From Pseudidiomarina sediminum DSM 21906 (GTDB lineage: Bacteria > Pseudomonadota > Gammaproteobacteria > Enterobacterales > Alteromonadaceae), in NCBI RefSeq assembly GCF_000423165.1, contig NZ_AUHL01000007.1:62001-126000 (forward strand): a stretch of 64,000 nucleotides of DNA, in the 5' to 3' direction. Every line of letters starts with the position of its first letter. Position 1 is the first letter of the stretch. The notes below the pieces were generated by a model, which saw only the letters and a program-made list of their open reading frames with translations, did not search any database and had not been told where the DNA came from. Of this stretch, positions 1 to 64,000 are shown one piece after another. The position numbers were made by a program, and so were the translations under genes.

Positions 1-1
1 A

Positions 2-274
2 GAAGGTATCAAGCACGGTGTACGTAAAGTAAATATCGACACTGATTTGCGTTTAGCCTCTACCGGTGCGATTCGTCGTCATTTAGCAGCGAATCCAGCA
101 AACTTTGACCCGCGTAAGTTCTTACAAGCATCAACGCAAGCCATGTATGACATTTGTAAAGCACGCTATGAAGCATTTGGTTGTGCTGGTCAGGCGCACA
201 AAATCAAACCGATTTCACTCGAAGAAATGTTCAAGCGCTACGAAAAGGGCGAATTAGACGCTAAAGTGAACTAA
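2..274 (+). CDS. fba: Fructose-bisphosphate aldolase class II, C-terminal part
   Basis: Only the last 90 codons are in the window; the gene begins upstream. The reading frame is open from base 2 and ends at TAA 272-274. The residues GIKHGVRKVNIDTDLR and the following TGAIRRHLA, then NPANFDPRKFL, are typical of the class IIB (zinc-dependent) fructose-1,6-bisphosphate aldolases, which cleave fructose-1,6-bisphosphate into dihydroxyacetone phosphate and glyceraldehyde-3-phosphate in the cytoplasm. The zinc ligands lie outside the window, so catalytic competence cannot be judged. An in-frame TTG at 47 is an internal leucine codon, not a start. A 14-bp inverted repeat follows the stop codon. Confidence 0.9.
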   Translation, partial: EGIKHGVRKVNIDTDLRLASTGAIRRHLAANPANFDPRKFLQASTQAMYDICKARYEAFGCAGQAHKIKPISLEEMFKRYEKGELDAKVN

Positions 275-287
275 ATCGGGGTTCTTT

Positions 288-332
288 TTTGCAGTCCTAC
301 CGCGTTATACTAAAAAAAGGTAGGACTGCAAA
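288..332. repeat. Perfect 14-bp inverted repeat with 17-nt centre, between fba and the DUF481 gene
   Basis: Arms 288-301 (TTTGCAGTCCTACC) and 319-332 (GGTAGGACTGCAAA) are perfectly complementary. The 17-nt centre (302-318) carries TATACT at 306-311, a good -10 hexamer for the downstream gene, with no good -35. The hairpin has no T-tract after either arm, so it is not a standard terminator. It could be an operator dyad centred on a promoter or a 3'-end stabilising hairpin for fba mRNA. Confidence 0.6.
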
Positions 333-348
333 TGCATACGAGGTAGCT

Positions 349-1152
349 GTGAATTTTAAAAAATCTTTGACAACGTTAGCCCTTCTAACGGTTGTAACGG
401 GCGCACCAGTCGCCAGTGCGCAAGCATCAATCTTTATGTTTGACGATGCGAGCGACCTGAATACGGAAGAGAAAAAAGACTGGGACGCATCTGCTGAACT
501 CGGTTTACTCTTTACCTCGGGTAATACCAAAACAGAAACATACAAAACCAAACTGAAAGCCTCGCGTGACTACGAAAACTGGCGTCACAAAGGCATGATC
601 GATTATTACCGTTCAAAACAAGAAGACCAAGATACTGGTGAGACTGAAGTCACTGGTGATAAGTTCTTCGTCTCGGGTCAGTCCAACTACCGTTTTGAGC
701 CAGACAGTCGTTCATCATTGTTTGTGTTTGGTTCGTATGAAGAAAACAAATTTAGTGGTTACGAGTACCAGGGTACTGTCGCTGTAGGTTATGGTGCACG
801 TTATAGCTACAGTGAAAGCCTTTATGCCGATTATGAAATCGGTCCGGGTTACTCGGTGAACAAACCAATCGTTAACGGCATCGTGCAAGAGCAAGAAAAC
901 AGCACGATTTTACGTTTAGCGGGTAACTTGGTTTGGGACATTACCAAGAACTCGAAGTTTAACGCTTTGGCGTCTACTGAAATCGGTGATGACAACACGA
1001 AATCACGTGCTGAAGTTTCGATTTCTGCAAACGTGAACAGTTCATTAGCACTGAAATTCTCAGTGGCTGCGAACCATAACTCGTATCTTGAAGATGCGAG
1101 CAAAGAAAAACTCGACACTGAAACTGCGGTGACCTTGGTCTACAGCTTCTAA
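349..1152 (+). CDS. DUF481 family (YdiY-like) outer-membrane protein
   Basis: The chosen start is GTG 349: it follows a GAGGTAG ribosome-binding site and gives a clean signal peptide (MNFKKSLTTLALLTVV, cleavage near ASAQA). An ATT/TTG-type extension back to 289 would run through the inverted repeat and has no ribosome-binding site. The mature protein of about 245 residues contains WDASAELGLLFTSGNTKTET, the hallmark opening of DUF481 proteins, followed by alternating aromatic beta strands (YYRSKQEDQ, YRFEPDSRSSLFVFG, YGARYSYSESLYADYEIGPGY) and a terminal LVYSF, all consistent with a small beta barrel. The family is annotated as salt-induced outer-membrane protein YdiY; its function is not established. 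It stands alone between fba and the opposed terC gene. Confidence 0.85.
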   Translation: MNFKKSLTTLALLTVVTGAPVASAQASIFMFDDASDLNTEEKKDWDASAELGLLFTSGNTKTETYKTKLKASRDYENWRHKGMIDYYRSKQEDQDTGETEVTGDKFFVSGQSNYRFEPDSRSSLFVFGSYEENKFSGYEYQGTVAVGYGARYSYSESLYADYEIGPGYSVNKPIVNGIVQEQENSTILRLAGNLVWDITKNSKFNALASTEIGDDNTKSRAEVSISANVNSSLALKFSVAANHNSYLEDASKEKLDTETAVTLVYSF

Positions 1153-1170
1153 GTATCGAGCGTTTTAGGG

Positions 1171-1941
1171 TTATTCAGAGCGGGTGGCTGAAGGTTCTTC
1201 GGTCATCCGCTTTTTCAATTGTACAGGGCGGTTTTGCGCTCGCTTACGTACGCGGATGTTGAGCAACTCGACCAACAACGAGAACGCCATCGCGAAGTAC
1301 ACGTAACCTTTAGGGACGTGGAAACCTAAACCTTCGCCCATTAGGGTAAAGCCAATCAAGATCAAAAAACTCAACGCCAACATTTTGATGGTTGGGTGCC
1401 GGTCAACAAAATCACCAATGGCTTTGGCGGCCAGCATCATCACTAATACTGCAATGACCACGGCAATTATCATTACCGCAACATAATCCACCAGGCCGAC
1501 CGCGGTGATCACCGAATCGAGGGAAAAGACAATATCGATGACCGCAATTTGCGCAATGATGGCGCCAAAGGTCGCCACTTTACCACTGCTGTGATGCTCT
1601 TCTACGCCCTCTAAACTATGGTGAATTTCCAAGGTACTTTTACCAAGGAGAAATAAGCCACCAAAAAAGAGAATGAGGTCGCGTCCGGAAAAGGAAAAAT
1701 CAAACACCGAGAACAGTGGTTCCGTGAGCCCCATCACCCAAACAATACTAAGCAGCAAGAGGATGCGCATGCCCATTGCCAATAACAGTCCAAGTTGACG
1801 TGCTTTATGGCGTTGGTGGGCTGGTAATCGGCCGACGAGGATAGAAATAAAGATGATGTTGTCGATGCCAAGCACGACTTCGAGCGCGGTGAGAGTTGCG
1901 AGTGCGATCCACGCTTCAGGTAAAAAGATCCATTCAAACAT
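1171..1941 (-). CDS. TerC family integral membrane protein
   Basis: The 256-residue product begins MFEWIFLPEAWIALATLTAL, the usual N-terminus of the TerC family, and continues with EVVLGIDNIIFISILVGRLP, whose GIDN motif in the first membrane segment and the matching FSLDSVITAVGL in the second half are the paired acidic motifs of this family. About seven membrane segments are visible. TerC proteins are implicated in metal (notably manganese) export and tellurite resistance; the exact substrate here is unknown. The frame stays open upstream to 2031, but that extension is not conserved-looking. The ribosome-binding site at the chosen start is weak, so the start carries some doubt. The C-terminus is Arg/Lys rich and cytoplasmic. 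Confidence 0.85.
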   Translation of the reverse strand: MFEWIFLPEAWIALATLTALEVVLGIDNIIFISILVGRLPAHQRHKARQLGLLLAMGMRILLLLSIVWVMGLTEPLFSVFDFSFSGRDLILFFGGLFLLGKSTLEIHHSLEGVEEHHSSGKVATFGAIIAQIAVIDIVFSLDSVITAVGLVDYVAVMIIAVVIAVLVMMLAAKAIGDFVDRHPTIKMLALSFLILIGFTLMGEGLGFHVPKGYVYFAMAFSLLVELLNIRVRKRAQNRPVQLKKRMTEEPSATRSE

Positions 1942-2018
1942 ATCGGTTGCACTTACTTTGTCATAGTATTGAATTACAATAAACCTGTTATTTCGCAAAA
2001 ACAATGCGGAATAAGTCT

Positions 2019-2047
2019 TTGCGTGCGGCAAGCATTTTGGCTAGTAT
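2019..2047 (+). promoter_or_regulatory. Candidate sigma-70 promoter for the DUF47-PiT operon
   Basis: TTGCGT at 2019-2024 and TAGTAT at 2042-2047 are separated by 17 bp, upstream of the DUF47 gene at 2112. The predicted leader contains CCTCC...GGGGGG (about 2056-2075), which could fold into a small hairpin before the ribosome-binding site. The match is visual only. Confidence 0.4.
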
Positions 2048-2111
2048 GCGCGCACCTCCTCTTGTGGGGGGAACACGATGATTCTAATAGCAGCAACAAA
2101 GGCGAACTTTT

Positions 2112-2792
2112 ATGTCTGCAAACTCGTTTCTTGGTGTATTTGCGAAGTCACCGATCAAACCAATGATCGAGCACATTGATCAAGTGCATGACTGTGCAAT
2201 GACATTAAAACCCTTCTTTCAGGCAGTTTATGCCGGTGATTGGGAAGCAGCTGACGAACATCGCATTGCGATTGTTGAAAAAGAGAAAGCTGCGGATGAC
2301 CTCAAACGGGAAATCCGTCTCAACTTGCCTGGTGGCCTGTTCATGCCAGTAGAGCGTACCGATTTGCTTGAACTGGTGTCTCAGCAAGACCGTATTGCGA
2401 ACAAAGCGAAAGATATTTCTGGACTGGTGACTGGGCGAGAGCTCGCAATTCCGAAAGAAATGGTCGAAGGCTTTGATGCGTACCTTTCACGTTGCCTTGA
2501 TGCAACGGACAAAGCCAAACAAACCATTGGTGAGTTTGATGACTTACTCGAAGTTGGCTTTAAAGGGCGTGAACGCCGCATTGTTGACAGTCTGATTTCA
2601 GAGTTGGACTGTATTGAAAAAGATACGGATGCATTGCAAGTAAAACTTCGTCGTCAATTACGTACGATGGAGCAGGATATGAATCCATTGGATGCAATGT
2701 TTTTGTACAAAATCCTTGATTGGGTCGGTGATCTCGCGGACCTAGCCGAGCGCGTGGGCGCACGTTTTGAGCTCATGCTTGCACGAGTCTAA
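2112..2792 (+). CDS. DUF47 (TIGR00153) phosphate-transport accessory protein
   Basis: A 226-residue soluble, highly helical protein starting MSANSFLGVFAKSPIKPM. It matches the PhoU-like DUF47/TIGR00153 family in length and in signature stretches such as HIDQVHDCAMTLKPFF, RLNLPGGLFMPVERTDLLEL and LLEVGFKGRE. Members sit beside PiT transporters and are thought to regulate or couple to them, binding metal through acidic residues on PhoU-like helix bundles. Here it lies 14 bp upstream of the PiT gene on the same strand, so the two are almost certainly co-transcribed. ATG 2112 has only a modest AAAGGCG-like ribosome-binding site. Confidence 0.9.
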   Translation: MSANSFLGVFAKSPIKPMIEHIDQVHDCAMTLKPFFQAVYAGDWEAADEHRIAIVEKEKAADDLKREIRLNLPGGLFMPVERTDLLELVSQQDRIANKAKDISGLVTGRELAIPKEMVEGFDAYLSRCLDATDKAKQTIGEFDDLLEVGFKGRERRIVDSLISELDCIEKDTDALQVKLRRQLRTMEQDMNPLDAMFLYKILDWVGDLADLAERVGARFELMLARV

Positions 2793-2806
2793 GGTCGGAG
2801 AACACA

Positions 2807-4075
2807 ATGGATATTATTTCTACCTATAATCTCACGCTGATCCTAATGGCTGCAGCGTTTGCCTTTTTTATGGCTTGGGGTATCGGTGCAAATGACGTCG
2901 CGAATGCGATGGGTACGTCAGTTGGCTCGAAAGCACTGACCATTAAACAAGCAATCGTTGTTGCAATGATTTTCGAGTTTGCTGGTGCTTATCTTGCTGG
3001 TGGTGAAGTTACCTCAACCATTCGTAAAGGTATTATTGATTCGGCGTATTTTGTTAACGCCCCTGAATTGCTGGTATTCGGGATGATTGGAGCACTATTG
3101 GCGGCTGGTTTCTGGCTGTTGATTGCTTCTTATCTGGGTTGGCCGGTGTCAACGACACACTCTATTATTGGTGCGATCGTTGGTTTTGCTGCGGTGGGCG
3201 TGAGCCCTGATGCGGTGGAGTGGTCAAAAGTCCTAGGTATTGTTGGCAGCTGGGTTATCACCCCGATGATAGCGGGTTTGATTGCGTACTTTATTTTTAT
3301 TAGCGCGCAAAAGCTCATTTTTGATCAAGAAAATCCGTTAGCTATGGCCAAGCGTTATGTGCCGTTTTATATGGCATTGACGGGTCTTGTGATTGCTTTG
3401 GTCACCATTAAGAAAGGCTTGAAGCACGTTGGCTTAACCTTCTCAACCGCGGAAGGCCTATTGTTGGCGGTTGCTGTTGCAGCAGTTGTGTTTGTCATCG
3501 GTAAGGTGATGATTGGTCGTTTGAAGTTTGACCCATCAGCGGACAAAGACATGCACTACACCAACGTGGAAAAAGTTTTCGCCGTATTGATGGTGGTTAC
3601 CGCCTGTGCGATGGCATTTGCCCATGGTTCCAACGATGTTGCTAACGCGATTGGACCATTAGCGGCAGTGGTGAGCGTTGTTCAAAGTGGTGGTGAGATC
3701 TCTAGTAAAGCTCAATTGGCCTGGTGGGTATTGCCTGTCGGTGCGATTGGTATTGTCTTGGGTCTTGCCATGCTGGGTAAACGCGTTATCGCGACCATTG
3801 GTAAAGGGATTACTCACCTAACACCAAGCCGTGGTTTTGCGGCAGAGCTTGCTGCTGCGACAACGGTTGTTATCGCATCAGGTACTGGCTTACCTATTTC
3901 AACCACACAAACCCTTGTTGGTGCTGTGTTAGGTGTTGGGATGGCGCGCGGTATTGCTGCACTGAATCTTGGTGTGGTGCGTAACATCGTGGTTTCTTGG
4001 GTGGTCACCTTACCTGCAGGTGCCATCATGTCGATCATCTTCTTCTTTATCTTGAAGGCGGCGTTTGGCGTTTAA
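2807..4075 (+). CDS. PiT family inorganic phosphate transporter
   Basis: This 422-residue polytopic membrane protein carries the two inverted PiT signature repeats: GANDVANAMGTSVGSKALT near residues 28-46 and HGSNDVANAIGPLAAV near 273-288, each followed by a WPVSTTHS/LPISTTQT motif (near residues 111 and 365). These form the phosphate and cation sites of low-affinity Pi:H+ or Pi:Na+ symporters. The STTHSIIGA and STTQTLVGA pair supports a complete transporter. A GGAG ribosome-binding site precedes ATG 2807. With the DUF47 gene it forms a two-gene phosphate uptake operon closed by the terminator at 4094. Confidence 0.92.
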   Translation: MDIISTYNLTLILMAAAFAFFMAWGIGANDVANAMGTSVGSKALTIKQAIVVAMIFEFAGAYLAGGEVTSTIRKGIIDSAYFVNAPELLVFGMIGALLAAGFWLLIASYLGWPVSTTHSIIGAIVGFAAVGVSPDAVEWSKVLGIVGSWVITPMIAGLIAYFIFISAQKLIFDQENPLAMAKRYVPFYMALTGLVIALVTIKKGLKHVGLTFSTAEGLLLAVAVAAVVFVIGKVMIGRLKFDPSADKDMHYTNVEKVFAVLMVVTACAMAFAHGSNDVANAIGPLAAVVSVVQSGGEISSKAQLAWWVLPVGAIGIVLGLAMLGKRVIATIGKGITHLTPSRGFAAELAAATTVVIASGTGLPISTTQTLVGAVLGVGMARGIAALNLGVVRNIVVSWVVTLPAGAIMSIIFFFILKAAFGV

Positions 4076-4093
4076 ACCATTTTGATAGATAGT

Positions 4094-4121
4094 AAAAAGG
4101 CGACTTCGGTCGCCTTTTTTT
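4094..4121 (+). terminator. Rho-independent terminator after the PiT gene
   Basis: Stem AAAAAGGCGAC (4094-4104), UUCG tetraloop (4105-4108), GTCGCC and a run of seven T. The A-run before and T-run after make it potentially bidirectional. Confidence 0.9.
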
Positions 4122-4150
4122 GTGCCTGAAGAAAAATAAATGCGTGGTGG

Positions 4151-4180
4151 TGACAACTTTTCTACCCGCTATCCCGACTA
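4151..4180 (+). promoter_or_regulatory. Possible ECF-type promoter of the sigma operon
   Basis: TGACAAC at 4151-4157 followed 17 bp later by CGACTA at 4175-4180 resembles the AAC-containing -35 and CGxC-type -10 of many ECF-sigma autoregulated promoters, 31 bp upstream of the sigma gene. Single-sequence evidence only. Confidence 0.3.
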
Positions 4181-4210
4181 CAGTAGCAAAGAACAAAGGG
4201 AAGCCAAATT

Positions 4211-4753
4211 GTGTTTGCACCTTCGGATGAAAAACTGGTTCGCCGAGCCATAGATAATAATCGCCAAGCTTGGCTCCACCTCGTAAAGCGTTACGAGGGG
4301 CTGGTCTACAACTATGCGCTGCGGATGAGCGGGAATCGTGACGATGCGCTCGATTTGATGCAAGACGTGTTCTTGTCATTGTTTCGAAACTTGGCCAGTT
4401 GGCGGGGCGAGAGTTCGTTTAAGAACTGGCTGATGAAGATTGCTCATTACCGCTGTATCGAACATTTTCGCAGCCGCCGTAATTTTGCTGATGAACATGA
4501 TTTCGACCAGCAAGAAAGCCACTTGGATTGGCATGACCCGGAAGCGGTGTATCAGGGCCAGCAACGGACGCAGCAATTGGTGCAAGCCATGCAAGCATTG
4601 CCGCTCGAGCAACGGCTGGTGGTGGAGTTGAAGTTTTTTCAGCACCTTCGATTAAAAGATATTAGTGAACAACTTGAAGTACCGTTGAATACGGTGAAGT
4701 CACGCTTGTACAAAGCAGTCGAACGGTTACAGCAGTTGGTGGAGGAGTTATGA
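4211..4753 (+). CDS. ECF-subfamily RNA polymerase sigma factor (RpoE-like)
   Basis: The 180-residue protein starts at GTG 4211 after a GGGAAG ribosome-binding site. It has the two-domain ECF layout. Region 2 spans about residues 25-90, with YNYALRMSGNRDDALDLMQD and a WLMKIAHYRCIEHFRSRR promoter-opening segment. Region 4 spans about 118-175, with LPLEQRLVVELKFF and a helix-turn-helix KDISEQLEVPLNTVKSRLYK. Regions 1.1 and 3 are absent, as expected. It directs RNA polymerase to a specific stress or envelope regulon. Its stop overlaps the next start by four bases (ATGA), so sigma and the downstream membrane protein are translationally coupled, the usual arrangement for sigma/anti-sigma pairs. Confidence 0.92.
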   Translation: MFAPSDEKLVRRAIDNNRQAWLHLVKRYEGLVYNYALRMSGNRDDALDLMQDVFLSLFRNLASWRGESSFKNWLMKIAHYRCIEHFRSRRNFADEHDFDQQESHLDWHDPEAVYQGQQRTQQLVQAMQALPLEQRLVVELKFFQHLRLKDISEQLEVPLNTVKSRLYKAVERLQQLVEEL

Positions 4754-5325
4754 GCGAGTCACGTGATTTTGAAAAGTGGTTGCAAGCAACCGCAGATGCG
4801 ACGCAAGCAGAGCCGGTGCCACATTGGCCTCGTGAAGCAACTTTCCGTGAGAGTACGGTGCGGCAACGTCGTTGGTGGCAGCAGTCCTGGTTATCGGTTG
4901 CTTCGCTCGCCTGCTCAGCGTTAGCTGTGATGGCAGTAGTGACGCAGTTGCAAGTACAGGTCACTGACCAAGGCTTTAATGTGCACTTTGGTGGCACGCT
5001 TACCGAGCAGCAATTGCAACAAGCTGTTGCTGCGCAAATGGCCGACTATGGGGCTGCACAAAAAGTCCAGTTTGCCGATTATGCCGCCAATTTACGTAAA
5101 GATTTTCGTGACGACATTGCCGCTGCCAATCAGCAATTGGTGAGTTATGTGTTGGCCACCAATCGGACCGAGCGGCAAGAAGATATGGAAGATTTAATTC
5201 GTTACGTGAATGCGCAACGTGAAGACGACCAAGTGTATTTTGAACATCAACTGTCGCAAGTCACCGGACAATTGATTGAGCAGACCGATTTGGGTGGTTA
5301 CCCGAACTATGAGACCAAGGAGTAA
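4750..5325 (+). CDS. Putative anti-sigma factor, single-pass membrane protein
   Basis: A 191-residue protein with a roughly 45-residue cytoplasmic N-terminus (SRDFEKWLQATADATQAEP), one membrane segment near residues 46-66 (WLSVASLACSALAVMAVV) and a Gln-rich, charged, probably periplasmic C-terminal helix. The position directly after an ECF sigma gene with an ATGA overlap, and this topology, argue for an anti-sigma factor. The sequence lacks the HxxxCxxC zinc motif of ZAS-type anti-sigma proteins and has no RseA-like signature I recognise. It would bind the sigma factor at the membrane and release it on an envelope signal; this is inference from context. Confidence 0.6.
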   Translation: MSESRDFEKWLQATADATQAEPVPHWPREATFRESTVRQRRWWQQSWLSVASLACSALAVMAVVTQLQVQVTDQGFNVHFGGTLTEQQLQQAVAAQMADYGAAQKVQFADYAANLRKDFRDDIAAANQQLVSYVLATNRTERQEDMEDLIRYVNAQREDDQVYFEHQLSQVTGQLIEQTDLGGYPNYETKE

Positions 5326-5329
5326 GACC

Positions 5330-6271
5330 ATGCGGACTTTAATGACCTTATCAGCAGTAGCATTGGCACTCGTTGCTGCGACGACGGCGCATGCTGACGA
5401 AAAACAACGCAGTGAATTGCGTAAGCAGTTAGAAGTAATGAACAGTATTTTTACCACCACCTTGGCACAGCAGCAGGGCGAGGCTCAACGCGGGCGGATG
5501 TATCATGAGCGTTTGCATTATGATTACTTGGCCGGACAAGGTGTGGTGTATCGTATGCGCGTCGATAACCCTACAATTATGTTCTTTGGTGAGCGGGTTT
5601 CTTTTCCTGATGTACCACTACCACCGGAATTCGATGAGCATGCGGTGATGGACATCGAATTTGAAGTCAGCGAAGCGCTCGCTGAAGCCGAAAGTGAACT
5701 CGCACAAATTGAAATTTTATCGGATTCGGTAGAGATGACTGAAAGTACCACGGTATTTTCTGGCGACGGCGAAATTCGCATCGTTCGTGAAGTCTCTGAT
5801 GACGTGCGTGAAAGTGCGCGTGAAATGCGCGAGCTACGCCGGAAAGAGCGTGATCTGAAGTTGGCCGAACGGAATGCTGAAGCCGCAGAGTCTGAGAAAG
5901 TTAAAGCTGAATTGAAAGCGGTACAAGAAGAACTTAAAGCTCGCGAAAAAGCTTATAAGGAAGCGCGTGAAGAGCTCAAAGCAGCGCGGGAAGAGTTACG
6001 CGATAAAGCCGATGAGCGGCGTGCCAAACGTGCCGAAAAACGTGCCGAGCAGGTGAAGGTCTATGAACAGACCATCGCGCAAACTTTGTGTGACTATGGC
6101 CAAACCTTGCGGGCGTTACCGAATGGCGAGCATGTCAGCTTTATTTTAGAAGGCGCGGGCGATAAGGAGAATGGTGGTTCAGATAAGATTTATGTGTTCA
6201 CCAAACGTCAGTTGCAAAAATGTGATCAACCAAGTGATCTGTTAGGGCAAGCGGTAACGTATAGCTATTAA
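5330..6271 (+). CDS. Exported coiled-coil protein of the ECF sigma operon
   Basis: I do not recognise a family. ATG 5330 was chosen because it follows AAGGAGTAAG and opens a signal peptide (MRTLMTLSAVALALVAATTA, cleavage after AHA). The mature product of about 290 residues has an N-terminal part with little pattern, an acidic central region, and a long charged coiled coil at about residues 155-250 rich in Glu, Arg, Lys and Ala (repeats like KAELKAVQEELKAREKAY). The C-terminus contains two cysteines (TLCDYGQ and LQKCDQ) that could form a disulfide, and a short beta-like domain. It starts 4 bp after the putative anti-sigma gene, so it is likely part of the signal-sensing or output module. Confidence 0.6.
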   Translation: MRTLMTLSAVALALVAATTAHADEKQRSELRKQLEVMNSIFTTTLAQQQGEAQRGRMYHERLHYDYLAGQGVVYRMRVDNPTIMFFGERVSFPDVPLPPEFDEHAVMDIEFEVSEALAEAESELAQIEILSDSVEMTESTTVFSGDGEIRIVREVSDDVRESAREMRELRRKERDLKLAERNAEAAESEKVKAELKAVQEELKAREKAYKEAREELKAAREELRDKADERRAKRAEKRAEQVKVYEQTIAQTLCDYGQTLRALPNGEHVSFILEGAGDKENGGSDKIYVFTKRQLQKCDQPSDLLGQAVTYSY

Positions 6272-6306
6272 CCAATTGAATCCCTGAAAGTTGGTTGTCA
6301 GTTTTC

Positions 6307-6333
6307 AGCACGCCGCTTGGCGTGCTTTTTTTT
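6307..6333 (+). terminator. Rho-independent terminator of the ECF sigma operon
   Basis: Perfect 8-bp stem AGCACGCC / GGCGTGCT with a GCTT loop, followed by seven T. It ends 52 bp before queA. Confidence 0.92.
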
Positions 6334-6385
6334 GCCCTGCAAAAAAGGTAAAGTAGCGCCCACAAAATCAGCAATAGCAACGAGT

Positions 6386-7426
6386 ATGGACGTTAAAGAC
6401 TTTAGTTTTGAATTACCCGACGAACTGATTGCGCGGTATCCACAACAGGATCGTAGTGCAAGCCGTTTACTTTGCCTTGATGGCCCAACCGGTGCGGTGA
6501 CACACTCGCAATTTACCGCGATTGTAGACGCCTTGCAGCCCGGCGATTTGTTGGTCTTTAACGATACCCGCGTGATCCCTGCGCGAATGCTGGGCGAAAA
6601 AGTGTCTGGCGGCAAAGTCGAAGTTTTGGTCGAGCGTATTATTGATGAGCACCGAGTGCTGGCACATGTACGCAGCAATCGAGCACCTAAGCCTGGCCAA
6701 CGCTTGTTGTTAGAGCAGGCTGTGGAAGTGGAAATGTTGGGGCGGCAGGATGCCTTATTCGAGCTTCGTTTTTTAACCGATGCGCCGGTACTAGATGTGC
6801 TCGAGCAGTATGGTCATATGCCATTACCTCCCTATATCGACCGTCCTGATGAAGCCAGTGACCGCGAACGTTACCAAACGGTATACAACAAAAAGCCGGG
6901 TGCTGTCGCAGCTCCGACGGCGGGCTTGCACTTTGATGACACAATTCTTGCCGCGCTAGCAGCGAAAGGCGTGAACTTCGCCTATGTGACGTTGCATGTT
7001 GGTGCTGGAACGTTTCAGCCGGTGCGGGTGGATAGCATTGAAGATCACCACATGCACAGTGAGTACGCTGAAGTACCGCAGGAGGCGGTCGATGCGATTC
7101 ATGCAACCAAAGCAGCAGGTGGCCGGGTGGTTGCCGTCGGCACCACCTCAGTACGTTCCCTCGAGTCGGCAGCGCAAGCAGCGCTGAAGCAAGGACTCCC
7201 GTTGGCGCCATTCTTTGCGGATACGGACATCTTTATTTACCCGGGGTATCAGTTCCAAGTCATTGATGCCATGATCACCAACTTCCACTTGCCGGAGTCG
7301 ACGCTAATCATGTTGGTGTCGGCGTTTGCTGGGCGTGAAGCTGTGTTGGGCGCTTATCAGCAGGCGATTGATAATAGCTATCGCTTCTTTAGTTACGGCG
7401 ATGCGATGTTTGTGACCCGTCGCTAG
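6386..7426 (+). CDS. queA: S-adenosylmethionine:tRNA ribosyltransferase-isomerase QueA
   Basis: QueA transfers the ribosyl moiety of S-adenosylmethionine to preQ1 in tRNA, making epoxyqueuosine. The 346-residue product starts [19 protein letters not shown], the family opening, and has [14 protein letters not shown], the GHMPLPPYI and [15 protein letters not shown] segments, [14 protein letters not shown] and a [20 protein letters not shown]-terminus. ATG 6386 is used; an upstream in-frame ATG at 6317 would read through the terminator of the previous operon. It is followed 60 bp later by tgt, the next enzyme of the same pathway. Confidence 0.96.
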
Positions 7427-7471
7427 CGCTCAGGTATACTGACGCTCTCGGACTGTTTTTCCGTGAATTAA

Positions 7472-8605
<1,134 letters not shown>

Positions 8606-8612
8606 TGTGGCT

Positions 8613-8644
8613 GTGCCATTCCTGCCATTAGGCAGGGATGGCAC
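8613..8644. terminator. Hairpin between convergent tgt and MarC genes
   Basis: Arms 8613-8626 and 8631-8644 (TGCCATTCCTGCC against GGCAGGGATGGCA) pair with one G-T wobble around an ATTA loop; the MarC stop codon sits at the loop edge. There is no T-tract, so the terminator call is uncertain; it may just stabilise both 3' ends. Confidence 0.4.
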
Positions 8645-9275
8645 GTGCGATGTCGATCACGTAAGGCTTAATACCGGCGAAGAAGAACTCGACCGCAATC
8701 AACATCACGATAAGCCCCATCAGCCGCATGAGGATCTTACTGCCGCTACGGCCAAGCTTTGCCAAAAGTTGTCGGCCACTGGCAAGAATGATGGCGACAA
8801 GGAAGCACACCACCGCAATCGCAACAAACAGACTGATGCTGGCAGCTGCAGCATTCTCTAAGTTTTTGCTTTCTTGAATGACCAAGATCACCATAGTGAT
8901 AGCGCCAGGGCCCGCCACCATCGGAATACCGATAGGTGTAACGGCAACATCGGAACCAAAATCGCCATCGCTTTCACCGTCAACCCGCTTCGGCACAGTG
9001 CGCCCGCGCAGCATTTCGAAGCCCATGACGAAGAATAAGATGCCGCCAGCAACGCGTAGGCCGTTCACCGAAATATTAAAGAAGCTAAAGATGGCTTCGC
9101 CAAGTAAGGCGAAGACGCTGAGCGCGATAAAAGCGGTGACTGCAGCGCGCATGGCAACCCAACGGGCGGCTTTTGGCGTCATTGCCTCGGTGAGCGCAAT
9201 GTAAATAGGCACCGCCGCAATAGGGTTGATCATGGTGAACAGCGAAGTGACTTGAAAGATAAAAATATCGAACAT
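8628..9275 (-). CDS. MarC family integral membrane protein
   Basis: The 215-residue product has six hydrophobic segments and the MarC/SNARE-like pattern: MINPIAAVPIYIALTEAMT in the first loop, GGILFFVMGFEMLRG in the middle, and VTPIGIPMVAGPGAITMVIL, with its conserved P-x-AGPG motif, in the second half. The family (UPF0056) was once linked to multiple antibiotic resistance, but no transport substrate is established. Between segments 3 and 4 lies a hydrophilic loop (KRVDGESDGDFGSD). It is monocistronic, convergent with tgt, and has a long leader with an extended -10 promoter near 9408-9416. Confidence 0.88.
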   Translation of the reverse strand: MFDIFIFQVTSLFTMINPIAAVPIYIALTEAMTPKAARWVAMRAAVTAFIALSVFALLGEAIFSFFNISVNGLRVAGGILFFVMGFEMLRGRTVPKRVDGESDGDFGSDVAVTPIGIPMVAGPGAITMVILVIQESKNLENAAAASISLFVAIAVVCFLVAIILASGRQLLAKLGRSGSKILMRLMGLIVMLIAVEFFFAGIKPYVIDIARAIPA

Positions 9276-9407
9276 AGTGAGTCCCGATAAAGAGCAACAT
9301 TTTAAGGTTAAGCTTAGGTGAATTGGCGGTTGCTGCGTTGCTACCTAAGTCATCATTCGTTAAGTCTTGGATTAACTTGTGGTTAATGTGAAGTTAACGC
9401 GGCGGAT

Positions 9408-9416
9408 AGTGTAGCA
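9408..9416 (-). promoter_or_regulatory. Extended -10 promoter for the MarC gene
   Basis: On the minus strand TGCTACACT (TGn plus TACACT) occurs here, with no convincing -35. The predicted leader is about 125 nt and holds four GTTAA/TTAAC motifs (9359, 9372, 9382, 9393) and an inverted repeat CTTAGGT/ACCTAAG (9313-9319, 9343-9349). Confidence 0.4.
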
Positions 9417-9454
9417 ACTTTTTCAGATTGCATGGAATTAAATTGATCGCGGGC

Positions 9455-9483
9455 TTTACATCAGGATCTGAACTAGCTACAAT
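9455..9483 (+). promoter_or_regulatory. Sigma-70 promoter of rpsU
   Basis: TTTACA (9455-9460), 17-bp spacer, TACAAT (9478-9483): five of six matches to each consensus hexamer. The leader to ATG 9567 is about 77 nt and contains a small GGTCA-AAAAG-TGACC hairpin. The 291-bp gap between MarC and rpsU (9276-9566) otherwise holds only the MarC promoter region. Confidence 0.7.
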
Positions 9484-9566
9484 TCAGCACCATTTTTATT
9501 CGTCACGGTCAAAAAGTGACCATGTTGATAACCAAACAACAGAATTTTCATTGAGGTGATATTTTA

Positions 9567-9782
9567 ATGCCAGTTGTTAAAGTAAAAGAAAACGAGCCGT
9601 TTGACGTAGCGTTGCGTCGCTTCAAGCGTTCATGCGAAAAAGCAGGTGTTTTGTCAGAAGTGCGTCGTCGCGAGCACTACGAGAAGCCAACTGCAGAGCG
9701 TAAGCGTAAAAAAGCTGCAGCAGTTAAGCGTCACGCGAAAAAATTATCGCGTGAGAACGCACGTCGCACACGTTTGTACTAA
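9567..9782 (+). CDS. rpsU: 30S ribosomal protein S21
   Basis: The 71-residue, very basic product [20 protein letters not shown] is full-length S21, with the [20 protein letters not shown] stretch and basic tail [11 protein letters not shown]21 binds the platform of the 30S subunit near the anti-Shine-Dalgarno helix and helps translation initiation. A GAGGTG ribosome-binding site precedes the ATG. It is the first gene of the macromolecular synthesis block and is separated from dnaG by a strong terminator, as in E. coli. Confidence 0.98.
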
Positions 9783-9844
9783 GACTAGCTACGTCTAGCT
9801 TTTACATTGCGACTGGTTGCTGATACGTCGGCAACAGCTCTAAG

Positions 9845-9873
9845 GCCGAAGCATTCTGTGCTTCGGCTTTTTC
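9845..9873 (+). terminator. Terminator between rpsU and dnaG
   Basis: GCCGAAGCA (9845-9853) pairs with TGCTTCGGC (9859-9867), followed by TTTTTC. It corresponds to the attenuating terminator that lowers dnaG expression relative to rpsU in enterobacteria. A TACAAT at 9891-9896 could be the -10 of a separate dnaG promoter. Confidence 0.88.
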
Positions 9874-9949
9874 ATTTGTGGTTTTAGCGGTACAATCCTG
9901 TTTCGTCCTGTTTTGTTTCACTTCTTGCTCAGATGGAATCGTCGTTATC

Positions 9950-11707
9950 ATGGCTGGTTTAATCCCGAAAAGCTTTATTCATGACTTACTGGATCGCGCA
10001 GACGTGGTCGAGGTGGTGGATAGCCGGGTACCGCTAAAAAAGGCGGGGCGTAATTATCAAGCCTGCTGTCCTTTCCATAATGAGAAATCACCAAGCTTTA
10101 CCGTGGCGCCAGATAAGCAGTTCTTCCACTGTTTTGGTTGTGGCGAACATGGCAATGCCATTGATTTCTTAATGAAGTATGATGGTCTTGAGTTTCCTGA
10201 TGCGATTGAAGAACTCGCAGCAATGCTTGGCCTTGAAGTGCCGCGCGAAACGCACCTTAACCCTCAGGCTGAAGCTAAAAAACGTCAACAAGCTGCCGAT
10301 GATTATCAGCAGATGGAACGTGCGACCAAGTTTTTCAGCTACCAACTGCGACAGCACCAAAAGGCGCCGGCGGTGGTGGAGTATCTGAAAGGGCGTGGTT
10401 TAAGCGGTGAAATCGTCAAACAGTTTCAAATTGGGTATGCGCCCGATGGCTGGGATGAGCTATTAAAAGCTTTGGCGAAAGATCAACGATCCCGTGAGCA
10501 GCTCGTGGATCTGAAGCTGGTCAATCGCAACGATAGCGGCCGCTATTATGATTTTTTTCGCGATCGTATTATGTTTCCGATCCGCGATCGCCGTGGTCGT
10601 GTGGTAGGTTTTGGCGGCCGGATTATTGATGGTGATGGCCCTAAGTATTTGAACTCTCCAGAAACCCGCGTGTTTCACAAAGGCCGCGAGCTTTATGGTT
10701 TCTATGAAGCCAAGCAAGCGCACCGCCAACTCCAGCAAGTGGTTATTGTTGAAGGCTATATGGATGTGGTGGCGTTGGCACAAGCGGGTATCGATTTCGC
10801 GGTTGCCTCACTTGGTACGGCTACCACCACCGATCAATTGCAAATGTTGTTTCGTGCTACTTCGCATGTGGTCTGCTGTTATGACGGTGACCGTGCTGGC
10901 CGTGATGCCGCGTGGCGTGCGCTTGAAAATGCCTTGCCGTTGCTAACCGATGGGTTACAACTCACCTTTTTATTCTTACCTGATGGTGAGGACCCAGATA
11001 CTTTGGTGCGGAAAGAGGGGCCAGAGGCGTTCAAGCAACGCTTAGCGCAAGCTCAAAGCTTTACGGATTACTTTTTTAGCCATCTGACGGAGTCGTTAGA
11101 CTTGGCTTCAGACAGTGGTCGTGCGGCGTTACTCAACCAGGCCAAACCTTTGATCGAAAAGATCGCCAGCGATTATTATCGCGATGAGTTGTTGCAGCAC
11201 TTGGCGCGGTTATTGCGCCGTGAGGTTTCACAAATCGAGGGACAAGTCGCGCGAGCAAGCACTAACGTGATGCCACAAGAGCAGTTAAAGATCACTCCGA
11301 TTCGGCGTGCTATTGCGTTACTGTTGCAGTACCCGCAGTTAGGGCAGGAGATCCCGGTGCATGACGCGCTAGGCCAACTCAAGCTGCCAGGTATTCAGGT
11401 CTTACTTGAATTGCATCGCCAGACGCGCGAGCAACAACTGACACCTGCGCAGTTACTTGAGCTATGGCGTGGACGGCGCGAAGAGAAGTTACTTCGGCAG
11501 TTGATGAGCTGGGATCACCACCTTGATCAAGATAAGATCAGCCAAGAATTTTTCGATACCTTTTTGTACTTTATCGATCGCTTTGTGGAGCAACGCGCTA
11601 ATGAATTATTGGCGAAAGAACGAGAAGCCCCGTTAACTGCTGATGAGAAACGCGAGTACATGGCGTTGATGCAACATAAGGCGCAAAAAAACCAACCCCA
11701 GCAGTGA
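9950..11707 (+). CDS. dnaG: DNA primase
   Basis: DnaG makes RNA primers for replication. ATG 9950 (MAGLIPKSFIHDLLDRADVV) is the family start; the frame is open back to 9878 but that part is not conserved. The 585-residue protein has the N-terminal CHC2 zinc finger (C40, H43, C61, C64), the RNA polymerase core with GRYYDFFRDRIMFPI and GFGGRIID (near 195-225), Toprim motifs EGYMD near 267-271 and DGDRAGRDAA near 308-317, and a helicase-binding C-terminal domain. It follows rpsU in the conserved macromolecular synthesis order. Confidence 0.98.
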   Translation: MAGLIPKSFIHDLLDRADVVEVVDSRVPLKKAGRNYQACCPFHNEKSPSFTVAPDKQFFHCFGCGEHGNAIDFLMKYDGLEFPDAIEELAAMLGLEVPRETHLNPQAEAKKRQQAADDYQQMERATKFFSYQLRQHQKAPAVVEYLKGRGLSGEIVKQFQIGYAPDGWDELLKALAKDQRSREQLVDLKLVNRNDSGRYYDFFRDRIMFPIRDRRGRVVGFGGRIIDGDGPKYLNSPETRVFHKGRELYGFYEAKQAHRQLQQVVIVEGYMDVVALAQAGIDFAVASLGTATTTDQLQMLFRATSHVVCCYDGDRAGRDAAWRALENALPLLTDGLQLTFLFLPDGEDPDTLVRKEGPEAFKQRLAQAQSFTDYFFSHLTESLDLASDSGRAALLNQAKPLIEKIASDYYRDELLQHLARLLRREVSQIEGQVARASTNVMPQEQLKITPIRRAIALLLQYPQLGQEIPVHDALGQLKLPGIQVLLELHRQTREQQLTPAQLLELWRGRREEKLLRQLMSWDHHLDQDKISQEFFDTFLYFIDRFVEQRANELLAKEREAPLTADEKREYMALMQHKAQKNQPQQ

Positions 11708-11889
11708 AATTGACCGAATTGTTGTGATTTTCACACACAGAAAGGTTTCTACCGCCACCGCTTTTTATATTTATCTTGTTGATAAATATCTATTTAATTA
11801 TCCGATTACAAAGTTGGCATGAGCCTTGCTTTAACTTCTTGGTATAACCCTATTCGTAATAACTAGAAGCGTTAAAATAAGGACTCCCA

Positions 11890-12276
11890 ATGAAATCAGT
11901 GAAATTTATTGCAGCAAGCGCACTCATTGTTACCTCAGCTCTCACCTTACAGGGCTGTATTGTCGTGGCAGACGGTCATGGTGATGACTATAAAGCGAGC
12001 GACTTCCGTGAGCTAGAAGAAAAAAATCGTCGTATGATCGCGGGCCTCGACGATGGTGCGACCATGATTTATGTCCGCGAAGTTATGGGCACACCTGAAT
12101 TCGCTGATCGCGTATCGGTCGACAACGTTCGTTATGACGTACTGTACTATCGTACCCAGCGCGTTGATGCAGACGGCAATACCACCCGTGACGAGTGCAC
12201 GCCACTCGTATTTGAAGACGGTGCATTGCGCGGCACAGGCCATTTGGCACTGTCTCGCATCCCACAGCTGAACTGA
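11890..12276 (+). CDS. Small lipoprotein, DUF3192-like, between dnaG and rpoD
   Basis: The 128-residue product has a lipoprotein signal peptide with lipobox LQGC (Cys near residue 23), then a charged helix (YKASDFRELEEKNRRMIAGL) and a short mixed domain (MIYVREVMGTPEFADR, VRYDVLYYRTQRV). The layout, with a GTPEF/D turn between a helix and beta strands, resembles BamE/SmpA-fold lipoproteins, and the sequence looks like the DUF3192 family of Alteromonadales. Two further cysteines are absent apart from DECTPLVF. It interrupts the usual dnaG-rpoD neighbourhood. A strong ribosome-binding site (AAGGAC) precedes ATG 11890, and a terminator follows. Confidence 0.65.
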   Translation: MKSVKFIAASALIVTSALTLQGCIVVADGHGDDYKASDFRELEEKNRRMIAGLDDGATMIYVREVMGTPEFADRVSVDNVRYDVLYYRTQRVDADGNTTRDECTPLVFEDGALRGTGHLALSRIPQLN

Positions 12277-12304
12277 TTATTTTCTGGCTCAAAACCACAG
12301 AATC

Positions 12305-12313
12305 TGCTACACT
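12305..12313 (+). promoter_or_regulatory. Extended -10 promoter for rpoD
   Basis: TGCTACACT (TGn plus TACACT) lies just before the terminator at 12316; no good -35 is seen. The predicted start near 12320 falls inside the left arm of that terminator, so transcripts from here would lack part of the hairpin. The 13-mer GCTACACTATCCG also occurs in the MarC promoter. Confidence 0.45.
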
Positions 12314-12315
12314 AT

Positions 12316-12356
12316 CCGGTCTTAAATTCGATACCTCTTTTTAAGACCGGTTTTTG
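12316..12356 (+). terminator. Terminator between the lipoprotein gene and rpoD
   Basis: CCGGTCTTAAA (12316-12326) pairs with TTTAAGACCGG (12340-12350), followed by TTTTTG. It ends 34 bp before the rpoD start. Confidence 0.85.
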
Positions 12357-12389
12357 TTATCCATTTGAAATCACAGGTGGTAGATCTGT

Positions 12390-14231
12390 ATGCAGCAGAG
12401 TCGTCAATCGCAACTCAGAATTCTTATTGCCAAAGGAAAAGAGCAGGGCTACCTGACTTTTTCTGAGGTTAACGATCATTTACCTTCTGAGATTGTAGAT
12501 TCCGATCAAATCGAAGATATCATTGCCATGATCAACGACATGGGTATTAAGGTGTTTGAAAGCGCGCCTGATGCCGATGAACTGATGATGAGCGAAGACA
12601 CAGCTGATGAAGATGCCGCGGAAGCCGCAGCAGCAGCGCTTGCTAGTGTTGACGGTGAGCTAGGCCGTACCACCGACCCGGTGCGGATGTACATGCGCGA
12701 AATGGGAACGGTAGAGCTCCTGACCCGTGAAGGCGAAATCGACATCGCGAAGCGTATCGAAGAAGGCATCAATCAGGTGCAGTGTTCGGTCGCTGAGTAT
12801 CCTGAAGCAATTAACTTCCTACTCGACCAATGGGACCAGTGTGAAGCTGAAGAAATGCGTCTTACCGACATCATTTCTGGCTTTATCGATCCTAATGAAG
12901 TCGACCAAGCGCCTGTCAGTGCAACCCACATTGGTTCTGAACTGTCAGAAGAAGAGCTTGAAGACGAAGATGAAGACGACAGTGACGATGACGACGATGA
13001 TGATGATGCATCAGAAGGCGGCATCGATCCTGAGTTCGCGCGTCAAAAGTTTGCTGAATTACGTGGCCAATACGAAAAAACGCGTGCAGCAATCAGCAAG
13101 CACGGTCGTGACCACGCCAAAGCGCGGACTGAAATCGATGCCCTGAGCGAGCTATTTAAGCAGTTCCGCTTGGTACCGAAGCAGTTTGATCGCTTGGTCA
13201 AAGACATGCGCGACATGATGCATCGTGTGCGTGTGCAAGAACGTTTGATTATGAAAATGTGCGTGGAGCAGGCTGAAATGCCGAAGCGCGCATTTATGAA
13301 GGCTTTTGCAGGTAACGAAAACAGCACGGCATGGCTCGATGCAGCGATTGCTGCTGAAGAAGGCTACTCAGCTGGACTGAATGAGCTACGTTCAGAGCTC
13401 GAGCGTTGCATTCAGAAGCTGGCCGAAGTTGAAGTTGAAACTGGCTTGACCATCGCTAAGGTGAAAGACATTAACCGTCGCATGTCGATTGGTGAAGCGA
13501 AAGCGCGTCGCGCCAAGAAAGAAATGGTCGAAGCCAACTTGCGTTTGGTTATTTCAATCGCGAAGAAATACACCAACCGTGGTTTGCAGTTCTTGGACTT
13601 GATCCAAGAAGGTAACATCGGTTTGATGAAGGCCGTGGATAAATTTGAATACCGTCGTGGCTATAAGTTCTCAACCTACGCTACCTGGTGGATCCGTCAG
13701 GCCATCACGCGTTCGATTGCGGACCAAGCACGTACCATTCGTATCCCGGTACACATGATCGAAACGATCAACAAGTTGAATCGTATCTCGCGTCAAATGC
13801 TCCAAGAAATGGGCCGTGAGCCATCGCCTGAAGAATTGGCTGAGCGCATGGTGATGCCAGAAGACAAAATCCGTAAGGTGCTCAAAATCGCTAAAGAGCC
13901 GATCTCAATGGAGACGCCGATTGGTGATGATGAAGATTCGCATCTTGGTGATTTTATCGAGGACACCACCCTCGATTTGCCTGTCGATTCAGCGACGTCT
14001 GAGAGCTTACGCAATGCGGTTCGTGAAGTACTCGGTGGCTTGACCCAGCGTGAAGCGAAAGTGTTGCGCATGCGTTTTGGTATCGACATGAATACTGACC
14101 ACACCTTGGAAGAGGTGGGTAAACAGTTCGACGTGACCCGTGAGCGGATCCGTCAGATTGAGGCGAAGGCACTGCGTAAATTACGCCACCCAAGCCGTTC
14201 TGAGCAACTGAAGTCGTTTCTCGACGAGTAA
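12390..14231 (+). CDS. rpoD: RNA polymerase sigma-70 factor RpoD
   Basis: The housekeeping sigma factor, 613 residues. Region 1.1 is the N-terminal stretch [20 protein letters not shown]. An acidic linker rich in Asp and Glu lies near residues 185-210 inside the non-conserved region. Region 1.2 is [20 protein letters not shown] (near 97-116). Region 2 includes [20 protein letters not shown] and [20 protein letters not shown] (near 420-440), region 3 follows, and region 4.2 has the helix-turn-helix [20 protein letters not shown] near the C-terminus. All features of an essential group 1 sigma are intact. Its own promoter overlaps the upstream terminator. Confidence 0.98.
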
Positions 14232-14251
14232 GTTGTGATGTAGATTATCGA

Positions 14252-14286
14252 AGCCCTTGTTGCCTCCAGCACAAGGGCTTTTTTTA
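14252..14286 (+). terminator. Terminator after rpoD
   Basis: AGCCCTTGT (14252-14260) pairs with ACAAGGGCT (14271-14279), followed by seven T. Confidence 0.92.
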
Positions 14287-14386
14287 TGCTGCTTTACACC
14301 TTAACCCAAGTGGATATCAGTGACGGATATGAAATCGTCAGTGAGATTTGTTAAGGTGGGGCGAACCTCGCTGAAAAGGACAGTTT

Positions 14387-15181
14387 ATGACTGCAATGGA
14401 TCAGAAAATAGCCGATACGCTGCAACCTCGTCGTATGATTGATGCACATTTTCATATCTACAACGATGCGTATCCGTTGATTGAAAATCAGGGGTTTTTA
14501 CCACCGCCATTTTCAGTGGAAGACTATCAACACCGTACCAAAGACTTGCCTATTGTCGGTGGCGTGTTGGTGTCAGGCTCATCGCAAGGTTTTGACCAAA
14601 GCTATTTAAAGCCTGCGCTGGAACAGTTGGGGAGTCAGTACGTCGCCATTACCAATTTGCCTAGCAGCGTGTCAGACGAGAAAATTCTCGCTTTACGTGA
14701 CAGTGGCGTGTGCGGCGTACGGGTGAACCTCAAGCGCCGCGTAGTTAGCGGTATTGATAACTTGGTCGACTTTGGCATGCGCATTTGGGATCTCGCCGGC
14801 TGGCACCTTGAGATGTATGTTGATAGCCGCGAGTTGGATGAGCTTATTCCAAAGCTTATTAAGCTCCCCAAAGCCTCGGTGGATCATCTTGGTATGGCGC
14901 GCTCAGGTGTGTCGCAAGTGCGCAAGCTCGCAGAAGCCGGCGTGCATATTAAAGCCAGTGGTTTTGGGCGTACCGAAGTGAACATCGCCGAAGCGGTGAA
15001 AGTACTCTATGCAACTAACCCTGATTGCCTGATGTTCGGTACCGATTTACCGTCGAACCGTACCGAGCGTCCGTTTAATATCAGTGACATTAGCAAGGTG
15101 ACAGAAGCACTTGCCGATGAAGATGCCATTGATAAAGTCTTCGCGCGCAACGCTGCGAAGTTCTACAATATTAAACTCTAA
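14387..15181 (+). CDS. Amidohydrolase-related TIM-barrel metal-dependent hydrolase
   Basis: The 264-residue protein has the amidohydrolase-2 (PF04909) pattern: metal-binding DAHFHIYND at residues 19-27, a barrel-interior strand GVCGVRVNLKR, HLEMYVDS, a DHLGMA motif and the final FGTDLPSNRTE with its conserved Asp. Relatives include 2-pyrone-4,6-dicarboxylate lactonase-like and decarboxylase-like enzymes, but the substrate cannot be assigned. The HxH first metal motif is present and the Asp near the end is intact, so a metal-dependent hydrolase or decarboxylase is likely. The gene is monocistronic between the rpoD terminator and the tRNA, with a GAAAAGGA ribosome-binding site. Confidence 0.75.
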   Translation: MTAMDQKIADTLQPRRMIDAHFHIYNDAYPLIENQGFLPPPFSVEDYQHRTKDLPIVGGVLVSGSSQGFDQSYLKPALEQLGSQYVAITNLPSSVSDEKILALRDSGVCGVRVNLKRRVVSGIDNLVDFGMRIWDLAGWHLEMYVDSRELDELIPKLIKLPKASVDHLGMARSGVSQVRKLAEAGVHIKASGFGRTEVNIAEAVKVLYATNPDCLMFGTDLPSNRTERPFNISDISKVTEALADEDAIDKVFARNAAKFYNIKL

Positions 15182-15199
15182 AAAGCTCCCCTCGGGGTC

Positions 15200-15228
15200 A
15201 TGACAAGCGGGCCGAAATTTCATATACT
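15200..15228 (+). promoter_or_regulatory. Promoter of tRNA-Ile2
   Basis: ATGACA (15200-15205), 17-bp spacer, TATACT (15223-15228), then a GC-rich discriminator (GCGCCCGC), the pattern expected of stringently controlled stable-RNA promoters. The same segment contains AAGCGGGC / GCCCGCTT arms (15205-15212 and about 15232-15239) that may end the amidohydrolase transcript. Confidence 0.6.
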
Positions 15229-15260
15229 TGCGCCCGCTTTTCCGAATTCTCTTCTGTAAT

Positions 15261-15336
15261 GGCCCCTTAGCTCAGTGGTTAGAGCAGCCGACTCATAATC
15301 GGTTGGTCCCCAGTTCAAATCTGGGAGGGGCCACCA
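15261..15336 (+). tRNA. tRNA-Ile2 with CAU anticodon (lysidine-modified)
   Basis: A 76-nt cloverleaf with encoded CCA: acceptor arms GGCCCCT / AGGGGCC, D-arm GCTC...GAGC, anticodon loop CTCATAA (15292-15298), T-arm CCCAG-TTCAAAT-CTGGG. The CAU anticodon alone would read Met, but the acceptor GGCCCCT and body match bacterial tRNA-Ile2 (E. coli ileX type), in which TilS converts C34 to lysidine so that it reads AUA. Initiator-tRNA features (C1-A72 mismatch, three GC pairs in the anticodon stem) are absent. Confidence 0.93.
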
Positions 15337-15691
15337 ATCTTTTCAATGGCTTACAAGCTTCTCACGACTCGCTTACAAATCCATTCGCGCCTTCAGGTGC
15401 AGTAACGGGTCTAGTTAGCGATTTGCCTAGCGTAACTTATCTCGTGGGGTGAGTTTAACGCCGTTGAATCCTTGGCTCTACAGTCATTGAAATTTACCTT
15501 GTGGACTTCGACAGTTTAATTTCATAGCTGGCAGCGTCTATAGATGTTGGACATATAAGGTCTTACATGAGACAAGAAGAAACGTTCTTGTGAGTGGATT
15601 GAGGCCTACGCGACTTAATTATCTCAACTCCTGGTTTATTATTAAATTAGATTTATATTACTTACGAGAGTACGTCTATTCAGAGGTTAAT
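15337..15691 (+). other. 355-bp non-coding, AT-rich gap after the tRNA
   Basis: No convincing gene, terminator or att-like copy of the tRNA 3' end is visible. Short open frames here lack ribosome-binding sites. The base composition becomes AT-rich towards the next gene (for example TTATTATTAAATTAGATTTATATTA at about 15636-15660), unlike neighbouring gaps. Confidence 0.5.
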
Positions 15692-16216
15692 ATGAAAAAA
15701 GTGTTTGTTTTCTTATTGATTGTGACTTGTTCTTTTCCAGTGTTTGCTAATGAAAACAATACCGAGCTAGCGAGGTTGTTTAATGAGGATCAACAAGCCC
15801 AACGAAGTCAAAGTAATGATTGGGATGCATTAGATAGAGAGGAAGCAGCTCGTCGCGATGCAGTATTAGCGTTGTTAAAGAAAGGAGAAGTTGAAACGGG
15901 ATTGGATTACTTTCATGCGGCAGTAATTTTTCAACATAGTGAATCTGTTGAGGATATAAGACGCGCTCATGCCCTGGCAACAATTTCGGAAACACTAGGC
16001 TATTCACGTGCGAAATGGTTGATGGCCGCATCTTGGGATAGGCTAATGATGTATTTCGAACAGCCACAATGGTACGGTACTCAGTTTACAACTGATGAAT
16101 CTGGCGATTGGAAATTATATGAAGTAGATGTTGATATTATTTCCGATGAACAAAGAGCAGAATGGAATGTTCCTTCATTAGAAGCGTCTAAAGAAAGGGC
16201 GTCTCGTAGGAACTAA
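15692..16216 (+). CDS. Small exported protein, DUF6624-like
   Basis: ATG 15692 follows CAGAGG and opens a signal peptide (MKKVFVFLLIVTCSFPVFA). The mature region of about 155 residues is helical. The stretch AAVIFQHSESVEDIRRAHAL, followed by KWLMAASWDRLMMYFEQPQW and YGTQF, matches the pattern I know from DUF6624 proteins (QH, AHxLA, AxWLxAAxxDR, QxYGTQ). The function of that family is unknown; some members occur near toxins or secretion genes, but nothing here supports that. Codon use and AT content (about 60% AT) differ from the neighbours, and it sits next to a tRNA gene, so horizontal acquisition is plausible. Confidence 0.6.
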   Translation: MKKVFVFLLIVTCSFPVFANENNTELARLFNEDQQAQRSQSNDWDALDREEAARRDAVLALLKKGEVETGLDYFHAAVIFQHSESVEDIRRAHALATISETLGYSRAKWLMAASWDRLMMYFEQPQWYGTQFTTDESGDWKLYEVDVDIISDEQRAEWNVPSLEASKERASRRN

Positions 16217-16382
16217 TATTTTAGTTAACCCCCCAAATTTATTTGACGGTATTTTGAATTAAAGCAAGTGCGTATTATGCTTCCTATAGTGCTATAGTTT
16301 TACCCGTCGTCATGTTTAGGACGCTAAAACAGCTTCTGTATAAGCAATGGGCCGCGTTTTAGGCTGTCGCTCGCTCGCGATG

Positions 16383-17459
16383 TTATTCTTCTGGTTCATC
16401 CATTACGTCAAGCAGTTCGACATCAAAAATGAGCGTTGAGTAGGCGGGGACGATACCGTTTTGTCTTTCTTTTGCTCCCCAGGCGAGCTCAGATGGGATC
16501 ACTAATCGGTATTTATCGCCGACCTGCATGAGTTGCGCGCCTTCGCTCCAGCCTTCCATGACACTGCTTAATTGGAATACGGCTGCTTTCGTGCGGTTAC
16601 GAGAACTATCGAAGAGCTCTCCATTGACCAACCAGCCATCATACTTAACTTTCACGAAGTCATTGGCCTTTGGTTTTCTGCCGGTGCCGTCTCCTTTGGC
16701 TATTATTTCGTACTGAAGGCCGGATGCGGTCGTTATAACTTCTTCTCTTTGCCCATTTCTTTCCAGATAAGCGCGGCCAAGCGCTTGGATAGGTTGCCAG
16801 TTATCGGCTTCCTCTTCTGATTGAGAACTTGCGACGATGATGTCACCGGGTTCGGAGTTTAACTCTTTTAAAGCATTGAGCTGTTCGGCTGAAATGACGA
16901 GGCGGTTTGGCTCGACCTTTGTGCGATCAATACAGGTCATCTCACCAATGGAGTAAAACATCACCGGCGTTGGGTAACGTCCGCGATAGCGCGGGTAGCT
17001 TTTATCAAAGTGCTGGTAGTAACTGCGCTTAGCTTGCTCTTCGCACATGGTAGGCGCAAAAGCTGCGTAATTGTAGTGCTGGAGCTTTAGAGCGGCTTGT
17101 GCTGTGACAGGAAGTTTAGCGTAAGCTGCCGTGACGGTGTGGTAAATACTAGGTGTTTCGGGTGTCCCTGCTTCCAACTCACCTAGCTTCATCGCGGCGT
17201 GATAACGCGGCTCGAAATCGTGTAAAAAGGCGCTATCGTACTGTGCTTTCAAGGCCAAGTTCAGCTTCTCTTGTTCCTGCAAAACAGCGTCACACTCACC
17301 GGGCAGTACTTGTTGGTTTACACACGTGGCGAGATCTCTGCTAATCGATTGTATTTCAGCGAGATAGTCTTTCTCCGTGCGCTCCGAAGAGCAGCCAGTG
17401 AGGACGCTGAGTGCACCCAAAAGCAGCAAACAGTTTCTCTTAAAACGAATTTTTTCCAT
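16383..17459 (-). CDS. FKBP-type peptidyl-prolyl isomerase lipoprotein
   Basis: The 358-residue product starts at ATG 17459 (MEKIRFKRNCLLLLGALSVL) with lipobox LTGC, so it is a periplasmic lipoprotein. The last 110 residues form a canonical FKBP domain (TASGLQYEIIAKGDGTGRKP, VKVKYDGWLVNGELFDSS, GWSEGAQLMQVGDKYRLVIP, LAWGAK, LIFDVELLDV). The N-terminal 240 residues are not a standard FkpA/Mip dimerisation domain: they contain helices and three cysteines (ATCVNQ, GECDAV, MTCIDR). It would catalyse proline isomerisation during folding of envelope proteins. Monocistronic; a dyad element precedes it. Confidence 0.82.
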   Translation of the reverse strand: MEKIRFKRNCLLLLGALSVLTGCSSERTEKDYLAEIQSISRDLATCVNQQVLPGECDAVLQEQEKLNLALKAQYDSAFLHDFEPRYHAAMKLGELEAGTPETPSIYHTVTAAYAKLPVTAQAALKLQHYNYAAFAPTMCEEQAKRSYYQHFDKSYPRYRGRYPTPVMFYSIGEMTCIDRTKVEPNRLVISAEQLNALKELNSEPGDIIVASSQSEEEADNWQPIQALGRAYLERNGQREEVITTASGLQYEIIAKGDGTGRKPKANDFVKVKYDGWLVNGELFDSSRNRTKAAVFQLSSVMEGWSEGAQLMQVGDKYRLVIPSELAWGAKERQNGIVPAYSTLIFDVELLDVMDEPEE

Positions 17460-17482
17460 AACAAAGCTACCAACCAACAAAT

Positions 17483-17521
17483 GTTGTATTTAAGTTACAT
17501 TGGTTTTCTATGTAATACAAC
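17483..17521. promoter_or_regulatory. Imperfect dyad upstream of the FKBP gene
   Basis: GTTGTAT...TACAT at 17483-17500 and ATGTAATACAAC at 17510-17521 are complementary over 12 bp with a 6-nt interruption, 24 bp upstream of the FKBP start. It could be an operator or a leader hairpin. Confidence 0.35.
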
Positions 17522-17628
17522 TTAGCGCGATACAAAAGCAAGCTGGCACGCACTACGGTATGTTGGTGATTGTGCTGGGTGATAAGCTGCTGGCGTTTCA
17601 ATGCGGCGGCTTATCTTAGGCTGCTGTT

Positions 17629-19527
17629 TCAGTCGGTACTGACGTGCAGGCGGCCATCGCGCTTAGCTTGGAGCAGTGGGTCGGTGGCGCTGGCGCGCAT
17701 GGCATCGACCACCACGTCACGGAATTGTGGTCCAAGATGGGTGCGAGGTAGTGCTTTGAGGTCGAAGCCTTTTATCGCGTTGGTCTGCCATAGCTCAAGG
17801 TTTTGTCCGCGCCAACCTTGGTTGCCAGAGGCGATGTAATCACCCACTAACAAGGTCAATGTTTGGCCTTCGAAAGCGCTTAGCGGTTTGCCGTGGAGGG
17901 TGATGTCAGTGACACGCGTCTGGGTCGGTGTGCTACCAAGCGCAATGCGATAGCGCAAACTCCCCGAGAAATGTAAAAAGCCACGGTTGATAAAGTCGGT
18001 GAGGTCTAAGCTGTCACGTTCTTCGGGGCGCACAATGCGTTGGGCGTTCGACTGTACTAGTTCCCTAAGTTGAGCGGGAGTCAATTCGATGCGCTGTAAG
18101 CTATCGGCGTATGGCATCACACTATGCCATTGGGCGAAAGTAATCGGGGTGTGCAATGGCAGGCCGCCGACGATGCTTGAGGCGTTGACCGCGACCACAT
18201 CCACGTCCGTTGCGAGTGACTGCTTACTTTGCTGATAAATGGCGTCGGTCATGAAATTCGCCAATGCGAGCTCGCCAACATAGCGCTGTGCTAGTACTTC
18301 CGGCTTGGTCAGCGCCGCGTTCTCTTGCGCTGGCGCGAGCTGCTCATTCAGGAGCGCATCCACTTGCGCGAGCACTGGGGCAATCACCTGCGCCTGGTAG
18401 GCTTCGTCCACCAGCACTGGTGCGGTTGTCTTGGTATCATGCGCGACAATCGGATGAAGTTCAGCGCGTTCTACATTGAGTGTGTCTGCATTGACCTGTA
18501 ATTGCACTTCACCTAAGTGTGAGCCCCAACTACCAGCTTGCACTACAGGCACGCCTGCATACTGATGGTCCTTGCTGTACCCCTGTTCATGCAAGCGCGT
18601 GTGTGAGTGCCCACCTACGACGATGGCTGGCACATCGATGTGTTGCGCAAGCCATTCGGCCAACTGTTGATCACCAAACACGCCTTGTTGCTGATAGCCT
18701 AGATGGCTTAACGCAATGACCAAATCTACTTTCTCAGCTAACGCGGGGAGAAAATTTTCTAAGGTCGTTTGGGCAGGAACCAAACGAAAATCAGGATCAT
18801 CAGGTAAGTGGGTTTTGGTATCTGCGGTTGAGGTCAGGCCAAAAATCGCCACGCGCCAACCGTTTATCGTACCTATGATGGCGGCGGCATAATCATCTTG
18901 GGTCAGTACTGAAGAAGCCGCAATATTTGCGCTGAGTACCGGAAAGGCTGCATCACGTTGCAGTGCTTGCTGTAACACGCGATTGCCACGGTCAAATTCA
19001 TGATTTCCAAGTGTTGCTGCATCAAGTCCTGCGCCGGAAAAAGCATGATAGGTGAGGCTCTTCACAAAGCTCTCGGCACTATAACCAAGCAGTTCATCAT
19101 ACACTTCACCGGTGTGGTCGTCGCCGGCAGAGAGGAAGAGCACGGCTTGGTCTGCTGCGTTTAGACGCGCTTGCTTTACTCGTGCGGCCACCTGCGCCAT
19201 GACGCGGGTATCACCTTTGATCGGATCGGGCAGCATCACTTTGCTATGAATATCATTGAGGTGAAACAGTCGAAGCTGCAAGCTCTCTTGTGGGCTTTGC
19301 TCTGGCCAATTGCTCGGCCACGGCAGATCAGCGACAGTCTGGGCTGTGGTTGATACGTTAATCCGATAAAGCCGCTGAAACGCACTGTCTTGATGCGGCG
19401 CCACTTTCTCAATTTTCGCGGTTAACGGCGACGCCTCAGGCATCGCGATGACGCTCGTTGCAAGACTACTTAGGAATACAAAGGGAAGGGCGCGAAAAAG
19501 CAAAGAAAAAGGCGTTGTTTGAGCCAC
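17629..19527 (-). CDS. Periplasmic 5'-nucleotidase / metallophosphatase (UshA-like)
   Basis: The 632-residue protein has an N-terminal signal segment (FVFLSSLATSVIAMP), a metallophosphoesterase domain at about residues 80-330 with LFHLNDIHSK, SAGDDHTGEVYDELLG, LGNHEFDRGN near 173-180 and a late GGHSHTRLHEQG, then a 5'-nucleotidase C-terminal domain at about 400-600 (LANFMTDAIYQQ, YADSLQRIELTPAQLREL, GDYIASGNQGW). The dinuclear metal ligands are present. UshA-type enzymes release phosphate and nucleosides from nucleotides in the periplasm. It differs from classical UshA by an N-terminal 65-residue extension before the first metal motif. It is divergent from the TonB receptor gene, 212 bp away. 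Confidence 0.85.
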   Translation of the reverse strand: MAQTTPFSLLFRALPFVFLSSLATSVIAMPEASPLTAKIEKVAPHQDSAFQRLYRINVSTTAQTVADLPWPSNWPEQSPQESLQLRLFHLNDIHSKVMLPDPIKGDTRVMAQVAARVKQARLNAADQAVLFLSAGDDHTGEVYDELLGYSAESFVKSLTYHAFSGAGLDAATLGNHEFDRGNRVLQQALQRDAAFPVLSANIAASSVLTQDDYAAAIIGTINGWRVAIFGLTSTADTKTHLPDDPDFRLVPAQTTLENFLPALAEKVDLVIALSHLGYQQQGVFGDQQLAEWLAQHIDVPAIVVGGHSHTRLHEQGYSKDHQYAGVPVVQAGSWGSHLGEVQLQVNADTLNVERAELHPIVAHDTKTTAPVLVDEAYQAQVIAPVLAQVDALLNEQLAPAQENAALTKPEVLAQRYVGELALANFMTDAIYQQSKQSLATDVDVVAVNASSIVGGLPLHTPITFAQWHSVMPYADSLQRIELTPAQLRELVQSNAQRIVRPEERDSLDLTDFINRGFLHFSGSLRYRIALGSTPTQTRVTDITLHGKPLSAFEGQTLTLLVGDYIASGNQGWRGQNLELWQTNAIKGFDLKALPRTHLGPQFRDVVVDAMRASATDPLLQAKRDGRLHVSTD

Positions 19528-19739
19528 GTGAGTAGATCCTTGATTAAAGGGGCCAGAAGCTTAAGCGCAATAGTTAAACAGAAAGATGTGACAGTTTAAT
19601 AACAAAACGCTATTAGAAATTGAGTTAATAAGGTTGTCATAAAAGGTTATCTGTTTGGTCGCGATACCGTCATGAATGTGCCTTAGTGTGCTGCTGCTTT
19701 TTTCATCTCATAAAATAATATCCAGGTTGGAGTCGTACC

Positions 19740-22106
19740 ATGCACACATTCAAGGCGAATCGCTTATCTTTAGCTATCGCGTCATTGCTGTTTGTCCCAG
19801 CAGTGGCTTTTTCAAATCAAGCCGTTGCACAACAAGTTGACGCTGATGAGAGCGATGCTTCATCAGACAAAGTTGAGACCATTATTGTCACCGCACAGAA
19901 AACCAAACAAAGCCTGCAAGATGTTGCTGACGCGGTATCTGTGGTGAAGGGTGATGACCTTGACCGCTTGAACGTTGCCAACATTTTTGATTTAAGCGAC
20001 CAAGTACCAGGCCTTGTTGTCTCGAGTGTGCAGGGCTATCGTCCAAGTATTTCATTGCGTGGTGTCGGGAATGAAATCCCTGACAACGCCGGTACCAAGC
20101 AAGCGGTGGCCTATCACATTGATGGTGTGTTCATGGCTAATGACTATGCCTTATGGGCCGACTTAGTGGACATCGATCGGGTGGAAGTGACCCGCGGCCC
20201 AGATGGCACCATCTACGGTAACAGTTCTACCGGTGGTGCAGTGAACGTGCACACGCGTCAGCCTGAGTTTTTCGACGGTGAAGGCTTTGTTGATGTCACA
20301 CTTGGCCAGTACGACACGCGCAACTTACGTGGCGCGACCAACTTACTGTTAAGTGATGAATTGGTGTTACGTGTTTCTGGCTCACACCGCCAACATGAAG
20401 GTTTTACTGAGAACCGTGCCCTGCAGCATGACTACCGTCTTGACGATAAAAATGACACCACCATGCGCGCCCAGTTACGCTGGCAGCCATCTGCGGATCT
20501 TGATCTGATGTTGCAGCACATGGTGTTCAGCTCTGACACCAATGGTCCAGCGCTAAAAGGTAACTTTGATACGATTTCAGATGATCCGCGTGTGGTGTAT
20601 CACGATACTGCTGAATACTACAAACTCGACATGGACATGACTAGCTTACACGCCAACTATGAGATGGATTGGGCGACGTTGCGTGGTATTTTCAGTCAGC
20701 AAAACTACGATATGCGTCGTCGTTTGGACATGGATCGTAGCAGCTTGACTGCCAATGATCCTGCGCCATTGCCGATGCCTGCAGATGGCGTACCAGTGCA
20801 TTTAGGTCAAGTCCCGATCCCAGAGTTTATCGGTAATCTGCGCCAAGAAGACGAAACCTACACTGCTGAAATCAACTTAGTATCGCCAGAAAATGACTCA
20901 GGTTTGAGTTGGGTGGTCGGTGCTTTCTACCTCGACACGCAGATTTTCAGTAACACCCGTAATTTCTATGATGCTGGTCGTGATGGCAATCCGGTCAGTG
21001 AAGTCGTGGCGGGTCCAAACGTGTTTGCCAACAACGCCGATATTGACTTCATCAACTCTGATTACCGTAATTTCCAATCGTACTCGGTGTTTGGACAAGT
21101 TGCTGTAGAACTTGCTGAGGCGCTGACCTTAACCGGTGGTTTGCGTTATACCAACAACCAGTTTGATGATGAACGTTGTAGTTTGAATTGTGTCCCGAAC
21201 CGCGAGCCGATCACTAGCCGTCCGTCGGATGAAACGGATAACGTAACGGGTAAAATTGCCTTAGATTATCGTTTCTCGGAGCAAACTATGGCGTATGCGT
21301 CGGTGGCGACCGGTGTTAAACCTGCGGGTTCAAATAGCTCTACAGACACACGTTTCTTCCCAGAAAAATTCGACCAAGAAGAAGTGGTTGCCTATGAGTT
21401 TGGGATGAAGAACGACCTGTGGGATAACCGTCTACGTTTGAACACTGCGGCATTTTACTATGACTACAGCGATTACCTGTTTGAATCGAGCGGTATTGGT
21501 CGCTTTAACTCAGGTGCATCGAACTTACCTGAAGCTGAAATTTATGGTGTTGAAGTCGAAGCGCAAGCCAATCTGGGCAGTGGTTGGTTCTTAGACGCGA
21601 ACATGACGTGGATGGACTCAGAGATCACCCAAGGACGCGATGCGATTGACCGCGCTGTAGCTGAGAATGCGTCCATTGGCCTTATCCTTGCAGGCGCAAG
21701 CAGTGATGAAATCAATGCGGCACGTGAAGCGACGGCGGTGGATTTGACCGGCAACCAGCTCGCGAAAATCCCAGAGTTTGCGGCGAACCTACGTCTTTCG
21801 CATGAATACAAGCTCGCCAATAGTGCGTTACTGCGTACGTCATTGAGCTATACCCACCGTGGTGACTACTTCGCCCGCGTGTTCAACTCTGTCGAACGTG
21901 ACTTGGTTGAATCATACGACCTAGCGCATTTGAACGTAAGTTATGCGCCTGCACACGGCAAGTGGGATGTGGCATTAAATGTGCGCAACTTGTTTGATAG
22001 TGATGCGGTAGCATCGGTGCATACCGATACCTTTGGGATTGGTATCACCAGCGCGCAATACTTAGCACCGCGTACGGTAACTATGCAGATGCGTTATTTC
22101 TTCTAA
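19740..22106 (+). CDS. TonB-dependent outer-membrane receptor
   Basis: A 788-residue receptor: signal peptide (residues 1-30, cleavage near AVAQQ), a TonB box like ETIIVTAQK at about residues 45-53, plug domain with SISLRGVGNEIPDNAG, AVAYHIDGVFMA and VEVTRGPDGTIYGNSSTGGAVNV, then a 22-strand barrel ending in MQMRYFF with the terminal aromatic expected for BAM recognition. The barrel includes SPENDSGLSWVVGAFYLDTQ and YASVATGVKPAGS motifs common to the large family of uncharacterised proteobacterial receptors. Substrate unknown. A two-cysteine loop (ERCSLNCVPNRE) is extracellular. GGTTGGAG precedes ATG 19740 and a bidirectional terminator follows. Confidence 0.9.
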   Translation: MHTFKANRLSLAIASLLFVPAVAFSNQAVAQQVDADESDASSDKVETIIVTAQKTKQSLQDVADAVSVVKGDDLDRLNVANIFDLSDQVPGLVVSSVQGYRPSISLRGVGNEIPDNAGTKQAVAYHIDGVFMANDYALWADLVDIDRVEVTRGPDGTIYGNSSTGGAVNVHTRQPEFFDGEGFVDVTLGQYDTRNLRGATNLLLSDELVLRVSGSHRQHEGFTENRALQHDYRLDDKNDTTMRAQLRWQPSADLDLMLQHMVFSSDTNGPALKGNFDTISDDPRVVYHDTAEYYKLDMDMTSLHANYEMDWATLRGIFSQQNYDMRRRLDMDRSSLTANDPAPLPMPADGVPVHLGQVPIPEFIGNLRQEDETYTAEINLVSPENDSGLSWVVGAFYLDTQIFSNTRNFYDAGRDGNPVSEVVAGPNVFANNADIDFINSDYRNFQSYSVFGQVAVELAEALTLTGGLRYTNNQFDDERCSLNCVPNREPITSRPSDETDNVTGKIALDYRFSEQTMAYASVATGVKPAGSNSSTDTRFFPEKFDQEEVVAYEFGMKNDLWDNRLRLNTAAFYYDYSDYLFESSGIGRFNSGASNLPEAEIYGVEVEAQANLGSGWFLDANMTWMDSEITQGRDAIDRAVAENASIGLILAGASSDEINAAREATAVDLTGNQLAKIPEFAANLRLSHEYKLANSALLRTSLSYTHRGDYFARVFNSVERDLVESYDLAHLNVSYAPAHGKWDVALNVRNLFDSDAVASVHTDTFGIGITSAQYLAPRTVTMQMRYFF

Positions 22107-22131
22107 GTCGTTGACTAGCCCTTCGACAGGT

Positions 22132-22163
22132 AAAACCGAGCCATGGATTGGCTCGGTTTTTTT
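22132..22163. terminator. Bidirectional terminator between the TonB receptor and sugE
   Basis: AAAACCGAGCC (22132-22142), 7-nt loop, GGCTCGGTTTT (22150-22160) and TTT. A-run and T-run on both sides make it functional in either direction; sugE ends at 22167. Confidence 0.9.
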
Positions 22164-22166
22164 CGT

Positions 22167-22481
22167 TTAGCTTGCTAGTTTCAGGCCAATAATTCCCGCC
22201 ACAATCAGCATCACACTGACGACTTTCAAGGTAGAGACACCCTCGGCGAAAAACAGCATACCAGCAGTTGCAGTCCCAATTGCACCGATGCCAACCCAAA
22301 CCGCATAAGCGGTGCCAAGCGGCAACTCTTTTAAGGCCACACTCAGTAGGTAAAAGCTACCAATCATGGCGCTCACTGTGAGCAGTGACGGGGTAAGTTT
22401 GGTGAATCCTTGGGTGTACTTCAGTCCGATGGCCCAAACCACTTCAAGCAAACCGGCAATAAATAAGATGAACCAACTCAT
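22167..22481 (-). CDS. sugE: SugE/Gdx guanidinium exporter (small multidrug resistance family)
   Basis: The 104-residue, four-helix protein [20 protein letters not shown] closely follows E. coli SugE: membrane-embedded E13, the [15 protein letters not shown] stretch, [19 protein letters not shown] and a GIIGLKLAS end. SugE (Gdx) proteins exchange guanidinium for protons as antiparallel dimers; the SugE-type G-x-G-x2-G loops and Lys/Trp pattern separate it from EmrE-type drug exporters. The leader contains two ACGA-loop hairpins of a guanidine-II riboswitch, which strongly supports the substrate. The ribosome-binding site is TTGGAG. Confidence 0.93.
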
Positions 22482-22514
22482 GTTGACTCCAACTTACTTC
22501 CTCAACAAAGGAAG

Positions 22515-22562
22515 CGTAGGGTCGTCCCTACGAAAAGAAGTGCGCCTTGGTCGTCCGCGGCG
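22515..22562 (-). promoter_or_regulatory. Guanidine-II (mini-ykkC) riboswitch in the sugE leader
   Basis: On the minus strand two hairpins with ACGA loops closed by GG/CC occur in tandem. P1 (22543-22562) is CGCC-GC-GG-ACGA-CC-AA-GGCG. P2 (22515-22532) is CGTAGGG-ACGA-CCCTACG, a perfect 7-bp stem. A 10-nt linker separates them. Paired GGACGRCC hairpins are the defining feature of guanidine-II riboswitches, which bind one guanidinium per hairpin through kissing loops and expose the ribosome-binding site of sugE-type genes. Downstream, CTTCC can pair with GGAAG near the ribosome-binding site. Confidence 0.85.
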
Positions 22563-22616
22563 GTCGTTGCTCAAACAACGACCCCGGGATCCTAGCAAAC
22601 GAGACGGGCAACGCAA

Positions 22617-24803
22617 CTAACTGTAGTTGGCTTTGGCGCGCGCGGCGTGCAGTTTTTTGTAGCTTTCGATCAGGCGTTGATGTTTGTCGAGGCCGTCCAA
22701 TTGGCTATTGGTTGGGGTTAGTCCGTAGAAACGTACGGTGCCGTCAACGGAACCAGCGACGGCGTCGATCACTTCTTGGCCGTACATTCGCGTGAAGTTG
22801 GCAAGATAGTGCGCGCGTTCTAGTTCTTCATCTAACTCGATTTCCAACATGGCTTGCATGGCGCGATAGAAGAGGCCGCGTTCGACAGTATTGTCGTTGT
22901 ATTGTAAGAACATTTCGACCAGCTCCAGCGCTTCTTCATGGCGTTGCAGCGCAAGGTAAATCAGCAGTTTCAATTCGAGAATCGTCAGTTGTCCCCACAC
23001 GGTGTTTTCGTCAAACTCCACCCCAATAAAGGTGATGATGTCGGTGTAGTTATCGACCTGACTGTCTTCTAAACGTTCGACTAAATCGTCAAGTTGCGCG
23101 TCGGTGAGGCGATGCAAGTTAAGAATGTCGTCGCGGTATTGCAGGGCAACATTGGTGTTGTCCCAGACCAGATCTTCGACCGGATACACTTCGGAGAAAC
23201 CTGGTACGAGAATGCGACATACAGGTGCACCAAGTTGGTCATGCACTGCAACATAGGCTTCTTTTTCAAGCTCGGCCAAAATACCGAAGAGCGTCTCAAC
23301 ATCTTCGTCGTTGCTGCCGGAGAAATCCCAGTCTGCAAAATCATAATCTGCTTCGTCACTGAAGAAGCGCCACGAAACGACACCCGAGGAATCGATGAAG
23401 TGTTCCACAAAGTTGTTGGGTTCTGTCACAGCCATTGAGTTAAAGGTCGGTGGCGCGAAGTCGTTCAAGCCCTCAAAACTACGGCCTTGCATGAGCTCGG
23501 TCAAACTACGCTCAAGTGCCACATGCATACTTGGGTGCGCGCCAAATGAGGCAAATACGCCGCCCGTGCGAGGGTTCATTAAGGTAATGCAAGCCACTGG
23601 GAATTGTCCCCCTAAGCTGGCATCTTTCACCAATAATGGATACCCCTGAGCTTCGAGGGCTTGAATACCCTCGACGAGTTCTGGATAGCGCGCCAGTACT
23701 TCCGCGGGCACATCCGGCAGGGCCAGTTCATTCTCGAGGATTTCTTTTTTGACCGCCCGCTCAAAGATTTCTGACAGGCACTGCACTTGCGCTTCCGCCA
23801 AGGTGTTGCCTGCACTCATACCATTACTTAAGTACAAGTTTTCAATGAGATTGGACGGGAAATAGACGGTTTCGCCGTCGCTATGGCGAGTGAACGGCAA
23901 AGCACAAATACCACGGTCAGGATTGCCTGAGTTGGTATCAAATAAGTGCGAACCGCAAAGCTCGCCCTCAGGGTCGTAGATGTCGCGGCAATATGCGTCT
24001 AAAAGACCCGCGGGTACGCTGTCATCTGCGTCGACGGCAAACCACTTTTCATTTGGGTAATGCACAAAAGTGCTGTTGCCAATTTCCGGTCCGAAATATT
24101 GGTCGTTGTAAAAGAAGTTACAGTTTAAGCGCTCAATAAATTCGCCCAAAGCAGAGGCCAGAGCTGCTTCTTTAGTGGCGCCTTTGCCGTTGGTAAAACA
24201 CATCGGCGAAGCAGCGTCGCGAATATGGAGTGACCAGACGTGGGGCACGATATTGCGCCATGAGGCAATTTCGATTTTCATGCCAAAATCAGCCAAAATT
24301 TGCGTCATATTGGCAATGGTTTGCTCCAACGGTAAGTCTTTACCTTCAATGTAGGTCAGTGAGCTACCTTCGGGGGCGCCCATTAGCAAAGCTTGGGCAT
24401 CTTCATCGAGGTTCTCGACCACTTCGATCTGGAATTCAGGGCCGGTTTGCACCACTTTTTTCACGGTACAGCGTTCAATCGAGCGTAAAATACCTTTGCG
24501 GTCTTTCTCGGAAATATCTTCAGGCAGCTCAACTTGGATCTTGAAGATCTGGTTGTAACGATCCTCCGGGTCAACAATATTATTTTGTGACAAGCGAATG
24601 TTGTCGGTCGGAATGTCACGCGACAAGCAATAAACCTTTACGAAGTAGGCCGCACACATTGCTGATGACGCCAAGAAATAGTCAAACGGACTCGGCGCCG
24701 AGCCATCACCCTTGTAGCGGATCGGTTGATCGGTAACGACGGTGAAATCATCAAACTTCGCCTCAAGACGTAAGTTATCAAGAAAATTGACTTTTATTTC
24801 CAT
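22617..24803 (-). CDS. OsmC-YcaO fusion protein (TIGR03549-like)
   Basis: A 728-residue fusion. Residues about 1-140 are OsmC/Ohr-like (MEIKVNFLDNLRLEAKFDDF, GSAPSPFDYFLASSAMCAAY with one conserved Cys, CTVKKVV with the second). Residues about 165-560 are a YcaO domain (GKGATKEAALASALGEFIER, AGNTLAEAQVQCLSEIFERA with the acidic ATP/Mg ligands, AFSFGAHPSMHVALERSLTE). The last 150 residues form a helical, TPR-like region (LLIYLALQRHEEALELVEMF). YcaO enzymes activate peptide amides with ATP; stand-alone E. coli YcaO has been linked to RimO-dependent S12 methylthiolation. The fusion's substrate is unknown. The next gene on this strand, sugE, has its own riboswitch. Confidence 0.88.
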   Translation of the reverse strand: MEIKVNFLDNLRLEAKFDDFTVVTDQPIRYKGDGSAPSPFDYFLASSAMCAAYFVKVYCLSRDIPTDNIRLSQNNIVDPEDRYNQIFKIQVELPEDISEKDRKGILRSIERCTVKKVVQTGPEFQIEVVENLDEDAQALLMGAPEGSSLTYIEGKDLPLEQTIANMTQILADFGMKIEIASWRNIVPHVWSLHIRDAASPMCFTNGKGATKEAALASALGEFIERLNCNFFYNDQYFGPEIGNSTFVHYPNEKWFAVDADDSVPAGLLDAYCRDIYDPEGELCGSHLFDTNSGNPDRGICALPFTRHSDGETVYFPSNLIENLYLSNGMSAGNTLAEAQVQCLSEIFERAVKKEILENELALPDVPAEVLARYPELVEGIQALEAQGYPLLVKDASLGGQFPVACITLMNPRTGGVFASFGAHPSMHVALERSLTELMQGRSFEGLNDFAPPTFNSMAVTEPNNFVEHFIDSSGVVSWRFFSDEADYDFADWDFSGSNDEDVETLFGILAELEKEAYVAVHDQLGAPVCRILVPGFSEVYPVEDLVWDNTNVALQYRDDILNLHRLTDAQLDDLVERLEDSQVDNYTDIITFIGVEFDENTVWGQLTILELKLLIYLALQRHEEALELVEMFLQYNDNTVERGLFYRAMQAMLEIELDEELERAHYLANFTRMYGQEVIDAVAGSVDGTVRFYGLTPTNSQLDGLDKHQRLIESYKKLHAARAKANYS

Positions 24804-24947
24804 GGGGTGGCCAGCTCAAGTTTTGTTTACAAAGTGGCACTATTATCCACGATTTTCCTTGTCACGTCTGCGTGGAAATGTGACGGTTTTCGTACTATGA
24901 TCTCGTGATAACTATTTTATAACGATAAGTTAACTCACTGGGGGTTT

Positions 24948-26693
24948 ATGGGCGCATTTTCTGTTTGGCTTCGTTGTTTTATGTTCGTCGCTGTCGTTGT
25001 TGGCGCCATACATAACAGCTCCGCTGCTACGCAACAGGCGCCGTTGGTGGAGATCACGGCTCCGCAGATTGAGTTTGAGACCTTTCCGCTCGAATATTAC
25101 GTAGCGCCTGATCCGACGACACCATTAGCTAAAATTAAGACTGAGCGCTTCACGCCGTATCAGAGCAAACTAGCGTTGGGAACCGACGCAAAGACGACGT
25201 GGGTGCGCTTCCGGTTACGCAATGCAACACAACAGCAACAGCGAGCCTTTGTGCATTTTCCTGAGGCTTATCACAATCGTTCCGTCGCGTTTTTTAAAAT
25301 GAGCCAGCAGCAGCTCGTTGACCAAGTGCAGATTGACTTGGACAACCTTGGCGATACCCCTTACATGATAAGAGATCAGGCCGTCTATGATGTGGTGCTC
25401 GCACCACAAGAAACGGTAACGCTCTACATTCAAAGTGTGTCCTTTTCGCATCAATGGTTCTCGTTGCAGATTTACGATGAACACCACTCTCGGCAAGCGT
25501 TAGCCAGTTCTCAAACCGATATTGCCGTGATGATTGGGATTCTGCTGGCGCTGATTGTGTTTAACTTCTTGCTGTACTTTTCATCACGCTCTCTTGAGAA
25601 CGTCTATTACTCCCTTTATCTCATTTCTGGCGCCGTTTGGATCGCATTGTCCTACGGGCTGCTGGCGAATGCGTTTGGCATGTACGGCACTTTTGCATTG
25701 CACTTTCATTTGTCGCTACTGAGCATGCCTCTGTTTTTGATTTTTTTCATGATCGCGATTTTTGAAACCAAGCAACACTATCCGACTGAGCACCGGGTGC
25801 TACGGTTATTGTCGCTATTGATTGCCGCTGACCTTGTCTACGGTTTTTTCGATGTCGTCGGTGCGCTCCGTCATGCCAGCAGTTTGGCCGGATTAATGAT
25901 TATTTTGACGCTATCGGTCGGTCTGTCGTTGTGGCGTAAGGGGCACCCTCTGGCGAAGTTCTTTGTTTTCGGCCATGTGTTTTTCTTTATTTTTAATGCC
26001 GTTGCGGTGCTGTATTACAAGGCAATTCTTGATTTTAGCTATATTACCAAACACGGTGTGGGTATTGGGATTATGCTTGAAGCTCTCATGCTTGCGTTTA
26101 TCGTGGCGTACCGCATCAAAATGTTGGAGCAGGTGAAAGCAGGTCAGGAGCAGCTACGTATTGAAGCGCAAACCGACGCGCTCACGAAATTACATAATCG
26201 CCGTTATTTTTCACAACGCGCGCAGGAACTGTTGGCGCGAGCGCGTGCGAAGCAACTGCCTTTGAGTGTCATCACCATTGATATCGATCATTTTAAACAG
26301 GTAAACGATGAACATGGGCACCATGTCGGCGACCAAGTTATCGTACAACTGGCAGAACTGTTACGCAGTTCAACGCGCTCGCAAGATGTAGTAGCGCGTT
26401 TTGGCGGCGAAGAGTTTGTCTTACTGCTGTATCGCACCAGCTTGGATGAGGCAACGCAAATTGCAGAACACATTCGCTATCGTTTTAAGGCGATGCCAAG
26501 CAAACTCAATGCAGAGCAGGAGCTGGTGGTGACCCTCAGCGCGGGAGTTGCCGAAGTCGATTTGAACGCATCGTCGATTGAGCTCGCCCTGCAAGAAGCT
26601 GATGCGGCTTTGTATGAAGCCAAGCACCGAGGTCGCGACCAAGTTCAGGTGGCAAAAGCACAGCTCCAGAATGAACGACTGAGCACTGCTTAG
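24948..26693 (+). CDS. Diguanylate cyclase with 7TMR-DISM sensor
   Basis: A 581-residue membrane signalling protein: signal peptide, a periplasmic DISMED2-type domain (about residues 50-180, with TTWVRFRLRNATQQQQRAFV and VTLYIQSVSFSHQWF), seven membrane segments (about 190-390, 7TMR-DISM), a short linker helix and a GGDEF domain at about 420-570. GGEEF lies at 486-490 and the inhibitory I-site RSQD at 477-480, both intact, so it should make cyclic di-GMP and be product-inhibited. DALTKLHNRRYF and ITIDIDHFKQVNDEHGHHVGD are also canonical. Monocistronic with a GGGGG ribosome-binding site; a hairpin overlaps its stop codon. Confidence 0.93.
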   Translation: MGAFSVWLRCFMFVAVVVGAIHNSSAATQQAPLVEITAPQIEFETFPLEYYVAPDPTTPLAKIKTERFTPYQSKLALGTDAKTTWVRFRLRNATQQQQRAFVHFPEAYHNRSVAFFKMSQQQLVDQVQIDLDNLGDTPYMIRDQAVYDVVLAPQETVTLYIQSVSFSHQWFSLQIYDEHHSRQALASSQTDIAVMIGILLALIVFNFLLYFSSRSLENVYYSLYLISGAVWIALSYGLLANAFGMYGTFALHFHLSLLSMPLFLIFFMIAIFETKQHYPTEHRVLRLLSLLIAADLVYGFFDVVGALRHASSLAGLMIILTLSVGLSLWRKGHPLAKFFVFGHVFFFIFNAVAVLYYKAILDFSYITKHGVGIGIMLEALMLAFIVAYRIKMLEQVKAGQEQLRIEAQTDALTKLHNRRYFSQRAQELLARARAKQLPLSVITIDIDHFKQVNDEHGHHVGDQVIVQLAELLRSSTRSQDVVARFGGEEFVLLLYRTSLDEATQIAEHIRYRFKAMPSKLNAEQELVVTLSAGVAEVDLNASSIELALQEADAALYEAKHRGRDQVQVAKAQLQNERLSTA

Positions 26694-26727
26694 CAGCGTC
26701 AGTACTGGCTTCAGTAACTGACGCTGC
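26693..26727. terminator. Perfect 11-bp hairpin between convergent genes
   Basis: GCAGCGTCAGT (26693-26703) and ACTGACGCTGC (26717-26727) pair around a 13-nt loop, starting at the last base of the diguanylate cyclase stop codon and ending 7 bp before the catalase-like stop. No T-tract, so termination is unproven. Confidence 0.45.
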
Positions 26728-26734
26728 AAAGGCT

Positions 26735-27730
26735 TTACTGTTGGCTTAAACGCTTGCCAAATGAAATCGCATAAGCTGCTGAGCGCAGCGCTAACACAGG
26801 GTCATCACTAGCTTGGACGCCTTGCGCCAATAGGTTTGGATCAAAGTTGATCGGCGTGCATTGCTCCCCGTTAGCGCCGCTAATGGTAAGGGTGCCGACA
26901 TTGACGACTTCGCGCTGTTCGACAGGCCACACCACCGAAGGGTCGTTGGTGGCATCAGCATCGGTACCGATCACCCATTGCAGGTAATAATGCACTGCAC
27001 CGTCTGTGTTGATGCGCTCTACCAAACGATCCGTCAAGAAATCAGCGGGTAAGGTTTCGCGTTCTTCATCGGTCAACAATACTTCTCCCGTTGCAGGAAT
27101 TAACTGCCAACGGAATTTATCTTTCTTGCCTGTTGCGGTATCGGCAAAAAAGGTGTGAATACCGTAATAGCTCGCCGAAGTGTATTCAGCAGCGGGGTTG
27201 CGTTGTTGCAACCACTGGCCTTGCCCCGCGGCTTCTGGATTCGCGGCAAAGTAGTTGGCCCGCGCATCAGCCGGTGCTTCACCATCACGAATTTGCGCAT
27301 TTAAACGTAGTAACCCCAAGAATTGCTCGGGATTTTTGCCTGCGAACATCGGTGTCGTTAATCCGGCGAGTTGATGTAAGCTGCCGTTGGCAAGTTGAAA
27401 TTGCACCCCAATGCCACGGGGCGCTTTCGCGCGCTCATCGGCGTTGGGGTTACCGCCACCCATAGAAAAGCGTAACACTACGGGTACTTTAGTATCAAAA
27501 ATTGGGCTGCTATAGCGTTCTTGCGCAACAGAGCTTGGGGTGAAGCTACCGGCGGCACAGACGCCACGGGCATGGCCTTTACGAATGCCAGGATGCTTAC
27601 CGCTTAAGGTCTCAAAAATTTCGATGAAGTCGGTGGCTGTCGCTTGCTCAGGAGCCTGGTAATTTGGCTCTTGTGCCATAGCAAGCGTGGACACGGTAAT
27701 AGCAAGTGCCGATAAGGTGGTTTTTAACAT
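26735..27730 (-). CDS. Exported catalase-family peroxidase (SrpA-like)
   Basis: The 331-residue product starts at ATG 27730 after GAGGGTTC and carries a signal peptide (MLKTTLSALAITVSTLAMAQ), so it is periplasmic. It has the short catalase-related peroxidase fold: GIRKGHARGVCAAGSF with the catalytic His, VVLRFSMGGGNPNADERAKA with RGIGVQF, and the C-terminal RSAAYAISFGKR, in which the Tyr is the expected heme ligand. It is about 150 residues shorter than a full catalase, as is normal for this subfamily, whose members show peroxidase rather than strong catalase activity. Divergent from ndh, whose product can generate hydrogen peroxide. Confidence 0.85.
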   Translation of the reverse strand: MLKTTLSALAITVSTLAMAQEPNYQAPEQATATDFIEIFETLSGKHPGIRKGHARGVCAAGSFTPSSVAQERYSSPIFDTKVPVVLRFSMGGGNPNADERAKAPRGIGVQFQLANGSLHQLAGLTTPMFAGKNPEQFLGLLRLNAQIRDGEAPADARANYFAANPEAAGQGQWLQQRNPAAEYTSASYYGIHTFFADTATGKKDKFRWQLIPATGEVLLTDEERETLPADFLTDRLVERINTDGAVHYYLQWVIGTDADATNDPSVVWPVEQREVVNVGTLTISGANGEQCTPINFDPNLLAQGVQASDDPVLALRSAAYAISFGKRLSQQ

Positions 27731-27785
27731 CTTTGAACCCTCGTGAATTGGCATTTTCAAGATAACGTAAAACGATAAAAAATGG

Positions 27786-27815
27786 ATCACGTCGAAGCGT
27801 GATTTGCGTTACACT
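27786..27815 (+). promoter_or_regulatory. Promoter and operator-like dyad of ndh
   Basis: TACACT (27810-27815) is a plausible -10. The -35 position is covered by the perfect dyad ATCACG-N6-CGTGAT (27786-27803), which could be a regulator site also serving the divergent catalase-like gene. Visual evidence only. Confidence 0.35.
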
Positions 27816-27853
27816 AACGTCTCTCTTTTCTAGTGCTCACTCTGGAGCGTTGA

Positions 27854-29152
27854 ATGTCACAGCAACAGCAGATTATTGTCGTTGGTGGCGGTGCTGGTGG
27901 CCTTGAGTTGGTCACCCGTCTAGCACGTAAATATAAACGTAATGACGACATATCGGTAACCCTGGTTGATCGAAATCTTACCCATATCTGGAAACCTTTG
28001 TTGCATGAAGTTGCCGCCGGTGCACTTGATGCGGATGTCGATGGCGTAGACTATCGCGTGCAAGCGGCAAGCGCTGGCTTTAAGTTTCAGCCCGGAGAGC
28101 TTACGGATGTTGACCCTGAACAGCAACAGATCCGTTTAGCCGCTATTGTTGATGACAAAGGCCATGAAGTGGTAGGTGAGCGCGTGTTGCGCTACACCAC
28201 TTTGGTGTTGGCGATAGGCTCTGTTACGAATGATTTTGGTACCGAAGGCGCTGCAGAGCACTGCTATTTCCTTGATAGTGTGCGGCAGGCTCGGCGTTTT
28301 CATCATACATTGATGAATACTTTTTTGGCGTTGCAAGCGCATCGTTACCCGAAACCTTTGCAAGTTGCTATCGTCGGTGCCGGTGCGACGGGGGTTGAGC
28401 TGTCTGCGGAGTTGCATAAATCTGCCGAATTGATTCGAGTCTACGGCTTTGATGATTTTTCGATGAACCAATTGCAAATCACCTTAGTGGAAGCTGGTGA
28501 GCGGATCCTGCCGGCATTACCGGAGCGCATCGCACATTCAGCGCGTGCTGAGTTGGAGAAGCTTGGTGTGCGTGTGCAAACCGGCACTGTGGTGACAAAG
28601 ATCACCGAGCAAGGTCTAGAAACCAAAGCTGGTGATGTGATTGAGGCACCGATTAAAGTTTGGGCTGCGGGTGTTAAAGCGCCACCTTTTTTAGCCCAGT
28701 TGAAAGGGTTTGAGTGCAATCGTGGCAACCAAATTTTGACCCGCCCAAGCTTGCAAAGCACCACCTATGATAACGTTTTTGTCATTGGTGACTGCGCGGC
28801 GGCTGAACAGCCCGATGGCTCGCGCGTTCCGCCACGAGCTCAGGCTGCGCATCAGATGGCTAGCCACGTTTACCGTGCCATTTTAGCGCAGCAAAAAGGT
28901 AAGCCGTTAGGGCGTTTTGTCTACCGTGATCATGGCTCTTTGGTTAGCCTTTCCAGTTACTCTGCGGTTGGTAGTCTTATGGGTAACCTCACGAAGGGCT
29001 CCATGAAAGTCGAAGGCTTGCTGGCGCGAGTCATGTATAAATCGTTGTATCGCATGCATCAAGTTGCCGTGCATGGCTACTTTAAAACCCTCTTATTCAT
29101 GCTGGCACAGGTTATTAACCGTCGTTTACGGCCGCGTCTAAAACTGCACTGA
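27854..29152 (+). CDS. ndh: Type II NADH:quinone oxidoreductase (NDH-2)
   Basis: The 432-residue flavoprotein has two Rossmann motifs, IVVGGGAGGLELV at residues 8-20 for FAD and VAIVGAGATGVELSAEL near 173-189 for NADH, plus HIWKPLLHEVAAGAL, VWAAGVKAPPFL, FVIGDCAAAEQPDGSRVPPR (FAD-binding third motif) and AQAAHQMASHV. A C-terminal amphipathic stretch (GYFKTLLFMLAQVINRRLRP) fits monotopic membrane binding. It oxidises NADH and reduces quinone without proton pumping. Monocistronic; a dyad lies over its promoter. Confidence 0.95.
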   Translation: MSQQQQIIVVGGGAGGLELVTRLARKYKRNDDISVTLVDRNLTHIWKPLLHEVAAGALDADVDGVDYRVQAASAGFKFQPGELTDVDPEQQQIRLAAIVDDKGHEVVGERVLRYTTLVLAIGSVTNDFGTEGAAEHCYFLDSVRQARRFHHTLMNTFLALQAHRYPKPLQVAIVGAGATGVELSAELHKSAELIRVYGFDDFSMNQLQITLVEAGERILPALPERIAHSARAELEKLGVRVQTGTVVTKITEQGLETKAGDVIEAPIKVWAAGVKAPPFLAQLKGFECNRGNQILTRPSLQSTTYDNVFVIGDCAAAEQPDGSRVPPRAQAAHQMASHVYRAILAQQKGKPLGRFVYRDHGSLVSLSSYSAVGSLMGNLTKGSMKVEGLLARVMYKSLYRMHQVAVHGYFKTLLFMLAQVINRRLRPRLKLH

Positions 29153-29163
29153 TTTGCTAAAAT

Positions 29164-29213
29164 AGCCTCGTTTTTGTATGATTCGCGCCCATTAAGCGCG
29201 TGCAAACGAGGCT
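29164..29213 (+). promoter_or_regulatory. Two-tier hairpin between ndh and sulP
   Basis: Outer arms AGCCTCGTTT (29164-29173) and AAACGAGGCT (29204-29213), inner arms CGCGC (29184-29188) and GCGCG (29196-29200). TAAAAT just before it could be a -10. It may terminate ndh or form the leader of the SulP gene, whose start is 33 bp downstream. Confidence 0.45.
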
Positions 29214-29246
29214 TTAGTCCCATCTTCTTAGCAAAGTGAATCGAAC

Positions 29247-30737
29247 ATGATAAATACTATTCGGAGTCAGTGGCTATCGAATATCCGCGGTGATGTGCTC
29301 GCGGGTATCGTAGTTGCGCTTGCCCTCATTCCTGAAGCCATTGCCTTTTCGATTATTGCCGGGGTAGATCCAAAAGTTGGTTTGTACGCCTCGTTCTGTA
29401 TCGCTGTCATTATTGCTTTTACTGGTGGTCGACCGGGGATGATCTCGGCAGCAACCGGTGCGATGGCGCTGTTGATGATCACTTTGGTTAAGGAGCATGG
29501 GCTTGAGTATCTAATGGCCGCAACGCTATTGACCGGGGTATTGCAGATTATTGCAGGGTTTATCAAGCTCGGTGACCTGATGCGTTTTGTCTCACGTTCG
29601 GTGGTGACAGGGTTTGTGAATGCCTTGGCGATATTGATTTTTATGGCACAGTTGCCTGAGCTGACCAATGTGACTTGGCATGTGTATGCGATGACTGCGG
29701 TGGGGCTTGGAATTATCTATTTATTCCCGTATGTGCCGAAATTGGGCAAACTTATTCCGTCGCCGTTGGTTTGTATTGTCAGCCTTACCATTGTCGCTAT
29801 TGTTTGGAATATCGATATACGCACCGTTGGCGATATGGGCGAGTTGCCCGATACGTTACCTGTGTTTTTATGGCCGAATGTGCCACTCAATTTAGAGACG
29901 CTTTGGATTATCTTCCCGTACGCGATTGCACTGGCTATCGTTGGTTTATTGGAATCAATGATGACAGCCACGATTGTGGACGATTTGACGGATACCGAAA
30001 GTGACAAAAACCGCGAATGTAAGGGACAAGGCATCGCCAATATCGGCGCTGGCTTGTTTGGCGGTATGGCGGGGTGTGCCATGATTGGGCAGTCGGTTAT
30101 CAACGTGAAGTCAGGTGGGCGCACGCGGTTGTCGACGCTGGTGGCAGGTAGTTTCTTGATGGTCATGATTGTGCTGTTGGACGAATGGCTTAAACAAATC
30201 CCGATGGCAGCCTTGGTGGCGGTCATGATCATGGTTTCGATTGGTACCTTTAGTTGGGCATCGATTCGTGATCTTCGCAAGCACCCATTATCAACCAATA
30301 TTGTGATGCTAAGTACGGTTGCCGTTGTGGTCGCAACCCACAACCTCGCTTTGGGCGTGGGGGTTGGTGTGCTCTTGGCTGCCTTGTTCTTTGCCAATAA
30401 AATTGGTCACTACATGGCAATTTCATCAAGCCTCGATAGTGCAACACATACGCGTCGCTACGAAGTTGTTGGGCAAGTATTCTTTAGTTCAGCGGATAAA
30501 TTCGTGGCAGCCTTTGATTTTAAAGAAGCACTCGATAAAGTAGTCATCGACCTTACCAAAGCTCATTTTTGGGACATTACCGCGGTCGGTGCGTTAGATA
30601 AAGTTGTGCTGAAATTCCGTCGCGATGGTGCTGATGTTGAAGTGATTGGGTTGAACGAAGCCAGTGCGACCATTGTCGATCGTTTTGGTGTGCACGATAA
30701 ACCGCAGGCAGCGGATCAATTAATCGATGGCCATTAG
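29247..30737 (+). CDS. SulP family anion transporter with STAS domain
   Basis: A 496-residue transporter with about 12-14 membrane segments and the SulP signature [20 protein letters not shown] at residues 15-34, followed by PKVGLYASF and [19 protein letters not shown] cytoplasmic STAS domain (about 400-485: [40 protein letters not shown]) closes the protein. SulP members move sulfate, bicarbonate or other anions; sequence alone does not tell which. The short N-terminus and the downstream UspA partner place it in the bicarbonate-like/unknown branch seen in marine bacteria. The Usp gene follows after 16 bp. Confidence 0.88.
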
Positions 30738-30753
30738 GCGCGGGAGAAAAGCC

Positions 30754-31602
30754 ATGACGAATGTAGTGAGCTGTATTGATGCGGCGGCCTTGAATGATGC
30801 CGTCTGTGATTATTCCGCATGGGCGGCACAACAACTTGAGGCGCCTGTTACGCTGTTGCACGTACTTGAGGAACAGCAGCGGGTACAACCTGATGTGACG
30901 GGCAACATTGGCCTTGGTACGCGTGAGCATCTGCTGGATGAATTGGCTGAGCTTGATGAAAAACGTGCCAAGCTCGCCTTGCAACATGGTCATCTGTTGC
31001 TTGAACAAGCGGCTAAAAAAGTCCAAGCGCAAGGGGTGACGGTGGTGACACAGCGGCAGCGCCACGGTACCTTGTCGAACGCTTTGCTGGATATGGAAGA
31101 CGACATGCGGCTCTGTGTGTTGGGCTTGCATGGGGAAGACTCTGCGAATCAGTTGCATAAGGTTGGGAGTCAGCTTGAAACCGTGATCCGGACGGTACAC
31201 CGTCCGTTGTTGCTGACGCCGAGTAGCTACACCGCTCCAAAACAAGCGATGTTTGCCTATGATGGCAGCGCAACAGCGAGTAAAGGCGTGGAAACACTTG
31301 CGCAAAGCCCATTGGTAAAGGGCATGGCGGTACATGTGGTAATGGTTGCTGATGCCAGCAGTAAGCACCAAGAACAGTTAGCTTGGGCGAAAGAGCAACT
31401 GGAAAACGGTGGTCATCACGTCAGCACTGCGTTATTACAAGGCGAGGTAGAACCGTCGTTGCATGCGTATCAGAAGCAGTACGACATTGACTTGATGGTG
31501 ATGGGGGCGTTTGGGCACTCACGCATTCGTCAATTTCTGATTGGCAGTACCACGATGAAAATGTTGCAGGAAAGTACCTCGCCGGTGCTGGTGTTGCGCT
31601 AG
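30754..31602 (+). CDS. Tandem-domain universal stress protein
   Basis: Two UspA domains in tandem (about residues 1-145 and 150-282). The first begins MTNVVSCIDAAALNDAVCDY and the second ends with VMGAFGHSRIRQFLIGSTTM, the G-2x-G-9x-G(S/T) nucleotide-binding signature; the first domain has a degenerate version. ATG 30754 follows GGGAG; an earlier ATG at 30727 overlaps the transporter's end and lacks a ribosome-binding site. It is 16 bp after sulP, so the two are one operon; the Usp probably regulates or protects the transporter, as inferred from the frequent SulP-Usp pairing. Confidence 0.85.
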   Translation: MTNVVSCIDAAALNDAVCDYSAWAAQQLEAPVTLLHVLEEQQRVQPDVTGNIGLGTREHLLDELAELDEKRAKLALQHGHLLLEQAAKKVQAQGVTVVTQRQRHGTLSNALLDMEDDMRLCVLGLHGEDSANQLHKVGSQLETVIRTVHRPLLLTPSSYTAPKQAMFAYDGSATASKGVETLAQSPLVKGMAVHVVMVADASSKHQEQLAWAKEQLENGGHHVSTALLQGEVEPSLHAYQKQYDIDLMVMGAFGHSRIRQFLIGSTTMKMLQESTSPVLVLR

Positions 31603-31642
31603 TTTTTTACGAAACAAAAGCCCATTGACCACCTTCTTATAT

Positions 31643-31669
31643 GAGCTAACAGGCTTCGGCTGTTAGCTC
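31643..31669. terminator. Hairpin between usp and the Mpo1-like gene
   Basis: GAGCTAACAG (31643-31652) pairs with CTGTTAGCTC (31660-31669) around a GCTTCGG loop and overlaps the end of the convergent Mpo1-like gene. A weak T-rich tail follows. Confidence 0.55.
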
Positions 31670-32169
31670 TTGTCTGACGTGAAGTTCGCTTCGATAGCAT
31701 CGTGTAACTGACGCTTTGCACCCAGCATGAAAACCACTTCTGCGACGACAAAAAGTGGACCTATCGCGAGTCCCATGATGTCATCAACAAAAGCCGGTTT
31801 ACGCCCTTCAAAATAATGTCCAACAAACTGAAAGACCCAACCCACCACAAATAAACCTATGCCCCAACTGAGCCATTGACTTGTTTCAAGCACGGCAAAA
31901 TTCTGACTCGCGGCTAGGCCAAGCGCCAATAATAGAGTCATTAGCAGCCCAAGCGGGCGGTCTAAGCGCAGATAGAAAAGAGCCGCGAGCGCTGAAACGA
32001 TGGTGGCCGGAGTGAGCATCCAGCTCCCCGATTCCCACAAGGTAGGGCGCGAGAGCAGAATTTGAATGGCCAATACAATCATGGGAATGCCAACAAGATG
32101 GGTTGCGACATTGCGCCGATCGCGATGGTAGGCCGCGTAACTGGTTAAATGTGTTGCAATATCTTTCAT
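31663..32169 (-). CDS. Mpo1-like (DUF962) membrane protein
   Basis: A 168-residue protein with four membrane segments and the DUF962/YGL010w pattern: YHRDRRNVATHLVGIPMIVL at residues 14-33, then QFVGHYFEGRKPAFVDDI and an IGPLFVVAEVVFMLG end. The conserved His residues (H15, H24 and that of GHYFEGR) are the iron ligands of yeast Mpo1, a 2-hydroxy fatty acid dioxygenase in alpha-oxidation. Whether bacterial members have that activity is not settled. The ribosome-binding site is GGGAG. It is divergent from the PerM-type permease gene. Confidence 0.85.
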   Translation of the reverse strand: MKDIATHLTSYAAYHRDRRNVATHLVGIPMIVLAIQILLSRPTLWESGSWMLTPATIVSALAALFYLRLDRPLGLLMTLLLALGLAASQNFAVLETSQWLSWGIGLFVVGWVFQFVGHYFEGRKPAFVDDIMGLAIGPLFVVAEVVFMLGAKRQLHDAIEANFTSDKS

Positions 32170-32251
32170 CCGCTTGCTCCCTTGTCATTGTCCTGTCAGT
32201 ATTCATCTTTACGCTTTACTATAAATAGAAATTTGGCAGAAAGGAAAGTCC

Positions 32252-33316
32252 ATGCGCGAGAAAATGGAGCGTCGCTCTTTTATATTGCTGCTTATAGCGG
32301 TCAGTATAGCTTTTGGTTTGATCTTAAAACCCTTTGGTGGGGCTATTTTTTGGGCGTGTGCAGTCACTGTTATTTTTGCGCCATTGCAACGTTGGTTGCT
32401 GCGTAAAATTGGCGACCGTCCGAATACGGCTGCGGGTCTAACCTTGCTGATCTTGATGGCAATCGTGGTGATTCCAGTGATTTTACTGACGTCGGCGTTT
32501 GTGTCGGAAGGCGTGCAGTTTTATCAGCGGGTGGAGGCCGGTGAAATTGACCCACGCGAGATCATGCAACGTCTACGCGATGCCTTTCCATGGCTTGACC
32601 AAGTGCTGGTCGAGTTGGGCATTGATACGCAAAACCTGCGTGAGCGCGTATCGCAGTGGCTGATGGGCGCCACCCAATTCTTGGCACGTGAAACCTTAAG
32701 CATTGGTCAGAATACCTTTAGTTTCTTGATTAGCTTAACGCTGATGATGTATCTGACGTTTTTCTTGCTGCGTGACGGTAATCAACTGATAAAATTAATT
32801 ATCCGAGCGTTGCCGTTAGGCGACGAGCGTGAGCGTGCGCTCTTCCAAAAATTCGCGGAAGTGACGCGGGCCACGGTGAAGGGCAATTTAGTAGTGGCGA
32901 TTGTGCAAGGTGCTTTAGGCGGCATTATTTTCGCTATTTTGGATATTCCAGGTCCATTACTGTGGGGCGTGGTCATGGCATTCTTATCCTTAATCCCGGC
33001 GGTGGGTGCTGCCATCATTTGGTTCCCGGTGTGTCTCTACTTATATGCCACGGGAGCTTGGGTCAGCGCCACGGTACTGTTGGCTTATGGTGCAGGCGTG
33101 ATTGGTTTGGCTGATAACGTGTTACGACCTATTTTGGTTGGGCGCGATACGAAGCTACCAGATTATATCGTGTTGTTTTCAACCATTGGTGGTATCAGTT
33201 TGTTCGGCATCAATGGTTTTGTGATTGGTCCTTTGGTCGCGGCATTGTTTATGGCGACCTGGCAGATCTTCATGCGTGATTTTAGCGGTGAAGAGCAGCC
33301 AGCTAAGCCGGAGTAG
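32252..33316 (+). CDS. AI-2E/PerM family transporter
   Basis: A 354-residue membrane protein with about eight segments and the family features: paired N-terminal helices (FILLLIAVSIAFGLILKPF, GGAIFWACAVTVIFAPLQRW), a long soluble/amphipathic middle part (REIMQRLRDAFPWLDQVLVE) and the conserved C-terminal GVVMAFLSLIPAVGAAIIWF, with LADNVLRPILVGRDTKLPDYI. Family members have been linked to AI-2 export, Na+/H+ antiport and small-metabolite flux, so the substrate is open. Its last 14 bases overlap the end of the convergent cfa gene. Confidence 0.88.
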   Translation: MREKMERRSFILLLIAVSIAFGLILKPFGGAIFWACAVTVIFAPLQRWLLRKIGDRPNTAAGLTLLILMAIVVIPVILLTSAFVSEGVQFYQRVEAGEIDPREIMQRLRDAFPWLDQVLVELGIDTQNLRERVSQWLMGATQFLARETLSIGQNTFSFLISLTLMMYLTFFLLRDGNQLIKLIIRALPLGDERERALFQKFAEVTRATVKGNLVVAIVQGALGGIIFAILDIPGPLLWGVVMAFLSLIPAVGAAIIWFPVCLYLYATGAWVSATVLLAYGAGVIGLADNVLRPILVGRDTKLPDYIVLFSTIGGISLFGINGFVIGPLVAALFMATWQIFMRDFSGEEQPAKPE

Positions 33317-34427
33317 TTAAATGGGGGCGTTGGTAGCCGCCTTGGCGCCCCGCTTTACTGAAAACATGTTGCCAGAGTTGTAAGCGTCGCGCGCGGAACG
33401 CGCCGGCACAAGACAGCAAGTAGTAGCGCCACATGCGATAAAAACGCGTATCGTAGTGATGCGCGAGTTGTGGCCAATGGTGTTCGAAATTCGTATGCCA
33501 AGCCATTAATGTTGGGTCGTAATCTGCACCAAAATTATGGATGTCTTCACAGCAGAAGTGGGCCCGCGAAGCATTATCAATATGGGCCAAGCAAGGCAGT
33601 TCGCCGTTGGGGAATATATAGCGGTGAATCCATGCATCGGTGCCACGGGTATCACGATTGCGACCTATGGTATGCAATAAAAACAAGCCATCTTCCTCTA
33701 AACAGTTGGCCACCACGCGCATGAAGTTGGCATAGTTCTTTTGCCCGACATGTTCAAACATCCCTAAGCTGACGACCGCATCGTAACGTTCATTCAACGT
33801 GCGATAGTCTTGTAAACGAAACTCGATGGGTAAGCCGGCGCAGGTTTGACGGCCCAGTTCGACTTGGGCTTGCGAAACGGTTACGCCAACACAACGTACG
33901 CCATAGTGGGTGGCTGCGTAGTGCATGAAGCTACCCCAGCCGCAACCGATATCAAGAACACGCATGCCTGGCTTGAGCTCGAGTTTACGACACACCAGCT
34001 CAAGCTTATCGCGTTGGGCGTCCGCTAGGTTATCGGCATGTTGCCAATAGCCGCAGGTGTACACCATGCGTTCATCTAACATTGCCCGGTAGAGATCGTT
34101 GCCTAGATCATAATGCTGCTGGCCGACGTGCCAAGCACGTTGTAAGCTTTGCAGGTTGAATAAGCGCGCCTTGAGATGATGCCAAAGCAGTGACAGCGGG
34201 GCGATGTTTTGATCGAGCTGAGCTTGCAGCAGTCGGTAGAAAAATGCGTCCAATTGCGCACAGTCCCAAGCACCGTCCATATAGCTTTCGCCCAAACCTA
34301 AGTTGCCACGCGCCAAGGTGGCATTGAATACGCGATGATTATGTACTTGCATATCCCAGGCGCGCTGCCCATTGACGTGAATGTCGGCTTGGGCGAGCAG
34401 TTGTTCGATATAAGCTTGATTGCGCAT
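33303..34427 (-). CDS. cfa: Cyclopropane-fatty-acyl-phospholipid synthase
   Basis: A 374-residue SAM-dependent methyltransferase. The N-terminal part has DIHVNGQRAWDMQVHN and GNLGLGESYMDGAWDC; the catalytic part has HYDLGNDLYRAMLDERMVYT, CGYWQHADNLADAQRDKLEL, the SAM loop VLDIGCGWGSFMHYAA (near 155-170), EHVGQKNY and YIFPNGELPCL. It methylenates cis double bonds in membrane phospholipids, usually on entry to stationary phase. All catalytic-core motifs are present and the length is typical. The start MRNQAYIEQLL follows GGAGGG. Confidence 0.95.
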   Translation of the reverse strand: MRNQAYIEQLLAQADIHVNGQRAWDMQVHNHRVFNATLARGNLGLGESYMDGAWDCAQLDAFFYRLLQAQLDQNIAPLSLLWHHLKARLFNLQSLQRAWHVGQQHYDLGNDLYRAMLDERMVYTCGYWQHADNLADAQRDKLELVCRKLELKPGMRVLDIGCGWGSFMHYAATHYGVRCVGVTVSQAQVELGRQTCAGLPIEFRLQDYRTLNERYDAVVSLGMFEHVGQKNYANFMRVVANCLEEDGLFLLHTIGRNRDTRGTDAWIHRYIFPNGELPCLAHIDNASRAHFCCEDIHNFGADYDPTLMAWHTNFEHHWPQLAHHYDTRFYRMWRYYLLSCAGAFRARRLQLWQHVFSKAGRQGGYQRPHLTTPA

Positions 34428-34576
34428 ACGAGCCCTCCTTGATTGGCTTTAAGTGTAGCTAAACAGGAAAAAATTGCCGCCCAGCGCAGTCTGGTTCTAG
34501 CTTAGCTCGAAACGTTCTAGACTTTCGCTTGAGCAAATCGTATGGTTTTAGCAATCTATGAAATAAGGGGCAGATA

Positions 34577-34942
34577 ATGCGTCTATGGTTAGCGGCTTTG
34601 GTCGCTTTGGGTAGTCTTGCGGGCTGCGCGACAGTGCCGGAAAGTATTCCCGCTGGGGAGCTTGAACGGGCCAGTCAGGTTGAGTTTATCCAGCCTTATG
34701 AACTCTCCCGGACGGATGTTAGTTTCACGCATCTTGGAACCGTCTATGGTGCGTCGTGTCAGAGTCCTTTAGCAAGTGAAAAAGCCTCGCAACAAGTGGC
34801 AATGATCCGATTAAAATTGGCAACGTTAGAGCAACAAGGCAACCGTGTTGTATTCAAGCGTTGTGAACAAAATGGCGAGGGTAGCTGCAGCTCAGGTTGG
34901 CGCTGCGAAGGCGAAGCTTATCAGATGAATCCGTTACGCTAA
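34577..34942 (+). CDS. RcsF-like outer-membrane lipoprotein
   Basis: The 121-residue product has a lipobox LAGC (C17) and a C-terminal domain with four cysteines C61, C96, C104 and C110. Spacings of 35, 8 and 6 nearly equal those of E. coli RcsF (35, 9, 6), where they form two non-consecutive disulfides. HLGTVYGASCQ and RCEGEAYQM also match RcsF's LGEVSGDSCQ and the final CIGSAL region. In enterobacteria RcsF senses envelope damage and triggers the Rcs phosphorelay; no Rcs genes are in this window. Proline-rich linker of E. coli RcsF is missing. AAGGGG precedes the ATG; the next gene follows after 14 bp. Confidence 0.75.
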   Translation: MRLWLAALVALGSLAGCATVPESIPAGELERASQVEFIQPYELSRTDVSFTHLGTVYGASCQSPLASEKASQQVAMIRLKLATLEQQGNRVVFKRCEQNGEGSCSSGWRCEGEAYQMNPLR

Positions 34943-34956
34943 GTAAGGAGTAGTAC

Positions 34957-36000
34957 ATGCGTTTAGCTCAACGTCCGATCGACCTTATCGGTCAAACTGA
35001 CATGATTCGGGTACGTTCATTATCAGAACTTACGGGTTGTGATATTTGGCTGAAACTCGAGTCCCAAAACCCCGGCGGGTCAATTAAAGATCGGGCGGCG
35101 TACCAGATGATTAAAGACGCCATGGACAGTGGCGAGTTGGAGCCTGGCATGACCGTTGTTGAAGGTACCGCCGGCAACACTGGTATCGGTCTTGCCATTG
35201 TTGCACGTGCCTTGGGGTTAAACATGCTGGCGGTGATGCCTAATGATCAAACGCCTGAAAAAGAGCGGATGATCCGCTTGCACGGTGCCGAGCTAAAAAC
35301 CGTCGATCCTGTGCCATTTCGCAATGACAATCACTTTTATCACACTGCACGGAAGCTTGCCGAAGCACGTGATGATCATTGGTGGGCAAACCAGTTTGAG
35401 AACACCAGCAATGCCCGCGCGCACTACTTAGGGACAGGGCCTGAGATCTGGCAGCAAACCAATGGTGAGGTCGATATTTTGGTGTCGGTGGCGGGCACCG
35501 GCGGTACGATTGCCGGTAACTCGATGTATTTGAAAGAGCGCAATCCAGATTTACAGGTTTGGCTGGCCGACCCTGATGGTTCGGGCATTTATAGCTATTT
35601 GAAGCAAGGTGAGTATATTGCTCAAGGCAGCTCGTTTACGGAAGGTATTGGCATCATGCGCTTAGTGGAGAACTTCAAGCAGGCGCGGATTGATGCTGCG
35701 GTGAACTTGCCCGATCAAGACTTAGTTGCTCTATCGCGTTTTGTGCGTGACAACGATGCTATTGTGTTAGGCAGTAGCTCGACCTTGAATCTCGCGGCAG
35801 CGTTGCAAGCCGCCACCTTGCATGGTCCGGGGAAAACCATTGTCACCTTTGCTTGTGATCTTGGTGAACGTTCGGCGAGCAAACTCTACAATCGCGACTA
35901 CTTGCAACAACGTGGCTTGTCGTTAGAGCTTGAGGCCATTCCTGAATTGATCGCACGCTACCGCGACAGTGGTGAGCGTGTCTGGTACGCGGCTAAGTAA
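34957..36000 (+). CDS. PLP-dependent cysteine synthase family protein
   Basis: A 347-residue fold-type II PLP enzyme: ESQNPGGSIKDRAAYQMIKD with the PLP lysine at K44, TAGNTGIGLAIVARALG (substrate loop), VAGTGGTIAGNS (phosphate loop), and a late GSSSTLNLAAALQAA. It resembles O-acetylserine sulfhydrylases, but is longer than CysK/CysM (about 310-323) with a C-terminal extension (LYNRDYLQQRGLSLELEAIP), and the usual TSGNT loop reads TAGNT. That makes cysteine synthase the best call, with cystathionine beta-synthase-like or desulfhydrase-like activity possible. Co-directional with the RcsF-like gene 14 bp upstream; ends overlap the GNAT gene by 8 bp. Confidence 0.8.
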   Translation: MRLAQRPIDLIGQTDMIRVRSLSELTGCDIWLKLESQNPGGSIKDRAAYQMIKDAMDSGELEPGMTVVEGTAGNTGIGLAIVARALGLNMLAVMPNDQTPEKERMIRLHGAELKTVDPVPFRNDNHFYHTARKLAEARDDHWWANQFENTSNARAHYLGTGPEIWQQTNGEVDILVSVAGTGGTIAGNSMYLKERNPDLQVWLADPDGSGIYSYLKQGEYIAQGSSFTEGIGIMRLVENFKQARIDAAVNLPDQDLVALSRFVRDNDAIVLGSSSTLNLAAALQAATLHGPGKTIVTFACDLGERSASKLYNRDYLQQRGLSLELEAIPELIARYRDSGERVWYAAK

Positions 36001-36451
36001 AGCTTAGCCGCATACGGTAGCCATCATCATGGCCAGGGTAGTAATCGGGGAGAAGGTCAACCACTTCAAAGCCGTAATCGCGATACAAGGCGATGGCGGC
36101 CGCATTGTCACATTTTACTTCTAAGGATAAGGCTTGAGCGCCACCTGACGTTGCTTGTTGCAGGGCATGCTCAAGCAGTATGCGTCCAATCCCTTGGCCA
36201 CGTGCCGCGCAGGCAACCGCAAGCGAATAAAGCCGCCAGATGCGGCTGTTTTTCCGGGTTAAGATCAGGCTATACCCTAGCAGTTGTCCCGTGTCCTCAG
36301 CAGTAACCACGTACAGCTGCGCGCTAGGTCGTTGCATGAGACGCTGAAAGCTCTGCCGACCAATTTGACTGTAGTTGAAAGTCGCCGCCTCAAGTGCCAC
36401 TAAGGCGTCAAGGTCGGCGCGTGTGGCCGGACGAGGAAGGCATTGCGTCAT
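35993..36451 (-). CDS. GNAT acetyltransferase coupled to the RLAN/RimK-like ligase
   Basis: A 152-residue N-acetyltransferase. The acetyl-CoA loop is in VACAARGQGIGRILLEHALQ (about residues 80-99), preceded by GYSLILTRKNSRIWRLYSLA and followed by LSLEVKCDNAAAIALYRDYG FEV, a typical GNAT order. Its ATG overlaps the stop of the upstream ligase gene by one base (TAATG), so it is translationally coupled. It probably acetylates the same metabolite or peptide product that the ligase makes or uses, an inference from the coupling. RimI-like function on ribosomal proteins is an alternative. Confidence 0.85.
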   Translation of the reverse strand: MTQCLPRPATRADLDALVALEAATFNYSQIGRQSFQRLMQRPSAQLYVVTAEDTGQLLGYSLILTRKNSRIWRLYSLAVACAARGQGIGRILLEHALQQATSGGAQALSLEVKCDNAAAIALYRDYGFEVVDLLPDYYPGHDDGYRMRLSFT

Positions 36452-37917
36452 TACTTTTCGTCCAAGCGACGGGCAAAGTCACGCATGATGATGTGATAGA
36501 GTTCGTCGCCGAGCAATTGGTCTTCAACACCGGCTTCGATGGACGGGTTGTCATTGATTTCAATAATGACAGGGCCACGGTCGATAACTTTCATATCAAC
36601 GCCATAGAGGCCATCGCCAATTAAACGGGTTGCTTGTAAGGCGACTTTCATCACTTCTTTCGGAACCTGTTGTGCACCTACGGTTTCAAAGCCGCCTGAT
36701 TTACTGCGGCTGCTGGCACTGGCATGGTTATAGATCTGCCAATGGCCGCGCGCCATATAATATTTACAGGCATAGATAGGCCGATTGTTAAGAATGCCAA
36801 TCCGCCAATCGTACTCGGTGCGCACATACTCTTGCGCGAGCAAAATGGTCGAGGTCTCAAACAACTGTGCAGCGATGGTTTTTAAGGCCTCGATATTCTC
36901 GGCTTTCTCGACGCCAATTGAGAACGAACCGTCCGGAATTTTCAACACCACTGGGTAGCCTAAACGCTCGCCAATGGCTTCGTAGTCAATCGCTTGCTGA
37001 CTTAACAGAAGTTCCGTTTTAGGTGTTGGAATACGATGCTTATCGAGCAACTCCTTCAAGAACACTTTATTAGCGCATTGAACAATCGATTGCGGCGCGT
37101 CAATCACCACCATGCCGTTGGCTTCCGCTTTCTTCGCGAAATGATAGGTATGGTGATTGATACGCGTGGTTTCGCGAATAAAGAGCGCATCGAATTCCAA
37201 CAAGCGATTGTAATCATCAGCAGTGATAAGCTCAGCATCAATATCTTCCGCTTTCGCGGCCTTGATAAACTTCTGCAAGGCTTTTTTATCACTGGTCGGG
37301 ATCGCTTCGCTTGGGTCGTGCAAGATCGCTAAGTCATAGCGGTAGTCTTTGCGCGCGCGCGCTTTGCGCCATACACGTTTACTAAAGCTATCGAGAGCGT
37401 TACCAAAAAAGGTTTGCTGGGCATCATCAAGCTCAGATAAATAGCCAGGCTGTAGTTGATGGATGAACCAGCGTCCTTGGCAGGCAAACTCAACCCATAA
37501 GATCGGGCAAGGGTAGCGATCGAAAATCTGGCGCGCCACGTTATTCAGTTGCGCGTTTTGGGCTTGGCCGAAACAAATCAATGTACGCAGCGATTGACCA
37601 TCACTGTGCTGCTCAAGGTACTTGCTCAACTGTTTGTCGGTGTTGGCAGGCAACACCAATTGGTAGTGTGAGAAGTTGGCTAAGTCATTAATTGTCGCGA
37701 CGGCAGGTAACACCCGCTGACCGCGCGCTTCAGCAAGCAAGCTGACATAATAGCCAGTCGACAAATAGCTTAAATCGCCACACAAGTTAAGTACTTGTGT
37801 GCGCGGTTGCGCGTTTTGTTGCTGCAAATAGTCACTCGCTGCCATAATCGACTGACTTGGGTAATAGGGGTGCCAATCGGCACGATCATCAAGGATGATT
37901 AAAGCTGCGTTTTGCAT
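36451..37917 (-). CDS. RLAN-domain RimK-like ATP-grasp ligase
   Basis: A 488-residue protein. Residues about 1-150 match the RLAN (RimK-like ATP-grasp N-terminal) domain (ALIILDDRADWHPYYPSQSI, YLSTGYYVSLLAEARGQRVL). The C-terminal half is a RimK-type ATP-grasp: FIRETTRINHHTYHFAKKAE, NKVFLKELLDKHRIPTPKTE, PVVLKIPDGSFSIGVEKAEN, then the Mg-binding EINDNPS at about residues 453-459. These enzymes join a carboxylate to an amine with ATP, for example adding glutamate to peptides or proteins. The substrate is unknown. ATG 37917 follows GGAGTTTTT; GNAT is coupled downstream. Confidence 0.88.
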   Translation of the reverse strand: MQNAALIILDDRADWHPYYPSQSIMAASDYLQQQNAQPRTQVLNLCGDLSYLSTGYYVSLLAEARGQRVLPAVATINDLANFSHYQLVLPANTDKQLSKYLEQHSDGQSLRTLICFGQAQNAQLNNVARQIFDRYPCPILWVEFACQGRWFIHQLQPGYLSELDDAQQTFFGNALDSFSKRVWRKARARKDYRYDLAILHDPSEAIPTSDKKALQKFIKAAKAEDIDAELITADDYNRLLEFDALFIRETTRINHHTYHFAKKAEANGMVVIDAPQSIVQCANKVFLKELLDKHRIPTPKTELLLSQQAIDYEAIGERLGYPVVLKIPDGSFSIGVEKAENIEALKTIAAQLFETSTILLAQEYVRTEYDWRIGILNNRPIYACKYYMARGHWQIYNHASASSRSKSGGFETVGAQQVPKEVMKVALQATRLIGDGLYGVDMKVIDRGPVIIEINDNPSIEAGVEDQLLGDELYHIIMRDFARRLDEK

Positions 37918-38070
37918 AAAAACTCCGCACGGAAACTGCGCGCATATTTAAGGTTAAATGAACGAAAACACAAGAGAAATTTACAGTATTACCTAACAAA
38001 AAAGGGTAGCAGATAAAAACCAATACGCTATCCTTACTTTTGGATTCAATCATCGCAAGGAGAATACCCG

Positions 38071-38577
38071 ATGCTGACGCTGCTGGCGCGCTTTTTACGT
38101 GCCCTAAACTCAGAGTCAGGGGCATGGGCACTGGCCATCGCTTTTGTACTTGGAATGATTATGGGGTTCACCCCGTTATGGCGTGTCCATAACCTTGTCA
38201 TTCTGCTTATCGCCTTACTTTTCCGAGTAAACCTTTCCGGTTTTATTCTCAGTTTCGTCATTTGTTCAGGAATCGCGTACTTACTTGATCCGCTGTTTCA
38301 CCAGGTGGGCTTTGCGATTCTCTCAGCTGAGAGCTGGCAGCCGGTTTGGCAGTCCATGTATAGTTCCGCGTTCTGGCGCGTGGTGCAGTTCCATCACACC
38401 ATTACGCTGGGGAGTTTAGTGATTAGCCTAGCATTCGCACCTATTCTAGCTTTGGTGAGTTTCTGGGTGGTGAGTCAATATCGCCAACGGATCCAAACCT
38501 GGTTTAATAAGCTCAAAATTGTGCAAGCGCTAAAAGCCAATCGCTTTTGGGCGATTTACTCAGATTTAAGAGGTTAA
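38071..38577 (+). CDS. TIGR03546 family membrane protein
   Basis: A 168-residue protein with three or four membrane segments (WALAIAFVLGMIMGFTPLWR, LVILLIALLFRVNLSGFILS, LGSLVISLAFAPILALVSFW). FVLGMIMGFTPLWRVHNLV fits the TIGR03546/DUF2062-like pattern, where GxxxGFxP-like segments recur. The function is unknown. It is 4 bp upstream of the TIGR03545 gene, its constant companion, so the two probably form a membrane complex. The ribosome-binding site is AAGGAG. Confidence 0.82.
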   Translation: MLTLLARFLRALNSESGAWALAIAFVLGMIMGFTPLWRVHNLVILLIALLFRVNLSGFILSFVICSGIAYLLDPLFHQVGFAILSAESWQPVWQSMYSSAFWRVVQFHHTITLGSLVISLAFAPILALVSFWVVSQYRQRIQTWFNKLKIVQALKANRFWAIYSDLRG

Positions 38578-38581
38578 GGAC

Positions 38582-40360
38582 ATGAAACAGCATACCGTTC
38601 GTCGTAGCGCTTTTCGCTGGCCGGGACTCGCTGCGTTTCTGGCCATTGTGGTATTAATCACCGCCTTCTCGTGGTTGCTCTTAGATAGTATTTTAAAGTG
38701 GTCGTTGGAACGTACTATTGGCACCTTAAATGGTGCTGAGGTGAATATTGGCCGGGTTGAACACCAATGGGTGCCGTTGACGATTCGCGTTACCGATATT
38801 CAGGTTACCGACCCCTCGCAGCCAGATTATAACCGCGTATTGATTGGCGATGTCTCAGGGGCGTTGAGTTGGGAGCAGTTGCTTTTAGGTCGTGTGCATT
38901 TTGAAGAAGTGGTTAGCACCGGCATTCGTGTCCATAGCGAGCGTCAATCACCTGGTGAAGTGTATCAATTACCTGAAAAATCTGAAGTCGGTGATTGGTT
39001 CTCTGACAAGGCGGCAGACTTGAACCTGAGCTTGCCGTCGGTCGATGATGCCATTGCTCGCGTGGACCTGCATACACCAGCGGCCATTGAGTCCGCAAAA
39101 GCTGCTTATGAAACGCAGCAGCAGCGTGTCACCGCAGTCCTCGAGCAATTGCCAAGCAAAGAAACTCTTGCGAGCTACGAAGAAGAGTTAAAAGCGCTCT
39201 CTGAAGGAGAGGTGAAAACCCCTGCGCAGTTGCAAGAACGCAAAGAGCATTTTGCGAAATTAAAAGAGCGTTTTGCGGCGGATAAGAAAGCCTTAGAAGA
39301 GTTTAAAGAGGTGACCAGCAGTGCGGTCGCAGAGCTTAAAGCTGAGTTTGAGAAGGTCAAGGCAGCGCCACAACATGACCTCGACCGTGTTGGCGAGCTG
39401 ATGCAGCTGAATAGTGAAGGCTTGACCGAAATTACCGCCGTGTTGTTCGGTGAGCAGGCCCGTCGTTGGGCCGATTATATGTTGCTCGCGTACGAGCAGC
39501 TGGCGCCGATGCTGCAAAAATCAGCGGATGAAACAGCGATCAAACCGCCGCGTGGTGAAGGTATCTGGTTCTCGTTTACCGATGCCGATGCGCCACCTGA
39601 CTTTTTGATCAAAAAAGCGCGCACTGAGTTTGCCGTCGGACCGACAGTGTTGGATGTGAACTGGCAAAATATCACTCATCAACATGAACAACTAGGCCAA
39701 CCGACGGTGTTCAGTGCTCGAGGTGAGAACAATGCGCTCTGGTCACTGCTGCAGCTGAACGGTGAGTTGGCATTGACCGCTGAAGGCTTTGATGGCCGCC
39801 AGCAATGGCGGGTACAAGGCGTGAATCTCGCGCAAACAGCGTTAAGTGAGCGTAGTGAGTTGGCGGCAACCTTGCTTTCTGCCTTGCTCGACAGTGAAGG
39901 TAATATCGCATTGCGCGATGGCCAGTTTGACGGTAATGCCATCCTGCGTTTAGCCGATATGGCGATTGAAGCGCATGCCGACAACGAATGGGCGCAAGTG
40001 ATTGCCACCGCGCTCGCGAGCTTGAATCGTTTGGACATTAACGCGGATATTAAAGGCGCATTAATGAACCCTGATTTTTCGTTACGTTCTGATCTTGATC
40101 GGCAGTTAGGGCAAGCCCTGAAAACTGCGGCGTTAGATGCCGCAGGGCCAAAGCTTGATGCGTTCAAACAGAAATTAAACGCGCAATCCGGTGGCTTCTT
40201 AGCAGAGCATCAAGACCAACTGGGTCAATGGTCACAGCTACTTAGTGACGCCGAAGGCCGTGAACAGCGTTTGCAGGAGTTACTGGAAACACAGTTTAAA
40301 GGTCAGCTCGAAGATAAAGTCAAAGATAAGTTGAAAGGCTTACTTGGCGGCAACGAATAA
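38582..40360 (+). CDS. TIGR03545 family membrane-anchored protein
   Basis: A 592-residue protein anchored by one N-terminal membrane helix (LAAFLAIVVLITAFSWLLLD). The following NGAEVNIGRVEHQWVPLTIR and RVLIGDVSGALSWEQLLLGR resemble AsmA-like/TIGR03545 strands. A long Glu/Lys/Ala coiled coil lies at about residues 175-265 (YEEELKALSEGEVKTPAQLQ), then a beta-rich domain and a charged C-terminal helix (LKGLLGGNE end). The protein faces the periplasm by topology. Function unknown; the AsmA-like start suggests envelope lipid or protein transport, but this is inference. Start ATG 38582 follows GGTTAAGGAC. Confidence 0.78.
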   Translation: MKQHTVRRSAFRWPGLAAFLAIVVLITAFSWLLLDSILKWSLERTIGTLNGAEVNIGRVEHQWVPLTIRVTDIQVTDPSQPDYNRVLIGDVSGALSWEQLLLGRVHFEEVVSTGIRVHSERQSPGEVYQLPEKSEVGDWFSDKAADLNLSLPSVDDAIARVDLHTPAAIESAKAAYETQQQRVTAVLEQLPSKETLASYEEELKALSEGEVKTPAQLQERKEHFAKLKERFAADKKALEEFKEVTSSAVAELKAEFEKVKAAPQHDLDRVGELMQLNSEGLTEITAVLFGEQARRWADYMLLAYEQLAPMLQKSADETAIKPPRGEGIWFSFTDADAPPDFLIKKARTEFAVGPTVLDVNWQNITHQHEQLGQPTVFSARGENNALWSLLQLNGELALTAEGFDGRQQWRVQGVNLAQTALSERSELAATLLSALLDSEGNIALRDGQFDGNAILRLADMAIEAHADNEWAQVIATALASLNRLDINADIKGALMNPDFSLRSDLDRQLGQALKTAALDAAGPKLDAFKQKLNAQSGGFLAEHQDQLGQWSQLLSDAEGREQRLQELLETQFKGQLEDKVKDKLKGLLGGNE

Positions 40361-40386
40361 AAAAGGGGGCTTAGCCCCCTTTTTTG
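40361..40386. terminator. Bidirectional terminator between TIGR03545 and the MetX-like gene
   Basis: AAAAGGGGGC (40361-40370), TTA loop, GCCCCCTTTTTT; the A-run and T-run make it work in both directions for two convergent genes. Confidence 0.92.
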
Positions 40387-40404
40387 TGCAGGTTGAAGTG
40401 TAGT

Positions 40405-41583
40405 TTACTCACTTTCAAGAAAAGCCTTCAGCGTATCGGCTTTACTCGGAATGCTGAACAAACCATCTAAGTGTCCCCAAAGGCCCTCGATTTCTTCGTA
40501 CTGCGGTGCCTTACCTTGTTCAGTAAGAATGTCTGCTGCTTGTTTGGCTAAATAAGGTTGCAGCAATAAGTCATTGCTGGCTGGCAAAAATAAGGTTTTT
40601 GCTTTGACGTTAGCTAGACCGCTGGCGAGGTCGCCTTGGTGACCGGCCACAAACAACTGATTCGCCCGTACCAGATAAAGAATGTGGTTACCGTCCGCAA
40701 GCGGTGCGCGTGCCAACGAGTTGGCAAACAAGTAATCTAACACGGGTGTGCTGTTTAACACGCTTTCCAACGCCGCCTCTGGTAGGACTTCTGGCTTAGG
40801 TGCACGCATGTTCATGATGACCGGATGCATGGCTTGCTGAGTGATCATCGCCAAGGTACTTGCTACCCCAGTTAACGGTGCTTCACCGTCGTAGTAATCC
40901 CCACCATTGAAGTTCGGGTCGTGTTTGATCGGACGCGCCCAATGCTCAAGAGCCATGATGGTCCAAGCGTCCATGGCGCCAGCGCCAATCACTGATACCA
41001 TACGTTCGACCGCATCGGGATACGCGACCGACCATTCAAGAGCTTGCAGCGAGCCCATCGAGGCACCCACCACGGCATGTAATTGCTCAATACCTAAGCT
41101 TTCAAGTAAGCGTTTTTGTACATTGACGAAATCACGAATAGTGACCACTGGAAAATCAAGGCCATAAGGTTTACCCGTTTCAGGGTTAATTGAGGCCGGG
41201 CCGGTGGTGATCACATTAGGGTCATTGGCAAAAGCGTTGACCAAGGTGTCCGAGCTAATGACAAAGTACTTGTTGGTATCGATGGCTTTGCCTGGACCGA
41301 TGATGCTGTCCCAATAACCTGGTAACGCGTCGTCTGCACTGTACTTACCTGCAGCATGACTGTTACCTGAGAAAAAGTGGGTGATCAGGATCACATTATC
41401 TTTGGCCGCATTGAGCTCACCGTAGCTTTCCCAACCTATGGTCACTTCAGGGATGGTTTCACCACCGACAGTAGTGTAGTTCTCAAAACTAAACGACTGC
41501 TTTTCAACCAATAAAGGTTCGCTAGCATAGGCGTTGCCAACAACGCTGACCAGCAGCACTAAAACAAGAATAAGACGTTGCAT
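40405..41583 (-). CDS. Exported MetX-like alpha/beta hydrolase
   Basis: A 392-residue alpha/beta-hydrolase with a signal peptide (MQRLILVLVLLVSVVGNAYA), so it should act in the periplasm. The body follows homoserine acetyltransferase (MetX): VTIGWESYGELNAAKDNVIL, HFFSGNSHAAG, PGYWDSIIGPGKAIDTNKYF, nucleophile elbow VVGASMGSLQALEW near residue 170 and a final GLWGHLDGLF His region. Cytoplasmic MetX uses acetyl-CoA, which is absent from the periplasm, so this exported relative is more likely an esterase or thioesterase-like hydrolase. The usual MetX GHDAFL is GHLDGLF here. It ends a three-gene run after the permease and CoA ligase genes. Confidence 0.78.
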   Translation of the reverse strand: MQRLILVLVLLVSVVGNAYASEPLLVEKQSFSFENYTTVGGETIPEVTIGWESYGELNAAKDNVILITHFFSGNSHAAGKYSADDALPGYWDSIIGPGKAIDTNKYFVISSDTLVNAFANDPNVITTGPASINPETGKPYGLDFPVVTIRDFVNVQKRLLESLGIEQLHAVVGASMGSLQALEWSVAYPDAVERMVSVIGAGAMDAWTIMALEHWARPIKHDPNFNGGDYYDGEAPLTGVASTLAMITQQAMHPVIMNMRAPKPEVLPEAALESVLNSTPVLDYLFANSLARAPLADGNHILYLVRANQLFVAGHQGDLASGLANVKAKTLFLPASNDLLLQPYLAKQAADILTEQGKAPQYEEIEGLWGHLDGLFSIPSKADTLKAFLESE

Positions 41584-41595
41584 ACTGAGCTCCGA

Positions 41596-43269
41596 TTAAG
41601 CGTTTTTCGACGCTTCAATTAAGTAATTAAGGTACTGCTTACGTAATTCGTTTTTAACCAGTTTACCTGTGCCGGTATGGGGCAGCTTATCGACGATTAA
41701 AATGGCATCCGGGGTCCACCACTTGGCGATTTTACCTTGCAAGAAACTGTAAATATCGGCCTCAGTGAGTGTCGCTCCGGTATTAGGTACCACTAGTAAC
41801 AGCGGACGCTCATCCCATTTCGGGTGCTTCACGCCAATCACGCAACTCTCGTTGACATCAGGATGTTGACTACAAATGTTTTCGATATCCAGTGAGCTAA
41901 TCCATTCGCCCCCACTTTTGATCACATCTTTTTTGCGATCGACGACTTTCATGTAACCTTGCGGGTCGATGACCGAAATATCGCCGGTCGCCAGCCAACC
42001 GTCGACGAAGACGTCAGGATCGTGGCGTTGATAGTAATGACTGGCAATCCAAGGACCGCGAACACGCAGTTCACCGCTGGTTTGGCCGTCATGGGGGAGG
42101 GCGTTGCCGTCGGCATCGACAATTTGCATCTCAACGCCGAAGCTGGCCCGTCCGGCTGTGGTCTGGATGCGGTAGCGTTGTTCTTTGGGTAACGCCATGA
42201 GACTTGGCTCTGGTGGCGCCGAGCAGGCAAGTGGACCGGTTTCGGTCATGCCCCAGATCGGCTGCCAGTAGACGTCATAGCGCTCATCAAAGGTCTTCAC
42301 TAGGCCCAGTGGCGATGCTGCGCCACCCACACAGACACGCTCGAGGCTTGGTACTGCAAGGTCTTGCTCACTAAGGTGGTTATGCAACGTCAGCCAAATG
42401 GTCGGCACACCAAGCCCGACGGTCACGCGCTCTTGATTGATGAGTTCGTACATGGCGGGGCCGGACATCCCATCACCCGGCAACACCAGCTTACTGCCGG
42501 CCAGAGGCGCTGCATAGGGAGCTCCCCAAGCACCAGCGTGGTACATGGCGACCATTGGCATTACGGTGGTGTTGGCGCGTAGATCCAACAGTTCGGCGCT
42601 AGCCGTCGCTTGTGCATGCAGTACCATGGCCCGATGAGAATTCAGCACTCCCTTTGGATGGCCTGTGGTGCCGGAGGTATAGCAAAGTAGTGCCGCACTA
42701 TCTTCGGGAAAGATGGGCCAATCATATGTTGTAGGTTCGCTCGCTAATAAGGGCTCATAGGCGTAGACCGGCACTTTGCAATCCTGCTCAGCCATCGCTG
42801 CAGTAGTGTCGGCAAGTACAATAACGCCCTTAAGATCTGGGAGCTGATTGATCACAGCGCCGGCGAGTTCAGCGAAGCTGGCATCGACAAATAACCACGT
42901 CGCTTTCGCATCTGCCATGATCCATTCAATTTGCTCGGCAAACAGACGTGGATTGACGGTATGGAGCACAGCTCCTAGGCCACTCACCGCGTAGTAAAGC
43001 TCAAAATGGCGATAGGTATTCCAAGCGAGGGTTGCGACCCGCTCGCCAGGTTCAACACCTAGGTGTTGCAGCGCATGGGCGAGTTGGCAGGTACGCGCAT
43101 AGCTATCGGCGTAGGTGTAGCGATGAATATCGCCCTCAATCCGGCGACTGACGATCTCTTGCTGTGGGTGACGACGCACGGCATGACGCAGCAAATCGAT
43201 GATCATCAGTTGGCTTGCTTGCATCGCACCGGCGACCGGTGCTGTTGGGTGTTGTGTTGTTTCAAACAT
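41596..43269 (-). CDS. Acyl-CoA synthetase (AMP-forming)
   Basis: A 557-residue ANL-superfamily ligase with the P-loop YTSGTTGHPKGVLNSHRAM, VAMYHAGAWGAPYAAPLAGS, IWGMTETGPLA, GWLATGDISVIDPQGYMKVV, and the C-terminal catalytic lysine in LPHTGTGKLVKNELRKQYLN. It activates a carboxylic acid to its CoA thioester through an acyl-adenylate. Sequence style is that of medium/long-chain and DmdB-like (3-methylmercaptopropionyl-CoA) ligases; the chain length cannot be read from the sequence. It is 16 bp downstream of the permease and 12 bp upstream of the exported hydrolase, so all three form one operon. Confidence 0.9.
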   Translation of the reverse strand: MFETTQHPTAPVAGAMQASQLMIIDLLRHAVRRHPQQEIVSRRIEGDIHRYTYADSYARTCQLAHALQHLGVEPGERVATLAWNTYRHFELYYAVSGLGAVLHTVNPRLFAEQIEWIMADAKATWLFVDASFAELAGAVINQLPDLKGVIVLADTTAAMAEQDCKVPVYAYEPLLASEPTTYDWPIFPEDSAALLCYTSGTTGHPKGVLNSHRAMVLHAQATASAELLDLRANTTVMPMVAMYHAGAWGAPYAAPLAGSKLVLPGDGMSGPAMYELINQERVTVGLGVPTIWLTLHNHLSEQDLAVPSLERVCVGGAASPLGLVKTFDERYDVYWQPIWGMTETGPLACSAPPEPSLMALPKEQRYRIQTTAGRASFGVEMQIVDADGNALPHDGQTSGELRVRGPWIASHYYQRHDPDVFVDGWLATGDISVIDPQGYMKVVDRKKDVIKSGGEWISSLDIENICSQHPDVNESCVIGVKHPKWDERPLLLVVPNTGATLTEADIYSFLQGKIAKWWTPDAILIVDKLPHTGTGKLVKNELRKQYLNYLIEASKNA

Positions 43270-43285
43270 CGTTTACAACCTTCGC

Positions 43286-44581
43286 TTAAAACAGGTTAAA
43301 AAGAGAAATCGCAACCGCTAGGCCAATAAATGGCACCACGACTGTGACCGCTGCGACAGGCCAGTAGGCCGCCTGATGCGTTTCGTTACAAATTGCGCGA
43401 ATAGTGGTTACCACGTAACCGTTGTGCGGCAAGGAGTCGAGCGCGCCAGATGAAATGGCGACGATACGATGGAGTTGATCGGCGTTGACGCCTTGCTCCA
43501 TATAATGAGGACCAATTTCCGGAAGTGCGATGGCTTGCCCCCCCGAAGCGGACCCCGTAAGACCAGCAATGACACTAACGGCAACAGCTGCCCCCAACAA
43601 CTCGTTGCCTGGCAGGTTGGTCATCAGGGTGACCGCTTCAGAAAAAGCCGGAGTAATTTTAGCGATACTGCCAAACCCTACCACCGCGGAGGTGTTACCA
43701 ATGGCAATCAGGGCTCCGGTGGAGGCTTCACTGATGGCTTTTGAGACGTTTTGGAAGTGCTTGAAGTTGATAATGGCAATCGCCAAGACACCGCCGCTTA
43801 AGGCGATAATCAGAGCGTTTTGCTTTAAGTCCTCATGGAACAAGAAGCTTAATGTAAGTACCACGATAAGTGGCACCAACCCGCTCAATGGTGACGGTAG
43901 CTCGCGTTCGACTAGCTCAGGATCGCCTTCACGACCCACGAAGCTCTCACCACGATTGACCGCTTTTTTGATCATCTTGGTCAGCCACCAATAACCGATG
44001 ATAAACATGATGATGGCCACCACGAGAGAAACTTCCCATGCGGCATAAGGTGAAGTGCCAAGGTATTGCACCGGGATCCAGTTTTGAATTTCGGGCGAAC
44101 CCGCTGACGTCATCGTAAAGGTGACCGAGCCAAAGGCGAGTGCCGCAGGGATAAAACGGCGCGGTAAGTTGGCGTCTTTAAACAGTGAAAGCGCCATTGG
44201 ATAGACGGAGAAGGCAACAACGAAAACGCTGACACCACCATAAGTTAAAATCGCACAGGCCAAAACAACCGCCAGAACGGCTTGCTTTTTACCAAGTTTG
44301 GAAATGATCCAGCGCGCCACGCTATCGGCAGCGCCGGTGTCTTCCATGAATTTACCGAACAAAGAGCCAAGTAAAAACATGAAGAACCAAGCGGCAACGA
44401 AGCTGGCAAAACCACCCATGTAGGCGCTTACGAAATTCACGTCACCTTGAAACAGGGGGACGCCCGAGCATAACGCGACGAGCACCGCACAAAGCGGCGC
44501 GCTGATAAATAAGTTCATGCCACGCAGCGTCAGTACAATTAACAGTACCAAGCCACCGACCAGTCCAATCATGCTTAACAT
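43286..44581 (-). CDS. GntP family carboxylate permease
   Basis: A 431-residue membrane protein with about 12-14 segments and the GntP/IT-superfamily layout: MNLFISAPLCAVLVALCSG near the start, YMGGFASFVAAWFFMFLLGS LFGK in segment 2, GGVSVFVVAFSVYPMALSLF, FTMTSAGSPEIQNWIPVQYL, and GSASGGQAIALPEIGPHYME in the second half. Family members carry gluconate, hydroxybutyrate and other short carboxylates. As first gene of the operon with a CoA ligase it is likely the entry route of the acid that is then activated. The ribosome-binding site GAGGT precedes ATG 44581; a second ATG at 44572 is possible. Confidence 0.88.
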   Translation of the reverse strand: MLSMIGLVGGLVLLIVLTLRGMNLFISAPLCAVLVALCSGVPLFQGDVNFVSAYMGGFASFVAAWFFMFLLGSLFGKFMEDTGAADSVARWIISKLGKKQAVLAVVLACAILTYGGVSVFVVAFSVYPMALSLFKDANLPRRFIPAALAFGSVTFTMTSAGSPEIQNWIPVQYLGTSPYAAWEVSLVVAIIMFIIGYWWLTKMIKKAVNRGESFVGREGDPELVERELPSPLSGLVPLIVVLTLSFLFHEDLKQNALIIALSGGVLAIAIINFKHFQNVSKAISEASTGALIAIGNTSAVVGFGSIAKITPAFSEAVTLMTNLPGNELLGAAVAVSVIAGLTGSASGGQAIALPEIGPHYMEQGVNADQLHRIVAISSGALDSLPHNGYVVTTIRAICNETHQAAYWPVAAVTVVVPFIGLAVAISLFNLF

Positions 44582-44769
44582 GCATTACCTCTTGTTCTTT
44601 TTTTAATGGCAACATGATGCGCGAGACGGTTTTGAATTTACATAGTACTAACGTACAGAATACAAACCTAACACTTTGGGCTAGGGTATCGGAGTCTTAT
44701 AAAACTACGTGCTCTTAAGGCACGACAAAATAACAGTACAACAATAACAGTTACCGGGAGAATGACATC

Positions 44770-47001
44770 ATGCGTCAACCCAAGTTTCGCCATTCACTTT
44801 TAGCTCTTGCTGTTGCGTCAGTGGTAAGCATGCCAGCTTACGCACAACAAGATGAGCCAACAGAAGAGAATGAAGTTAAAGGTCTGGAGCGGATTGAAGT
44901 TACCGCACGCCGCAAAACCGAAAGCCTGCAAGAAGTGCCTGTCTCAGTATCATCATTCGGTGCAGGTGATTTGGAAGAGCTCGGTGTAGAAGATATTACC
45001 GAGCTGCAGCAACGTATCCCAAACACCACGTTGCAAGTCAGCCGGGGCACCAACTCAACCTTGACTGCATACATCCGTGGTGTCGGTCAGCAAGACCCAT
45101 TATGGGGCTTTGAACCAGGTGTGGGTGTTTACATTGATGATGTCTACATCGCCCGTCCGCAAGGTGCTGTCTTAGAGGTGATGGATTTAGAGCGCATTGA
45201 AGTACTGCGTGGTCCACAAGGTACCTTGTACGGTAAGAACACCATCGGTGGTGCACTGAAGTATGTGACCAAAGAATTAAGTGGCTATGACGAATTCTCC
45301 ATTCAAGGCACCGTGGGTAGCTACAATCAACGTGACTTGAAACTCTCAGGACAAACGGCGCTAACGGATAACTTCTTTGTCGGCGGTGCTATCGCGACCT
45401 TGCAGCGTGATGGCTTCGGTGAGTACGTCAATACCGGTGATGACAACTATAATAAAGATTTGCTCACCTACCGTGCTTCAGCAAAATGGCTGCTCAATGA
45501 AGACATGGATCTGAAGTTCTCGTATGACAAGACGAAAGATGAATCAAACTCGAAAGGTGGACACCGTCTACTGACCAGTTTGGTGACGGGGCAAGACCCG
45601 TATGACGATGTCTACGATTCAAACACTGCAATGCCAGTGGACAACTTGGTCGAAACCGAAGGTTGGTCAATGGTATTCAACTGGGATATCAACGCGAACT
45701 GGGGCTTTAAGTCTGTTACGGCCTCGCGTGAAGGTAACACCGATACCAACATCGACTTTAACTCTACTGGCGAACCTATTTTCATGGTGCCAGCGATTTA
45801 TGAAGACGAACAGTTCACCCAAGAATTCCAAGTAAGTTATACCAATAACAGTAACTTTGACTTTGTCGGTGGGGTTTACTTCTATGATGGCGAAGCCTGT
45901 GGTGTGTTCGGTACTGTGTTGCCTCTTTACTTGGAAGCACTCGGTGGCGTGACCGTTGATAACGGTGGCTGTGTCCAAACCGATAGCTTAGCGATCTACG
46001 GTCAAGCCAACTATGATTTGAACGATGACTGGGCGTTAACCCTTGGTGGCCGCTACACCCGTGACGAAAAAGAAGCGGAAGTTTACCGTTATACTTATCT
46101 TGGTGTGCACTATATCAACCGTGACCCAGCGGATAGCTACGGTGACCCGTTTGCGGTGAATTCAGAGTTCAACACCAAAGCGGACTGGAGCCGTTTCTCA
46201 CCACATGTGGCGTTAAACTATCGTGTCAATGATGATGTGATGCTGTACGGTAGTTACAGTAATGGCTTTAAGTCGGGTGGCGTTGACATGCGTGCGGATC
46301 AGTCGTTGAACCCAACCATCAATGAGCCTTACGATCCTGAAATTGTCGACACGTTTGAATTAGGCTTTAAGTCTGAACTTGCCGAAGGTCGCATGCGCTT
46401 AAATGGTGCTGTGTTCTACTCGGACTATCAAGACATGCAGGTGACCGTGCAGCGTGTCGTTGAAGCGGGGATTTCGTCGCAAGTCTTGAACGCTGGTCAA
46501 TCGACGGTGAAAGGTATTGAGCTTGAGTCGGTCTATGCTGCTACCGATACCTTAAACTTCACAGCGGTTGTGGGTTACATCGACGCTGAGTTTGATTCGA
46601 TCACTTACAGTGAGCCAGCAACAGGTGAAATCACTGATGTGACCGACGCGTGGAGCTTCCAAAACACGCCGAAAACGACTTATAGCTTAGGCTTTAACAA
46701 GACCTTTGAAATGGAAAGTGGCCAGATTGTTTGGTCAGGTAACTATGCGTTCCGTGACGACACGCAGATGTTTGAAATTCCATCGCGTCTCGATCAAAGT
46801 GACTATGGTCTGTTCAACACCAGCGTGGTTTGGTACTCGAACAGCGGTCAATGGAACGTTGGCTTACACGGCAAAAACTTAGGTAATGAAGAGTATCGCG
46901 TTGGCGGCTACAACTTCGGACCGACGTTTGGTGATGATGCGGTTGTTGCCTACTACGGCGACCCACGTACTGTCTCCCTGACAGTGGGGTACAAGTTCTA
47001 A
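44770..47001 (+). CDS. TonB-dependent outer-membrane receptor
   Basis: A 743-residue receptor: signal peptide (residues 1-25, cleavage near AYAQQ), TonB box ERIEVTARRK at about 41-50, plug with SLQEVPVSVSSFGAGDLEEL, TLTAYIRGVGQQDPLWGFEP, VGVYIDDVYIARPQGAVLEV and LRGPQGTLYGKNTIGGALKY, then a beta barrel ending SLTVGYKF. Two cysteines lie in a loop (GEACGVF, DNGGCVQT). It is of the large family of uncharacterised receptors often found beside lipid or aromatic catabolism genes. Divergent from the permease-CoA ligase-hydrolase operon (188 bp), with the ribosome-binding site CGGGAGAATG. A terminator follows. Confidence 0.92.
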   Translation: MRQPKFRHSLLALAVASVVSMPAYAQQDEPTEENEVKGLERIEVTARRKTESLQEVPVSVSSFGAGDLEELGVEDITELQQRIPNTTLQVSRGTNSTLTAYIRGVGQQDPLWGFEPGVGVYIDDVYIARPQGAVLEVMDLERIEVLRGPQGTLYGKNTIGGALKYVTKELSGYDEFSIQGTVGSYNQRDLKLSGQTALTDNFFVGGAIATLQRDGFGEYVNTGDDNYNKDLLTYRASAKWLLNEDMDLKFSYDKTKDESNSKGGHRLLTSLVTGQDPYDDVYDSNTAMPVDNLVETEGWSMVFNWDINANWGFKSVTASREGNTDTNIDFNSTGEPIFMVPAIYEDEQFTQEFQVSYTNNSNFDFVGGVYFYDGEACGVFGTVLPLYLEALGGVTVDNGGCVQTDSLAIYGQANYDLNDDWALTLGGRYTRDEKEAEVYRYTYLGVHYINRDPADSYGDPFAVNSEFNTKADWSRFSPHVALNYRVNDDVMLYGSYSNGFKSGGVDMRADQSLNPTINEPYDPEIVDTFELGFKSELAEGRMRLNGAVFYSDYQDMQVTVQRVVEAGISSQVLNAGQSTVKGIELESVYAATDTLNFTAVVGYIDAEFDSITYSEPATGEITDVTDAWSFQNTPKTTYSLGFNKTFEMESGQIVWSGNYAFRDDTQMFEIPSRLDQSDYGLFNTSVVWYSNSGQWNVGLHGKNLGNEEYRVGGYNFGPTFGDDAVVAYYGDPRTVSLTVGYKF

Positions 47002-47016
47002 ACCCCATAAAACGAT

Positions 47017-47060
47017 GTGGCTGCCTTGAATTTTCAGGGCAGCCACTGACTTTTTCTTTT
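47017..47060 (+). terminator. Terminator after the TonB receptor, just upstream of the response regulator
   Basis: GTGGCTGCC (47017-47025) pairs with GGCAGCCAC (47038-47046) with further pairing inside, followed by a T-rich tail (TTTTTCTTTT). It ends only 12 bp before the regulator's first ATG. Confidence 0.82.
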
Positions 47061-47072
47061 GGACGCGCTAGC

Positions 47073-47750
47073 ATGGCTGACAGTATTCAACAACCGACCT
47101 CGACTATGGCGCGCGCAATTATTGCTGATGATCATCCTTTGTTTCGTGCTGCATTAAAGCAGGCGTTGAGCGAAACCTTATCAACGGATATTGCCGAAGC
47201 AGCAAGTTTCGAACAATTACTTGAGGTGCTGCAGGCACAACCTCAGTTAGAACTCATCTTACTCGACCTCTCGATGCCCGGGAATAAAGGCTTAGCAGCC
47301 ATTACTTCACTGCGCAGTCGGTTTCCGGATGTGCTGGTGGTCGTGGTCTCAGCTAATGAACAAATTCCGGTTATTCGACAAGCGATGGCCTTTGGTGCCA
47401 GTGCTTATATTCCCAAGTCGATGCCATTGGCTGAGTTGCAACAGGCGATTCACACGGTCCTAGCAGGCGATACTTGGCTTCCTGATCATTTACGTGATGT
47501 GATTGAAGCTGAATCTGCGGCACCAGAAGAAGACTTCGCTGAGCGTCTTGAGTTGCTGACGCCACAACAGTATCGGGTCTTGGAATGTTTGGCAGACGGT
47601 TTGTTGAACAAACAAATTGCCTATGAACTCAATGTACAAGAAACCACGATCAAGCAGCATGTCTCTGCGATTTTGCGCAAGCTTGAAGTCACCAACCGTA
47701 CGCAAGCTGGGATTCTCTTCAAACAAATGCTTAATGTTCCTGAGATTTAA
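47073..47750 (+). CDS. LuxR-family response regulator (CrbR/ErdR-like)
   Basis: A 225-residue regulator with a REC domain (phospho-acceptor D65 in LILLDLSMPG, acidic pair D19-D20 in IIADDHPLF, K in YIPKSM) and a C-terminal LuxR helix-turn-helix (LTPQQYRVLECLADGLLNKQ, KQHVSAILRKLEV). The alternative ATG at 47106 (MARAIIADDHP) would start right at the REC domain and leaves more space after the terminator. Its stop codon overlaps that of the opposed hybrid kinase gene by four bases. Pairing with an SLC5-type hybrid kinase is the CrbR/CrbS (ErdR/MxtR) pattern known to control acetyl-CoA synthetase. Confidence 0.85.
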   Translation: MADSIQQPTSTMARAIIADDHPLFRAALKQALSETLSTDIAEAASFEQLLEVLQAQPQLELILLDLSMPGNKGLAAITSLRSRFPDVLVVVVSANEQIPVIRQAMAFGASAYIPKSMPLAELQQAIHTVLAGDTWLPDHLRDVIEAESAAPEEDFAERLELLTPQQYRVLECLADGLLNKQIAYELNVQETTIKQHVSAILRKLEVTNRTQAGILFKQMLNVPEI

Positions 47751-50700
47751 TTCAGATAGCGTTTCAACAAGCGACGCAGCGCTGCTGGCTTGAGCGGTTT
47801 CGGCGTAAACCCAGCGCGCGCGGCGATCGCTTGTTCGCGCACTACTTCGTCAGGATCTGCCGAAATCACTATGGCTGGAAGCTCGGCATAGTTTAGTTGC
47901 TGACGCAGCCAATACAGCACTTCGACGCCGGTATCGTCGTCATCCAAATGGTAGTCCACGATAATAAGATCGGGACGCTTTGTCGCTGCGCCAAGAGGGA
48001 AATCATGGCGCTGAGAGGCTTTCACGATGGTGGCGCCCCAGCCGCTGAGGAGTTGGCTGACGGCCGTTAACATACCTTGGTCGTTGTCCAGTAACCACAA
48101 CGTGCGACCAGTTAGGAACTGGTCTGTCAGAGGTTGCGAAATCTGGGCCGGTTCAGTGGTACGGACGCGCCAACGCGTAACCGGTAAGGTCATGGCAAAA
48201 CAGGTGCCACGCCCGACGGTCGATTCGACCCGCAGCGGTAACTGTAATAATTTACTGAGACGATCGACAATGGCGAGCCCTAATCCAATCCCCGGATTAT
48301 CTCCCTGCGGAGCGACTTGATGAAATTCGCGGAAAATGGCCTGTAGTTGGTCCGGCGGAATACCTTGCCCCGTATCAATGACGTGTAATTCGAGTTGCTG
48401 TTGGCGGCGGCGACTGCCCACCAAAATTCGCCCATGACTGGTGTAGCGTACCGCGTTCGAGAGCAGGTTCTGTAGCATACGGCTAAGTAGCTTACGGTCG
48501 GTATAAACTTCTGCTGAACAAGGTACATAGTCAATCCGCAGACCTTTGTCCGCTGCGATAACCCGCTGCGTTTCAATAATAGGCAATACCACTTCATGCA
48601 AACTCACATGCTGCAGATTAACCGGTAAATTCCCAGCTTCGAGGCGCGTCATATCAAGCAACATCGTAAGCAGTTCTTCCGCATTTTGCAGTGACTGTTG
48701 AATTTGTCGTGCTAACACACCTTGCTCGCCGTGCAAGCGCTGGCGCAGCATGTCACAAAAGAGGGTGGCGGCGTTGAAGGGTTGCATTAGGTCGTGACTG
48801 ACGGCTGCAAAAAAGCGTGACTTACTTCGATGGGCGCGTTCTTCCGCTTGTTTCGCTTCAAGCAATTGCTGGGTACGTTCGGCGACCCGAGACTCAAGTT
48901 CCCGGTTAATTTCTTCCAATTGCTGCTGCGCTTGGACAAGATCGGTGATATCTGTATAAGTGGTCACAAACCCACCGCCTGGCATTGGCGCGCCCTGTAG
49001 CTCAATGTATTGGTCACCTTGCTGGCGCTGATACCGATAGGCACTTCCCGAGCGCAAAAAATTCAAACGTTTACTAATCTCGCTGTCGAGATCATGGGGC
49101 TGTCCAGAGCCAAGCATGCCACGCTTGGCGTTATAGCGCAGCAGTTCGGCGACAGGCCGACCTGCGGCGAGAAAGCCTTGTGGGTAATGGAAGATTTCCT
49201 CATAACGTTGATTCCATGCGACCAGGCGTAAGTCTTGATCCACCACACTGATCCCCTGTGGAATATTCTCAACCGAAGCTTGCAGGAGTTCGCGGTTAAA
49301 CTTGTAAAGTTGCGAGGCTTCCGTTGCCCAAGTCACCACTTGCGCGATAGGCACGCCAGGCTGTTGGGTGACGGCATCAAGCAGAATACGGCTGGCAGCA
49401 CTACCAATCACGGCAGCTAGCTCACGCTCGACACGCGCTAATACTGGGGTGGGTACCCAGTCATCATTGGGCGCACTGGTTAGTTCTAAATGCGAGCGTT
49501 GCTGCAGGCGTTCTAGTTCTACTGAGTCAAAAAAGCGGGCTAAAACTTGGCGCAATCGTCCCCAAGTGATGGGTTGGTGCTGATAGAGCTCCTGATGATA
49601 GCGGTCTGGGTCTGTCCAGCTGGCGGCTAGCTCCTTCGAGCGTTGGCTCGGGCGCAGCCAGGAGGCGACAATGTATAGGATGAGATTGCAGCCGAGGCTT
49701 AGGACGACACCCTGTGCCAGCGCAAAGTCATCGAGCTCACGCGTGACGGTAAGCGAAGGTAAAAACAAATACCAGCCCCACAGCAGTGTACCCGCGCCTA
49801 GACCGAGCACAGCGCCGGTGAAGTTGGCGCGGCGCCAAATCAGCCCGCCTAACAGGGCTGGCGCGAGTTGGGCTAATAGGGCTAAGGACAAGAGTCCAGC
49901 GTTCACGAGCGGCAAATTAGCTTCAGTGAGTTTTAAAAAGCCAAAGGCCAGCAAAATGATGGTGGCAATCGTCGTACGCCGAATCATCAAGATGCGATTG
50001 GGGGTGAAGGTAAGCTTGCGTAATTTGCGTTGGGTAAGCTTCAACCACAATGGCATGATGACGTCATTCGACATCATGATGCTGAGCGCTAGCGTAGCGA
50101 TCATCACCATGCTGGTAGCCGAAGCAAGCCCCCCGATAAAGGCCACCGCAGTGATCGCCGGCACGTCTGCGAGCAACAACAGTTGCAACATAAAGGTGTC
50201 TTGCTGCGCGGCGTCTGGCACCAGCAGCAAGCCGGCTAAGGCAATCGGCAAAATGAATAAGTTAATGACAAACAGGTACAGAGGAAAAGCCCAGCGCGCG
50301 GTGCGAAGTTCCTCGGGGTCGGTATTTTCAATGTAGCTGACATGAAATTGCCGCGGCAGACAGAACATTGAAATGGCACCCAACAACACGTGGGTGGCGT
50401 AAATAAAGATACCGTTGGGCTTATCAACAAAAACCTCGGCAACCTGAGGGTTGGCCGCCGCTTCTTGTACTAAAGCGCCCACGCCGTCGAACATACTGTA
50501 GCTCACAAACATGCCGACCAAGACAAAAGCACCAAGCTTGACGACGGATTCAAAGGCTACGGCATCCATCAATCCTGCATGCTGCTCGGCTAAACTTAAA
50601 CGACGGGTGCCAAACAACACAGCAAAACCGATCATGGCTAAGGCAACGAGCGCCGCGACATCGCCGAACCAAGGCAGCGGACTCTCAGTGATGCCGCTCG

Positions 50701-51124
50701 CCACCGCAAAGCTCCCTGTGACCGCGCGTAACTGCAGGGCGATATAGGGCACAATGCCGACCAATGCGAGCAGAGCAACGACAATCGAAAGTGACGAGGA
50801 CTTACCGTAGCGATGGCTAATGACATCGGCGATGGAAGTGAGGTTTTGCTGCTTACAGACCTGCAAAAGGCGCAATTGAATGCGATGTGCGAACAGAAAC
50901 ACCACAATAGCCCCAACATAAGTAGGGGCCATAGCCCAACCATAGTGAGCGGATTGCGTGATAGTTCCGTAAAAGGCCCAAGTGGTGCAGTGGATCCCTT
51001 GCGCGAGAGCGTAGCGATAGGGTTTGATTTGATTCGGTGCTTTGCGCTCACCGCGGTACGCGATGCTATAAAGCAGGGCAATATAGAGAATCGCGAGAAC
51101 GACAGTGAGCGTGGTGGAGAGCAT
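47747..51124 (-). CDS. SLC5-type hybrid sensor histidine kinase (CrbS-like)
   Basis: A 1125-residue kinase. Residues about 1-490 form a sodium:solute symporter-like (SLC5) membrane domain with some 13 helices (TTWAFYGTITQSAHYGWAMA, LTSIADVISHRYG). Then come a STAC-like linker, a PAS domain at about 640-740 (SVVDQDLRLVAWNQRYEEIF), a coiled coil, HisKA with phospho-His H777 (VSHDLMQPFNA), HATPase (NLLSNAVRYTSHGRILVG, VIDTGQGIPPDQ, GIGLGLAIVDRLSKLL) and a REC domain with D1057 in VDYHLDDDD. This is the CrbS/MxtR architecture; CrbS-CrbR controls acs and acetate use in Vibrio and Pseudomonas. The TRIC-type gene lies 2 bp upstream. Confidence 0.9.
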   Translation of the reverse strand: MLSTTLTVVLAILYIALLYSIAYRGERKAPNQIKPYRYALAQGIHCTTWAFYGTITQSAHYGWAMAPTYVGAIVVFLFAHRIQLRLLQVCKQQNLTSIADVISHRYGKSSSLSIVVALLALVGIVPYIALQLRAVTGSFAVASGITESPLPWFGDVAALVALAMIGFAVLFGTRRLSLAEQHAGLMDAVAFESVVKLGAFVLVGMFVSYSMFDGVGALVQEAAANPQVAEVFVDKPNGIFIYATHVLLGAISMFCLPRQFHVSYIENTDPEELRTARWAFPLYLFVINLFILPIALAGLLLVPDAAQQDTFMLQLLLLADVPAITAVAFIGGLASATSMVMIATLALSIMMSNDVIMPLWLKLTQRKLRKLTFTPNRILMIRRTTIATIILLAFGFLKLTEANLPLVNAGLLSLALLAQLAPALLGGLIWRRANFTGAVLGLGAGTLLWGWYLFLPSLTVTRELDDFALAQGVVLSLGCNLILYIVASWLRPSQRSKELAASWTDPDRYHQELYQHQPITWGRLRQVLARFFDSVELERLQQRSHLELTSAPNDDWVPTPVLARVERELAAVIGSAASRILLDAVTQQPGVPIAQVVTWATEASQLYKFNRELLQASVENIPQGISVVDQDLRLVAWNQRYEEIFHYPQGFLAAGRPVAELLRYNAKRGMLGSGQPHDLDSEISKRLNFLRSGSAYRYQRQQGDQYIELQGAPMPGGGFVTTYTDITDLVQAQQQLEEINRELESRVAERTQQLLEAKQAEERAHRSKSRFFAAVSHDLMQPFNAATLFCDMLRQRLHGEQGVLARQIQQSLQNAEELLTMLLDMTRLEAGNLPVNLQHVSLHEVVLPIIETQRVIAADKGLRIDYVPCSAEVYTDRKLLSRMLQNLLSNAVRYTSHGRILVGSRRRQQQLELHVIDTGQGIPPDQLQAIFREFHQVAPQGDNPGIGLGLAIVDRLSKLLQLPLRVESTVGRGTCFAMTLPVTRWRVRTTEPAQISQPLTDQFLTGRTLWLLDNDQGMLTAVSQLLSGWGATIVKASQRHDFPLGAATKRPDLIIVDYHLDDDDTGVEVLYWLRQQLNYAELPAIVISADPDEVVREQAIAARAGFTPKPLKPAALRRLLKRYLN

Positions 51125-51126
51125 GA

Positions 51127-51744
51127 CTAGCGCGACTCACCATGTTCTTGAAAGACCGCCAAGTACCATTTCCATTTGATGGCGCCCAAGCGCAGCAACA
51201 AGGTAATGATGCCGCCGCTCAGCAGGGCGAGCAATTCGTTGTGCGGAGCAATGAGAACAAAGACGCTGCCGCCAGCTAGACAAGTGGTTGCGTAGAGTTC
51301 ACCTTTAAGTAGCATAGGGACATCGCGCGCTAGCACGTCACGAATCATGCCACCAAAACACGCCGTGATGGTGCCCATCACGACACAAATGAGCGGTGGA
51401 AAACCTGCCAAAAGCGCTTTCTGAGCCCCCATAACGGCAAAAAATGCCAGTCCGAAGGCATCGGCAATAAGCAACGTTTTTTGGTGGATAAAATCGCGAA
51501 AGCGCAGCCATAAGATGGTCAGTACGGCAGCAATAAGAATGGTATAGAGGTACGAAGGGTCATAGACCCAAAACACTGGCAAGCCGAGAATTAAGTCGCG
51601 CACGGTTCCACCACCAATGGCTGTTACCGAGGCGAGCACAATCACGCCGAAGCCGTCCATATTTTTACGGAAGGCGAGTAAAGTCCCGGAAATCGCGAAC
51701 ACCGCAACGCCGAGATGATCAAACCAGTAAAAAAACAGATCCAT
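51127..51744 (-). CDS. TRIC-type cation channel family protein (UPF0126)
   Basis: A 205-residue protein with seven membrane segments and two GGxxRD repeats: SVTAIGGGTVRDLILGLPVF near residues 40-59 and CFGGMIRDVLARDVPMLLKG near 130-150, the hallmark of the YadS/YicG (UPF0126, TRIC-like) family. Prokaryotic TRIC proteins form trimeric potassium-permeable channels. The function in this organism is unknown; the older label is trimeric intracellular cation channel. It ends 2 bp before the hybrid kinase start on the same strand, so the two are co-transcribed. Confidence 0.88.
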   Translation of the reverse strand: MDLFFYWFDHLGVAVFAISGTLLAFRKNMDGFGVIVLASVTAIGGGTVRDLILGLPVFWVYDPSYLYTILIAAVLTILWLRFRDFIHQKTLLIADAFGLAFFAVMGAQKALLAGFPPLICVVMGTITACFGGMIRDVLARDVPMLLKGELYATTCLAGGSVFVLIAPHNELLALLSGGIITLLLRLGAIKWKWYLAVFQEHGESR

Positions 51745-51960
51745 AGTTATTAGCTACTGATAAAGCGTGTAAAAACCTAGTTTGGCACGGATTGTTACGA
51801 AAGCCTAGCCACCAGTTATGTAACTTGACTCCCCATTGGCGGTGAAATTCGTTAGAATGCGGAACAATTTTACAAAAAATTGCGGTGGAGGGTTGTTTGC
51901 GTGTTGAATGTCCCCCATTTCAAAATGATTCAGAACTAACTCGATACTTATGAGGAAATT

Positions 51961-52296
51961 ATGGACTTTCTAATTGGTACTGCATACGCACAAGACGGCG
52001 CGGCCCAGCAAGGCGGCGGTATGGAACTGATTTTCATGCTGGTTATGTTCGGTTTGATCTTCTACTTCATGATCTACCGTCCACAAGCCAAACGTGTGAA
52101 GCAACATAAAGAGTTAATCGCTAGCGTGAGCAAAGGTGATGAAGTTCTTATGAATGGCGGCATGGTTGGCCGTATTACTAAAATCAGCGAAGACAAAGAC
52201 TTCATGGTGATTGATCTTGCTGAAGGGGTTGAAGTGACCGTGCAGAAATCAGCGGTAACAGCGGTTCTGCCAAAAGGAACCATGAAATCTCTGTAA
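51961..52296 (+). CDS. yajC: Preprotein translocase accessory subunit YajC
   Basis: The 111-residue protein has one N-terminal membrane segment (MELIFMLVMFGLIFYFMIYR) followed by PQAKRVKQHKELIASVSKGD and MNGGMVGRITKISEDKDFMV, the standard YajC layout. YajC is the small partner of SecDF-YidC at the SecYEG translocon. It is 19 bp before secD. ATG 51961 follows GAGGAAATT. The 216-bp gap upstream (51745-51960) contains a TAGAAT -10-like hexamer near 51854; no -35 is clear. Confidence 0.96.
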   Translation: MDFLIGTAYAQDGAAQQGGGMELIFMLVMFGLIFYFMIYRPQAKRVKQHKELIASVSKGDEVLMNGGMVGRITKISEDKDFMVIDLAEGVEVTVQKSAVTAVLPKGTMKSL

Positions 52297-52315
52297 GTAG
52301 AGATAAGGATATAAC

Positions 52316-54163
52316 GTGTTAAACAAGTTTCCGCTCTGGAAAAACCTGATGGTCATCGTCATTTTGGCGGTGGCTGCGGTTTATGCTTTACCGAATTTAT
52401 ATGGTGAAGATTACGCAGTTCAGGTTTCAGCAACCCGCACCACTGTGGTCGATACACAGGTTATGGGGCAAGTTGAAGAAACCTTGAAAGAAATTGATGT
52501 CACGCCAAAAGCCATGGCGTTGGAAGATGGTCAATTACTGGTACGTTTGAGCTCAGACAGTGAGCAGCTACGTGCTCGTGAAGCTATTTTGCAAGCGCTT
52601 GGCAATGATTACATTGTGGCATTAAACCTTGCTCCAGCGACGCCTGATTGGCTTGAAGCCATGGGCGCTACGCCGATGAAGCTGGGTCTCGATTTGCGTG
52701 GTGGTGTTCACTTCCTGATGGAAGTTGATATGAACGAAGCGATGCGCAAAATTGTAGGCCAAATGCGTGACACGGTGCGCCTGGATTTGCGTGAAGAGCG
52801 GATTCGTTATTCTAGCGTTGAACGTGACGGCAATGATGTCGTGGTGCGCGTTCGTAAAGCTGAAGACTTTGCTGATGCGGTGCGGGTACTGGATCGTGCG
52901 TACGAAGGTTTCGTATTGATTGAAGACGAAGCTGCGCAGAAGATTACGTTGCGCATGACCGAAGCGAAAATCGCCGAAACCAAAGATTACGCGATCTCGC
53001 AGAACGTGACCATTTTACGTAACCGAGTCAATGAACTTGGTGTTGCTGAGCCAGTGGTACAACGCCAAGGTGCGGACCGTATTGTCGTACAGCTACCGGG
53101 TGTTCAAGACACGGCGCGTGCGAAAGAAATCTTAGGTGCAACCGCAACGCTTGAGTTCCGTTTGGTTGATGATGAAAACAGCGTACGTGAAGCAGAGCAG
53201 GGTCGGGTGCCGTTCGGTTCGGAAATGTATCCAAACCGTAACGGTGGCAACGTCCTGTTAAAAGAAGAAGTGATTCTGACCGGTGATCATATTGTCAATG
53301 CGAGCTCAGGTTTTGATGAAAACCAACGCCCGCAGGTGAATATTTCACTGGACGGCACCGGCGGTGAGAAAATGTCACTGGCGACCCGTGATAACGTCGG
53401 CAAGCCAATGGCGACGTTGTTTATCGAGTTTAAAGCGACCGGTGAGCGCGATGCCAACGATAACATCGTTTTTGAACGCCACGAAGAAGTGATCAACGTT
53501 GCCACCATTCAGGCGCGTTTAGGTAGCAGCTTCCGTATTACCGGTCTTGATTCTCCGCAAGAAGCGCAAAACCTAGCCTTGCTCTTACGTGCTGGTGCCT
53601 TGATTGCGCCAATTCAAATTGTTGAAGAACGTACGGTTGGTCCTAGCCTCGGTCAAGAAAACATTGAAATGGGGATGCAGGCGATCATCTGGGGCTTTGT
53701 GCTTGTACTTGGCTTTATGGTGATGTACTACAAGAAGTTCGGCATGGTGGCAAACCTTGCGTTGGCTTCAAACCTAGTGTTGATTGTTGGTGTCATGTCA
53801 TTAATCCCAGGCGCAACGCTGACGTTACCAGGTATGGCAGGTATCGTTTTGACGGTCGGTATGGCGGTTGATGCGAACGTGCTTATCTTTGAGCGGATCC
53901 GTGAGGAAATCAAGGCTAACCGTAGTCCGCAACAAGCGATCCATCATGGTTACGACAGTGCGTTGTCGACCATCGCGGATGCCAACATTACAACCTTAAT
54001 CGCTGCAATTATCTTGTTCGCGGTCGGTACCGGACCTATCAAAGGTTTCGCGGTGACCTTAGCGATTGGTATTGTGACCTCAATGTTTACCTCTATTGTT
54101 GGTACCCGTGCGGTAATCAACGCGGTTTGGGGTGGTAAACGCATTGATAAGCTGTCGGTTTAG
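52316..54163 (+). CDS. secD: Protein translocase subunit SecD
   Basis: The 615-residue protein starts at GTG 52316 after AAGGAT. The first membrane helix ([20 protein letters not shown]) is followed by the large periplasmic P1 domain ([46 protein letters not shown]) and five C-terminal helices with [20 protein letters not shown], the conserved D-A-N-V motif of RND proton-driven translocases. SecD works with SecF to pull proteins out of SecYEG using the proton gradient. SecF follows after 11 bp. Confidence 0.97.
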
Positions 54164-54174
54164 GAGGCCACATC

Positions 54175-55122
54175 ATGCATGAGTTAATTAAAACGAATAA
54201 AACCATACCTTTCATGCGCTTCCGTTGGGGCGCATGGTTGGTCAGTGGCTTCCTGCTGATTGCATCGATTGCATCACTTGCCGTCAACCAACTGAACTGG
54301 GGCCTCGACTTCACAGGCGGTACGGTCATTGAAGTGGGTTACGAGCGTGACGCGAATCTGAGTGAGATCCGCTCAACCCTCGATAGCAACGGCTTCCCGG
54401 GTGCGGTGGTACAGAACTTCGGTACGCAAAAAGACGTATTGATTCGGATTGAACCGCAAGAAGACGTTAACGCACAGGAAGTTGGTGAGTCGATTTTGCA
54501 GCTGTTGAAAAACACGGCTGATGGTGAAGTCACCATGCGTCGTATTGAGTTTGTTGGCCCGCAAGTAGGTGAGCAGCTCACAGAGCAAGGTGGTTTGGCG
54601 ATGCTAACCGCATTGATCTGTATCTTGATTTATATCGCAATACGATTCGAATGGCGTTTAGCTATCGGTGCAGTGGGTGGTTTGGCGCATGACGTTATTC
54701 TTACTCTAGGTTTGTTCTCGGTGTTGGGTTTGGAGTTCGACTTAACTGTATTGGCTGCGTTATTGGCGGTGATTGGTTACTCCATTAACGATACCGTAGT
54801 GGTCTGTGACCGAATTCGTGAGAACTTCCGTAAATACCGTAAGGGCGATGCTGAGGAAATCATTAATGGTGCTTTGACAGACACCATGAGTCGTACGGTG
54901 ATCACCTCATTAACGACCATTTTAGTGTTGCTTGCGCTGTTCTTCTTAGGTGGCGCCTTAATCCATGGTTTTGCTACGGCACTATTATTTGGTGTGATTG
55001 TCGGTACTTACTCGTCAATCTATATTGCCAGCTCGCTTGCGTTAGCTTTAGGTGTGAGTCGTGAAGACTTGATGCCACCTGAAGTTGAGAAAGAAGGCGA
55101 AGACCTCGAGATGATGCCGTAA
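54175..55122 (+). CDS. secF: Protein translocase subunit SecF
   Basis: A 315-residue partner of SecD with six membrane segments. [20 protein letters not shown] opens the periplasmic domain, [20 protein letters not shown] and [28 protein letters not shown] carry the conserved Asp of the proton path, and [20 protein letters not shown] is the typical next segment. AGGAGG precedes ATG 54175. yajC, secD and secF form one operon here; in E. coli queA and tgt precede them. Confidence 0.97.
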
Positions 55123-55141
55123 CAAGCACAAAGGAGAACGG

Positions 55142-55924
55142 ATGATGTTAGTCGTATTATCACCTGCAAAAAACTTGGATTACGATAGTCCTTTACCAAC
55201 CGAAGCTTATTCGCAGCCACGCTTGCTGGAATACGCGCAGGAGCTGGTGGATCGGTGCCAATCGTTATCGCCACAAGATCTGAGTTCGTTGATGAAAATC
55301 AGCGACAAACTGGCGGGGTTAAATGCAGCGCGATTCGCCGAATGGCATCAACCGTTTTCTCCTGATAATGCGCGTCCAGCAGTGTTCGCTTTTGATGGCG
55401 ATGTTTATGCAGGCTTGCAAGCTGAAAAAATGTCTGACGAAACAATTACATTTGCTCAGGAACATTTACGCATTTTATCGGGTCTATATGGCGTATTAAG
55501 ACCGTTAGATCTGATGCAAGCCTATCGCTTGGAAATGGGAACTAAGCTGGATACCGCGCGTGGTAAGAATTTGTACGAGTTCTGGGGCAATGTCATTACC
55601 GACATGCTCAATGAAGATCTCAAAGCGATTGGTAGTGATGTGTTGGTGAACTTGGCGTCGAATGAGTATTTCTCGAGTGTTGAGCCGAAGAATTTGAAAG
55701 CGACCATCATTACGCCAGTGTTTAAAGACGAGAAAAATGGTCAGTACAAAGTGATCAGTTTCTGGGCAAAGAAAGCACGCGGTGCCATGGCGCGCTATAT
55801 CATGAACGAGAAAGTAACTGACGTTGCTGGCCTGAAGCAATTTAATGCCAACGGCTATCGTTTTAGCGCCGAGCAATCGAGTGCGCATGAGCTTGTGTTC
55901 TTACGTGCTGAGCGCGATCAATAA
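55142..55924 (+). CDS. yaaA: Peroxide stress protein YaaA (DUF328)
   Basis: A 260-residue cytoplasmic protein opening [20 protein letters not shown], the YaaA signature, with [62 protein letters not shown] and a [11 protein letters not shown]-like segment. E. coli YaaA lowers free iron and limits Fenton damage under peroxide stress and is controlled by OxyR. Two adjacent ATGs (55142, 55145) are possible starts after AAGGAG. It follows secF by 19 bp and may be read through from that operon. Confidence 0.95.
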
Positions 55925-55962
55925 CGGAAATGGTTTAGGGTAATTCATTTTAGGAGTCGTCT

Positions 55963-56823
55963 ATGCGTGATCAAGCACCAAGCTACCCGTCCAAGCAAGC
56001 AGGTAAAACAGCCGTCATTGTGACGTTACTTATTGTTATTGCTCTTGCGATTGCGACCTTATGGTATTTGGCGAAAGACACCGAACCGGCTCCTGCACCT
56101 ATCGAAAAACCTGTTGACCTCGCACCGCCACCGGCCGAAGTCACTGAAACCGAGATTGACCCGCCAGTAACTGAGCCTGCGGATACCGTTGAGCTAGAGG
56201 AAACTGCCGCCACTCCAGAGGCAGAGCCTGTTGCACCAGCAAAACCGTTGCCGAAACTGGCGGAAAGTAACGATGAAATTCTGCAACGCCTTAGCGAAGC
56301 TGAGCAACCGATTGAACCACTTCGCAGTGAGCAATTGATCCGTGATGCGGTGGTTTTTGTGGATAACCTTCGCAACGGTGTGGTGGTGAAAGAAGCGGCC
56401 ATCATCGAAGGTCCTAAGAGTCGTTTTCGGGTGCTTGAGCAAGACGGCAAGATTTATATCGACCCACGCTCGTATGACCGCTACAACACCATTGTGGATT
56501 GGTTTGTGAGCCTTGATAACGCGGTATTGATTCAGTTAATGAATGAGTACCAGCCCCTGTTAAAAGAAGCATTGGCGGAGATCGGTTACCCTGATACCGC
56601 ACCGAAAACGGTGTTATTCGAAGCGATTGAGGTGTTGCAAGCAACCCCGTCGGTGGGAACCGTCATTGAGCTTACCGATGAGTCTGTAATGTATCGTTAT
56701 GCTGATCCGGCGTTAGAAGCCTTACCTGCAGCACAAAAACAGATGTTGCGCTTGGGCCCTGATAACATGCGTCGCATTAAAGACAAGCTGGAAAGTTTGC
56801 ATAATGCGATGTTGACCAACTAA
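55963..56823 (+). CDS. DUF3014 membrane-anchored protein
   Basis: A 286-residue protein with a short cytoplasmic N-terminus, one membrane helix (AVIVTLLIVIALAIATLWYL, about residues 17-36), a Pro/Glu/Ala-rich linker of some 60 residues, and a globular periplasmic domain (EQLIRDAVVFVDNLRNGVVV, IYIDPRSYDRYNTIVDWFVS, YPDTAPKTVLFEAIEVLQAT, MYRYADPALEALPAAQKQML). This matches DUF3014, a family of unknown function in proteobacteria. The Pro-rich linker would span the periplasm. It follows yaaA by 38 bp with AGGAG before the ATG. Confidence 0.85.
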   Translation: MRDQAPSYPSKQAGKTAVIVTLLIVIALAIATLWYLAKDTEPAPAPIEKPVDLAPPPAEVTETEIDPPVTEPADTVELEETAATPEAEPVAPAKPLPKLAESNDEILQRLSEAEQPIEPLRSEQLIRDAVVFVDNLRNGVVVKEAAIIEGPKSRFRVLEQDGKIYIDPRSYDRYNTIVDWFVSLDNAVLIQLMNEYQPLLKEALAEIGYPDTAPKTVLFEAIEVLQATPSVGTVIELTDESVMYRYADPALEALPAAQKQMLRLGPDNMRRIKDKLESLHNAMLTN

Positions 56824-56853
56824 TCATGCTGGTCTGCAACGGAGCACCGCACG

Positions 56854-57459
56854 TTGACTACACCCACTGTAACGATTCCAGAGCATCTTCAGGCGCCATT
56901 CCCGACCCGCGGCAATCGCTTTAGTCGTTGGGTCGGACGTACTGGCATGCGCCTGCTTGGCGGTTGGCGTATTGAAGGGCAGTTACCAGACACGCGCCAA
57001 GCCATTATTCCAGTCGCGCCGCATACGTCAAATTGGGATTTCTTTGTCGGCGTTTTCGTGATGTTGGCGTTGGGACTAAAACTTTCCTACCTTGGTAAAC
57101 ACACGATTTTCCGCTTTCCAGTGAACGGCCTGTTGCGTTGGCTTGGTGGTATTCCCGTTGATCGTCGCTCTGCGCAAGGTGTGGTGGGGCAAATGGTCGA
57201 GCAGTTTAAACAACGTGATGAGTTAATTCTTGCCTTAGCGCCAGAAGGTACGCGTACGCGTGTACAAGAATGGAAGAAAGGTTTTATCCATATAGCGAAG
57301 TCAGCCCAAGTGCCGGTGGTACCGGTGGCGATGGACTTTGCGCGGAAGGTTGTCGATATTCGTCCGCCGATGATGATTAGGGGCGATATTGACGCGGAAT
57401 TACAGCGCGTGAAAGCTGCTGTCGCGCATGCGGTAGGTAAGAATCCTCAACATGCTTGA
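56854..57459 (+). CDS. 1-acyl-sn-glycerol-3-phosphate acyltransferase family protein
   Basis: A 201-residue acyltransferase starting at TTG 56854 after CGGAGC. The HX4D motif is H57-TSNW-D62, followed by LGLKLSYLGKHTIFRFPVNG, GGIPVDRRSAQG and APEGTRTRVQEWKKGFIHIA, which hold the remaining PlsC-family blocks. It lacks the N-terminal membrane helices of PlsC proper and belongs to the short LPLAT subgroup whose natural acceptor is unclear. It probably acylates a lysophospholipid or related lipid. ribH starts 50 bp downstream with its own likely promoter. Confidence 0.85.
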   Translation: MTTPTVTIPEHLQAPFPTRGNRFSRWVGRTGMRLLGGWRIEGQLPDTRQAIIPVAPHTSNWDFFVGVFVMLALGLKLSYLGKHTIFRFPVNGLLRWLGGIPVDRRSAQGVVGQMVEQFKQRDELILALAPEGTRTRVQEWKKGFIHIAKSAQVPVVPVAMDFARKVVDIRPPMMIRGDIDAELQRVKAAVAHAVGKNPQHA

Positions 57460-57509
57460 AATTGATTTTTGTGCTATTATCGCGCGGATTTCTTTAAAAG
57501 GATGCAAAC

Positions 57510-57974
57510 ATGAAGGTTATTGAAGCTGGTATCGCAGCACCAGGTAAAAAATTCGCCCTTGTGGTATCACGATTCAACCACTTTGTTGTCGATAGCTTGC
57601 AAGACGGCGCCGTGCAGGCACTTAAGCACTACGGCCAAGTGGCTGATGACGCAATCACAGTGGTGAAAGTGCCTGGCGCTTACGAATTACCTTTGGTCGC
57701 GAAAAAACTAGCTGCAAGCGGTAATTACGACGCCATTATTGCCATCGGCGCAGTTATCCGCGGTGGTACGCCACATTTTGATTTTGTTGCCGGTGAGTGC
57801 AACAGCGGTTTGAGCCGGGTCATGCATGAGTTTAATGTACCTGTCGCTAACGGCGTAATTACCACAGATACCATTGAGCAAGCCATCGAGCGTAGCGGCA
57901 CTAAAGCCGGTAACAAAGGCGCTGAAGCAGCCTTAAGTGCGCTTGAAATGGTTAACGTGCTCGACCAGCTTTAA
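57510..57974 (+). CDS. ribH: 6,7-dimethyl-8-ribityllumazine synthase
   Basis: The 154-residue lumazine synthase has [57 protein letters not shown] with the catalytic His near residue 90, and [18 protein letters not shown]. It condenses the ribityl-aminouracil and dihydroxybutanone phosphate in riboflavin synthesis. nusB follows after 13 bp, the usual ribH-nusB arrangement; the other rib genes are not in the window. No FMN riboswitch was seen upstream. Confidence 0.96.
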
Positions 57975-57987
57975 AAGAGGATTTTTC

Positions 57988-58407
57988 ATGAAACCTGCTG
58001 CTCGCCGGAAGGCGCGTAAACTTGCTGTACAGGCCATCTACTCTTGGCAGTTGAGTGAGAACAGTATGAGCGATATCGAAGCTCAATTTCTTACTGACAA
58101 CGATACCAGCAAAATCGATGTTGATTATTTCCTCGCGCTAGTGCGCGGTGTTGCTGGCCAAGTTAAAGGTTTGGACGATGCCCTTTCTCCATTCTTAGAC
58201 CGTCCGTTGGCGGAGCTGGATCAAGTTGAGCGCGCGGTGTTGCGTTTGGCTGCTTTCGAGCTGCGTGATCGTTTGGACGTACCTTATAAAGTCGCTATTA
58301 ACGAAGCGATTGAGCTCGCAAAATCATTCGGTGCTGATGAAAGTCACCGCTTTGTTAACGGTGTGCTCGACAAAGCTATCGATAGCTTACGTCCTGCACG
58401 CAAATAA
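57988..58407 (+). CDS. nusB: Transcription antitermination factor NusB
   Basis: The 139-residue all-helical protein starts at ATG 57988 ([20 protein letters not shown]) after AAGAGG. It shows the family's basic N-terminus, the [20 protein letters not shown] and [39 protein letters not shown] segments and a final FVNGVLDKA. NusB binds boxA RNA with S10 in rRNA antitermination. It sits between ribH and thiL, the conserved order in gammaproteobacteria. Confidence 0.96.
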
Positions 58408-58419
58408 GCGAATGCCCGC

Positions 58420-59394
58420 ATGGCTTTCGGCGAATTTGATCTGATCCAGACGTACTTTACGCAGCGTTGGCACACCCGTGACGACGCTGAAGTAGGTATT
58501 GGCGATGATGGCGCGATTTTGACGCCGGCGGAAGGCTCGCAACTGATCGTTGCGACCGATACTATGGTGGCTGGCGTACATTTCGATGCACAAACCCCAG
58601 CCCGCGCCATTGGTCATAAAGTGGCCGCAGTGAACCTCAGTGATCTTGCTGCAATGGGGGCTGAGCCGGCTTGGCTGTCCTTAGCTTTGACCTTGCCGCA
58701 GTTGGACCACGATTGGTTAACGCACTTTAGCCAAGGCTTGCGTGAGATCTGCGAATATTACAATTGTCAGCTTATTGGTGGTGATACTACGCAAGGTCCG
58801 TTGACGGTTACAGTCACTGCGCAAGGCTTTGTTCCACAAGGTCAGGCGCTCCGCCGTGACGGCGCTAAGCCTGGCGATTGGATTTATGTCAGTGGCACTT
58901 TAGGTGATGCTGGCCTAGCACTTGCTGCGCAGCAGCATCGTGCGCACATCTCGGATAATCACTATCATCGTGTGCTTGAACGCTTGTATTTTCCTTCGCC
59001 ACGGGTTGCTCTGGGGCAGAGTCTGCGCGAAATTGCGTCGAGTGCGATTGATATTTCTGATGGCCTTGCGGCCGATCTTGGACATATTCTTAAAGCCTCA
59101 CAAGTGGGGGCCCGTATCGACGTTGATGAACTTCCTATGAGTTTAGCGTTAACGGAGTCGCTTACCGCGGATGAAGCCATTGATTATGCGTTAAGCAGTG
59201 GTGATGACTACGAATTGTGTTTTACGGTACCAGAGAGCCGTCGCGGTGTGTTTGATACCTTAGTTGCACGTCATAGTGCAAAACCAACCTGTATTGGCCG
59301 TGTGACCAATGAAGCCGGGCGCTTGAAGTTAGAGCGCGATGGTGAAACCTGGCAAGCGCCTTCGACTAGATTAGGCTATGAGCACTTCAGTTAA
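58420..59394 (+). CDS. thiL: Thiamine-monophosphate kinase
   Basis: The 324-residue kinase phosphorylates thiamine monophosphate to thiamine pyrophosphate. MAFGEFDLIQTYF opens it; GIGDDGAILTPAEGSQLIVA TDTMVAGVHFD, VNLSDLAAMGAEPAWLSLAL and GGDTTQGPLTVTVTAQGFVP are the PurM-like ATP-binding blocks, and SAIDISDGLAADLGHILKAS with SGDDYELCF completes the active site. The 12-bp gap to nusB and the 17-base overlap with pgpA show one operon. Confidence 0.96.
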   Translation: MAFGEFDLIQTYFTQRWHTRDDAEVGIGDDGAILTPAEGSQLIVATDTMVAGVHFDAQTPARAIGHKVAAVNLSDLAAMGAEPAWLSLALTLPQLDHDWLTHFSQGLREICEYYNCQLIGGDTTQGPLTVTVTAQGFVPQGQALRRDGAKPGDWIYVSGTLGDAGLALAAQQHRAHISDNHYHRVLERLYFPSPRVALGQSLREIASSAIDISDGLAADLGHILKASQVGARIDVDELPMSLALTESLTADEAIDYALSSGDDYELCFTVPESRRGVFDTLVARHSAKPTCIGRVTNEAGRLKLERDGETWQAPSTRLGYEHFS

Positions 59395-59899
59395 GCCGAA
59401 GCAAACACCCATTCCACGTGTGTCGGCCAAATGGTTGGCGCACCCTGTGCATTTCTTTTCGCTGGGTTTTGGTAGCGGTTTGGCGCCCAAAGCGCCGGGT
59501 ACCTTTGGCACCCTCGCCGCCGTGCCGCTCGCGATTGCCTTACATCTGCTGCTCGCACCTTGGGCCTATGTTGCTGTGGCAGCTGTGGCCGGAATGGTCG
59601 GTATTTGGCTATGCCGGGTAACGGCCGATGCTTTGAAAGTACATGATCATCCGGCGATTGTATGGGATGAAGTGGCAGGCTATTTGCTAGCGCTGAGCTT
59701 TTTACCGCTTAATTGGGTGACAGTGGTGGGGGCTTTTGCGCTGTTCCGCTTCTTCGACATCGTTAAGCCTGGACCTATCGGTTGGTGCGATCGCCGTTTA
59801 GAAGGTGGTTTGGGAATTATGGCTGACGACTTGCTTGCAGGGGTCGCCAGCGCACTTGTCTTACATCTCGGCTATTTTCTCGCGAATACGCTGCTCTAA
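59378..59899 (+). CDS. pgpA: Phosphatidylglycerophosphatase A
   Basis: PgpA removes phosphate from phosphatidylglycerophosphate, the last step to phosphatidylglycerol. The 173-residue membrane protein has [60 protein letters not shown] and [20 protein letters not shown], whose acidic residues form the metal site. It overlaps thiL by 17 bases at its start and the convergent dxs gene by 39 bases at its end, an unusually long antisense overlap. Confidence 0.95.
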
Positions 59900-61747
59900 A
59901 CCTGCAGCATCTAAACCAAGCTCCTGACGGATCTCGTCTTGACTACCGTGTTTAATAAATTGATCAGGTAAACCAAGCAGGAGCAACTGGGTCTGTAGCC
60001 CTTGTTGGTGGATAAATTCACTGATCGCACTACCTGCACCACCAGCAACGACGTTATCTTCGACACTGACCAACAGGTCATGGCTAGCGACAAGCTCTGC
60101 GATCAAGGCTTCATCCAACGGCTTCACAAAGCGCATATCCGCCACCGTAGCATCCAATGCTTCGGCGCAAGGTAAAACGTCATGTAAGGCGGTACCGAAG
60201 CTTAAAATAGCGACTTTCTTGCTACTGCTTTCACGCACCACACGCGCTTTACCGATAGCGAGTTGCTGCAATTCAGCGTCAATGTCACAGCCAATGCCAT
60301 TGCCACGCGGGTAGCGTACTGCAGCAGGGCGACCTAATGTATGACCGGTATAAAGCATGTTGCGGCATTCGTTTTCATCACTTGGTGCCATGATCACTAA
60401 GTTTGGAATACAACGCATATAGCTTAAATCGAATGCCCCTTGGTGGGTCGGACCATCGGCGCCGACAACCCCAGCGCGGTCAATGGCGAATAACACCGGC
60501 AAGTCTTGCAAAGCAACATCATGGATCAATTGATCATAGCCGCGTTGTAAGAAGGTCGAATAAATGGCGACGACAGGGTGGTAGCCGCCAATGGCAAGCC
60601 CTGCACCAAAGGTTACTGCATGCTGCTCGGCAATAGCGACATCATAATATTGCTTAGGGAAGCGTTGTGAGAACTCGACCATACCTGAACCTTCACGCAT
60701 GGCGGGTGTCACGGCCATGAGTTTAGGATCGCGCTCGGCCATTTCACAGAGCCAGTCACCGAAGACCTTAGAATAGGAAGGTGTTGCCGACGGCTTGCTT
60801 GGTAGTGACGTGGTTGCAGGATCAAACTTAGGTACGCCATGGTAGCCGATAGGATCTTTCTCAGCCGGCGCATAACCTTTGCCTTTACGGGTCACGATAT
60901 GTAGGAACTGTGGACCTTTCAGATGGCGCATATTGCGCAGCGTCGATACCAGCAAGTTGACATCATGGCCGTCGATAGGGCCGATATAGTTAAAGCCTAG
61001 TTCTTCGAAAATAGTACCCGGTGCGACCATGCCCTTCATGTGCTCTTCGGCACGGCTAGCAAGATGCTGAATACCAGGCATACCTTGCAGAAGCTTTTTA
61101 CCGCCTTCGCGCAATGAGGTATAGAACTTACCAGAGAGCACGCGCGCCAAATGGTTATTCAACGCACCGACATTCTCCGAAATGGACATGTCGTTATCGT
61201 TGAGAATTACTAACATATCAGGTTTGATATCACCGGCATGGTTCATCGCTTCAAATGCCATACCAGCGGTCATGGCACCGTCACCAATAATAGCGACGAC
61301 CTTTTGCTCATTGCGCTCATGTTGTGCGGCAACGGCCATGCCAAGGGCAGCACTGATTGAGGTACTGGAATGTCCGACACTCAAGGTGTCGTATTCACTT
61401 TCAGGACGCCATGGGAATGGATGAAGACCGTCTTTTTGGCGGATCGTATGCAACTGCGCTTTACGGCCCGTTAAAATCTTATGCGGATAGGCTTGATGGC
61501 CTACATCCCATACCAGTTGGTCATGCGGGGTGGCATACACGTAGTGTAGCGCCACGGTCAGTTCAACCGTGCCCAAACCTGAGGCCAAGTGACCGCTACT
61601 TTGGCTGACGGAGTTTAATAAAAACTCACGTACTTCAGCGCAGAGCTGCGGCAGTTGGCGTTCGTTCAGGGTGCGAATATCTGCCGGTGTATCGATAAGA
61701 TCGAGGAGCGGATAGACGCCCTGCTGCGAACGAGAATTAGATGACAT
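59861..61747 (-). CDS. dxs: 1-deoxy-D-xylulose-5-phosphate synthase
   Basis: Dxs makes DXP from pyruvate and glyceraldehyde-3-phosphate with thiamine pyrophosphate, feeding the MEP isoprenoid pathway and thiamine/pyridoxal synthesis. The 628-residue protein has [56 protein letters not shown] (TPP motif), DAGPIDGH-like [28 protein letters not shown] and [23 protein letters not shown] 61747 lies 4 nt after the ispA stop; the frame is open back to 61783 inside ispA. xseB, ispA and dxs form one operon. Confidence 0.96.
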
Positions 61748-61751
61748 GCGA

Positions 61752-62639
61752 TTAATGATCCCGATTGAGCAATTGTTCTGCAAAATTTTCTAGTAACTCG
61801 GTATTGTAGGGGATTCTGTGCAGTGCTTGAAGTGCTTTGTTATGTAATTGCTGAAGCTTTACGCGCGCGCCGTCGAGGCCAAGCAGTTGTACGTAAGTAC
61901 TCTTTGCCGCCGCTTCGTCTTTACCGTTTGTTTTTCCGAGAGTTTCCGTCGAGCTGGTGACATCAATAATATCGTCTCTGACTTGGAACGCTAACCCTAA
62001 CCAAGTCGCAAACTCGGCAAAGTCATCGGCATGAGCTTGTGCAGCATCATCGCCGGCGAGCACCCCAACTTGCACCGCAGCGATAATCAAAGCACCGGTT
62101 TTTAGTTGGTGTACTTGCTCTAATTCCGCTTCCGTCAACTGTTTGCCAGTGGCTGCCAAATCAAGCGCTTGTCCGCCACACATGCCGCGACTTCCGCTGG
62201 CCTTACCAAGCACACGTAGCATCGCGATTTGGCGACCGGTATCGACGTCTAATCCCGGTTGGCTGAGCAGTTCAAAGGCTAAGGTTTGCAGCGCGTCTCC
62301 GGCTAAAATCGCCGTCGCTTCATCAAAGGCACGGTGGCAGGTGGGCTGGCCGCGGCGTAAGTCATCATCATCCATCGCAGGTAAGTCATCGTGGATAAGC
62401 GAGTACGCGTGGATACACTCAATGGCTGCCGCGGCATGATCAAGCGCGCGTGATGGCGCGTTGCAAAGCTCACCGACAGCGTACGTTAAAAACGGCCGCA
62501 CGCGCTTGCCGCCAAGCACCAACGCGTAGCGCATGGCATCTTGTAGACGGGCAGCTGGTGAAACGAAATGTTCAAGATGGTGATCTAACACGCGGTTAAT
62601 GTCGTCGCGTTGACGTGCGAGTAACCCTTGCAAAGTCAC
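61752..62639 (-). CDS. ispA: Farnesyl diphosphate synthase
   Basis: The 295-residue prenyltransferase condenses isopentenyl diphosphate with DMAPP and GPP to give farnesyl diphosphate. The first Asp-rich motif is [20 protein letters not shown] and the second is [37 protein letters not shown] and [20 protein letters not shown] are also typical. It starts at GTG 62639, and that codon overlaps the xseB stop (GTGA), so translation is coupled. It supplies precursors together with dxs, the next gene. Confidence 0.96.
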
Positions 62640-62884
62640 GAGCGCTCATCTCCTTCACTACTGTTCTGTTCAGCGAATGGGGTTAGTGTTTCGCCGTTTT
62701 GCTGTTGTAACAGCTGGCTGACTTTCTGCTCTGCCTGTTGCAATTTTTCTTGGCTGAGGCGTGAGAGTTTTACGGCCGTTTCGAATTCTTCTAGTGCTTT
62801 TTCTAAAGGCAGCTCGCCTTGTTCAAGTTTCAGCACAATCTTTTCGAGTTCCGTAATGGCTTGTTCTAATGATAAGTCACTCAT
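62636..62884 (-). CDS. xseB: Exodeoxyribonuclease VII small subunit
   Basis: The 82-residue protein starts at ATG 62884 (MSDLSLEQAITELEKIVLKL) and has the family helix EQGELPLEKALEEFETAVKL with the final QKVSQLL. XseB oligomers wrap the XseA stalk and are needed for exonuclease VII activity on single-stranded DNA. The C-terminal tail ([19 protein letters not shown]) is longer than usual. An upstream in-frame ATG at 62932 lacks a ribosome-binding site. First gene of the xseB-ispA-dxs operon, divergent from thiI. Confidence 0.94.
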   Translation of the reverse strand: MSDLSLEQAITELEKIVLKLEQGELPLEKALEEFETAVKLSRLSQEKLQQAEQKVSQLLQQQNGETLTPFAEQNSSEGDERS

Positions 62885-62944
62885 AGTGTTATCCAGTGTA
62901 GATGGGCGCATCAGGTGCTTCGTATCGCGCACAAGTTACCCTGA

Positions 62945-62973
62945 TTCCGATGGACCGTCAAATCAGTTATACT
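62945..62973 (+). promoter_or_regulatory. Candidate thiI promoter
   Basis: TATACT at 62968-62973 is a strong -10; the 17-bp-spaced -35 position holds TTCCGA, a poor match. The start codon is 33 bp downstream. Confidence 0.4.
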
Positions 62974-63006
62974 AGGGCGTTTTAACGCCAAATAAAGTGC
63001 TCTTCC

Positions 63007-64000
63007 ATGAAATTCGTTATTCGCTTACACGCCGAAATCACCATCAAAAGTAAAGGTGTCCGCAAACGTTACGGCAAAGTGCTCGTAAATAATCTGAAAA
63101 AGATCCTACAACGGGTCGACTTACCTGCCTCATCTCCGTTAAAAGTAGTGTGGTGTTGGGATCGCATTGAAGTGAAAACCGCCAGTCAAGATCCGCTGGT
63201 GGCGGCACAAATCAATGAAGAGCTACAACATGTGCCTGGTATTGCTTGGTACAGCCAATCTCATGAGCTGGAGTTGAATGATACTGAGCAAGCGGACTTT
63301 ACGCCGATTTTGGCACAAGTCTTGGCGATTTGGTCAGACCGTCTCGCGCATCGTAGCTTTGCGGTGCGGGTGAAACGAAAAGGCAAGCATGGGTTCAGCT
63401 CGCTTGACCTCGAACGTTACATTGGCGGCGGCGTTTTACAGCAGGTGGAAGCAACGCGCGTTGATTTGAAAAAGCCGGATGTTGAACTGCGCATTGAAGT
63501 CGATAACGAAATTGTGCGGGTGTTTGGCGACAAACAACAGGGGTTAGGTGGTTTCCCGCTGCCGACCCAAGAAACTGTGGTGAGCTTGTTGTCAGGTGGT
63601 TTTGACTCAAGTGTGGCGAGTTATCAGTTGATCCGCCGTGGCGCGCGAACGCATTTTTGCTTCTTTAACCTCGGTGGCGATCGACACGAAACTGGCGTAC
63701 GACAATCGGCGTATTTTTTATGGGAAAAATACGCAAGTTCGCACCCATTGAAGTTTATTAGTATTGATTTTGCTCCTGTGGTTGAAGAAATTTTGACGCA
63801 GGTCGACAACGGTTTGATGGGGGTGGTGTTAAAACGTCAGATGTTACGTACCGCACAAATCGTGGCACGTCGTATTAATGCGAGTGCTTTGGTCACCGGT
63901 GAAGCGCTTGGACAGGTATCGAGCCAGACCTTGAGTAATTTGAGTGTGATCGACGAAGCCGTCGAGACCCTAGTGTTACGTCCGTTAATTACGATGGACA
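63007..64000 (+). CDS. thiI: tRNA 4-thiouridine synthase / thiazole sulfurtransferase ThiI, 5' part
   Basis: Only the first 331 codons are in the window. ATG 63007 opens MKFVIRLHAEITIKSKGVRK, the standard ThiI N-terminus. A THUMP RNA-binding domain occupies about residues 60-165 (SFAVRVKRKGKHGFSSLDLE, with YIGGGVLQQ), followed by the PP-loop ATPase motif SLLSGGFDSSVASYQLIRRG near 195-214 and GEALGQVSSQTLSNL near 298-312. ThiI thiolates U8 of tRNA and supplies sulfur for thiamine thiazole; the C-terminal rhodanese domain with the catalytic Cys, if present, lies beyond the window. Divergent from xseB, the usual gammaproteobacterial order. Confidence 0.95.
   Translation, partial: MKFVIRLHAEITIKSKGVRKRYGKVLVNNLKKILQRVDLPASSPLKVVWCWDRIEVKTASQDPLVAAQINEELQHVPGIAWYSQSHELELNDTEQADFTPILAQVLAIWSDRLAHRSFAVRVKRKGKHGFSSLDLERYIGGGVLQQVEATRVDLKKPDVELRIEVDNEIVRVFGDKQQGLGGFPLPTQETVVSLLSGGFDSSVASYQLIRRGARTHFCFFNLGGDRHETGVRQSAYFLWEKYASSHPLKFISIDFAPVVEEILTQVDNGLMGVVLKRQMLRTAQIVARRINASALVTGEALGQVSSQTLSNLSVIDEAVETLVLRPLITMD

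Follow-up and report, generated by a model that had tools for sequence, protein, structure and literature searches.

A ligase with an RLAN domain and a RimK-type ATP-grasp domain and a GNAT acetyltransferase, encoded by adjacent genes of Pseudidiomarina sediminum DSM 21906, very probably constitute a real two-step system, since related pairs stay together in many bacteria. Both genes lie in the 64,000-nucleotide stretch of DNA that was analysed (hereafter, the window). Their pairing is conserved, the catalytic residues are kept, and DUF3335, a C39-like domain that is fused to the GNAT in most related loci, is absent from this genome. We infer the substrates, the order of the steps, the roles of the RLAN and C39 domains and a small-molecule product. 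This kind of system was predicted before; what is new is the two-gene form that lacks C39, the occurrence of the pair in all 26 sampled genomes of the genus, and the lack of DUF3335 in this one.

Results

The ligase and acetyltransferase genes share one base

The open reading frames and their domain matches define a 488-amino acid ligase (36451-37917, minus strand) and, directly after it, a RimI-like GNAT of 152 amino acids without a C39 domain (35993-36451, minus strand). As read from the window, the TAA stop of the ligase and the ATG start of the GNAT have one base in common, giving a TAATG junction (36449-36453, minus strand). The initial annotation had described an RLAN/RimK-like ligase and a GNAT with this overlap, and both the coordinates and the domains agree with that description.

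At their 3′ ends, the GNAT gene and a convergent gene for a PLP-dependent synthase have 8 bases in common (35993-36000), and a divergent TIGR03546/TIGR03545 pair lies upstream of the ligase. These flanking genes are on the opposite strand, and were set aside as partners. A scan of positions 35900-38150 gave one promoter-like site (2.5 expected), located outside the gap upstream of the ligase, and six terminator-like sites against 2.6 expected (sd 1.7), of which one falls within this gap.

The ligase has a complete RimK-like unit and an added RLAN domain

In profile searches the RLAN domain (PF14401) was found at residues 28-173 of the ligase (37399-37836, minus strand), with 157.7 bits against a cut-off of 25 (E 2.2e-46). 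It is N-terminal to a RimK-type ATP-grasp domain (PF08443; 51.1 bits against 21, E 1.6e-13). The predicted model (mean pLDDT 82.3) was compared with solved structures. It matched RimK (7qys_L; Z 25.8, rmsd 2.7, 274 residues aligned), ArgX (3vpb_A; Z 25.1) and LysX (3vpd_A; Z 25.0), and the matches spanned residues 191-488. The closest solved structures include RimK with RpsF (5zk6) and ArgX with its LysW carrier (3vpb). On the predicted model and these matches, residues 194-488 (36454-37338, minus strand) form by themselves a complete RimK/LysX/ArgX-like ATP-grasp unit, so that RLAN can be considered an added domain. In the alignment, K326, D441, E453 and N455 are kept in all 188 ligase rows and E363 in 170 of them. 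The columns are aligned to RimK, those of the first four to residues of its ATP/Mg site, and this site is intact in the ligase.

The ligase is not RimK itself. It shares with this ribosomal protein S6 glutamate ligase the fold and the aligned ATP/Mg residues, but it carries the extra RLAN domain, scores below the family cut-off (TIGR00768; 92.7 against 143.4 bits), and a separate canonical RimK, with 283.8 bits, is encoded in the genome. With LysX and ArgX, the enzymes of LysW-dependent lysine and arginine synthesis, it has the fold in common (Z ∼25) and presumably the ligation of amino acids; the RLAN domain again sets it apart, as does a score of 86.8 against the 275.6 bits required by the LysX_arch model.

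The acetyltransferase is related to RimI

The GNAT domain of the second protein is recognized by PF00583 (E 3.3e-18). Its nearest model is that of RimI, the S18 N-terminal acetyltransferase, but it remains below the equivalog cut-off (TIGR01575; 76.4 against 86.4 bits), and the genome encodes a separate canonical RimI (123.7 bits); an identity with RimI was thus ruled out. Since the GNAT that partners the ligase in Idiomarina piscisalsi scores 88.9 bits, TIGR01575 alone cannot tell RimI from the partner GNATs. With its own canonical RimK and RimI in the genome, the pair is neither of these enzymes.

Among solved structures, the GNAT is matched best by RimI; N-terminal acetyltransferases such as ARD1 and Naa50 are found in the ranks below, and other GNATs thereafter. 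The likeness to RimI and N-terminal acetyltransferases was also obtained with a profile that includes the fused forms and with a model of a fused relative. GNATs with other substrates, e.g., a nourseothricin acetyltransferase, are matched too, and the acetyltransferases for streptothricin and arsinothricin are matched weakly. Among 172 aligned GNATs, the position of the catalytic Glu of RimI is Glu in 171 and that of its catalytic Tyr is Tyr in 143. In 25 of the 122 fused GNATs the latter position is Phe, which counts against the two-step scheme favoured below. The P-loop motif is present in 156 of the 172 rows. The window GNAT and RimI have a YY motif in common; they differ at position 73, which is Thr in the RimI of this genome and Arg in 171 of the 172 GNATs (49/50 stand-alone and 122/122 fused).

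The window GNAT also weakly matches the NAGGN synthetase model (E 3.3e-8). NAGGN synthetase is a fusion of a GNAT and an ATP-grasp ligase, in which both activities act on a dipeptide; in the window, the ligase and the GNAT are separate genes. The equivalog cut-off of the synthetase model, TIGR03103, was not reached anywhere in the genome (the best score, from a different locus, was 139.5 against 569 bits), and this enzyme was discarded. A compatible-solute pathway similar to that of NAGGN (N-acetylglutaminylglutamine amide), run by a separate ligase and GNAT in place of the fused enzyme, would follow the same logic of GNAT, ATP-grasp and peptidase, and the genus is marine to saline. Relatives that carry the pair, among the best 80 of at least 587 matches, include Dyella, Rhodanobacter and Pseudomonas, which are largely not halophiles. 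Given this and the TIGR03103 score, we regard such a pathway as very improbable.

The pairing persists through changes of gene order

PF14401 was searched for in 59 genomes of the family, 369 of the class, 26 of the genus and 14 controls. Matches were found in 32/59, 81/369 and 26/26 genomes, respectively, and in none of the 14 controls. The family and class searches gave 111 distinct ligase genomes, including that of the window, and the ligase loci of the other 110 were taken with their flanks. A related GNAT was found beside the ligase, i.e., within 3 kb, in 91 of the 111 loci, some of which have one intervening gene (e.g., L093, L101, L130 and L157). At this distance the GNAT is fused to DUF3335 in 78 loci and lacks it in 13. 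Of the remainder, 16 loci have C39_2, GCS2 and/or FGase instead (all three in 13), and four have none of these. In two of the four, L098 and L129, the ligase is near a contig end, and in the genomes behind three of them (L098, L129 and L166) DUF3335 is encoded on a different contig. As a rough control, the rest of the flanks (mostly ∼8 kb per side) yielded only three more GNAT matches (L077, L092 and L155).

Of the 78 fused GNATs, 41 are located upstream of the ligase on its own strand and 20 downstream of it; 14 are divergent and two convergent, and one counts as overlapping by the definition of the open reading frames. Among 80 named loci, which are the best 80 of at least 587 matches and hence not a random sample, a GNAT was present in 78 and was fused in 41. 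Within the genus, the GNAT comes directly after the ligase, with both genes on one strand, in 26/26 genomes (in L278 the available sequence ends within the GNAT), and the two genes overlap by one base in 13 of them, as TAATG in 11 and TGATG in two. Because adjacency persists through changes of order, these data are strong evidence that the ligase and the GNAT share a function. The functional pairing proposed in the initial annotation is thereby upheld, and separation of the two genes in most relatives, which would have argued against it, was not what we found.

The GNAT could instead be an accessory detoxifying or regulatory acetyltransferase with a substrate of its own, merely co-expressed with the ligase. 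GNATs are versatile enzymes, the weak streptothricin and arsinothricin acetyltransferase matches mentioned above would fit such a role, and in the 16 loci with C39_2, GCS2 and/or FGase the ligase does without a GNAT. An association that outlasts changes in order and orientation and is found throughout the sampled genus, together with the retention of the family-specific Arg and of the RimI Glu position in 171 of 172 GNATs, makes this improbable.

FastTree trees were built from 172 GNAT and 188 ligase rows, leaving out those with fewer than 110 and 380 matched residues, respectively; many forks are open, and L091, L155, L165 and L167, among others, carry long-branch warnings. In the GNAT tree, the GNATs from the stand-alone operons of the family cluster with records from Desulfobulbaceae, Bacteroidales and others in a group of 15 rows (support 90) that lies apart from the fused GNATs. 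This group includes the GNAT of L155, which is 7.4 kb from its own ligase and is not a partner. A second stand-alone group comprises Dyella, Rhodanobacter and relatives (28 rows, support 79). The ligase tree has a similar compact-operon group of 12, with a support of 38 at its own node and 92-95 just around it. Distances in the two trees correlate (r 0.57, 167 loci; maximum of 0.10 in 300 permutations, which do not remove shared descent), and common descent of the hosts accounts for part of this correlation. The same compact ligase-GNAT order was observed in L223, L236 and L235, which are metagenome-assembled contigs of Bacteroidales and Desulfobulbaceae; these pairs may represent transfer between phyla or wrong binning.

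A C39-like domain accompanies the ligase but is absent from the window genome

DUF3335 is present in 30/59 genomes of the family, in each case together with the ligase, and in 61/369 genomes of the class. After removal of five weak matches (G062, G074, G107, G174 and G350) from the 61, 55 of the 56 class genomes with strong DUF3335 have the ligase, which in a further 26 occurs in the absence of a strong DUF3335 match (55/26/1/287; p 3e-44, Fisher test, which ignores relatedness). The Cys, His and Asp assigned by their motifs to a papain-like triad are kept in 121, 121 and 119 of the 122 fused GNATs, respectively. The two-gene picture of the initial annotation was correct as to the pair but incomplete as a list of parts: it missed the GNAT-C39 (DUF3335) fusion of 78/111 loci, and also the type of locus with GCS2 and FGase.

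No DUF3335 match was found in the window genome, which is 99.92% complete. In the genus, 21/26 genomes have the domain, each away from the ligase; G446 is a second near-complete genome without it, and the other three that lack it are 77-88% complete. A GNAT-DUF3335 gene adjoins purM and purN in G026, of the same genus, and in G028 and G010, of the same family (L251:3439-4560, L252:3223-4359 and L253:3298-4512); the identity of purM and purN in G028 was assigned by Pfam. In these three genomes, the ligase has a separate, stand-alone GNAT away from the GNAT-DUF3335 gene. Where G026 and G028 hold the latter, the purM site of the window genome is occupied by a GGDEF gene. Since this site is present without DUF3335 and the assembly is nearly complete, a gap in the assembly is an unlikely cause of the absence. 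A majority of the genomes of the genus, in which the fusion was read directly in G026 alone, thus seem to encode two GNATs of this kind, and of these the window species seems to have retained just the partner of the ligase.

Three Pseudomonas records (L211:7340-7801, L249:7307-7801 and L213) have a GNAT without C39 and near relatives with the fused form, and we interpret them as recent losses or truncations. A control genome, that of Methanosarcina acetivorans, has DUF3335 and no RLAN match; the partner of DUF3335 in this organism may offer a clue to what the C39 domain does.

Other types of locus and recurrent neighbours

The survey of gene neighbourhoods proposed in the initial annotation revealed a further part, DUF3335, which the window genome lacks, and a second type of locus with C39_2, GCS2 and FGase. 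In the latter type (type B; e.g., L120:7880-11328, and 15 others), a papain-like C39_2, GCS2 (of the glutamate-cysteine ligase type) and FGase (N-formylglutamate amidohydrolase) replace the GNAT, which indicates that acetylation is not needed everywhere. GCS2 and FGase are absent from the window flanks, and the locus is not of type B.

In favour of an amide-bond chemistry, several recurrent neighbours belong to families that form or cleave such bonds: C39_2, GCS2, FGase, M14, DUF2817 and ArgE-like M20. DUF2817, for which a weak AstE/AspA match suggests a carboxypeptidase-like protein, was observed near the ligase and the GNAT-C39 gene or between them (L093:8669-9766) in 4/111 loci and in 11 of the 80 named loci (the best 80 of at least 587 matches). 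A zinc carboxypeptidase (M14) on the opposite strand adjoins the GNAT-ligase pair in 6/111 loci (L096:4950-6719), and a DUF155 (RMND1-like) gene was found near the ligase in 14/111 (L070:9430-10251). ArgE-like (15/111) and ArgA-like (6/111) neighbours may reflect shared synteny and not function. The largest other neighbour cluster (20/111 loci, in nine near the ligase) lies at scattered distances, and its only scanned member is a histidine kinase; it was set aside as a partner. Among open reading frames of at least 60 amino acids, any small gene near the ligase recurs in at most 3/111 loci, which counts against the two-step scheme favoured below.

Discussion

RLAN and RLAN-RimK amidoligase neighbourhoods with GNAT/C39 were reportedly described by Iyer et al. 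in 2009, who are said to have predicted such a system. A passage of PMC10318531 cites that work for GNAT-DUF3335 fusions. In PMC4431377, some of the same authors link GNATs to a different ATP-grasp family, R2K.3. Our search of the open-licence literature found no experimental work on the ligase-GNAT pair or its product. The kind of system therefore counts as already predicted, and the suggestion of the initial annotation that the pathway is undescribed was too strong. The window locus shares with those neighbourhoods the ligase architecture (PF14401 plus ATP-grasp) and a GNAT from the same family next to it, and differs from them in that its GNAT has no DUF3335/C39, that no DUF3335 was found genome-wide, and that it is a compact two-gene operon.

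For the two proteins, we give an even chance to a scheme in which they act in turn, with the ligase forming an amide bond and the GNAT capping the alpha-amine, to yield an intracellular, N-acetylated peptide-like product. In a first step, modelled on the chemistry of RimK, LysX and ArgX, the ligase would activate a carboxylate with ATP and link it to an amine, such as that of an amino acid or a short peptide; the RLAN domain probably binds one of the substrates. The GNAT would then acetylate the free alpha-amine. Acetylation as the second step, which the initial annotation suggested, makes sense given the likeness of the GNAT to enzymes that acetylate N-terminal alpha-amines. In most relatives, the papain-like C39 domain on the GNAT chain may trim, release or transfer the product, a function for which the window genome has no such domain.

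The main rival explanation is protein modification, i.e., the ligase would add amino acids to a particular protein, the GNAT would cap the added residue or another amine of that protein, and C39 would reverse the reaction. RimK adds amino acids to ribosomal protein S6, and because both RimI and RimK act on proteins, the likeness of the pair to them fits a protein target equally well. The solved relatives point in the same direction, with RimK and ArgX in the company of RpsF and LysW (5zk6 and 3vpb) on the ligase side and RimI and NAT-type protein acetyltransferases on that of the GNAT. A peptidase beside a RimK-like ligase also recalls RimB, which, according to PMC12239564, cleaves the glutamates added by RimK. 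Nevertheless, canonical RimK and RimI are already present in the genome, no target candidate appeared among the annotated recurrent neighbours (a subset of the clusters), and type B loci, with their GCS2 and FGase, suggest a chemistry of small carboxylates and amines. We consider protein modification possible but rather doubtful.

The presence of the pair in every sampled genome of the genus and in numerous relatives, with its catalytic residues kept, points to a metabolic or protein-modifying function that is still to be described. Returning to the N-acetylated peptide-like product, we tentatively propose, with somewhat less than even confidence, that the ligase and a stand-alone GNAT are the minimal core of a widespread N-acetyl-peptide pathway, and that the window genome makes the unprocessed product and would offer the least complex setting for its discovery. 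Because a genome without C39 reduces the system to two enzymes, the question of the substrate can be tested directly in this organism.
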